Shown piece after piece: positions 1 through 36,925 of a DNA stretch of 36,925 nucleotides. Under the pieces are notes generated by a model. That model was not told the origin of the DNA, did no database searches, and was given only the letters and a program-made list of their open reading frames with translations. Source of the DNA: Actinomycetota bacterium (lineage in GTDB: Bacteria > Actinomycetota > Actinomycetes > Nanopelagicales > Nanopelagicaceae); assembly GCA_009702205.1 (NCBI GenBank), contig WLIM01000002.1, forward strand, positions 1 to 36,925. Reading direction: 5' to 3'. How positions within the stretch are numbered: position 1 is the stretch's first letter; each line of letters starts with the position of its first letter. A program made the position numbers and the translations under genes.

Positions 1-555
1 CAGGAAGCGATCGCCACGGACATAACCGTTGTTAATTAGATTTCGCATCGGTGTTCCGTGTCCGACGAGTGCGCCAAATTGATCTTCACCAGTATCGGCA
101 TGGGCATCGAAGTGAATCATCGAGATTTTGCCTTTGCCGCGATGTGTTGCGATTCCTGCAACATCGGCAGATGCAATTGAGTGATCGCCGCCGAGAACAA
201 CTGGAATTATTCCAGCACGTGAAATCTTTTCAGTTGCAGCTTTCAAAACTTCAAGTGACTTTACTAAATCTCCACCAGGCATTAATAAATCACCTGCATC
301 AAAAACTTTAAGATCTTTTAAGCCATCCGTGCGAAGTGCGAGATGTGGCCTAGAAGCATCATGCGGTAAATAATCGCCACCGCGAATTGCTTGCGGGCCA
401 AACTTTGCGCCAGAACGGTGTGAAGTTCCAGAATCGATTGGGGCGCCGATGATAATTACATCGGCGCCTTTGTAAGTCGATGGATCATCTAAGTCACATG
501 ATGGAATGCCTAGAAAGGTAAAGGCTGGCCCATACATGTTTCCGTGATTGGTCAT
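1..555 (-). CDS. Agmatinase/arginase (ureohydrolase) family protein, C-terminus cut by window edge
   Basis: My reverse-strand translation starts at ATG 555: MTNHGNMYGPAFTFLGIPSCDLDDPSTYKGADVIIIGAPIDSGTSHRSGAKFGPQAIRGG...VVLGGDHSIASADVAGI...MIHFDAHADTGEDQFG. It has the ureohydrolase GGDHS and DAHAD motifs. Not in the ORF track because it is open at the window edge. Confidence 0.9.
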   Translation of the reverse strand, partial: MTNHGNMYGPAFTFLGIPSCDLDDPSTYKGADVIIIGAPIDSGTSHRSGAKFGPQAIRGGDYLPHDASRPHLALRTDGLKDLKVFDAGDLLMPGGDLVKSLEVLKAATEKISRAGIIPVVLGGDHSIASADVAGIATHRGKGKISMIHFDAHADTGEDQFGALVGHGTPMRNLINNGYVRGDRFL

Positions 556-577
556 ACCGCAAAGGATACGCGCAATG

Positions 578-1255
578 TTAGGAGATTGATTCCTTTTCTT
601 TCTTCGAAATCTTGAGCCAAGAAATAAAGCCCCAGATTACGAATGGCAGGTAGATCGCATACAAGGTGCCTGTTGGGTAGTAGCCATTCTTAAATGCGAA
701 TGGAACTCCAACAGCATCTACTGCAACCCAAACTAACCAGAACTCAACGTAGCCACGGCTCATGCCATATGTTGCGAGCGCGGTACCAGTAAAAATCCAG
801 GTGTCAACGGTTAACCAAGTTCCTGATTCACCAAGTGCTTTGAAGATTTGATAGGCAAGAATGTAGAAGACAATTATTGCTGGAATTAAATATTGCTTCT
901 CTTTCATTGTTGTCCAACGTGGTGTTACTGGCGGCTTGCCTTCGCCACCCGCACGTTGATGTTGTGACCAACGAATCCAGCCATAAACACTTACGATGAT
1001 TAGTAATAAGTTTCGGCTAGCTTGGCCATAGAAATTCTTTGCTTGATCATCTGCGCCAAATGAAAATACCGCGCCGAGAAATACTGTGAAAAGTAAACCG
1101 TCGCCAATAATTCCAACTGGCCACGCAATAACTTTTCGCTTCAAACCTAGGACTGCACTTGATAGGCCAAGAATTCCACCTATAACTTCGCGCCAGGCGA
1201 TTGATTTACTTCCGAAGTGAATTTGTGCTTCAAACAACCACTTTAAAACAGACAT
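578..1255 (-). CDS. PnuC-family transporter; riboflavin uptake (PnuX/RibM-like) suggested by upstream FMN riboswitch
   Basis: 225 aa multi-TM protein with PnuC-like W-rich segments (WPVGIIGDGLLF, NLLLIIVSVYGWIRW), directly downstream of an FMN riboswitch. Confidence 0.85.
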   Translation of the reverse strand: MSVLKWLFEAQIHFGSKSIAWREVIGGILGLSSAVLGLKRKVIAWPVGIIGDGLLFTVFLGAVFSFGADDQAKNFYGQASRNLLLIIVSVYGWIRWSQHQRAGGEGKPPVTPRWTTMKEKQYLIPAIIVFYILAYQIFKALGESGTWLTVDTWIFTGTALATYGMSRGYVEFWLVWVAVDAVGVPFAFKNGYYPTGTLYAIYLPFVIWGFISWLKISKKEKESIS

Positions 1256-1277
1256 GACTTATCTCCTCATGTTCCTT

Positions 1278-1392
1278 TATCCAGACTGTAACTGTCGGTT
1301 TTGGAATTTCACCAAATCGGCCGATTGAGATTTTCAATCAGTTCGCGGACTCTCACCGCCGGTTCGGAATTACACCGACCCCCGGAACACTC
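1278..1392 (-). promoter_or_regulatory. FMN riboswitch (RFN element)
   Basis: Reverse strand reads ...TTCCGGGGGTCGGTGTAATTCCGAACCGGCGGTGAGAGTCCGCGAACTG...GCCGATTTGGTGAAATTCCAAAACCGACAGTTACAGTCTGGAT..., carrying the conserved RFN-box segments (ACCGGCGGT, AGTCCGCGA, GGTGAAATTCC, CCGACAGT..AGTCTGGAT). Confidence 0.93.
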
Positions 1393-1437
1393 GCGAATTC
1401 TTACACAGGAATAATTAATCGTCCTGCCGAAGCTTGC

Positions 1438-1698
1438 TTAATTATCTTTGGCTTTGCGCTTCCTAAGCTTGCGCGGATCAACTTTTTTCGCGGATTCTTG
1501 CGCTTTGGTGAGGAGCGACTTGGCCCAAGTAAATTCCGCGGCCAGAACAAATAGACCACCAATGATGAACGGCAAAGTGAAGGGTCCAGGTAGAACTATA
1601 AGCACGGCTCCGATTGCGATGAGCGTGAAACCGATTACTAGAACTATTGTCTTGCGAACTGGGCTTGGGACTGCGCGCCAGATCTTTTTATATTCCAC
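1438..1698 (-). CDS. Small membrane protein with PGPG motif (PGPGW/TIGR02611-like)
   Basis: 86 aa with two hydrophobic segments and VLPGPFTLPFIIGGLFVLAAEFTWAK. Confidence 0.7.
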   Translation of the reverse strand: MEYKKIWRAVPSPVRKTIVLVIGFTLIAIGAVLIVLPGPFTLPFIIGGLFVLAAEFTWAKSLLTKAQESAKKVDPRKLRKRKAKDN

Positions 1699-1735
1699 GT
1701 TTTAATCCTAACGGCTTACTCGTTAAGATTGCGAT

Positions 1736-2644
1736 GTGGAAATCCAGAAGATACTTCTCTATTACGGCTTTACGCCTATTGCTGATCCCGAAGCGGTCCG
1801 CCTATGGCAGCAAGCCCTATGTGAATCCCTAAATATCAAGGGCCGGATTCTGGTTTCAAAGCATGGAATCAATGGAACAGTGGGCGGCGATATGTCAGCC
1901 CTCAAGAAATATGTGAAGACAACTAAAAAGTATCCAGGATTTAAGAAGATTGATTTCAAGTGGTCCGGTGGAACTGGAAATGATTTCCCAAGGCTAAATG
2001 TTCGCGTTAAAGATGAACTAGTAGCTTTTGGAAGTCCTGCTGAGATTGATGTTGATGAAAGTGGCGTAGTCAATGGCGGAAAACATCTAAAACCATATGA
2101 GGTTGATGAATTAGTTAAAGAACGTGGCGATGAAGTTGTCTTCTTTGATGGTCGAAATGCTTTCGAGGCGAAGATCGGTAAATTTAAGAACGCAATCGTT
2201 CCCGATGTTGAGACTAGTCGCGATTTTATTAAAGAGATCGAAAGCGGAAAATACGATCACATTAAAGATAAGCCGATTGTTACATACTGCACCGGAGGAA
2301 TTCGTTGCGAAATTTTATCCGCTGTAATGGTCAAACGCGGATTTAGCGAGGTCTACCAAATCGAAGGTGGCATTGTTCGGTATGGAAACAAGTTTGGCGA
2401 CGACTCACTTTGGGAAGGCTCACTCTTCACATTTGATGGTCGCATGGCAATTGATTTTTCGACTAAGACCAAAGTTATTGGTGAATGTGAAAGATGCCAA
2501 GCGAAGACAAATACCTTCTTTAATTGCGCAACTGCAAGCTGTCACGAATTGATTTTGCTCTGTGAAGATTGCTCTAAATTGGATTCGAATCTGAGCTGTG
2601 TGCATTCAGGATTAAAACAGCGCGACTCTGAAATGGTTGGTTAA
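1736..2644 (+). CDS. trhO: tRNA uridine-5-hydroxylase/rhodanese-like protein (TrhO/YceA family)
   Basis: 302 aa: LLYYGFTPI..., GINGTVGG, catalytic loop CTGGIRCE, C-terminal Cys-rich segment. Confidence 0.92.
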
Positions 2645-2650
2645 CTCCTG

Positions 2651-3661
2651 GTGGCAGACTTAAGAGTTTGCGTTATCGGTACTGGTGCGATGGGCACCGA
2701 TCACATAATTCGAATTAATACTCGGATGTCTGGTGCTGTCGTTACTGCAATAGTTGAGCCAGATTCAGCTCGTGCGACAGACGCTCTAAAACACGCACCT
2801 GAGGCAAAGCAATTTGCAAATATTTCAGAAGCTATTGCGAGTGGATTAATTGATGCCGCTTTAATTGCGACTCCTGGCGCTTTTCATGAAGAAGTTTTGT
2901 TACCCATAATCTCGGCTGGAATCCCAGTTTTATGCGAGAAGCCAATGACTCCAGATGTTGCATCAGCGATTCGGGTACTAGAGGCTGAAGTTTCTGGTGG
3001 CAAGAAGATTATTCAAGTGGGCTTTATGCGACGTTTTGATGAAGGCTATATCGAATTGCAGAAAGAGATCGATGGCGCAAAATTGGGAGAACTCTTGGCT
3101 CTCCATTGTGCGCATAGAAACCCATCAGTTCCAGAATGGTATGGAAATGAGATGCTTATTGCCGACTCGGTCTCTCATGAAATCGATATCGTGCGATTTC
3201 TAACTGGCTCACCAATTGTTAGCACGGAAGTTAAACAACTAAAGCGAAATAAATTAGCCCCAGAACGTCTTAATGAACCCATCCTGGTTCTACTTGAAAC
3301 TGAATCTGGCGTGATTGCTACAGTTGAAATGAATGTTTCTGTTCAATTTGGATATCAAGTAATTACTGAGGCTGTATTCCAAAAGGGTGTCTGTGAAATT
3401 GGACGGTCCAATGGAATGACAACTTGGGAAGCGGGACGATCTAGTACCGCAGAACACGTTACATATTTAACTCGTTTCGCACGTGCATACGATGATGAAA
3501 TCCAAGCATGGATTAACGCAGCAAAAATTGGACAAATTGGCGGTCCAAGTGCGTGGGATGGTTACATGTCGGTTGCAGTTGTTGACGCTGGATTAAAATC
3601 ACTTCAAACAGGTGAAAAGATTGCGGCAACTTACATAGCAAAACCAGCTTTCTATAACTAG
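2651..3661 (+). CDS. iolG: Inositol 2-dehydrogenase, Gfo/Idh/MocA family
   Basis: GTG start; VIGTGAMGTDHIIRI Rossmann motif, CEKPMTPD, VGFMRRFDEGY, HCAHRNPSVPEWY, DSVSHEIDIVRF, as in actinobacterial inositol 2-dehydrogenases. Confidence 0.85.
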   Translation: MADLRVCVIGTGAMGTDHIIRINTRMSGAVVTAIVEPDSARATDALKHAPEAKQFANISEAIASGLIDAALIATPGAFHEEVLLPIISAGIPVLCEKPMTPDVASAIRVLEAEVSGGKKIIQVGFMRRFDEGYIELQKEIDGAKLGELLALHCAHRNPSVPEWYGNEMLIADSVSHEIDIVRFLTGSPIVSTEVKQLKRNKLAPERLNEPILVLLETESGVIATVEMNVSVQFGYQVITEAVFQKGVCEIGRSNGMTTWEAGRSSTAEHVTYLTRFARAYDDEIQAWINAAKIGQIGGPSAWDGYMSVAVVDAGLKSLQTGEKIAATYIAKPAFYN

Positions 3662-3691
3662 TATTTAGCCCTGACTGTTACAGGGGGCAAA

Positions 3692-4693
3692 ATGGCTAAG
3701 AAGAATTTAAGAATCGGTGTTATTGGTGCTGGCCGAATTGGAATTGTGCACTCCGGCAGTGTTAATGACACAGCAGGCGCCGAACTTGCAGTAGTTGTTG
3801 ATGCGATTGAAGAGAGCGCAGCAAAACTTGCAGGCCAGTACGGAGCCAAATACACAACAGATGTAAATGATCTATTCACTAAAGGCGATGTCGATGCAAT
3901 CATTGTCGGATCTCCTACCCCAACTCACGTAGATTTAATTAGCCGTTCAATTGATGCTGGAATTCACGTGCTATGTGAGAAGCCAGTTGATTTAGATATT
4001 AATCGCGCAAACACAATCAAAGATAAGGTCGCTAATTCAAAGACCAACGTATCTATAGCCTTTAACCGTCGTTATGATCCAAATTTCGCAGCGGTATATG
4101 CCCGTGTTAAAGCTGGCGAGCTAGGAAATCTTGAGCAATTAATTCTCACAAGCCGTGATCCAGCCCCACCACCACAGGCTTACATTGCAGTTTCAGGCGG
4201 AATTTTCCGCGACCAAGTAATTCATGATTTTGATATTGCCCGCTATTTTGTTGGCGACATTGCCGAAGTAAGCACTTTTGCCACAAATGCATTTAGCTCT
4301 GAAATTAAGGCTGAAGGCGACTTCGATACTGCAATTACAAACTTGCGAAGCGTAGATGGCAAGTTGGTTTCAATTGTTAATTCACGTCACTCTTCTTACG
4401 GTTATGACCAACGCCTTGAAGCCTTTGGCGATAAGGGAATGCTTCAAGTTACAAATATGGCCCCAACAACTGTTCGCAGTTTTAAAGCGGATCACAGTGA
4501 ACAACTTGACCCATATTTAAACTTCTTCTTAGAACGATATGCCGCTTCTTATCGCAAGGAGCTTGCGCTATTTATCGAAAGTATTGAGACCGGAAAACAA
4601 CTTAACCCGACTTATGAAGATGGTTGCAAAGCACTGATACTTGCTGATGCTGCAACCGAATCTGCCAAGACGGGCAAAGTTGTAAAGCTTTAG
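3692..4693 (+). CDS. iolG: Inositol 2-dehydrogenase (second IolG-like paralogue), Gfo/Idh/MocA family
   Basis: VIGAGRIGIVHSGSV, CEKPVDLD, AFNRRYDPNFAAV, GGIFRDQVIHDFDIARYF. Confidence 0.87.
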   Translation: MAKKNLRIGVIGAGRIGIVHSGSVNDTAGAELAVVVDAIEESAAKLAGQYGAKYTTDVNDLFTKGDVDAIIVGSPTPTHVDLISRSIDAGIHVLCEKPVDLDINRANTIKDKVANSKTNVSIAFNRRYDPNFAAVYARVKAGELGNLEQLILTSRDPAPPPQAYIAVSGGIFRDQVIHDFDIARYFVGDIAEVSTFATNAFSSEIKAEGDFDTAITNLRSVDGKLVSIVNSRHSSYGYDQRLEAFGDKGMLQVTNMAPTTVRSFKADHSEQLDPYLNFFLERYAASYRKELALFIESIETGKQLNPTYEDGCKALILADAATESAKTGKVVKL

Positions 4694-4696
4694 TTC

Positions 4697-5599
4697 CTAG
4701 AAGCCTTCCGCCACTAACTCTGCGAGAACTTGTCGCAGGAATTCGACACTAGCTTTTGCATCTGCAAATGGGCCGGCCCCGATTGCTGGCTCAGCGCTTA
4801 GGGCGTTGTCTTGTTCTAGAACAAACCACCCGTCATATCCAGCCATAACTAAATTGCGGACAACGGTGCGAATATTTGCATCGCCTTGGCCAAGTGGTGT
4901 GTAAAGCCCAGCCAACATTCCGTCATAGTAAGTAACTTCATGTGATCGAACTTTCGCGGCCATTTTGTTATTAACATCTTTGAGATGTGAGTGAGCGACG
5001 CGATCTGCATGATCTTTCGAGAAGGCGACGATATCTGTTCCACCAATCATCATGTGGCCGGTGTCTAAGCAGAATGGAATTGTTGAACCTTTTAATACGC
5101 GGTTTACATGATCTGCGGTTTCAACCATTGTTCCAACGTGTGGGTGAAGTACTGACTTCACACCAATCTTTGCTGCTTCAGCTTGGATGCGATTTAGATT
5201 GTTGAATAAAATATCCCATTCGGCATCGGTCAATACTGGAAGCTTTTCGTCGTAGCCAGTGATTCCAGAATTTGCAGCAAGAACTAAAGTCTTTGCCCCT
5301 GCAGCGACATATCCTTCGAGTTCTTTTTGAACTCCTGGAATTGGATCGTGATCAGCCCGGTGCAAAATAACTGGAACGAAACCGCCAACTGCAGTCATGT
5401 TGTGTTCTTTTAGGATTGAGGCTTTGAGTGCAGGTTCCATCGGTAAGAAACCTTCAGGACCGAATTCAGTAGCACTAAATCCAAGTTCTGCCATCTCCTT
5501 CAAAACTCTTGCAGGTGACATCTGATGTCCCCAACCTGGAACTTCGCAAACTCCCCATGAAATAGGTGCTGCTGCGATCTTTGCATTCTTTGCACTCAT
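4697..5599 (-). CDS. iolE: Sugar phosphate isomerase/epimerase-like TIM barrel; probable inosose dehydratase (IolE-like)
   Basis: APISWGVCEVPGWGHQM, TEFGPEGFLP, LHPHVGTMVET, FCLDTGHMMIGG, HLKDV: AP-endonuclease-2-type barrel, located in an iol cluster. Confidence 0.72.
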   Translation of the reverse strand: MSAKNAKIAAAPISWGVCEVPGWGHQMSPARVLKEMAELGFSATEFGPEGFLPMEPALKASILKEHNMTAVGGFVPVILHRADHDPIPGVQKELEGYVAAGAKTLVLAANSGITGYDEKLPVLTDAEWDILFNNLNRIQAEAAKIGVKSVLHPHVGTMVETADHVNRVLKGSTIPFCLDTGHMMIGGTDIVAFSKDHADRVAHSHLKDVNNKMAAKVRSHEVTYYDGMLAGLYTPLGQGDANIRTVVRNLVMAGYDGWFVLEQDNALSAEPAIGAGPFADAKASVEFLRQVLAELVAEGF

Positions 5600-6561
5600 T
5601 TGGTGCTCCTGTCTTTGTTATTTTCTAGATTGACTTTATTAGCGATTGCTATTGGTTTAACTCCAGTTAGAACATCGCGGGCACCTTGTGCCGCCATTAC
5701 ATATGTTGCGATGGTAGCTTGATTACTTAATCCCATTACATGTGGTGTGAGAACAACGCTCTCGTGGTCAAAAATTGGATGATGCTTAGGTGGTTCGAGA
5801 TCAAAGACATCTAAACCAAGGCCGCCAAGATTTCCGCTATTTAAAGCTTGTAGAGCAGCATCCAGATCAACAAGTGCCCCTCTTGAGCAATTAACTAAAA
5901 TTGCGCCTCTTTTTATTACTTCAAACTCTGTTTTTCCAATCAACCCTGTTGTATCTGTAGTAAGTGGCAAGTGCAGAGTAATTAAATCCGACTTAGCAAG
6001 AAGTTCTTTAACTGAATTAACTTTTATTGAAGCAGGGACTTCTGCGATTGGATCGAAAGCAAGGATTTTCATTCCGAAGACTGAAGCAATTTCTGCTACT
6101 CGCTTTCCAATTCGCCCATATCCAATAATTCCTAAAGTTTGGTTCTCTAAATCGCCGACTGGATATTTGGTGCGATCGCTCCAATTTCCTGACGCCACCA
6201 ATTTTGTTAGTGGGCCTAAGCGCTTAGAGAGCGCGAGAATATGTGCCAAAGCTCCCTCGGCAACTGCATTGGTGTTGCTTCCGGGAGTTATAACGACAGG
6301 AATATTTCGAGCATCTGCTTCTGCTAAATCAACTAACTCTGTTCCGACTCCAGTGCGGGCAATTACTTTTAGGTTTGGCATTGATTCAAATACAGATCTA
6401 TTGAAATCAAATGCAGCGCGCACAAGTGCGCCTTGAGCAACTTCCAAATCTCTTGGCGTTGGATTTTCGATATAACTAAAATCCGGACCCAGAATCGGCG
6501 CAACTATTTGAGCTGCTATTGGCCCTAGGCCAACAATAATTGGGTGCGAATTAGTGCTCAT
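5596..6561 (-). CDS. D-isomer-specific 2-hydroxyacid dehydrogenase (SerA-like)
   Basis: ARTGVGTELVDL, LGIIGYGRIGKRVA, LHLPLTTDTTGLIG, LVNCSRGALVD, GLDVFDLEPP, LTPHVMG. Start overlaps upstream stop (TAATG). Confidence 0.9.
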   Translation of the reverse strand: MSTNSHPIIVGLGPIAAQIVAPILGPDFSYIENPTPRDLEVAQGALVRAAFDFNRSVFESMPNLKVIARTGVGTELVDLAEADARNIPVVITPGSNTNAVAEGALAHILALSKRLGPLTKLVASGNWSDRTKYPVGDLENQTLGIIGYGRIGKRVAEIASVFGMKILAFDPIAEVPASIKVNSVKELLAKSDLITLHLPLTTDTTGLIGKTEFEVIKRGAILVNCSRGALVDLDAALQALNSGNLGGLGLDVFDLEPPKHHPIFDHESVVLTPHVMGLSNQATIATYVMAAQGARDVLTGVKPIAIANKVNLENNKDRSTK

Positions 6562-7781
6562 TATTTTGCAATCGCCGCCGTTGTTCCAGTGGCAGGTTTA
6601 ATTGCTACCCACTTCTTTGATTCAGCAGATTCTTCAATTGCTGAAACCACTCGGGCTGCTGAAACTGCGTCATGAATATTTGAATTCTTAGTGACTCCCC
6701 CGAAATAAGCCTCAAGGAATTTGCGTGCTTCCACAATTTTTAAATCGTCATAACCCATTGAAGTTCCGGCTCCGGGTTGAAAGTTTCCAAAGTCACCAAA
6801 AGTTGGTGAAGCCATTACGCGTTGGTAGCCGACATGATCGCCTTTGCGCCCTATTGCAATTTCAATTTCATTCATACGTTCAAAATCCCATTTAACCGAA
6901 CCTTCGGTTCCGTAAATTTCAAATGTATAACTTGCACGTGGTCCAACTGCAACGCGAGATGCCTCGATTGTTCCAACTGCTCCTGCAGCAATCGCGTTGT
7001 CTGCAAACTTAATTAAAGCGCCGCCGTAATCTTCATTCTCTACCGGCTCCATTTTTCCACCTTCAATGACTGCGAAGTGAGTTCCGCTTCCCATTTCTAA
7101 TACCGGACGTTCGGTAATAACCGTTTTGGTCATTCCACTAACTTCGGCAATCGGTCCAACTAAATATTGAACTAGATCGGCAAGGTGGCCCATTAAATCT
7201 CCAAGAACACCGCTGCCAGCAAACTTACGAATGAAGCGCCATGAAAGTGCGCCATTTGGTTCTGCCGAATAATCGGCAAAGAATGTGCCGCGAATATTTG
7301 TGATTCGACCAAGGGCGCCACTAGCGATAAGTGCTTTTGCATGTTCAACTGCTGGGGCATTTCGATAGTTAAATCCGATAGTTGTTGTTACACCTGCTGC
7401 TATTGCTGCAGCCTCAACCGCTTCTGTTTCATTTGCTCCGCGGCCTACAGGCTTCTCAATCCAAAAGGATTTTCCAGCTTTTGCAGCAGCAATTCCGATT
7501 TCAGCATGCAAGAAATTTGGTGCGCAGATTGAAACAACATCAACGTCTGGGTGCGCTAATACTTCTTTGTAATCAAGGGTTGATGATTCATAACCCAGAA
7601 CATTTACTGCGTAATCAGCGCGTTCTTGCACATTATCAGCTGCAATTATTAAGCGCGGTTTGATGCCTAGTTCTGGATAAACAATTGGAAGTGATTGATA
7701 GGCGCGAGAGTGAACTTTTCCCATCCAGCCAACGCTTATTAGGCCAACACCGACAGAACGATTTGGAATTGCTGAAGTCAT
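6561..7781 (-). CDS. Gfo/Idh/MocA family oxidoreductase
   Basis: VGLISVGWMGKVHSRAY, DVVSICAPNFLHAEI, WIEKPVGR, GFNYRNAPAV. Confidence 0.87.
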   Translation of the reverse strand: MTSAIPNRSVGVGLISVGWMGKVHSRAYQSLPIVYPELGIKPRLIIAADNVQERADYAVNVLGYESSTLDYKEVLAHPDVDVVSICAPNFLHAEIGIAAAKAGKSFWIEKPVGRGANETEAVEAAAIAAGVTTTIGFNYRNAPAVEHAKALIASGALGRITNIRGTFFADYSAEPNGALSWRFIRKFAGSGVLGDLMGHLADLVQYLVGPIAEVSGMTKTVITERPVLEMGSGTHFAVIEGGKMEPVENEDYGGALIKFADNAIAAGAVGTIEASRVAVGPRASYTFEIYGTEGSVKWDFERMNEIEIAIGRKGDHVGYQRVMASPTFGDFGNFQPGAGTSMGYDDLKIVEARKFLEAYFGGVTKNSNIHDAVSAARVVSAIEESAESKKWVAIKPATGTTAAIAK

Positions 7782-7794
7782 TTTCTTCCTTCTA

Positions 7795-8547
7795 CTATTT
7801 CTTAAGTTGGGTTACTAAGTTTGTGATTGCGCCTGCAAGCAGGGTTGAATCAGATCCAATTGCAATAAATTTAAAGCCTTGATCAATAAAACTTTGTGCC
7901 GCAGTTGCATCTGCCGCCAAAATTCCAGCAACTTTGTTATTAGCCTTTGCTGCTGCAACTACCTTTGACGTTGCTTCTAAGAATTTTGGACTCTTAAAAT
8001 CACGAGGAACACCAAGTGCAAAACTTAAATCAAGCGGCCCTACAAATAACAAATCAGCCCCCTCTATCTTCGCTATAGCTTCAATATTCTCTAAAGCTTT
8101 TAGGGTTTCAATTTGGATAATGCATGCAGCTTTGGATTTTTCAGTTAGCCCTGAAAGATCGCGGCCCCATTTTGCGCTGCGGTTATAGGTCGCAACACCA
8201 CGATCGCCAAATGGTGGATATGACATGTGTTTAACAATTTCGCTAACTTGATCAGGCGTTTCTATTCTAGGAATCATTACGCCACTTGCACCTGCATCGA
8301 GCGCACGTCCGATACGAATTCTTTCCATAGATTCAACGCGAACTAAAGTTGGAATTCCATATGCCATTCCTGCAACAACGGTTGGGCCGACTAAATCCTC
8401 ACCGGCACCACCATGTTCTAGATCAAGTAGAACCCAATCAACTCCCCCAACAGCTGCAATTTCAGCCGCCATTGGTGTACCCATGCCAAGGAAAGTTCCG
8501 ATGGTTACGTGGTTGGGATCGGTAAATTTATGCATTACGCATGCCAT
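7795..8547 (-). CDS. HpcH/HpaI family aldolase (2-keto-3-deoxy-sugar-acid aldolase-like)
   Basis: GTFLGMGTPMAAEIAAVGGVDWVLLDLEHG, GASGVMIPRIETPDQV, YPPFGDRGVA, QIETLKALENIEAIAKIEGADLLFVGPLDLSFALG. Alternative start at 8535 forms TAATG with the iolD stop. Confidence 0.92.
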   Translation of the reverse strand: MACVMHKFTDPNHVTIGTFLGMGTPMAAEIAAVGGVDWVLLDLEHGGAGEDLVGPTVVAGMAYGIPTLVRVESMERIRIGRALDAGASGVMIPRIETPDQVSEIVKHMSYPPFGDRGVATYNRSAKWGRDLSGLTEKSKAACIIQIETLKALENIEAIAKIEGADLLFVGPLDLSFALGVPRDFKSPKFLEATSKVVAAAKANNKVAGILAADATAAQSFIDQGFKFIAIGSDSTLLAGAITNLVTQLKK

Positions 8548-10499
8548 CTTTGAGTTGAAAGTCCGGCTTCATAATCTGCGCGAATAGCAGCGACCCATGG
8601 CTGTGTTGAAACTTCAGCAGGAGCAACATCCCACCAAACATTTGAAGCAGGAAGATTTGCATGTTGAATCGTTGGAACAACAATCACAACTGGTCCATTT
8701 ATTGTGCGTGCTGTTTCTAGCGCGTTTCGAATTTCATCTGGAGTAGTTGCATAAATTGCCTTTGCGCCCATTCCTTCTGACATTTTAATTAGATCGATAT
8801 CTAGGTAATCACCTTCGAGTCTTGGTGCAGTGCCTTTTGTGCTTCCGGCTTCGGCAACTGATGGACCAGCTTGGCGATATCTAAATTCGTTTCCGAAGTG
8901 ATGTCCTACGCGCCACATTTGTAGGCGTCGAATAACTTGGTAGCCATGGTTTTCAGAGACCACAACAGTCATGTTGATTCCTTCTTGTGCAGCAGTCACT
9001 AATTCGGTTGGAGCCATTACAAATGTGCCATCACCGATGAAAACTAAGACGCGCTTTGATTGATCTGGAGTTGCAAGGCGAACTCCGATACCAGCAGGAA
9101 TTTCATATCCCATACACGAGAAACCAAATTCCAAATGTGCAAACTTACCTTTGGTTGCATCCCAAGCTTTTTGAATGTCTCCTGGAGCACCGCCAGCAGC
9201 AGCAATAATTACATCACCGCTCTTTGCAGTTTCATTCATCAATCCAATCAATTGTCCTTGGGTAATTACGGCATTAGTTACAGGTGAATCTGGAAGTGTT
9301 GTCTTATCAAATTTAATATCTGGATTTATCGCATCGGCAAGTTGCTTTGTCCAAATTGTTACACCGCTCTTAATTTTCGTAGCCCAATCTGATGACACTT
9401 TATAACCAGCAACAGCTTGTGTTAATTCGATTAAAGAAAGTTTGGCATCGCCAAGAATTGCAATTGCTCCCTGCTTAATCGCATCGCTTTCGGTGATGTT
9501 TATAGATGCGAATTTCACGTCAGGATTTTGGAACATTGATTGTGAGCCAGTCGCAAAGTCAGTTAGACGGGTTCCAATAGAAAGTATTAGATCTGCTTCG
9601 GCTACTAATTTGTTTGTTTCTGGCGAACCTTCAAGACCTAAGCCCATTAAGTGCCAATCTCCTGGGTTTTGAATTGCCCCCTTACCGCCAAAAGTTTCTG
9701 AGACTGGAATACCAGTCGCATTTGCAAATGCTTCGAGTTGTGCGGTTGCGCCTGAATAAATCACACCACCACCAGCAATAATCAACGGCTTCTTCGCATC
9801 TTTAATTAATTTAGCTACCTGGCCAATATCTTCACGCTCTGGAATTGCGCGACGTATCTTCCATTCGCGGTCTTCAAAGAATGCTTTAGGAAAATCAAAG
9901 GCATGGGATTGAATGTCTTGTGGCAGTGCTAGAACAACTGCGCCAGTTTCAACTGGGTTAGCTAGAACTCTAAATGCACTTGGAAGTGAATAAAGAAGTT
10001 GTTCGGGACGAGTAATTCGATCGAAGAATTTTGCTATCGGACGGAAGGCATCGTTAACCGAAATATCTGGCCCAAGTGGATGCTCTAATTGTTGAAGAAC
10101 TGGACCTTGGCGACGAGTTATATATGAATCACCAGGTAGAAGAAGGACTGGAAGATGATTAACAGTTGCTAGACCAGCAGCAGTAACCATATTTAGTGCA
10201 CCGGGCCCGATTGAAGCTGTAACTGCAAATGTTTGGGTGCGGTTTGTGGCTTTAGCGAAACCAATTGCGGCATGTGTTAGCCCTTGTTCGTTACGACCTT
10301 GAACAAAGGGAAGAATGTCATTGTATTGATCGAGAGCTTGTCCAAGTCCCGCAACGTTTCCGTGACCAAAAATTCCCATTGCTGCAGGAATGAAACGGCG
10401 TTTAACACCATCTGCAACCGTATATTGCGCAGCGATAAATCGAACCACTGCTTGGCCAACTGTTAGCCTTTCAGTTGCACCGTAATTTGGATTTGTCAT
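8535..10499 (-). CDS. iolD: 3D-(3,5/4)-trihydroxycyclohexane-1,2-dione hydrolase (IolD), ThDP-dependent
   Basis: AAMGIFGHGNVAGLGQAL, QGRNEQGLTHAAIGFAKA, ThDP-binding FIGDGTFVMAPTELVTAAQEGIN. Start moved from ORF-track 10526 to ATG 10499 (MTNPNYGATERLTVGQA), preceded by AGGGGA. Confidence 0.93.
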   Translation of the reverse strand: MTNPNYGATERLTVGQAVVRFIAAQYTVADGVKRRFIPAAMGIFGHGNVAGLGQALDQYNDILPFVQGRNEQGLTHAAIGFAKATNRTQTFAVTASIGPGALNMVTAAGLATVNHLPVLLLPGDSYITRRQGPVLQQLEHPLGPDISVNDAFRPIAKFFDRITRPEQLLYSLPSAFRVLANPVETGAVVLALPQDIQSHAFDFPKAFFEDREWKIRRAIPEREDIGQVAKLIKDAKKPLIIAGGGVIYSGATAQLEAFANATGIPVSETFGGKGAIQNPGDWHLMGLGLEGSPETNKLVAEADLILSIGTRLTDFATGSQSMFQNPDVKFASINITESDAIKQGAIAILGDAKLSLIELTQAVAGYKVSSDWATKIKSGVTIWTKQLADAINPDIKFDKTTLPDSPVTNAVITQGQLIGLMNETAKSGDVIIAAAGGAPGDIQKAWDATKGKFAHLEFGFSCMGYEIPAGIGVRLATPDQSKRVLVFIGDGTFVMAPTELVTAAQEGINMTVVVSENHGYQVIRRLQMWRVGHHFGNEFRYRQAGPSVAEAGSTKGTAPRLEGDYLDIDLIKMSEGMGAKAIYATTPDEIRNALETARTINGPVVIVVPTIQHANLPASNVWWDVAPAEVSTQPWVAAIRADYEAGLSTQRWHA

Positions 10500-10509
10500 G
10501 TTGTTCCCC

Positions 10510-11898
10510 TTACCAGCTTCGTCCATGAAGGATTATGGTTTTTTCTTCGGTCATTTCACTTACTGTCGAACGAACTCCTTCTTTGCCTACGCCACTTGAT
10601 TTAACTCCGCCGTAAGGCATCAAGTCAGCGCGCCAAAGTGGCGTCCAATTAATGTGAATAATTCCAGCATCAATTTCGCGTGCGGATTGAATTGCAACAT
10701 CTACATTCTTTGTAAAGACACCTGCTCCTAGGCCGTAAACCGTGCTGTTTGCCAGAGCAATAGCCTCTTTTATTCCATTTGCAGAACTAACAGCAATTGC
10801 AGGACCAAATAATTCGTCTTGTGCGAATGCTGATTTTGGATCAACATCACAAACTATTGCGGGTGAGACCAAAGTCTTATTTCGTTCCCCACCTGTAAGT
10901 AAAGTTGCACCTGCATTGACCGCAGCCTTTATCGAGGCTTCGACTCGAATAGCTTCGGCTTCAGTAATTAGAGTTCCTACCTTCGTATCAGGGTTTTTAG
11001 GGTCACCAATTTTTATCGCCTCTACTTTTGGCTTTAGTGCATCTAGAAAATTTGCCATAACTTTTTCATCGACTATTACGCGTTGTACTGAGATACAAAC
11101 TTGGCCAGCATTTATATATCCACCTAATGCAATGGCATCGGTGGCATACTCGATGTCGGCATCATCTAACACAACTACGGGGCAAGAGGAGCCAAGTTCA
11201 AGTGAAAGTTTCTTAACACCAGCAACGCTAGAAATATGAGTTCCGGTTGCAGTTGAACCAGTGAAAGATATTTTACGAACTCTGGAATCTGTAACTAGTG
11301 CGTTACCTAACTCAGAACCTGATCCATGTAGAACTTGGAGAACGCCTTCTGGTAATCCAGCATCGATAAAACATTTAGCAAGTGCCAAAGCTGTCAACGG
11401 TGTTGTGCGAGCTGGCTTTAGAACAACTGAATTTCCAACAGCTAACGCGGGCGCGATCTTGTGCAGAACTAGGAGTGCTGGGTAATTAAATGGACTAATC
11501 GCAACAACTACTCCAACTGGTTGGCGCAAAGTGAAACCAAGTTTTTCTAAGCCAGTTCCCTTGTTTGCATCAAGTGGAAGTGTTGAACCGTAAAGCTGCG
11601 AGCCTTCAAAAGCGGCAAGGCGAATAATTTCACCTGATCTAGATGCCTCACCTCTTGCTTCCAACAAACTCTTACCGTTTTCGCCAGAGATTATTTGTGC
11701 AATCTCTTCGCTTCGCTCATCAGCAAGAGCAGCAGCTTTGAGCAGAACTGCGCTGCGGATATGCGCTGGAGTATGACGCCATAAATCAGCGCCACTTACT
11801 GCTTTTGCAATTGCATTATCTACATCAGCAATCGTTGCGACAGGAGCTTGCCCAATTACTGCGCCATCGAATGGCGATTTAATATCCTCTAATTGCAT
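10510..11898 (-). CDS. NAD(P)-dependent aldehyde dehydrogenase (lactaldehyde/GapN-like rather than CoA-acylating IolA/MmsA)
   Basis: PVGVVVAISPFNYPALLVLHKIAPALAVGNSVVLKPA, FTGSTATG, LELGSSCPVVVLDDADI, GQVCISVQRV. Confidence 0.9.
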   Translation of the reverse strand: MQLEDIKSPFDGAVIGQAPVATIADVDNAIAKAVSGADLWRHTPAHIRSAVLLKAAALADERSEEIAQIISGENGKSLLEARGEASRSGEIIRLAAFEGSQLYGSTLPLDANKGTGLEKLGFTLRQPVGVVVAISPFNYPALLVLHKIAPALAVGNSVVLKPARTTPLTALALAKCFIDAGLPEGVLQVLHGSGSELGNALVTDSRVRKISFTGSTATGTHISSVAGVKKLSLELGSSCPVVVLDDADIEYATDAIALGGYINAGQVCISVQRVIVDEKVMANFLDALKPKVEAIKIGDPKNPDTKVGTLITEAEAIRVEASIKAAVNAGATLLTGGERNKTLVSPAIVCDVDPKSAFAQDELFGPAIAVSSANGIKEAIALANSTVYGLGAGVFTKNVDVAIQSAREIDAGIIHINWTPLWRADLMPYGGVKSSGVGKEGVRSTVSEMTEEKTIILHGRSW

Positions 11899-11899
11899 A

Positions 11900-12934
11900 T
11901 CAACGTACCGCCTTCAGAGATGTCGAAGATTTTGATGATCTGCGTATGACAAGTCTTGGCTCAAGAAGAAAAGTCTTGCCCTTCTTAATTGGTTCACTTG
12001 GTTTTTCAACTAGAAGTTGCGCAGCCTTATTCGCAATTTCGATATTTGCTGGATCAATTGATGTTAATGAAATTTGACGAAGGTCTGCCAAGAACGTGTT
12101 GTCATAACCCACGACTGCAATATCGCCTGATATTGCGCCTTGCGCACCAATCGCGAGTAGATCGTTATATGCAGTGATTGCGGTTGGAGCTGATTTTGAA
12201 TTTACCAAATTGCTTGCTGCTTCAAATCCTGCGGTTTCGGTGGCTGCACTTGCAAGTTGAATTTGAATATATTTCGCTAAACCCTTCTCAGCCATTACAG
12301 CTTTATATGCTTCACGGCGAGATTGCGATACCGCACCATCTTCAAATGAAATATGAGCGATTCTTTGGTGTCCATTTTCAATTAAATGCTCAATCAAGAG
12401 TCGCATACCGGTCTCATCATTTGATCTGACAGTAGTTGCACGAGATAGACCTTCAGGAATCGCACTTGCCACAACTATAGAAACGCTTTCCGGTAAGGCA
12501 GAGAGTTGATGAATTTCTGGAATAGAACCGACGACTAGAACACTTTTTGGTCTTAAATCTATTAGTGCGCTAACAGTTCTCGAATCCAATATTTGTGATC
12601 CGGCACCATCTGAGAGCATTGCCGATGTCATAAAGCTATATTCACCTTTTGCTTCAAGTGCTGATCTAACTTGATCAACAATTTGTGCGAATAGTGGGTT
12701 ATGTAAATCTGCAACCAAGATTCCAATAAATGTTCCGGTTTCGGCAGCTAGCGAACGTGCCAAGAAATTTGGCGAAAATCCAAGTTCATCTGCCGCCTTC
12801 ATGACTAATTGTTTGCGATATTCGCTCACGGTTTGGGGCGCGGAATAGACCAAAGAAACTAGGGATTTTGATACTCCAGCCTTTGCTGCAACGTCGCGAA
12901 TAGTTGGACGTTTTGTCCTTGAAGTAGTTGTCAT
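11900..12934 (-). CDS. LacI family transcriptional regulator
   Basis: N-terminal HTH PTIRDVAAKAGVSKSLVSLVYSAPQTVSEYRKQLV plus periplasmic-binding-like domain (IGILVADLHNPLFAQIVDQVRSAL). Confidence 0.95.
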   Translation of the reverse strand: MTTTSRTKRPTIRDVAAKAGVSKSLVSLVYSAPQTVSEYRKQLVMKAADELGFSPNFLARSLAAETGTFIGILVADLHNPLFAQIVDQVRSALEAKGEYSFMTSAMLSDGAGSQILDSRTVSALIDLRPKSVLVVGSIPEIHQLSALPESVSIVVASAIPEGLSRATTVRSNDETGMRLLIEHLIENGHQRIAHISFEDGAVSQSRREAYKAVMAEKGLAKYIQIQLASAATETAGFEAASNLVNSKSAPTAITAYNDLLAIGAQGAISGDIAVVGYDNTFLADLRQISLTSIDPANIEIANKAAQLLVEKPSEPIKKGKTFLLEPRLVIRRSSKSSTSLKAVR

Positions 12935-13902
12935 GAATGGACCTCAGGATTTGTGAGTGCAGTAATTTTTCCGGTATCAATCTCAGTTTTAAGTGCGATT
13001 AAAAGATCTCGAAGTGGCGTTGGCCCAATTCCAAGTGCCTTCTTGGTTGCTACATTGGAGAGAGAAGTATCGACTGGAACATTTCCAGGGAATTGATCTT
13101 CAAGTGATGGTTCGGCTTCACGCAAAAGTGTTTTATCCAATTCAAAAATTTCACATATTAGTCGGGCATAATCCATACGATTAATAGCATCATCGCCAAC
13201 TAGATGAAATGTGCCAGTAGCTTTTCTAGAGATGATACGTTCTACCTGAGCGCCAATCTCAGATGCAAGTGATGGCGCCGTAACTTTATTTACCAACTCA
13301 CCACCAAAAACTGTAAATGTTTTTCCAGCTTTCAAATCTGCAACTAGAGCTGAAGCAAAGTAACCAAATCCAACATCTTGAGTTCTAGGTCCGACTTCAA
13401 GAGTCTGATGTATTCCCATTACGCCATCAACTCTTGCAATGGCTCCGGTATCTGGAGCTAGATCGCGAATTACCTGTTCGCCCAAGGCCTTAAGTACGCC
13501 ATAGAAATTAACTGGATTACCAGTGTCAGTTTCAAGAGCCATATGACCCGTGCCATCCATGACCCAACCTGTTGAAATATAAATAATTTGCGCGCTATTT
13601 AAATTAGCAGCGTGTGTAACTCGTTGGGTGAGGCCGACAAATGAGTCGTAAGCATAAGCACGGTTTTGTTGGAGCTTATTAAAATCATTTGCAATTGCAG
13701 AATGAACAATTGCAGCGCAACCTTTAGTGGCATTAGCAATTGAATCAATACTTGATAGATCTGTTGTTACGGTCTTCCATGGGAGTTCTTTTTCGGGATT
13801 ACTTCTTACTAGTCCGATAACTTCATGGCCTGCAGCCAGCAACATATTTGCGATATTGCCGCCAACGAAACCGTTGGATCCGGTAACCGCAATCTTGGCC
13901 AT
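12931..13902 (-). CDS. NAD-dependent epimerase/dehydratase-family (RmlD-like SDR) oxidoreductase
   Basis: MAKIAVTGSNGFVGGNIANMLLAAGHEV start at ATG 13902; the upstream 31 residues in the ORF track look non-coding. NFYGVLKALGEQ carries the Tyr/Lys catalytic pair. Confidence 0.85.
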   Translation of the reverse strand: MAKIAVTGSNGFVGGNIANMLLAAGHEVIGLVRSNPEKELPWKTVTTDLSSIDSIANATKGCAAIVHSAIANDFNKLQQNRAYAYDSFVGLTQRVTHAANLNSAQIIYISTGWVMDGTGHMALETDTGNPVNFYGVLKALGEQVIRDLAPDTGAIARVDGVMGIHQTLEVGPRTQDVGFGYFASALVADLKAGKTFTVFGGELVNKVTAPSLASEIGAQVERIISRKATGTFHLVGDDAINRMDYARLICEIFELDKTLLREAEPSLEDQFPGNVPVDTSLSNVATKKALGIGPTPLRDLLIALKTEIDTGKITALTNPEVHS

Positions 13903-13994
13903 AGTTATAAACCCAATTCCTCTAGTTTTTACCTGCGCTCCCCTGTTAGGATTGGACCGCTCCAAAACAATAGCCTTAAACCAGGTTTCATTCA

Positions 13995-14008
13995 ATAGTT
14001 CGTTCTAT
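13995..14008. promoter_or_regulatory. Candidate LacI-type operator in the divergent SDR/iolB promoter region
   Basis: ATAGTTCGTTCTAT: imperfect inverted repeat (5 of 7 pairs) with central CG, 15 nt upstream of iolB ATG. It overlaps the perfect palindrome TTCTATAGAA (14003-14012). Single occurrence, so weak. Confidence 0.25.
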
Positions 14009-14022
14009 AGAAAGATAGGCCC

Positions 14023-14922
14023 ATGAGCAATCCTCGCTATTTCTTCAAGAAGGGCGAGCTAGCCAACGGCGGTTGGGATGTAATCGTTGATGGATCACTT
14101 CCTGGTTGGAAACACACTGGCACTCGCGTAGCAACACTTACCGGTGGCAAGAGTTTTGAGATCGCAAGCGACAAAGTTGAACGCCTAATCTGGCCATTGG
14201 ATGGCGAAGGGATTGTTGTTGATTACATCGTTAATGGCACAAGCAAGAGTCAGAAATTAGCGGGGCGTAAATCAGTCTTTCATGGCCCAACAGATGTTCT
14301 CTATCTTTCGATTGATACCTCTATAAAAATTTCTGGAACTGGGCGTTTCATAATCGCTGAAGCGCCTGCGAAGAATTCATTTCCGGATAAATATATTCCA
14401 GCTAAGAGCGTTCCAGTTTTTAGCAGAGGATCCGGTCCGGCCTCCAGACAAGTTCATAACTTTGGTGATCCAAGTGAATTGGCTGCGGATCGATTTATTG
14501 TTGTAGAAATTATTGTTCCAGCAGGAAACTGGTCCGGTTCTCCTGCACATAAGCACGACACATATATTCCTGGCGTTGAATCTAATCTTGAAGAAATTTA
14601 TTATTTTGAAGCTGCAGTTAGCAAGAACCTACCGGCGCAAGAGAATGCAGATCCAATTGGTTTCTTTCAAGGACGGGCATCTGATGAACGTGAATTTGAA
14701 TTAACGACAGAAGTGCGAAGCGGTGATGTTGTTCTTGTTCCACACGGTTGGCATGGTCCAGTAATGGCTCAACCAGGCTACGATCTTTATTTTATGAATG
14801 TGATGGCAGGTCCAGACCCAGATAGATCTTGGAATATTACTGATGACCCAGCACAAGGCTGGATAAGAAAGACTTGGAACGATAAAGATATCGATCCAAG
14901 ACTTCCCTACTTAAATAATTAA
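14023..14922 (+). CDS. iolB: 5-deoxy-glucuronate isomerase (IolB)
   Basis: VHNFGDP, EIIVPAGNWSGSPAHKHDT, NLEEIYYFEA, SGDVVLVPHGWHGPVMAQPGYDLYFMNVMAGP. Confidence 0.95.
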   Translation: MSNPRYFFKKGELANGGWDVIVDGSLPGWKHTGTRVATLTGGKSFEIASDKVERLIWPLDGEGIVVDYIVNGTSKSQKLAGRKSVFHGPTDVLYLSIDTSIKISGTGRFIIAEAPAKNSFPDKYIPAKSVPVFSRGSGPASRQVHNFGDPSELAADRFIVVEIIVPAGNWSGSPAHKHDTYIPGVESNLEEIYYFEAAVSKNLPAQENADPIGFFQGRASDEREFELTTEVRSGDVVLVPHGWHGPVMAQPGYDLYFMNVMAGPDPDRSWNITDDPAQGWIRKTWNDKDIDPRLPYLNN

Positions 14923-15893
14923 GGACGGCCCATCTTTGCAAAGATGGCATCAAAGAACTTCGCGAATTTAAGTGATTGATCCATAGGCATTAACCAATCG
15001 CTTCCACCACGAACAACACGGGCAAAGGAATCAGCCATCAATTGGTATGGATCGCACGCTTCAAAACGTTCGATTCGAACCTTGCCATCGATAGTAATTT
15101 CTAGCGTGCTTGGGTTGTTATGTGAGTTAAACGAATCATTTCCACCAGTGCGAAGTTCACCCTTTGTTCCCTCAATAATGAACCAGTGAGTTAATTGAAT
15201 ATTATCTGAGGCAACAGTTTCAGCTTTTGCGCCACCAATAGTGAAGTTCGCACGAGTAGTTTCGTCTGTTCCACCCTTGTGCCAAATAACTTGAACATCT
15301 AAGTCCGTAATTTCGGCAAAGTCCATCGCCCAAAGTGGGGCAACAGTTGAATAAGGTCCAAGGTCATAAAGAATTCCGCCACCAAGTTTTGGATCAAGGC
15401 GAATATTTTCTTGATCAAGTCCGTCATATGTAAAACAAGTTCTAATTTTAGTAATTGTTCCAAGTTCACCAGAGGCAACAATTTCTCTAATTCTTTGGCT
15501 GCGTGGATGCCAACGGTTCCAACTAGCTTCAACAAAAATTCGGTTAGTCTCTTTTGAAACTGCAATTGCTTCTTCAACTTCGGCAGCGTTCATGCCAAGA
15601 GGTTTTTCACATAGAACATGCTTTCCTGCGCGCATCGCCTTTATGGCTAAAGGAAGGTGCAGTGAATTTGGAAGTGAGATGTAAACAGCTTCGACTTTTG
15701 GATCTGCGAGAAGTTCGTCATAGCTTGTGTAGACATTTCCATTAGGCGAAATAGTTAGCGCTTTAGTCTTGTCACGTGATGCGACTGCATAAATCTCACC
15801 AACATTTGATTTTGATATTGCGGGAAACAAAGCTCGCTTTGCAATTCCGCCAGCACCAATAAAACCCCAACGTACCTTCTCTATTTTTTCCAT
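14919..15893 (-). CDS. Gfo/Idh/MocA family oxidoreductase
   Basis: VRWGFIGAGGIAKRALFPAI, VYISLPNSLHLPLAIKAMRAGKHVLCEKPLG, EASWNRWHPRSQRI. Confidence 0.88.
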   Translation of the reverse strand: MEKIEKVRWGFIGAGGIAKRALFPAISKSNVGEIYAVASRDKTKALTISPNGNVYTSYDELLADPKVEAVYISLPNSLHLPLAIKAMRAGKHVLCEKPLGMNAAEVEEAIAVSKETNRIFVEASWNRWHPRSQRIREIVASGELGTITKIRTCFTYDGLDQENIRLDPKLGGGILYDLGPYSTVAPLWAMDFAEITDLDVQVIWHKGGTDETTRANFTIGGAKAETVASDNIQLTHWFIIEGTKGELRTGGNDSFNSHNNPSTLEITIDGKVRIERFEACDPYQLMADSFARVVRGGSDWLMPMDQSLKFAKFFDAIFAKMGRP

Positions 15894-15919
15894 GCGCAGA
15901 TACTAGCCGAGGAATTTAA

Positions 15920-16912
15920 TTATGGACAGACTATGTATTTAATATCGCCTTCGGCTGGCGGCGTATCTAAAACTGCTTGGACACCGTCCAAGTCAACTAC
16001 TTTAGAGATTAGGATATCTAGGTTTAATTTCCCGCTACTTACTAATTCTGCTGCTCTGCTTTGAGTTAACGGATTGAGAAATGAACCCTGAATCCGAAGC
16101 TCATTTACGACGATGCTAAAGGGATTGATTTCTAGATTTGTATCTGCGGCTGTTAATCCCAAAACAATAACGCAACCACCCCGCCTAGTTATCACTTGTG
16201 ATTGCTTAAATGTATCTACGGCGCCAGCGCATTCAAAAGTTACATCCATCCCGGTTACAACCTGCGAAACATCTTCATTCTTTGGATCTACAACCCGAGT
16301 AGCGCCAATCTTTAGCGCAACATCCCTACGAAATTTTTGACGCGTTACTAAGACAATTTCACTTGCTCCTGCAAGTTTCGCAAGTTGCACAACTAATAAT
16401 CCAATTACTCCTCCACCTAAAATAGCTACTCGTTCACCACCTTTTAACGCTGCTAAATCCATGCCGCGAATTGAACATGCAAGTGGTTCAATAAATGCAA
16501 GATGAAGCGGGTTCAATCCAGCTGCTACCGGATAAATTTGGGAATCTGGTGTTAAGACATATTCTGCGATTCCACCATTTATATTTACACCAAGTGCTGT
16601 TAGTTCAGGGCAGAAAGCGGTGCGCTTTGCAAGACAGTCAGGACATTTGCCACACACAATGTTTGGATCGATGCTTACAAGTTGGCCAACTTTAAACTTT
16701 GAAGAAGGCCCTACTTCTTCAATAACTCCACCAAACTCATGCCCCAAAATTACGGGTTTACTAGATGGATATTCGCCTTTGTAAATATGTCGATCGGTTC
16801 CACATATTCCGCAAGCTAGGACTCTTATCAAACTAAATCCTGGACCGGGTTCTGGTCTTTCAACCTCGGCGAGCTCTAATTCATTTATCGCTTTTAAAAC
16901 AACAGCTTTCAC
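15920..16912 (-). CDS. Zinc-dependent medium-chain alcohol/sorbitol dehydrogenase
   Basis: CGICGTDRHIYKGEYPSSKPVILGHEFGGVI, structural-zinc Cys cluster CGKCPDCLAKRTAFC, VAILGGGVIGLLVVQLAKLAGA. Confidence 0.92.
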   Translation of the reverse strand: MKAVVLKAINELELAEVERPEPGPGFSLIRVLACGICGTDRHIYKGEYPSSKPVILGHEFGGVIEEVGPSSKFKVGQLVSIDPNIVCGKCPDCLAKRTAFCPELTALGVNINGGIAEYVLTPDSQIYPVAAGLNPLHLAFIEPLACSIRGMDLAALKGGERVAILGGGVIGLLVVQLAKLAGASEIVLVTRQKFRRDVALKIGATRVVDPKNEDVSQVVTGMDVTFECAGAVDTFKQSQVITRRGGCVIVLGLTAADTNLEINPFSIVVNELRIQGSFLNPLTQSRAAELVSSGKLNLDILISKVVDLDGVQAVLDTPPAEGDIKYIVCP

Positions 16913-17917
16913 TTAAATTGAACTTCCATTAGGTGTAATTATTATTTTGCGCCCTTTGCCGGCTTTGAAAGTATTTAGAGCTATCTCGTAATCTTCTAGA
17001 TCAAAACGATCACTAATCATTACTTTAGGATTTAAAACACCGGAACTAAACATATCTACAGCTCGATCAAACGAATGTAAAACAGCCATGGAGCCAGCGA
17101 TTGTTATCTCTTTGTTGTAGATCCAGAATGGTTCAATTTCAATCTTCGCTTTCTCATTAGCAACACCGAATTGCAAGAAAGTTCCACCAGGCATGACGTG
17201 TGAAAGTGCCTCTTGAATTGCCTTTGCTACTCCGGTGCAATCAATTACAACATCCCAGCCTCGTGGCTGCTTAAGAGTCTTTACATCAGATGTTGCAAAA
17301 TCAATTCCAAGAGTTCGGGCTGTCTCTAACTTAGATTCATTTATATCCACTATCGAAACACTTGCTGCGCCATTTCGCTTAGCAAGCTCGGCCATCATCA
17401 GACCCATAGTTCCGGAACCATAAATTAGATAGTGCGAACCAGGAATTCGTGGAAGTACGTCATATCCGCGAACTGCGCAAGAAAGTGGCTCGATAAGTGC
17501 CGCCTCAAATACATCAACGCCACTTGGAAGTATGTGGCAGTTTTTAACTGGAGTCTTCAAAAGTTCTGCTGCAGCGCCAGGATAAGAAACTCCAAGGGCA
17601 TTCCAGTTTTCGCAGAGATTGCCCCGTGCACGGCGACAGTAGAAACATTCTCCGCAATGTAGTGACGGATCCACCGCTACTAAATCACCAATTTTTACTT
17701 CAGTTACGTTCTTGCCGATTGCTACAACTTTTCCAGCCATCTCGTGGCCCGGGATAATTGGAAGTGTTGGGGCGAATTCACCTTCAAGAATATGTAAATC
17801 TGTTCCACAAATTCCAACGCTTGCAACTTTTACAATTACATCTCGGTCTCCAGGGGTTGGATCTGGCACGTTTTCAATGGAAACTTTTCCAACACCTGTA
17901 ATTACCGCAGCTCTCAT
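16913..17917 (-). CDS. Zinc-dependent medium-chain alcohol dehydrogenase
   Basis: VGICGTDLHILEGEFAPTLPIIPGHEMAGKV, CGECFYCRRARGNLC, YLIYGSGTMGLMMAELAKRNGA. TAA stop directly abuts the next gene's ATG. Confidence 0.92.
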   Translation of the reverse strand: MRAAVITGVGKVSIENVPDPTPGDRDVIVKVASVGICGTDLHILEGEFAPTLPIIPGHEMAGKVVAIGKNVTEVKIGDLVAVDPSLHCGECFYCRRARGNLCENWNALGVSYPGAAAELLKTPVKNCHILPSGVDVFEAALIEPLSCAVRGYDVLPRIPGSHYLIYGSGTMGLMMAELAKRNGAASVSIVDINESKLETARTLGIDFATSDVKTLKQPRGWDVVIDCTGVAKAIQEALSHVMPGGTFLQFGVANEKAKIEIEPFWIYNKEITIAGSMAVLHSFDRAVDMFSSGVLNPKVMISDRFDLEDYEIALNTFKAGKGRKIIITPNGSSI

Positions 17918-17919
17918 GG

Positions 17920-19149
17920 TTATCTAGTTATCTGCTTAACATGAGATGGATTTAATTCTGCAAGTGAACGCGCTCCAAGCAATTTCATTGTGCGAACCAT
18001 TTGAGTACGCAAGATTTCTAAGCTCCGATCAACGCCCTCTTTGCCACCAGCCATTAGGCCATATAGATAGGCGCGGCCAATCCAAGTGAAATTCGCACCA
18101 GATGCAATCGCGGCAACAACATCGGCTCCATGCATAATTCCGGTATCAACATGTATTTCAAACTTCTTGCCAACCGCTTTACGTACCTCTGGGATTAATA
18201 AATATGGAACTGGTGCACGATCTAATTGACGCCCACCATGATTCGAAAGTGTAATTGCATCGGCTCCGGCTTTTTGAGCAAGAACGGCATCTTCAACGTT
18301 CTGAATTCCTTTTACAACAAGATTTCCACTCCATTGTTTGCGGATCCACTTTAAATCATCAAATGTAACTGTCGGATCGAACATTGAATCTAATAATTCG
18401 GCGACTGTTCCTTTCCAACTATCAAGTGAGGCAAATTTAAGTGGATCAGTTGTTAGGAAATTCATCCACCAAGCCGGCCGTGGAATTGCGTTCAAAATAG
18501 TCTTTGAAGTTAGCGATGGTGGAATTGTCATTCCATTGCGAACATCGCGAAGTCTCGCACCAGCAACAGGAACATCAACTGTTAAAACTAAAGTATCGAA
18601 GCCCGCAGCTTTTGCACGATCAACCAGGGCCATTGAGCGATCGCGGTCTTTCCACATATATAGCTGAAACCAGTTGCGACCATCGGGTGCAATATTTGCA
18701 ACATCTTCAATTGAGCGCGTTCCCATTGTTGAAAGAGTAAATGGAATACCAGCATCGCGAGCAGCGGTAGCTCCGGCATATTCGCCTTCAGTCTGCATCA
18801 TGCGAGTAAAACCAGTTGGTGCTATTCCAATTGGCATAGCCATTGTTTGACCTAACATTTTTACCGTTGTATCAACAATTGAGACATCCCGCAGGATTCG
18901 AGGTTGGAATTCAATTTTTTCAAAAGTTTGTCGTGCTCGAGTCAAACTCGATTCGCTATCTGCGCCACCATCCGTGTAATCAAATGGCGCCTTCGGTGTG
19001 CGACGCTTTGCAATATCTCTTAAATCGTAAATTGTTAAAGCCCGCGAAAGTCTGCGCTTGCGACCATTGAAGATTGGTTTACGGAAGCGCATTAAACCTG
19101 CCAACTCTTTAATTCCAGGAAAGCGGCGTTTAACTTTTAATTGACCCAT
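17920..19149 (-). CDS. lldD: FMN-dependent alpha-hydroxy-acid (L-lactate) dehydrogenase, LldD-like
   Basis: [77 protein letters not shown]. Confidence 0.92.
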
Positions 19150-19196
19150 AGGAAAATACTACACATCGGATTTGGCGGAGTATGCTTCCAATCCTT

Positions 19197-19475
19197 ATGC
19201 GTAAGGTCCTGATTCTTAACGAGAATGACAACATTGCCGTCTGCCTTGTGGACTTAGAAATTGGTGAAGTCATCGGACAAGATGGCCTTAATCTCACTAT
19301 TCAAAATCGCATTCCTCGCGGCCACAAAGTTGCGACAAAAAACATTTCAAAAGATGACGGCATTATTAAATATGGTGAGCGCATGGGTCACGCAACTTCC
19401 GAGATTAAAATCGGTGAGCACGTACACACGCATAATGTTCTTGGCGATCGCCTCTCAACGGAGCAAGTGAAATGA
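19197..19475 (+). CDS. UxaA-family SAF-domain subunit (altronate dehydratase N-terminal domain as a separate protein)
   Basis: MRKVLILNENDNIAVCLVDLEIGE...IPRGHKVATKNISKDDGIIKYGERMGHATSEIKIGEHVHTHNVLG matches the SAF domain of UxaA/GarD (RGHK, IIKYG, GEHVHTHN). ORF-track start is 19182; ATG 19197 fits better. Confidence 0.9.
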   Translation: MRKVLILNENDNIAVCLVDLEIGEVIGQDGLNLTIQNRIPRGHKVATKNISKDDGIIKYGERMGHATSEIKIGEHVHTHNVLGDRLSTEQVK

Positions 19476-20284
19476 GCATGAAGGGATTCGACCATGGAAA
19501 TCGTGGGATTGGTGTGCGAAACCATCAATTGATTCTTCCTTCCGTAGTCTGTTCAACCCGAGTATCTAGTCGAATTGCACGTGAAGTAGGCGCAGTTACT
19601 TTTGCTCACCAACATGGATGTGGCTTTATTGGAAATGACGTTGGTCGCATTACAGATTACTTCGCTGCTCTCGCAAATCATCCAAATGTAAGTTCAACTT
19701 TAATTGTTGGACTCGGATGTGAAACGCTTCAGGGAAATGAATTAGCAGATAAATTACTTACAAAAAATAAATCAACAAATTATTTAGTCACTCAAGAAAG
19801 TGGCGGCGTAGCTGGAACAGTTAGTTCAGGTATTTCTGCGGCGAGAGAATTATCAGCTAATTTTCCAACTGCCCAGACGGTTCTACCCAGACTTCATCTT
19901 GGAATTGATCTCTCCAATGATGATTTCAAAGTTGATGAGATAGTTGCCGCGCTAACTGAAGTTGGCGTAGATATAACAGTTGCGGCTTCACATAAGAACT
20001 CTGGTCTTAATTTTTCAGATTTAATGGAAGCTGGCGTTCACGTGATTCTCTCTTTCCCTGATCCAAACCAGCCACCTTCAGGTTTTCCGCTGATCCCGAC
20101 GATAAACGTTTCAAGCGGATCACCACTTCATTTGGCTATTGCAAATGATTTTGATTTAGGGCCGAAGGCAGAATCTGAAGAAATTATGGAGAAGATTTAT
20201 AACGTCGTAAACGGTGAACTTACGAAAGTTGAAGCCATCGGTGCCGGCGAAATTATTGCTGCTCGTGAGGTGCGAAGTGTCTGA
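19472..20284 (+). CDS. UxaA-family core subunit A: retains GC motifs, lacks ECGGSD region (shortened)
   Basis: RGIGVRNHQLILPSVVC, HQHGCGFIGND, HPNVSSTLIVGLGCETLQGNE, and a C-terminal PTINVSSGSPL segment. ATGA overlap with the SAF gene. Confidence 0.85.
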   Translation: MSMKGFDHGNRGIGVRNHQLILPSVVCSTRVSSRIAREVGAVTFAHQHGCGFIGNDVGRITDYFAALANHPNVSSTLIVGLGCETLQGNELADKLLTKNKSTNYLVTQESGGVAGTVSSGISAARELSANFPTAQTVLPRLHLGIDLSNDDFKVDEIVAALTEVGVDITVAASHKNSGLNFSDLMEAGVHVILSFPDPNQPPSGFPLIPTINVSSGSPLHLAIANDFDLGPKAESEEIMEKIYNVVNGELTKVEAIGAGEIIAAREVRSV

Positions 20285-21440
20285 TCAATTAAAAGCATTT
20301 GCAAGACCTGATGGTCGTTGGGGATTGCGTAACCACGTATTAATACTCCCTCTGCATTCAGCTCTTTCGGCAACAGCGAGAAAGATTGCTGATGCTTCAA
20401 TCGGCGCAGTAGGAGTTAGTCACGACTGGTCTGGTGAAGTAGATGGCGACTTTGCTCGCATCACCAAAACAATTTCAGGCTTTGCCGCCAATCCAAATAA
20501 TTTTGCGACAATTTTTCTAACAATAGGAACACCGCATGAATTAGCGATAATTGAAGTTGCAAAGAAGATTGGTTTAGCCCGAGCCGAAGTTTTAAACGTT
20601 GCAGAATATGGCTCAATGGCAAAGATCGCTGATATCGGTCTTGCAATGGCAAATTCACTTGTTAAAGAAGCTAATTTGCAAGCCAGAGTTAGTGCACCTT
20701 GGAGCGCAATTATTCTCGGTCAAGAATGTGGTGGTTCGGATGCGCTCTCCGGAATAACTGCAAATCCTGCACTTGGCGTTGCCAGTGACCGACTTGTAGA
20801 ACTTGGTGCGGCATCCGTATTAGGTGAGACAACAGAAATTCTTGGTGCCGAACATTTACTTGCGGCTCGCGCAATTACTCCTGAGATTGGTGCCCAAATA
20901 ATTGAGACTGTCGCAAGGTATGAGCGATCAATTAATTACGAAGGCATTGATATGCGAGGCGCCCAACCTTCACGCGGAAATATAGAAGGTGGATTAACAA
21001 CTTTGGAAGAGAAATCACTTGGCGCGGCTAAGAAAGCGGGAAGTGCACAATTCTCTGGCGTTCTTGAATATGCAGACCAGGTTCCAAATTCCGGGCTCTA
21101 CTTTATGGATACTCCTGGACATGACACTGAACAATTAACTGGTTTTGGAGCTGGTGGAATCAACATAATAGTTTTCACAACTGGCCGTGGAACTCCAACT
21201 GGTTCGGCGATTGTTCCAACAATCAAAGTAGCAACAAATAGCACCATGGCAAATGCAATTCCAGATTTGATTGATTTAAATGCCGGAACAATTGCTGATG
21301 GCTTAAAAACTTTAGCGCAAGTTGGTGGAGAGTTATTTGATTTAATTCTTGAAGTTGCCAATGGTAAGACGACTAAGGCTGAAAAAGGTTTGCATCACGA
21401 GTTCTCACTATCTCGGATGTATAACACCGTTATTCGTTAA
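20277..21440 (+). CDS. UxaA-family core subunit B: retains ECGGSD and C-terminal catalytic region, lacks GC motifs
   Basis: GTG start 20277 (VSDQLKAFARPDGRWGLRNHVLILPL), QECGGSDALSGITANPALG, PSRGNIEGGLTTLEEKSLGAAKKAGS, FTTGRGTPTGSAIVPTIKVATNS. ORF-track start 20214 lies inside the preceding gene. Confidence 0.88.
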   Translation: MSDQLKAFARPDGRWGLRNHVLILPLHSALSATARKIADASIGAVGVSHDWSGEVDGDFARITKTISGFAANPNNFATIFLTIGTPHELAIIEVAKKIGLARAEVLNVAEYGSMAKIADIGLAMANSLVKEANLQARVSAPWSAIILGQECGGSDALSGITANPALGVASDRLVELGAASVLGETTEILGAEHLLAARAITPEIGAQIIETVARYERSINYEGIDMRGAQPSRGNIEGGLTTLEEKSLGAAKKAGSAQFSGVLEYADQVPNSGLYFMDTPGHDTEQLTGFGAGGINIIVFTTGRGTPTGSAIVPTIKVATNSTMANAIPDLIDLNAGTIADGLKTLAQVGGELFDLILEVANGKTTKAEKGLHHEFSLSRMYNTVIR

Positions 21441-22617
21441 GGCTAATCCGAGAGGCAAGGGCAGGATCTATCCGCCAATCGCTTAACATCTTCTTGTAAG
21501 TAGCAACATCTTCCGAAGTTGGTTTGGCATTTGTAAGAACTGCGCGAATCATAATATTTCGCGGTGTGTGCTCTCCCCCAATAAATTCAATAATCTCGGT
21601 TCGATAGCCCTTGAGCTTAAGAATTTGAGCCCTTAATGAATCGGTCATTAAGTCACCAAGACGTTCTTTCATTAAGCCATGCTTAGTAAGAATGTTCCAA
21701 GGTTCTGGAACCTGGCTCATCTGAGTCTGTAAATCATGTTGGCAACATGGTGCAACTAATAACAATTTTGCTCCGCCATTTACTGCCCAAGCAATTGCAT
21801 CATCGGTTGCGGTGTCGCAGGCGTGAAGTGCAATGGCGATATCGCAGGTAGTGATTGAAGTTTGATCTATGGCTTCTGCCTTGAATTCGATTGAAGCAGA
21901 GATTCCTAATTTCTTAGCAATCTCGGTATTTCTCTTCAGTGATTCAGGTCTGATATCAATACCAATCACATGAACTGGAATATCCATACTCTTTAAATAT
22001 TGGTGCACAGCAAATGTTAGATATGCGTTTCCACATCCTAAGTCGGCTATCACAAGTGGGTTTGAGGAAGTTGGTTCTGCAATTTGCTTTGCTGCAATGG
22101 CTGAATTGAGAGTTGGAACAAGCAATCTAAGAAATTCTTCAACTTGTAAGTACTTATCTGCTCGCGTTGGCTTAACTCTTCCATTTGCATCACTGATTCC
22201 AACTTCAATCAAGAATGGATCGGCCGAATCCAATAATCGAGTTTTCTTTCGATCATGTTCCAAATTCTGTTCGCGTGCCACTTTATCTTCATGGACTTGA
22301 GCTTCACCCTTTTTTGTGATTCGAATTGAAAGGGATCCAGCTGTGTGTTCAACCAAAATATTTGCGTATCCCAGTTCCAAATAACTCATGGGATTGAAAT
22401 CTTTTTGGGCAATATTTTTAGTTGTAGTGACCCGGCCATCATTTTGCATAATCTGGTAAACAACTTCATCTTTAATTAATACCGGACGAATATCAATTCG
22501 CTCAAATGGAACAACCATATTTCGCCGGCGCCCGGATAAGACTATTCGCACTAAAGTTTTAGAATCCCGAGCAAACGCAACAGCCTTTTCCAAGGCGCTT
22601 TCTAATTGAGTCGCCAC
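21430..22617 (-). CDS. Class I SAM-dependent methyltransferase (Methyltransf_32-like)
   Basis: VIADLGCGNAYLTFAVHQYL, HVIGIDIRPESL, DIAIALHACDTATDDAI, LLLVAPCCQHDLQ. Confidence 0.82.
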   Translation of the reverse strand: MATQLESALEKAVAFARDSKTLVRIVLSGRRRNMVVPFERIDIRPVLIKDEVVYQIMQNDGRVTTTKNIAQKDFNPMSYLELGYANILVEHTAGSLSIRITKKGEAQVHEDKVAREQNLEHDRKKTRLLDSADPFLIEVGISDANGRVKPTRADKYLQVEEFLRLLVPTLNSAIAAKQIAEPTSSNPLVIADLGCGNAYLTFAVHQYLKSMDIPVHVIGIDIRPESLKRNTEIAKKLGISASIEFKAEAIDQTSITTCDIAIALHACDTATDDAIAWAVNGGAKLLLVAPCCQHDLQTQMSQVPEPWNILTKHGLMKERLGDLMTDSLRAQILKLKGYRTEIIEFIGGEHTPRNIMIRAVLTNAKPTSEDVATYKKMLSDWRIDPALASRISLNE

Positions 22618-22618
22618 G

Positions 22619-23692
22619 TTAAATGTTTTTCAAAATACGATCTGCGGCGTCAGATATTTGAGAGTCGCTCGCAGTCATTGCAATTCGAATATGTTGACTT
22701 CCAGCTTCGCCATAGAAAATTCCAGGGGTAGCTAAAATTCCAAGATCAGCCAACCAAGAAACCGCATCCCAGCAATCGCCACCACGGGTGCACCAGATGT
22801 AAAGACCTGCATCAGAGAAATCAATTTTGAACCCGGCTTTTATTAGCGCTGAACTAAGTAACTTGCGACGACTGGCATAACGCTCGGCTTGTTCACTTAC
22901 ATGGACCTCATCGGCGAGCGCGACAGTCATTGCTCTCTGAATTGGTAGCGGAACCATCATTCCCGCATGTTTTCTAACTTCACGAATCTGTGAAATAACT
23001 TCTGGATCTCCAACGATTAGCCCTGCGCGATAGCCAGCCAAGTTAGAACGTTTAGACATTGAATGAACTGCGATTAAATTCTTATTATTTCCGGCTGCTA
23101 ATTTCAAAATTGAAACTGGCGCCGGACCTCGAGCTGGAAAGCTTATGTAACATTCATCGCTTATAACTAATGAGTTATTTTCTCTGGCATATGAAATAAC
23201 TGCTGCTAATTCGGTTTCGCTATGAACTCTTCCAGTTGGATTCGAAGGTGAATTAATCCACGCTAAATCACTCTTTGGCCAAGTTTTCGCATCAATATCA
23301 ACCGCTATGGCTTCACTACCGTGAATTATGGAACCAACTAGATAAGTTGGATAGGCAACTTTTGGATAGAGCACAGTTTTTGCTTCCAATATTGTTGGCA
23401 GCCAGGCAACAAGTTCTTTCGATCCAATAGTTGGGAGTACGTCGAATTCACCACTTGCGCCTAAAGTTTTTATCGCCCAGTCTCGCATTGCTTCGCGCAA
23501 CTGCGGTGTTCCGATAGTTACTGGATAACTAGGTGCATTTGAAGATTCACGAAGTGCGCTCTGTATAAATTCAGGAGTCGCATCTACGGGCGTACCTTGT
23601 GATAAATCAATTAAGCCGCCAGCACTGTTAGCTGCGCGCGCACTGAATGGCGCTAACGCATCCCAAGGAAAATCAGGAAGCTTCAGAGTGAT
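22619..23692 (-). CDS. dapC: Succinyldiaminopimelate aminotransferase (DapC), with no canonical start codon
   Basis: PLP aminotransferase fold I: SPSNPTGRVHSE, SDECYISF, SMSKRSNLAGYRAG. The conserved N-terminus LPDFPWDALAPFSARAANSAGGLIDLSQGTPVDATPEFIQSALRESSNAPSYPVTIGTPQL is encoded upstream of ORF-track start 23500. The start may be CTG at 23686 or ATC at 23692. Confidence 0.85.
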   Translation of the reverse strand: MTLKLPDFPWDALAPFSARAANSAGGLIDLSQGTPVDATPEFIQSALRESSNAPSYPVTIGTPQLREAMRDWAIKTLGASGEFDVLPTIGSKELVAWLPTILEAKTVLYPKVAYPTYLVGSIIHGSEAIAVDIDAKTWPKSDLAWINSPSNPTGRVHSETELAAVISYARENNSLVISDECYISFPARGPAPVSILKLAAGNNKNLIAVHSMSKRSNLAGYRAGLIVGDPEVISQIREVRKHAGMMVPLPIQRAMTVALADEVHVSEQAERYASRRKLLSSALIKAGFKIDFSDAGLYIWCTRGGDCWDAVSWLADLGILATPGIFYGEAGSQHIRIAMTASDSQISDAADRILKNI

Positions 23693-23696
23693 GCAC

Positions 23697-24017
23697 TTAC
23701 TCGGCTTTAGGTGGAAGCGCTTTAACTAATGAGTGATCGCTACCAGTTGCGCCAACTTTGCTCGCGCCGCCTGGAGAACCAATCTCAACGAAGAATTCGC
23801 TATTAGCTTTTCCGAATTCTTTCCACTGTGAAGGCACATCATCTTCGTAATAAATGGCTTCGACCGGACATACAGGTTCGCAAGCACCACAATCAACACA
23901 TTCATCTGGCTGGATGTAGAGCATGCGCCCACCCTCGTAGATGCAATCAACAGGACATTCTTCGATACAAGATTTATCCTTAACATCTACACAAGGTTCT
24001 GCAATTATGTATGTCAC
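23697..24017 (-). CDS. fdxA: Seven-iron ferredoxin (FdxA)
   Basis: MTYIIAEPCVDVKDKSCIEECPVDCIYEGGRMLYIQPDECVDCGACEPVCPVEAIYYEDDVP. Confidence 0.95.
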   Translation of the reverse strand: MTYIIAEPCVDVKDKSCIEECPVDCIYEGGRMLYIQPDECVDCGACEPVCPVEAIYYEDDVPSQWKEFGKANSEFFVEIGSPGGASKVGATGSDHSLVKALPPKAE

Positions 24018-24109
24018 TTGGTTACCTTCCTATAAGAACTAATGAGCCTAGGATAGCGAATAGTCACGAATTAGTAAGGAATTAAATCGGAGAAGAAGGG
24101 GTCTTAAAT

Positions 24110-24301
24110 ATGGGAAATCCCACTCCTTCCTTCGATGAGATTGGAAAACGGCTATCGATTCGCCTACACGACCCAGAAGGCGGCTTCCGAGATTTGCTTG
24201 GTGTTCTGGAAGAAATCGATGCGATTCGCAAGAAAGATGGAACCTTGAAGAAGTTCGATCCATCAGCAATAGCACTTTGGAAAGTTGTGATTGAAAAATG
24301 A
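24110..24301 (+). CDS. Small hypothetical protein, translationally coupled to cysS
   Basis: 63 aa acidic/basic ORF whose stop overlaps the cysS start (ATGA, 24298-24301). Divergent from fdxA. Confidence 0.55.
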   Translation: MGNPTPSFDEIGKRLSIRLHDPEGGFRDLLGVLEEIDAIRKKDGTLKKFDPSAIALWKVVIEK

Positions 24302-25707
24302 ATACCGGTCTATTTATTTTTGACACTAAGGCGCGAGAGCTAAAAGAGGTTAGTGCTAAAAACGGGTTTGATGTTCAAATCTATTGCTGCGGACCGACTG
24401 TTTATCGAGATGCACATGTTGGAAATCTTCGAACTTTTCTACTTGGAGATTTAATTTCCAGGACACTTGTATTCAGTGGAGTTCCTGTAAATCTAATTCA
24501 AAACATTACAGACGTTGGACATATGGGCGAAGACTTCGACGGAAATGAAGTTGGCGAAGATAAAATGTTGGCACAATCTAAGGCTGAGGCCATTGACCCA
24601 TTTGATATTGCTAGAAAATACGAAGCTAACTTTCATCAAGACTTAGCCGGAATAAATGTTAAACCTGCTGCGAAATATCCAAGGGCGAGCGAGACCATAC
24701 CTTTGATGCTGGATTTGATTTCAAATTTGATTGCAACTAGCCATGCATATGTTGGAAGTGACGGGTGTGTTTATTTTGCAGCAAATAGTTTTGCAGGTTA
24801 TGGTGAAATTTCAGGTAACCGTTTAGATTCACTAAAACCTGGCCATCGGTATGAATACGTTGATGATGGTGCGAAGAAATTCCACGCAGATTGGGCGCTC
24901 TGGAAAGCTGCAGAAAATAGAACGCAGATGATTTGGGATTCACCTTGGGGTCCAGGTTTTCCTGGTTGGCATATTGAATGTTCAGCTATGTCTCTGCACT
25001 TCCTTGAAGGACACGTTGATTTACATCTAGGTGGAATCGACCTTCGTTTTCCTCACCACGAGAATGAACGAGCGCAATCAAACTCTGCTGCTGGCTATGA
25101 AGTAGTTGAAAACTGGGTACATGGTGAGCATCTACTTTTTGAAGGACGAAAAATGTCTAAGAGCGCTGGAAACGTTGTGCTCCTGCGAGATGTGATCGCT
25201 AAAGGTTTAGATCCATTATCTCTGCGCCTCTGCTTCTTGGAAAACAGATATCGAAGCCAGATGGATTTAACTTGGGATTCATTGAAAGCTGCGGATGCAA
25301 CCTTGAATCGTTGGCGCGGTAAATACGCTAATTGGATAGCTGAGGGTGAAATTGATAAGCAATTTGTAAATGATTTTACTCATGGCTCACTTGTTGATAT
25401 TCAAAATGATTTGGATACCCCGCGTGCACTACAACAACTTCGAAAGCTTGAGAAGGATGAATTCTTAACAGGGGCCACAAAAGCTGCCTGCTTCCAAGCG
25501 ATGGATGAAATATATGGTTTGGATTTATCGAAGGCACCCGCACCAAAAGCCGAACTAACGCCAGAATTGGCTGAATTACTCGGCGCCCGAAGAGATGCGC
25601 GGGCAGCAAAAGATTTCGCAAAGAGCGATGAACTGCGAGATTTGATGGCTAAATTAGGAGTTCTAGTTAAAGATACGCCAACCGGACAGGAATGGGATTG
25701 GAATTAG
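24298..25707 (+). CDS. cysS: Cysteinyl-tRNA synthetase
   Basis: CCGPTVYRDAHVGNLRTFLLGD, NITDVGH, GWHIECSAMS, HLGGIDLRFPHHENERAQ, KMSKSAGNV, extended C-terminal region. Confidence 0.94.
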   Translation: MNTGLFIFDTKARELKEVSAKNGFDVQIYCCGPTVYRDAHVGNLRTFLLGDLISRTLVFSGVPVNLIQNITDVGHMGEDFDGNEVGEDKMLAQSKAEAIDPFDIARKYEANFHQDLAGINVKPAAKYPRASETIPLMLDLISNLIATSHAYVGSDGCVYFAANSFAGYGEISGNRLDSLKPGHRYEYVDDGAKKFHADWALWKAAENRTQMIWDSPWGPGFPGWHIECSAMSLHFLEGHVDLHLGGIDLRFPHHENERAQSNSAAGYEVVENWVHGEHLLFEGRKMSKSAGNVVLLRDVIAKGLDPLSLRLCFLENRYRSQMDLTWDSLKAADATLNRWRGKYANWIAEGEIDKQFVNDFTHGSLVDIQNDLDTPRALQQLRKLEKDEFLTGATKAACFQAMDEIYGLDLSKAPAPKAELTPELAELLGARRDARAAKDFAKSDELRDLMAKLGVLVKDTPTGQEWDWN

Positions 25708-26018
25708 ATTTTTTTCGTTGCAAATATGGTCGCAGCTAATAAGCCGCCGAGTAAGAAAATATTCCCATAAGAATTAGAGATAACTAATATTTCGTGGCTC
25801 TGCCCATAAGAGCCAGCACGTAACGCAACTAGCAACCAAGCTATAGCAGCTACTATTTTGAACTTTCTTTCTCCAAATAGTTCTCCTACAAAATTAATTC
25901 CTACAGCCGTTGTAATTAGCGCCAGAATAATTCCGATTGGATGAAATGCATTATGTAATGCAACCCCGATAAAGCCAATTACCGCGCCAAGAAGTATGGA
26001 ACCGAAAAACTTAAACAA
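25704..26018 (-). CDS. Small integral membrane protein, function unknown
   Basis: 104 aa with about four hydrophobic segments; overlaps the mshB-like start by 8 nt. Confidence 0.65.
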   Translation of the reverse strand: MFKFFGSILLGAVIGFIGVALHNAFHPIGIILALITTAVGINFVGELFGERKFKIVAAIAWLLVALRAGSYGQSHEILVISNSYGNIFLLGGLLAATIFATKKI

Positions 26019-26880
26019 AGAGATCTACCTCGCGGCCATGGGAATCTAGATTTGAACTCTTTTCGCCTTTTACTAAGGTGTAATACTCATGTCCCCATAC
26101 TTGATTGCCTAAGTTATTTGAAAGCGCAAAAAATGGGCCATCTAGCTCAATCTGAGTTGGATGTGCTGCCATGGCGGCCATCTTGGCATCAATAAATTCA
26201 GTGCCATCGATAAGAGTTGTAACTAATTCATCAGGCTTGGCAAACGGTAAATCATCAGCGCTCTCTGCGCCAAAGAAAGATGATCCAATTTCTTTCATCT
26301 TATCAATGCCATTTTGAATTACAGATTTAGGCATTGTGTTCCAATAAATTTTAGAAATTTCCCAAACTTCGCCAGTCCCAAATTTTGGGTCATTTGCTAA
26401 TTCTGCGGCGCGCATTGCAACTCGATGTGCCTGAATATGATCTGGATGGCCATATCCTCCAAATTCATCATAAGTAATTAGGACTTGTGGCTTAACTTCG
26501 CGAATTATTTTTACTAGGTGTGAGGCTGCATCATCCAAACCAGCCTGCCAGAAAACATCACTTCTGTTATTAGGTTCTGTTCCCATCATTCCGCTGTCAC
26601 GATAAAGATGATCTGGTGCACCTAAGAATCTAAAATCTTTTACTCCGAGCGCTGCCATCGCATTTGCTAGTTCAACTTCTCGGTGTTTTCCTAATGCATC
26701 ATTCTTCGAACTGGCTAAATCGGCGAGTTCAGGAACCAAGACTTCGCCCTCTTCACCTCGAGTACATGTAACCAGAGTTACTTTGACTCCCTGCGCCACA
26801 TACTTAGCCATAGTTGCGCCATTGTTAATAGTTTCATCATCGGGATGCGCATGAACAAGCAAGAGTGAACGATCAGACAT
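26011..26880 (-). CDS. mshB: LmbE-family deacetylase, MshB-like (mycothiol biosynthesis)
   Basis: LLLVHAHPDDETINNGATMAKYVAQGVKVTLVTCTRGEEGEV, YDEFGGYGHPDHIQAHRVAMRAAELA. MshB and Mca are hard to separate by eye. Confidence 0.82.
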   Translation of the reverse strand: MSDRSLLLVHAHPDDETINNGATMAKYVAQGVKVTLVTCTRGEEGEVLVPELADLASSKNDALGKHREVELANAMAALGVKDFRFLGAPDHLYRDSGMMGTEPNNRSDVFWQAGLDDAASHLVKIIREVKPQVLITYDEFGGYGHPDHIQAHRVAMRAAELANDPKFGTGEVWEISKIYWNTMPKSVIQNGIDKMKEIGSSFFGAESADDLPFAKPDELVTTLIDGTEFIDAKMAAMAAHPTQIELDGPFFALSNNLGNQVWGHEYYTLVKGEKSSNLDSHGREVDLFV

Positions 26881-26896
26881 TTATAAACCTATCCTG

Positions 26897-28084
26897 TTAG
26901 TAAATTGGAAGTGCTGGATCAATTTGCTTAACCCAGGCGACAACGCCACCTGCGACATGCGTAGCATCTGCAAATCCTGCTTGCTTTAGAACAGCAAGAC
27001 ATTCAGCAGATCTGACGCCAGATTTACAGTGCAAAATTATTGGGACATCTTGTGGCATCTTCTCAAGTGCAGATCCATTTAGGAACTCCTGCTTTGGAAT
27101 CAAGACTGAGCCAGGAATTCGAACAATTTCAAATTCACCAGGTTCGCGAACATCAATCAACATGAATTTCTCGCCACTATCCATCTTTGCTTTTAGTTCA
27201 GTAACAGCAATTGTTGAGCCGGATGCTGCTTCTGCTGCGCCATCAGAGAGCATCCCGCAAAAAGATTCATAGTCTGGAAGAAGTTCGGTCTGGCTTGGTT
27301 TATCACTACAAATTGGGCAAGCAGGGTCCTTGCGAATCTTTACTTTGCGATATTCCATTTCCAACGCGTCATAAACAATTAATTCACCAATTAGCGGTTC
27401 ACCAATGCCGGCAATTAACTTAATTGCTTCAGTAGTTTGAATTGAACCAATTGATGCGCACAGAACTCCTAGAACTCCACCTTCGGCACAACTTGGCACC
27501 ATTCCTGGTGGTGGTGGTTCTGGATACAAGCAGCGATAGCAGGGACCATGTTCGGCCCAGAAAACACTTGCTTGTCCATCAAATCTATAAATAGAACCCC
27601 AGACATAGGGTTTCTTTAACAATACTGCTGCGTCATTTACTAAATATCTAGTTGCAAAATTATCTGTTCCATCGACGATTAAATCGTACTGGGCAAAAAT
27701 TTCCATCACATTATCTACATCTAATCTAGTTTCATGTAGCACGACATTCACATAAGGGTTTATCTCAGAAATAGCAGCTTTTGCACTTTCAGCTTTGCTC
27801 TTGCCGATATCTGACTGGCCATGAATAATTTGACGTTGCAAGTTTGATTCATCGACAGTATCAAATTCAACAATTCCAAGTGTTCCGACTCCAGCGGCGG
27901 CAAGATACATAAGTGCAGGAGATCCAAGGCCACCAGCGCCAACGCATAAAACTTTTGCATTCATTAGGCGACGTTGTCCGCTCATGCCTACATCAGGAAT
28001 GATTAGGTGTCTTGAGTAGCGACGAACTTCATCAACAGTGAGCTCTGGTCCTTCTTTAACAAGCGGCGCAAGTGTGGCGGACAC
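26897..28084 (-). CDS. moeZ: MoeB/ThiF adenylyltransferase fused to rhodanese (MoeZ-like sulfurtransferase)
   Basis: VLCVGAGGLGSPALMYLAAAGVGTLGIVEFD, CxxC-type zinc sites (CYRCLYP, CPIC), C-terminal rhodanese ILHCKSGVRSAECLAVLKQAGF. Confidence 0.93.
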   Translation of the reverse strand: MSATLAPLVKEGPELTVDEVRRYSRHLIIPDVGMSGQRRLMNAKVLCVGAGGLGSPALMYLAAAGVGTLGIVEFDTVDESNLQRQIIHGQSDIGKSKAESAKAAISEINPYVNVVLHETRLDVDNVMEIFAQYDLIVDGTDNFATRYLVNDAAVLLKKPYVWGSIYRFDGQASVFWAEHGPCYRCLYPEPPPPGMVPSCAEGGVLGVLCASIGSIQTTEAIKLIAGIGEPLIGELIVYDALEMEYRKVKIRKDPACPICSDKPSQTELLPDYESFCGMLSDGAAEAASGSTIAVTELKAKMDSGEKFMLIDVREPGEFEIVRIPGSVLIPKQEFLNGSALEKMPQDVPIILHCKSGVRSAECLAVLKQAGFADATHVAGGVVAWVKQIDPALPIY

Positions 28085-28140
28085 AAATACTCATCTCTGA
28101 TTAATTATTTCTAGGTTTAAGTTACAACACCCTAATTTTC

Positions 28141-28153
28141 GCGGATATTCCGC
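28141..28153. promoter_or_regulatory. Inverted repeat in the moeZ/TetR divergent intergenic region; candidate operator
   Basis: GCGGATATTCCGC (5 bp arms, 3 nt spacer), followed closely by CAATTCAAAATTG (28155-28167). Confidence 0.35.
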
Positions 28154-28240
28154 CCAATTCAAAATTGAAAGTTCAACTGTTGTTGCAAAGTTCTCGCAAA
28201 AAGTCGCAATATTGGTAGCAATGACCCTACGATTAGGCCA

Positions 28241-28858
28241 ATGAGCACAGAACAGTCAGCAGCAAATAAGGGGCGCCTGCCTCGCGATGAGCGCCGTGCG
28301 CAATTGCTTGCCGCCGCACTCGAAGTATTTACCCAAGCTGGATATCACTCAGCAGCGATGGATGAAATCGCCGATCGCGCAAAGGTAAGTAAGCCAGTTC
28401 TCTATCAGCATTTTCCATCGAAGTTAGATCTTTATCTAGCTGTTCTAGATCTACATATTGATTCACTAGTTTTTGATATTCAAAAAGCAATAGCGTCTAC
28501 AAAAGATAATGCGGCAAGAGTTCATGCCACTGTTGATGCTTACTTTGGATTTATAAATCGTGAAGGCGAAGCTTTTAGATTGCTATTCGAGAGCGACATG
28601 AGTGTTGAACCTCAAGTTCGCGAACGATTAAATCGCATGACTTATGACTCCGCTGCTGCGCTAAGCGCCGTAATCTCCCTTGATACTGGTCTAACCAAAG
28701 AAGCTTCGATGATGCTTGCAGTTGGGCTAATTGGAACAGCTCAAACTTCAGCAAGACATTGGCTGGAGCGAGATGGCAAACTAGATCGTGAAACCGCAGT
28801 TGAACTTGTATCAAACCTAATCTGGCGGGGAATTTCTGGATTCCCTAAAGCAAACTAA
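28241..28858 (+). CDS. TetR/AcrR family transcriptional regulator
   Basis: RRAQLLAAALEVFTQAGYHSAAMDEIADRAKVSKPVLYQHFPSKLDLYLAVLD. Confidence 0.95.
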   Translation: MSTEQSAANKGRLPRDERRAQLLAAALEVFTQAGYHSAAMDEIADRAKVSKPVLYQHFPSKLDLYLAVLDLHIDSLVFDIQKAIASTKDNAARVHATVDAYFGFINREGEAFRLLFESDMSVEPQVRERLNRMTYDSAAALSAVISLDTGLTKEASMMLAVGLIGTAQTSARHWLERDGKLDRETAVELVSNLIWRGISGFPKAN

Positions 28859-28875
28859 AGGAATAAACTAAAATC

Positions 28876-29133
28876 ATGTCTACAAAGAAAAGCGCATCTG
28901 GAACTACAACTGAAATTCGAATTGGAATTTCAGAGTCTCCGCAAGAACTTCATATCGAATCCGACTTAACCCCTGAACAAGTAATAGATGCAGTTACAAC
29001 TGCACTTGATTCTGGCAAGTCTCTTTCCCTAACTGATACACGTGGGCGTCAGACAATAATTGCTAATAACAAAGTTTCTTTTGTTGAAGTCGGTCAGAGC
29101 GCAGAACGTAAAGTTGGTTTCGCAACAGCTTAA
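28876..29133 (+). CDS. DUF3107 family protein
   Basis: 85 aa: IRIGISESPQELHIESDLTPEQVIDAVTTALDSGKSLSLTDTRGRQTIIANNKVSFVEVG; sits after the TetR gene as in many actinobacteria. Confidence 0.8.
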   Translation: MSTKKSASGTTTEIRIGISESPQELHIESDLTPEQVIDAVTTALDSGKSLSLTDTRGRQTIIANNKVSFVEVGQSAERKVGFATA

Positions 29134-29750
29134 ATTTGGAAGAAGCCTTTGATTGATTGAACGATCATTTCAACGGCAATTGCGGCTAGAAGTAGGCCAG
29201 CTATTCTTGCAATCAAGGTAACGCCAGACTCCTTTATTAGCCCAACAACCTTTGTCGAGAACATAAGAGTTAAGCCAATTGCGATGTGAACTGCAACGAT
29301 TGCCGCGGCAAGAGCAAGTTTCATCTCGACTGTGTATGCATGCTGAACGAAGACTATTGTCGTAACAATTGCTCCAGGACCAGCGAGTAATGGCGTTCCT
29401 AGAGGAACTAGCGCCACATTTACATCTTTGGTCTTATCACCAGAACTATCTTTTCCTGTAAGTAATTCCAGGGAGATTAGAAGCAATAACAAGCCGCCGG
29501 CACCTTGCAAAGCCTCAACGGAAATATGTAAGTAATCAAGAATAAACTTTCCAAAAATAGCGAAGGTTACGATTACAAGAAGCGATACTCCTGCGCCCTG
29601 CCAAGCCATACGAATTCTCTTACGAGCCGGTTGATCTTTAACTAGCGCTAGAAAAATCGGTGTAGCACCTGGTGGATCCATGATTACAAATAACGTAACA
29701 AAGGCCTGGATGCCAAATGTTGCTGTTGAAATTAGAAGTATGTCTTTCAC
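29130..29750 (-). CDS. MarC family membrane protein
   Basis: LFVIMDPPGATPIFLALVKD, LVPLGTPLLAGPGAIVTTIVF, IARIAGLLLAAIAVEMIVQSIKGF. Confidence 0.9.
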   Translation of the reverse strand: MKDILLISTATFGIQAFVTLFVIMDPPGATPIFLALVKDQPARKRIRMAWQGAGVSLLVIVTFAIFGKFILDYLHISVEALQGAGGLLLLLISLELLTGKDSSGDKTKDVNVALVPLGTPLLAGPGAIVTTIVFVQHAYTVEMKLALAAAIVAVHIAIGLTLMFSTKVVGLIKESGVTLIARIAGLLLAAIAVEMIVQSIKGFFQI

Positions 29751-30592
29751 TTTCTAACCACCCTTCGCGCATTGGCTCGTGCTTCGAGCGCCTCAAAATC
29801 TTCTGGCTTTGTTGTGAACTCTGCTAGTTCATTTAACTTTCCAGTTCCGTGATAATCACTTGAACCTGTAGCAATGATGCCATATTCATCTACAATCCCG
29901 CGGAGTAATTCACTCTCTTGCGTACTTTGATCACGATGTGAAACTTCTATTCCATCTAAACCAGCTTCAACCATTGCTCCAAAGCTTTCAATACTTACTG
30001 TCCGACCGCGCAATGAAGCCAAAGGATGGGCAATAACAGCAACTCCCCCTGCAGCTTTAATAAGCGCAATCGCTGCTTCTGGAGTCGGTGAATAGTGCGA
30101 AATATAGAACTTTGAATTATTGTGAAGTAGATCAGTAAAAGCTTCATCTCTACTTTTAACAATTTTCTTAGCAATAAGTGCATCAGCAAGATGTGGGCGA
30201 CCCAGAGTTGCACCTGGTGCAAGTTGAGCAAGAACATCTTCAATTGTTATTTCAATACCGGCTTCATTCATCCGCCCAATAATTCGATTCATTCGAGTTA
30301 AGCGATTATCTCTGGTGGTTGCTAAGACGTTAGCTAATTCAACGCTTTCGCGATCAAATAACATCCCCAACATATGAACGCTCGTACCATCTAAAGTTTG
30401 GCAAGAAATTTCAGACCCCAAAACAAGTGACATTCCTGGCCGTAAATATTGAGTGGCCTCATCCCAGCCTGCGACAGTGTCGTGATCCATTAAACCAAGA
30501 ACTGTGATTCCTCGAGCATGAGCCTTATTTATTAAATCGCCAGGAGTATCAGTTCCATCACTTGCTAGTGAGTGGGTATGTAAATCAATCAT
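29747..30592 (-). CDS. PHP domain metal-dependent phosphoesterase
   Basis: MIDLHTHSLASDGTDTP start at 30592, LMDHDTVAGWDEA, GRPHLADALI, GSDYHG. ORF-track start 30637 probably too long. Confidence 0.9.
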   Translation of the reverse strand: MIDLHTHSLASDGTDTPGDLINKAHARGITVLGLMDHDTVAGWDEATQYLRPGMSLVLGSEISCQTLDGTSVHMLGMLFDRESVELANVLATTRDNRLTRMNRIIGRMNEAGIEITIEDVLAQLAPGATLGRPHLADALIAKKIVKSRDEAFTDLLHNNSKFYISHYSPTPEAAIALIKAAGGVAVIAHPLASLRGRTVSIESFGAMVEAGLDGIEVSHRDQSTQESELLRGIVDEYGIIATGSSDYHGTGKLNELAEFTTKPEDFEALEARANARRVVRK

Positions 30593-31487
30593 TCGCTGGT
30601 GAAACCTTCGCACGGGAAACAAATATTCCGCAACCAATTAGCAGACCGATGATTCCGGGAATTATTCCTGCTGGTGGAACTTGTCCCAACCATAAGAAGG
30701 CGATGATGGCACTAACTGGAACTTCAAAGAAGACAATTAGAGCAACAATTACTGGCGAAACCCGACGCAACGCCATGTTGAACATTGTGTGACCTAAGAA
30801 TTGAGCCCCAAGAATTAGTGCGACGACCAACCACCACTGTCTAGCTTCAAAGTGTAAGTATTGGCTTCCAGTTGCTATTGCAATAAAAAGTGTCGTCACT
30901 GCGCAAGTGAAATAACATGCTGTCGTATAAGTTGATGTTGATAATTTCTGTTGAGCTTTAGAACCTGTAAGCATGTAACCTGCAGCTAGTGCAGCACCTA
31001 GTAGCGCCAACATATCTCCAGCAAAGTTTCTAAGGCTAATTTGAATGTCAACGCCAGTAATTAAAAGCACTGAGAGAAATGCAATAAACATTCCGCCCCA
31101 TGCTCGCTTTGGAATGTTTCCACCCCGCAACTTAAAGTAAACCGCGGTAAAAATTGGTTGAAGCGCAGCTAGTGCGGTACCAGCAGCAACGCTAGTTAAG
31201 CGCATAGCAAAGAAGAAGCACATAAAGTGCATGGCAAGTAAGAATCCTGCTGCACTTGAAAGCGCAATTGCTTGCTTCTCGCCACGAGATCGCCATTCCT
31301 TATTTCGAAGCGCAAAAGGAAGCATCATTGCGGCGCCACCTAAATTGCGCCAGAAAATTAATGATGGAACTGGCATTGCACTTGCCGCGATTACTGGTCC
31401 GGAAGTTCCAACACCAATAACACCAAGTGAGAGCAGGCCAAGATCCTTTGCCGCAGGAATTGCGGTGTGGTCATGTTGTTTCATCAA
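30585..31487 (-). CDS. EamA/DMT superfamily transporter
   Basis: About ten TM helices; FWRNLGGAAMMLPF, AALQPIFTAVYFKLRGG, VALIVFFEVPVSAIIAFLWLGQ. Confidence 0.87.
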   Translation of the reverse strand: MMKQHDHTAIPAAKDLGLLSLGVIGVGTSGPVIAASAMPVPSLIFWRNLGGAAMMLPFALRNKEWRSRGEKQAIALSSAAGFLLAMHFMCFFFAMRLTSVAAGTALAALQPIFTAVYFKLRGGNIPKRAWGGMFIAFLSVLLITGVDIQISLRNFAGDMLALLGAALAAGYMLTGSKAQQKLSTSTYTTACYFTCAVTTLFIAIATGSQYLHFEARQWWLVVALILGAQFLGHTMFNMALRRVSPVIVALIVFFEVPVSAIIAFLWLGQVPPAGIIPGIIGLLIGCGIFVSRAKVSPAND

Positions 31488-32728
31488 TTAAACGTAAACC
31501 AGAGCATGCAACAAACCGCAATTGCAACAATTAAGATAATGATTCCGTAAATTACACGCATCGTTTTTGTTGAAACAAACTCACCCATCAACCGTTCATC
31601 GCGCGAAATTCCGTACATGTATACAAGTAATGGCAGAAGTAGAACTGCATTCAAAATTTGCGTCAGAACCAGAATTTTAATTAGCGGCGCGCCTGGTATC
31701 AGAATCAAAATTGCACTTACGACAGTGATAACTCCAAAGGTCGCGTAGAAAAGTGGAGCTTCTCTTGGTGAATCATCAAGTGCGGCAGGTCGGCCAGTTA
31801 AATCACTTACTGAATAGGCTGTTGAGAGCGGCAGAATTGATGCTGCAAGAAGTGCGGCACCAATAAGACCAATAGCAAAAAGTTCTTTAGCTAGCGTGCC
31901 AGCAAGGGGCTCGAGCGCCTTTGCCGCATCTGCAGCATCATTGATTTGAATACCGTTTTTATTTAGCGTTGCAGCGCAAGTAACAATTACGAAAAAACCA
32001 ATAACTCCAGTTAGAAGAGAGCCCGTCCAAACATCGACGCGAAGCAGCTTTAGATCATCACGAGTAAGACGTTTATCTACTGCATAGGATTGAATAAAAG
32101 CTAGGCCCCAAGGGGCAAGGGTTGTTCCGAAAGTTGCAGTGGCAATGAATACCGCATCTTGAGTAAATGGCATGCTTGGAACTACAACTCCGTGCAGCGC
32201 ACTTCCCCAATCTGGATGTGCCATAAATCCTGCTATTACATATGCGATGAATACGCCTGAGATTAGGAAGAAAACTTTCTCTACCTTTGCAAATGAATTA
32301 CGTAGAACTAAGAATGAAACCGCTATTGCAGCAACCGGCACAGTGATGTAGCGGCTTAATCCAAATAACTGACCGGCAGCAGCTATTCCCGCAAACTCTG
32401 CTGTCATCGTTCCGATGTTCGCCAAAATCAAGGCGCCAGCACTTAGAGTTCCAGATCTTGCACCATATTTTTGGCGAATTAATCCAATCATTCCCTGCCT
32501 TGTTACAACACCGATTCGTGCACCAAGATCTTGAAAAATAATTAACGCAGCGGTTGATGCAACTAAAACCCAGAGAAGTTGATAGCCGTACTTGGCGCCA
32601 AGGACTGAGTAAGTAGTTATACCTGCTGGATCATCATCGGAAAGGCCAGCAATTACTCCTGGACCCATGACTGCAAGAAGTGCAGCAATACGTATCTTCT
32701 TTGGTGAAATACTCTGCTTAGTTGCCAT
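31484..32728 (-). CDS. Nramp family divalent metal (Mn2+/Fe2+) transporter
   Basis: MGPGVIAGLSDDDPAGITTYSVLGAKYGYQLLWVL, TAEFAGIAAAGQLFGLSRYI, ILVLTQILNAVLLLPLLVYM. Confidence 0.88.
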   Translation of the reverse strand: MATKQSISPKKIRIAALLAVMGPGVIAGLSDDDPAGITTYSVLGAKYGYQLLWVLVASTAALIIFQDLGARIGVVTRQGMIGLIRQKYGARSGTLSAGALILANIGTMTAEFAGIAAAGQLFGLSRYITVPVAAIAVSFLVLRNSFAKVEKVFFLISGVFIAYVIAGFMAHPDWGSALHGVVVPSMPFTQDAVFIATATFGTTLAPWGLAFIQSYAVDKRLTRDDLKLLRVDVWTGSLLTGVIGFFVIVTCAATLNKNGIQINDAADAAKALEPLAGTLAKELFAIGLIGAALLAASILPLSTAYSVSDLTGRPAALDDSPREAPLFYATFGVITVVSAILILIPGAPLIKILVLTQILNAVLLLPLLVYMYGISRDERLMGEFVSTKTMRVIYGIIILIVAIAVCCMLWFTFN

Positions 32729-34065
32729 TAGAGCGCACCGCTTCCTTGAGAAAACCCTGCTGGGCCAGATACTGAAGCAAGTGCATCTACTAAGTCATCC
32801 GCAAGAATTCTTCCTACAGGCTTATTCTTCTCATCAACAACAATAATTGAAGAGCCGCGGTTGTTTGCGAACTCATCAATAACTTCATCAATTCTGGTAT
32901 TTATATTTACTGATGTTGGATACGGCGGTCCGATCAATGTAGACAGCGCAGCGCCTGGCTTAGCGGCGATTAATTCAATAATTTGAATGTGATCAAGGAG
33001 TTTGCCCTTTGAATCAACAACGACAACACCATCGGAAATATCGCGTTCTTTATGCTCAACTAGAAGCGCAAGTGCCGAAGCGACTGTATCTGCCTCGTGC
33101 GTAATCAGCATATGCGAGGTCATGATTCCGCCAGCTAAGGTCTCATCGAATTCAACTAATTTACGAAGTTGTTTTGCAACAGATGAATCCATCTCAAGGA
33201 AAATACTTTCGCGGTGATCATCGTCTAGATCACGCAATACTTCAGCGCCTTCATCAGGTTCCATGCGAGAGATTAGCTCTGCAGAACGCTCGGCGGACAA
33301 ACCGCGTAGCAAACCTTGTAGCTCGTCATCTTCCATTTCTTCCAACGCATCAGCAGCAAGATCTGGATCAAGCATTTCAATAAGTGCGCTTCGTTCCCTA
33401 CCAGCCAAATCTTCGATTAAATCAGCAAGGTCTGCTGGACGTAGCTGTCCTAGCGCTGCACGAGATTCAGTAGAACGAACTACTCCGGTTCCATGTGCAA
33501 GTGAAGCAACGTTTGCCCAGTCGATTACATGTTCTGGAATTGGGCCTCGACCAAGTGCGCCTGGAAAAATTCTACGAATAAAGGCTTTAAATGAAATATC
33601 AACACCAACGACTCGAATTTCACGATCTAGTGGCGCTAAGTACAAATCCGAAGAACGAACAACACGAAGACCATTTACATCAACAATTTGATGATCTAGA
33701 ACATCTGCATCAAGCAACGATTCACCTTCTCGGCGAATAAATTCTGTTAAGTCAACTTTGGCAGTAGAAAGTTGAATCTCACTCTGTGTTAATTTTGCAA
33801 TTCTTGCGCCATCAATAAAAGATTTGCTCTGTCCAACTTTTACAATTAGCCCAGATACTGGTGGATAAGAATCTTCGCCATGGCGGACAACAACATCGAC
33901 AAGGCGCCCAATTTCATTTCCGCCTTGATACTTAACTGGGCGGCCAATTAAACCTGCAACTGAAACTAAAGACTCTCTAATATTTTTTCGTTGTAGAACC
34001 AATTCACTTCGGCCCACAAGACGTTTAGCCACTGTATTGATGCTCTTAACTGGTGGCTTTTTCAT
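32728..34065 (-). CDS. Soluble PRC-barrel-like/MgtE N-domain/CBS-pair protein lacking the MgtE transmembrane channel
   Basis: LRPADLADLIEDLAGRERSALIEMLDPDLAADALEEMEDDELQGLLRGL...DEGAEVLRDLDDDHRESIFLEM (MgtE_N repeats), then CBS pair TSHMLITHEADTVASALALL...RIDEVIDEFANNRGSSIIVVDEKNKPVGRILADDLVDAL. No TM helices follow. Confidence 0.87.
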   Translation of the reverse strand: MKKPPVKSINTVAKRLVGRSELVLQRKNIRESLVSVAGLIGRPVKYQGGNEIGRLVDVVVRHGEDSYPPVSGLIVKVGQSKSFIDGARIAKLTQSEIQLSTAKVDLTEFIRREGESLLDADVLDHQIVDVNGLRVVRSSDLYLAPLDREIRVVGVDISFKAFIRRIFPGALGRGPIPEHVIDWANVASLAHGTGVVRSTESRAALGQLRPADLADLIEDLAGRERSALIEMLDPDLAADALEEMEDDELQGLLRGLSAERSAELISRMEPDEGAEVLRDLDDDHRESIFLEMDSSVAKQLRKLVEFDETLAGGIMTSHMLITHEADTVASALALLVEHKERDISDGVVVVDSKGKLLDHIQIIELIAAKPGAALSTLIGPPYPTSVNINTRIDEVIDEFANNRGSSIIVVDEKNKPVGRILADDLVDALASVSGPAGFSQGSGAL

Positions 34066-34084
34066 AGCCCAATCTTAGGTGATG

Positions 34085-35209
34085 TTAGGAGATTGAAAGC
34101 CTTACCCCTACGAGGGACTTCGGGCGAAGAGTTATTTTTTCCACAATAGATGCAATGGCTTCACTTGCTGGACATGTTGGGTCGCTTATAACTATCGGCT
34201 GGCCGATATCTCCGCCTTCGCGAAGTGCCGCTGCAAATGGGATCTGACCAATAAGTGCTACATCTGCTCCAACCAAACTTGAAAGTTGTTTAGCAGTTTC
34301 AAGGCCACCGCCAGTTCCAAAGATTGCAATTGGTTCACCACAATTTGGACAAGAAGTATCGGACATATTTTCAATGACACCAATAATGTGTTGCTTGAGT
34401 TGATGAGCGATTCGTCCAGCTCGTTCTGAAACTTCTGCAGCTGCTACTTGTGGTGTTGTAACTACAACGATTTCTGAAGCAGGTAAAAGTTGGCCGAGTG
34501 AAATCGCAATATCACCAGTGCCGGGTGGTAAATCTAAAAGTAGTAAATCTAAATCTCCCCAATAAGCATCGCTCAATAATTGCTCTAATACTTTATGAAG
34601 CATGGGTCCGCGGAATGCAACGGCATCCGAGCGTTCTGGCTTAAACATCTCCATTGAAACAACCTTTACGCCAAATGCTTCAACTGGGATAAAGGTTTGA
34701 TCAATTGCAGTTGGGCGTTTACCAACAATTCCCATTAGGCGTGGAACTGAATGGCCGTAAACATCGGCATCTAGAATGCCAACTTTTAAACCTTTTTGAG
34801 CAGCAGCAACTGCAAGGTTAACTGTTACTGAAGATTTTCCGACGCCACCTTTTCCGGATGCAATTCCAATGACGCGTGTAAGTGAATCGGGCTGAGCGAA
34901 TGGAATAAATTTTTCTTTGCCGCCATTTAAAAGTTTCTTTACGGCGTTGCGTTGTTCTTCATTCATGACTCCAAAAGTTAAATCAAGCGAGCTAACTTCA
35001 GTAATCGGTTCTAGCGCATCAGAAATATCCTTCTGCAAGCGATCGCGCATTGGACAACCTGAAATAGTTAATAAAATTGTTACAGATGCAACTCCGCCTT
35101 TGAATTCAACCGATTGCACCATTCCAAGTTCAGGAAGTGGACGATGAAGTTCAGGATCGCTTACCCCTTTAAGTGCTTCATGAATTTTGGCTATAACTTC
35201 GGCGCTCAT
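34085..35209 (-). CDS. mrp: Mrp/NBP35 family P-loop ATPase with N-terminal MIP18-like domain (Fe-S carrier)
   Basis: VIGIASGKGGVGKSSVTVNLAVAAAQKGLKVGILDADVYGHSVPRLMG, LLLDLPPGTGDI, CPNCGEPIAIFG. Confidence 0.95.
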   Translation of the reverse strand: MSAEVIAKIHEALKGVSDPELHRPLPELGMVQSVEFKGGVASVTILLTISGCPMRDRLQKDISDALEPITEVSSLDLTFGVMNEEQRNAVKKLLNGGKEKFIPFAQPDSLTRVIGIASGKGGVGKSSVTVNLAVAAAQKGLKVGILDADVYGHSVPRLMGIVGKRPTAIDQTFIPVEAFGVKVVSMEMFKPERSDAVAFRGPMLHKVLEQLLSDAYWGDLDLLLLDLPPGTGDIAISLGQLLPASEIVVVTTPQVAAAEVSERAGRIAHQLKQHIIGVIENMSDTSCPNCGEPIAIFGTGGGLETAKQLSSLVGADVALIGQIPFAAALREGGDIGQPIVISDPTCPASEAIASIVEKITLRPKSLVGVRLSIS

Positions 35210-35511
35210 AGTAAATCCGGATCTATTTTCGCTGATTTTTTAAGCTCTGTAATTTCAGCTGAAGGCTCTGCCAATACTTCATTTATGTGCTTTGAGATGA
35301 ATTTCTTAGGATGTAAATCTGTAACCTTTAAATCTTCATAACCTGGTCCAAGATTTTCGCGCAAATCTTTAGTTGCCCCCTGTGCAATATCTCGAACTTT
35401 GCGGATGAATCTCGCTGAGTCAGCTGAAAATTGTGGCAACTTATCGGGGCCAATCAATATCAAGGCAAAGATAACTAGCGCAATGAATTCACCGCCACCG
35501 ATTCCGAACAT
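35206..35511 (-). CDS. tatB: Sec-independent protein translocase TatB
   Basis: MFGIGGGEFIALVIFALILIGPDKLPQFSADSARFIRKVRD. Confidence 0.88.
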   Translation of the reverse strand: MFGIGGGEFIALVIFALILIGPDKLPQFSADSARFIRKVRDIAQGATKDLRENLGPGYEDLKVTDLHPKKFISKHINEVLAEPSAEITELKKSAKIDPDLL

Positions 35512-35535
35512 TTTCGAATCCTATATCTAGTGTGG

Positions 35536-36690
35536 TTACTTTGCCGCAATAAGTTTTAAAGTGACCTCTTTTGAGACGTTTCCACGTACATACTTTACTT
35601 TTATCATGTCACCAACGCTGTGCGAGCGAACACTAACTATTGCCTCATCCGCTGTTCCGATAGCTTTGCCATCAATTTCAACAATTATGTCTCCTGGCTT
35701 TATACCTGCTCGATCTGCAGGACCGCCAGCTGATACCGCACCATTAGTACTTGGAATTTTCGCACCTGTTCCAGCGAATCGAGTATCAAGTGATACTCCC
35801 ATAATCGGATAGGTAGAACTTCCGAACTTAATTAATTGATCAGCAGTCTTCTTTGCTTGGTTAATTGGAATTGCAAAACCTAAGCCAATAGATCCACTCT
35901 GTCCCCCAAAGTTAGAACCTGTGGTTGCAATAGCTGAATTTATTCCGACAACCGCGCCAGATAAATCAACTAGTGGCCCACCTGAATTTCCAGGATTGAT
36001 TGCAGCATCTGTTTGAAGTGCATTTATAAATGAACTCTCACTTGTTCCGCCACCAGAAGTTACGGGGCGATTCTTTGCACTAATAATTCCAGAGGTAACA
36101 GTCCCAGTTAAACCAAGTGGTGAACCAATTGCGATTACGCCATCACCAACCTGCACATCGTCACTGTTTCCAAGTTGCAACGCAGGTGCATCTGTTACGG
36201 CAATTTTAATTACGGCTAAATCATATGAAACATCTCGACCTATTAACTTGGCCGCATAATTCTTGCCATTGGCTAATTTCACGTTGATTGATGCACCATC
36301 TGTGGCAGCCGAAGATATAACGTGATTATTAGTCAGAATGTGGCCAGAACTATCCAAGAAAAATCCTGATCCAGTTCCGCCACTATTCCCACTTCGAACT
36401 TCAATTGAAACCACTGACGGCGAGACTCGGGCCGCAATTCCAGCTATCGAATCTGGTTTTCTCTCGATAACGCTTTTTGTGGAAACTAAGTTAGTTTTTG
36501 AGTCTAAGGTGGCAGAAGTCCGACCAGCAACGCTTCCCACAATTCCAGCAATAAGTGCCATTGCAATGGCAACTCCAAATCCAACACTTCGCGAATTAGC
36601 TTTCTTAACTTCTGCAGCTGTGGTTACTTGATGTTCTGAGATCCACCAAGGGGTATTTGAAGGAATATTCGAATTATTCTGGGAGGACAT
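35536..36690 (-). CDS. htrA: HtrA/DegP-like trypsin-like serine protease with PDZ domain
   Basis: GSGFFLDSSGHILTNNHVI (His), YDLAVIKI (Asp), INPGNSGGPLVD (Ser), C-terminal PDZ ADRAGIKPGDIIVEIDGKAI, N-terminal TM. Confidence 0.95.
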   Translation of the reverse strand: MSSQNNSNIPSNTPWWISEHQVTTAAEVKKANSRSVGFGVAIAMALIAGIVGSVAGRTSATLDSKTNLVSTKSVIERKPDSIAGIAARVSPSVVSIEVRSGNSGGTGSGFFLDSSGHILTNNHVISSAATDGASINVKLANGKNYAAKLIGRDVSYDLAVIKIAVTDAPALQLGNSDDVQVGDGVIAIGSPLGLTGTVTSGIISAKNRPVTSGGGTSESSFINALQTDAAINPGNSGGPLVDLSGAVVGINSAIATTGSNFGGQSGSIGLGFAIPINQAKKTADQLIKFGSSTYPIMGVSLDTRFAGTGAKIPSTNGAVSAGGPADRAGIKPGDIIVEIDGKAIGTADEAIVSVRSHSVGDMIKVKYVRGNVSKEVTLKLIAAK

Positions 36691-36692
36691 AG

Positions 36693-36925
36693 TTAAATTT
36701 TACGAGCGACAAGTGCGCCGCCGCCAAATGGAAGAAGAGTTGAACTCCAGCGAGAATCTTCTTTGATGGCCTTTATTGAATCTCTGCGAGCAATCGTCTC
36801 AAAGTCTCGTTGTGTTGGATCAACAACTTTTCCACCATCTAGGGCGTTATCAATCAGAAGTACTCCGCCATCTTTTAATAATCTAAAGCTCTCTTGGACT
36901 ACATCAACCATATCTTTTGGCGACC
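36693..36925 (-). CDS. O-methyltransferase (class I SAM), C-terminal fragment, N-terminus cut by window edge
   Basis: SPKDMVDVVQESFRLLKDGGVLLIDNALDGGKVVDPTQRD...LLPFGGGALVARKI; reading frame stays open to the window end. Confidence 0.82.
   Translation of the reverse strand, partial: SPKDMVDVVQESFRLLKDGGVLLIDNALDGGKVVDPTQRDFETIARRDSIKAIKEDSRWSSTLLPFGGGALVARKI

What the first reader, a model, noticed from the sequence alone, without database searches (positions are those of the whole stretch)
19197..21440. Three-gene UxaA-like dehydratase whose two core subunits show complementary loss of active-site motifs
Seen: three coupled plus-strand ORFs encode a SAF subunit (93 aa), core A (270 aa) and core B (387 aa, GTG 20277). 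Both cores begin with the same family signature (RGIGVRNHQLILP and GRWGLRNHVLILP) and both end in a PTIxVxxxS segment, so they are paralogues, not halves of one broken gene. Core A keeps HQHGCG (nt 19607-19624) and GLGCE (19709-19723) but has LGIDLSNDDF where ECGGSD is expected, and lacks a large central block. Core B keeps QECGGSDALSGITANPALG (20721 onward), GGLTTLEEKSLG and the GRGTP region, but has SHDWSGE and TIGTPHE where HxxGC and GLGCE are expected. Established: single-chain UxaA/GarD enzymes carry all these motifs (E. coli UxaA: HTYGCS, GLGCE, ECGGSDGLSGITANP), and SAF/core splits are known in SuyA/SuyB. Inference: duplication followed by complementary degeneration gave an obligate A-B-SAF complex with one active site built from two subunits. 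I do not know a described three-component version.
Basis: partly seen in the sequence, partly recalled or inferred. Interest (0 to 1): 0.88.

Follow-up and report, generated by a model that had tools for sequence, protein, structure and literature searches.

The report
Dehydratase site split between two paralogues
In freshwater actinobacteria, and in salt-loving archaea, a sugar-acid dehydratase is made from three genes whose two look-alike core proteins have each lost the half of the active site that the other keeps, which predicts that neither works alone and that one iron site is assembled from two different proteins.

Summary
SAF (19197-19475), core A (19472-20284) and core B (20277-21440) are intact, overlapping and under purifying selection. 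The published set of four conserved UxaA/GarD cysteines (proposed iron ligands, PMC6336799) is divided: A keeps Cys1-3 and lacks Cys4; B lacks Cys1-3 and keeps Cys4. The same 3+1 split holds in 72 of 74 three-gene loci from a public genome scan; the other two are cut by contig ends. They span Nanopelagicaceae, Acidimicrobiia, Thermoleophilia, one Chloroflexota MAG and haloarchaea; the haloarchaeal gene order differs (B-SAF-A). Two-gene or fused relatives in that scan hold all four cysteines in one core. Haloarchaeal B keeps 12 of 16 second-domain invariants, and the four it lost are exactly three cysteines and one glutamine. I found no described three-component form. Best reading: an obligate A+B+SAF heteromer with one composite active site. 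In the window's family it is probably a D-altronate (or similar hexonate) dehydratase: uxaC and a UxaB/UxuB-type reductase are present, UxuA is mostly absent, no other GD_AH gene in most genomes. Not shown: physical complex, metal, substrate. Caveat: SuyB-like cores with only Cys4 exist without an A partner. New variant of a known kind.

The parts
19197..19475 (+). SAF subunit (93 aa; upstream ATG 19182 possible), PF08666
   Evidence: 34 bits, cut-off 21; present in every complete bacterial trio
19472..20284 (+). Core A (270 aa): intact GD_AH_second domain with Cys1-3 and Gln; truncated, motif-less GD_AH_C remnant
   Evidence: AlphaFold2 pLDDT 92; Foldseek to GarD 6u7l TMq 0.62, E 1e-6
19550..19552 (+). 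Core A Cys27 (Cys1, PSVVC), proposed iron ligand
   Evidence: invariant in 33/33 A subunits tabulated, absent from all B
19607..19624 (+). Core A HQHGCG motif: His46 and Cys50 (Cys2)
19709..19723 (+). Core A GLGCE motif: Cys83 (Cys3) and Glu84
19793..19795 (+). Core A Gln108, kept in all A and lost in all B
19895..19924 (+). Core A LGIDLSNDDF: position of the lost Cys4/ECGGSD motif
20277..21440 (+). Core B (387 aa, GTG start): degenerate GD_AH_second domain; intact GD_AH_C domain with Cys4
   Evidence: AlphaFold2 pLDDT 93; Foldseek to GarD 6u7l TMq 0.79, E 8e-27
20361..20363 (+). Core B Ala29: lost Cys1
20418..20438 (+). Core B SHDWSGE: lost Cys2 (HxxGC position)
20520..20540 (+). Core B TIGTPHE: lost Cys3 (GLGCE position)
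20721..20741 (+). Core B QECGGSD: Cys151 (Cys4) and Asp155, proposed iron ligand and active-site motif
17920..19149 (-). Divergent FMN-dependent 2-hydroxy-acid dehydrogenase (LldD-like), the conserved neighbour in the window's clade
15920..17917 (-). Two zinc-type MDR dehydrogenases, conserved neighbours in the closest relatives

Best explanation
The three genes encode one heteromeric sugar-acid dehydratase of the UxaA/GarD superfamily. An ancestral core carrying both domains was duplicated. Copy A kept the second-domain half of the active site (Cys1, His/Cys2, Cys3, Gln) and lost the C-terminal-domain half; copy B did the reverse (it keeps Cys4-GGSD and the Glu/Asn/Lys/Arg residues of the C domain). 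A and B pair through their homologous folds, the SAF subunit docks as the usual lid or substrate-contacting domain, and one productive iron site forms between A's second domain and B's C-terminal domain; the reciprocal site is dead. The enzyme removes water from a 2,3-dihydroxy acid to give a 2-keto-3-deoxy acid. In the window's family the likeliest substrate is D-altronate from uronate breakdown; in other lineages the neighbours suggest other sugar acids. Shown here: homology, complementary loss, linkage, conservation, intact folds in the models, genomic context. Inferred: physical complex, shared site, iron, substrate (altronate about 0.5).
For: Motif partition in the window. Published assignment of four conserved cysteines as proposed iron ligands in this superfamily (PMC6336799). 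72 of 74 trios in an independent genome scan show A=CCCx and B=xxxC; the other two are cut at contig ends; 6 of 6 non-trio loci in that scan have CCCC in one core. A loses most of the 55 C-domain invariants (6-20 kept) while B keeps 51-54; in haloarchaeal B the only second-domain invariants lost are Cys1-3 and Gln. Purifying selection on both cores. Confident folds similar to GarD. No other GD_AH_C gene above the cut-off in 8 of 9 family genomes checked; UxaC in 7 of 9; UxuA absent in 8 of 9. In many family members the trio converges with uxaC and a UxuB/UxaB-type reductase, and the window's own genome has uxaC followed by such a reductase on another contig.
Against: No complex was modelled or assayed. 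The four cysteines are proposed, not proven, iron ligands. Cores with only Cys4 and no adjacent A exist (SuyB-like, and some Chloroflexota), so a Cys4-only core need not require A. Substrate: two near-complete genomes with the trio lack UxaC (G014, G189); the neighbouring reductase scores below every curated cut-off and fits fructuronate reductase slightly better than tagaturonate reductase; the window's immediate neighbours are not hexuronate genes; and the window's genome is only 71% complete.
Confidence: 0.75

Rival explanations
1. B plus SAF is the whole catalytic enzyme, working SuyAB-fashion without the cysteine-iron site, and A is a regulatory, stabilising or iron-handling paralogue.
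For: Cores that lost Cys1-3 and Gln but keep Cys4 occur with SAF and without A; the literature notes that sulfolactate sulfo-lyase lacks the conserved cysteines (PMC6336799).
Against: Trio B keeps 51-54 of 55 C-domain invariants of the CCCC enzymes, against 38 of 55 for the lone cores; in the C-domain tree bacterial trio B is one clade apart from the SuyB-like cores. A keeps exactly the catalytic-type second-domain residues at 100% and is never found without B in complete contigs.
Confidence: 0.15
2. A and B are separate enzymes with different substrates that share SAF.
For: Both are confidently folded, full-length proteins.
Against: A lacks about 49 of 55 C-domain invariants, including Cys4, both conserved Glu, Asn, both Lys and Arg; B lacks Cys1-3 and Gln; the loss is reciprocal in every trio.
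Confidence: 0.05
3. A is a decaying duplicate on its way to loss.
For: The C-domain of bacterial A is truncated by about 100 residues.
Against: dN/dS about 0.02-0.07 for A against close relatives; retained in dozens of species and in distant phyla.
Confidence: 0.02

Closest known systems
E. coli UxaA (D-altronate dehydratase) and GarD (galactarate dehydratase, PDB 6u7l)
   Same: Same three domains (SAF, GD_AH_second, GD_AH_C), same four cysteines, same fold by Foldseek
   Different: Single chain carrying all motifs; here three chains, with two paralogous cores that each hold part of the motifs
SuyAB, (2R)-sulfolactate sulfo-lyase
   Same: Separate SAF subunit plus core subunit; the SuyB-like cores seen here lack Cys1-3
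   Different: Two components, no A-type partner; reported to lack the conserved cysteines (PMC6336799)
Two-gene SAF + complete core enzymes, such as the Bacillus sp. S3 plasmid locus (L024), Bacillota loci L113/L117, and the heteromeric L-fuconate dehydratase of Paraburkholderia mimosarum mentioned in PMC6336799
   Same: Separate SAF; core about 40-49% identical to B
   Different: One core holds CCCC where inspected (the P. mimosarum protein itself was not inspected); no paralogous partner

Membership tests
UxaA/GarD dehydratase superfamily (COG2721) | SAF domain present (PF08666) | tested here: met
   34 bits against a cut-off of 21
UxaA/GarD dehydratase superfamily (COG2721) | GD_AH_second (PF04295) and GD_AH_C (PF20629) domains | tested here: met
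   B over cut-off for both; A over cut-off for PF04295 only
UxaA/GarD dehydratase superfamily (COG2721) | Four conserved cysteines in one core chain | tested here: not met
   split 3+1 over A and B; met only by the set of three genes taken together
UxaA/GarD dehydratase superfamily (COG2721) | Iron-dependent dehydration of an aldonate or aldarate | not testable with these tools
   needs enzyme assay
SuyAB sulfolactate sulfo-lyase | Two subunits, SAF plus one core | tested here: not met
   three coupled genes, always with A
SuyAB sulfolactate sulfo-lyase | Core clusters with SuyB-like sequences | tested here: not met
   C-domain trees, (the lone Cys4-only cores are called SuyB-like by sequence; no experimentally verified SuyB was included)
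Fe-dependent D-altronate dehydratase (UxaA) by role | Fills the gap after UxaC and a UxaB-type reductase, with no other altronate dehydratase in the genome | tested here: inconclusive
   fits 7 of 9 genomes, not G014/G189; reductase specificity unclear; own genome 71% complete

The most novel reading that the evidence does not exclude
The same 3+1 division of a four-cysteine iron site between paralogous subunits arose independently in bacteria and in haloarchaea, because the ancestral homodimer already built each site in trans (Cys1-3 from one protomer, Cys4 from its partner), so that duplication led repeatedly to an obligate heteromer with one live site.
Probability: 0.3. Interest if true: 0.8.

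Novelty: new variant of a known kind. Interest (0 to 1): 0.66.

Why it matters
If right, an uncharacterised three-component class of dehydratase is common in abundant freshwater actinobacteria and in haloarchaea, hidden under the label 'UxaA family hydrolase'. The division shows which residues make up each half of the UxaA/GarD active site, whose architecture is poorly known (one solved full-length structure was found, 6u7l). The haloarchaeal B subunit is a natural minimal mutant that lost just three cysteines and one glutamine. It predicts in-trans complementation that simple co-expression can test, and would be a clear case of complementary degeneration of an active site fixed over long evolutionary times.

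Tried and rejected
Half-genes of one broken gene: rejected, since both cores carry the N-terminal signature and both domains. A as pseudogene: rejected by dN/dS and distribution. One versus two origins: undecided. The C-domain tree separates bacterial from haloarchaeal B, but one clade is not rejected (p-AU 0.30); all A together is only weakly supported (57/79). Geometry: AlphaFold2 monomers are confident, but coordinates are not exposed and a multimer could not be run, so cysteine distances within or between chains were not measured. The GarD structure paper is not in the library, so nothing from it is used as evidence. Literature: ten searches found no three-component description; the library lacks most subscription papers. 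Promoter/terminator scan of the locus: nothing above shuffles.

Full report
WHAT IS THERE. The three ORFs are real, overlapping and intact. SAF and A overlap by 4 nt, A and B by 8 nt. Pfam reads SAF = PF08666; A = complete GD_AH_second plus a sub-threshold GD_AH_C remnant; B = a weak GD_AH_second plus a complete GD_AH_C. So A and B are paralogues with the same domain order, each degenerate in the opposite domain. The window belongs to a 1.01 Mb, 71% complete genome; its closest named relatives are freshwater actinobacterial MAGs of the Planktophila/Nanopelagicaceae group.

THE SPLIT SITE. A published study of a UxaA/GarD D-arabinonate dehydratase names four superfamily-conserved cysteines (Cys134, 173, 208, 276) as the likely ligands of a rubredoxin-type iron, except in sulfolactate sulfo-lyase (PMC6336799). 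Aligned with E. coli UxaA, GarD and other complete cores, these correspond to Cys1 (S/T-V-x-C), Cys2 (HxxGC), Cys3 (GLGCE) and Cys4 (ECGGSD). This correspondence is my reading of the alignment: the paper's own protein was not aligned here, but the complete cores have just these four invariant cysteines. Window A has Cys1-3 and Leu at Cys4. Window B has Ala, a gap and Thr at Cys1-3, and Cys4.

HOW GENERAL IT IS. The trio is conserved in the window's genus and in scattered genera of its family. Annotated haloarchaeal plasmids hold a trio in a different order, core-SAF-core, all three called 'UxaA family hydrolase', with the same split. A scan of 85,462 species genomes with an alignment of A subunits gave 80 loci: 72 hold A and B with patterns CCCx and xxxC, 2 are cut at contig ends, and 6 are ordinary loci with CCCC in one core. 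The trios come from Nanopelagicaceae, Acidimicrobiaceae, Solirubrobacteraceae/Conexibacter, a Chloroflexota MAG and many haloarchaea. The scan was seeded with A, so it is biased towards trios. Searches seeded with B in four other groups (classified) found further trios with the same split, many CCCC cores, and a third set: lone cores with SAF, or with none found nearby, that lack Cys1-3 and keep Cys4 (SuyB-like, plus four Chloroflexota loci).

MORE THAN FOUR CYSTEINES. Among 71 columns at least 90% invariant in 38 complete cores, B keeps 51-54 of 55 C-domain columns while A keeps 6 (window family), 7 (other bacteria) and 20 (haloarchaea). In the second domain A keeps 13-16 of 16. Cys1, Cys2, Cys3 and one Gln are 100% kept in all A and 0% in all B. 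Haloarchaeal B keeps the other 12 second-domain invariants, so its loss is confined to the functional residues and is not general decay. dN/dS is 0.02-0.09 for SAF, A and B among close relatives. AlphaFold2 gives confident monomers (pLDDT 92 and 93); both match GarD 6u7l best.

MECHANISM. The simplest reading is an A-B heteromer in which A's second domain and B's C-terminal domain form the single iron site, with SAF as the third component. Reciprocal loss kept over great distances is what one expects once two copies are committed to a heteromer with one live site. What is not shown: that the proteins bind each other, that cysteines from two chains meet, or that iron is bound. The main alternative is that B+SAF works alone, as the lone Cys4-only cores appear to, with A as a helper. 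Against it, A strictly keeps the second-domain functional residues, and trio B keeps almost all C-domain invariants of the complete enzymes, unlike the lone cores (38 of 55).

SUBSTRATE. In many family members the trio converges with a glucuronate isomerase (uxaC, above its equivalog cut-off) and a mannitol-dehydrogenase-family reductase; in a complete 1.55 Mb genome they are directly adjacent (G035). The window's own genome has uxaC followed by such a reductase on another contig, no UxuA, and no other GD_AH_C. Together this suggests D-altronate. But two near-complete genomes with the trio lack uxaC, the reductase could be of the fructuronate type, the window's own neighbours are an FMN 2-hydroxy-acid dehydrogenase and two zinc dehydrogenases, one relative has the trio beside an alpha-L-fucosidase, and haloarchaeal neighbours point to other sugar acids. 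Substrate probably varies; I give altronate about 0.5 for the window.

ORIGIN. Bacterial trio B subunits form one clade (100/96), so the Nanopelagicaceae, Acidimicrobiia, Thermoleophilia and Chloroflexota trios share one origin. Whether the haloarchaeal trio is a second, independent origin is undecided (p-AU 0.30 for one clade of all B; all A together 57/79).

STANDING. By family it belongs to the UxaA/GarD superfamily only as a set of three genes: the defining four-cysteine core is not met by either chain alone. I found no published three-component form in the open-access library, but most subscription papers are not held. New variant of a known kind.

Noticed in passing
L154, L158, L161, L162 (Chloroflexota genomes): Cores that keep ECGGSD but have Gly/Arg or a gap at Cys1-3, with neither SAF nor an A-type gene found within about 1.5 kb; possibly another split with unlinked partners, or an enzyme that does without the cysteines.
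   Followed up: partly
L208-L212 (haloarchaea); L165, L171, L225, L226; L054, L055, L057 (the last two in the window's own family): SuyB-like lone cores that lost Cys1-3 and Gln, next to SAF where checked, with no A partner; they form a diverse set annotated only generically.
   Followed up: partly
window 4697-15893: A myo-inositol catabolism cluster (aldehyde dehydrogenase, IolD-like, IolB, several Gfo/Idh/MocA dehydrogenases, LacI regulator, HpcH/HpaI-type aldolase) lies next to the dehydratase region.
   Followed up: partly
L099:2329-9057: In one Planktophila MAG the trio sits beside an alpha-L-fucosidase, an aldo/keto reductase and a DHDPS-family aldolase, suggesting an L-fuconate role there.
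   Followed up: partly
L090:3-3702 (similar layout in L077, L082, L088, L095, L098, L105): A recurrent upstream set before the trio: FGGY kinase pieces and a class II aldolase-type protein, with a HAD-like 222-aa ORF, suggesting yet another sugar pathway.
   Followed up: partly
L230:2280-7748 (own genome, contig C2): uxaC followed by a mannitol-dehydrogenase-family reductase and a zinc dehydrogenase, with an upstream gene that resembles hexulose-6-phosphate synthase by eye; not adjacent to the trio in this genome.
   Followed up: partly
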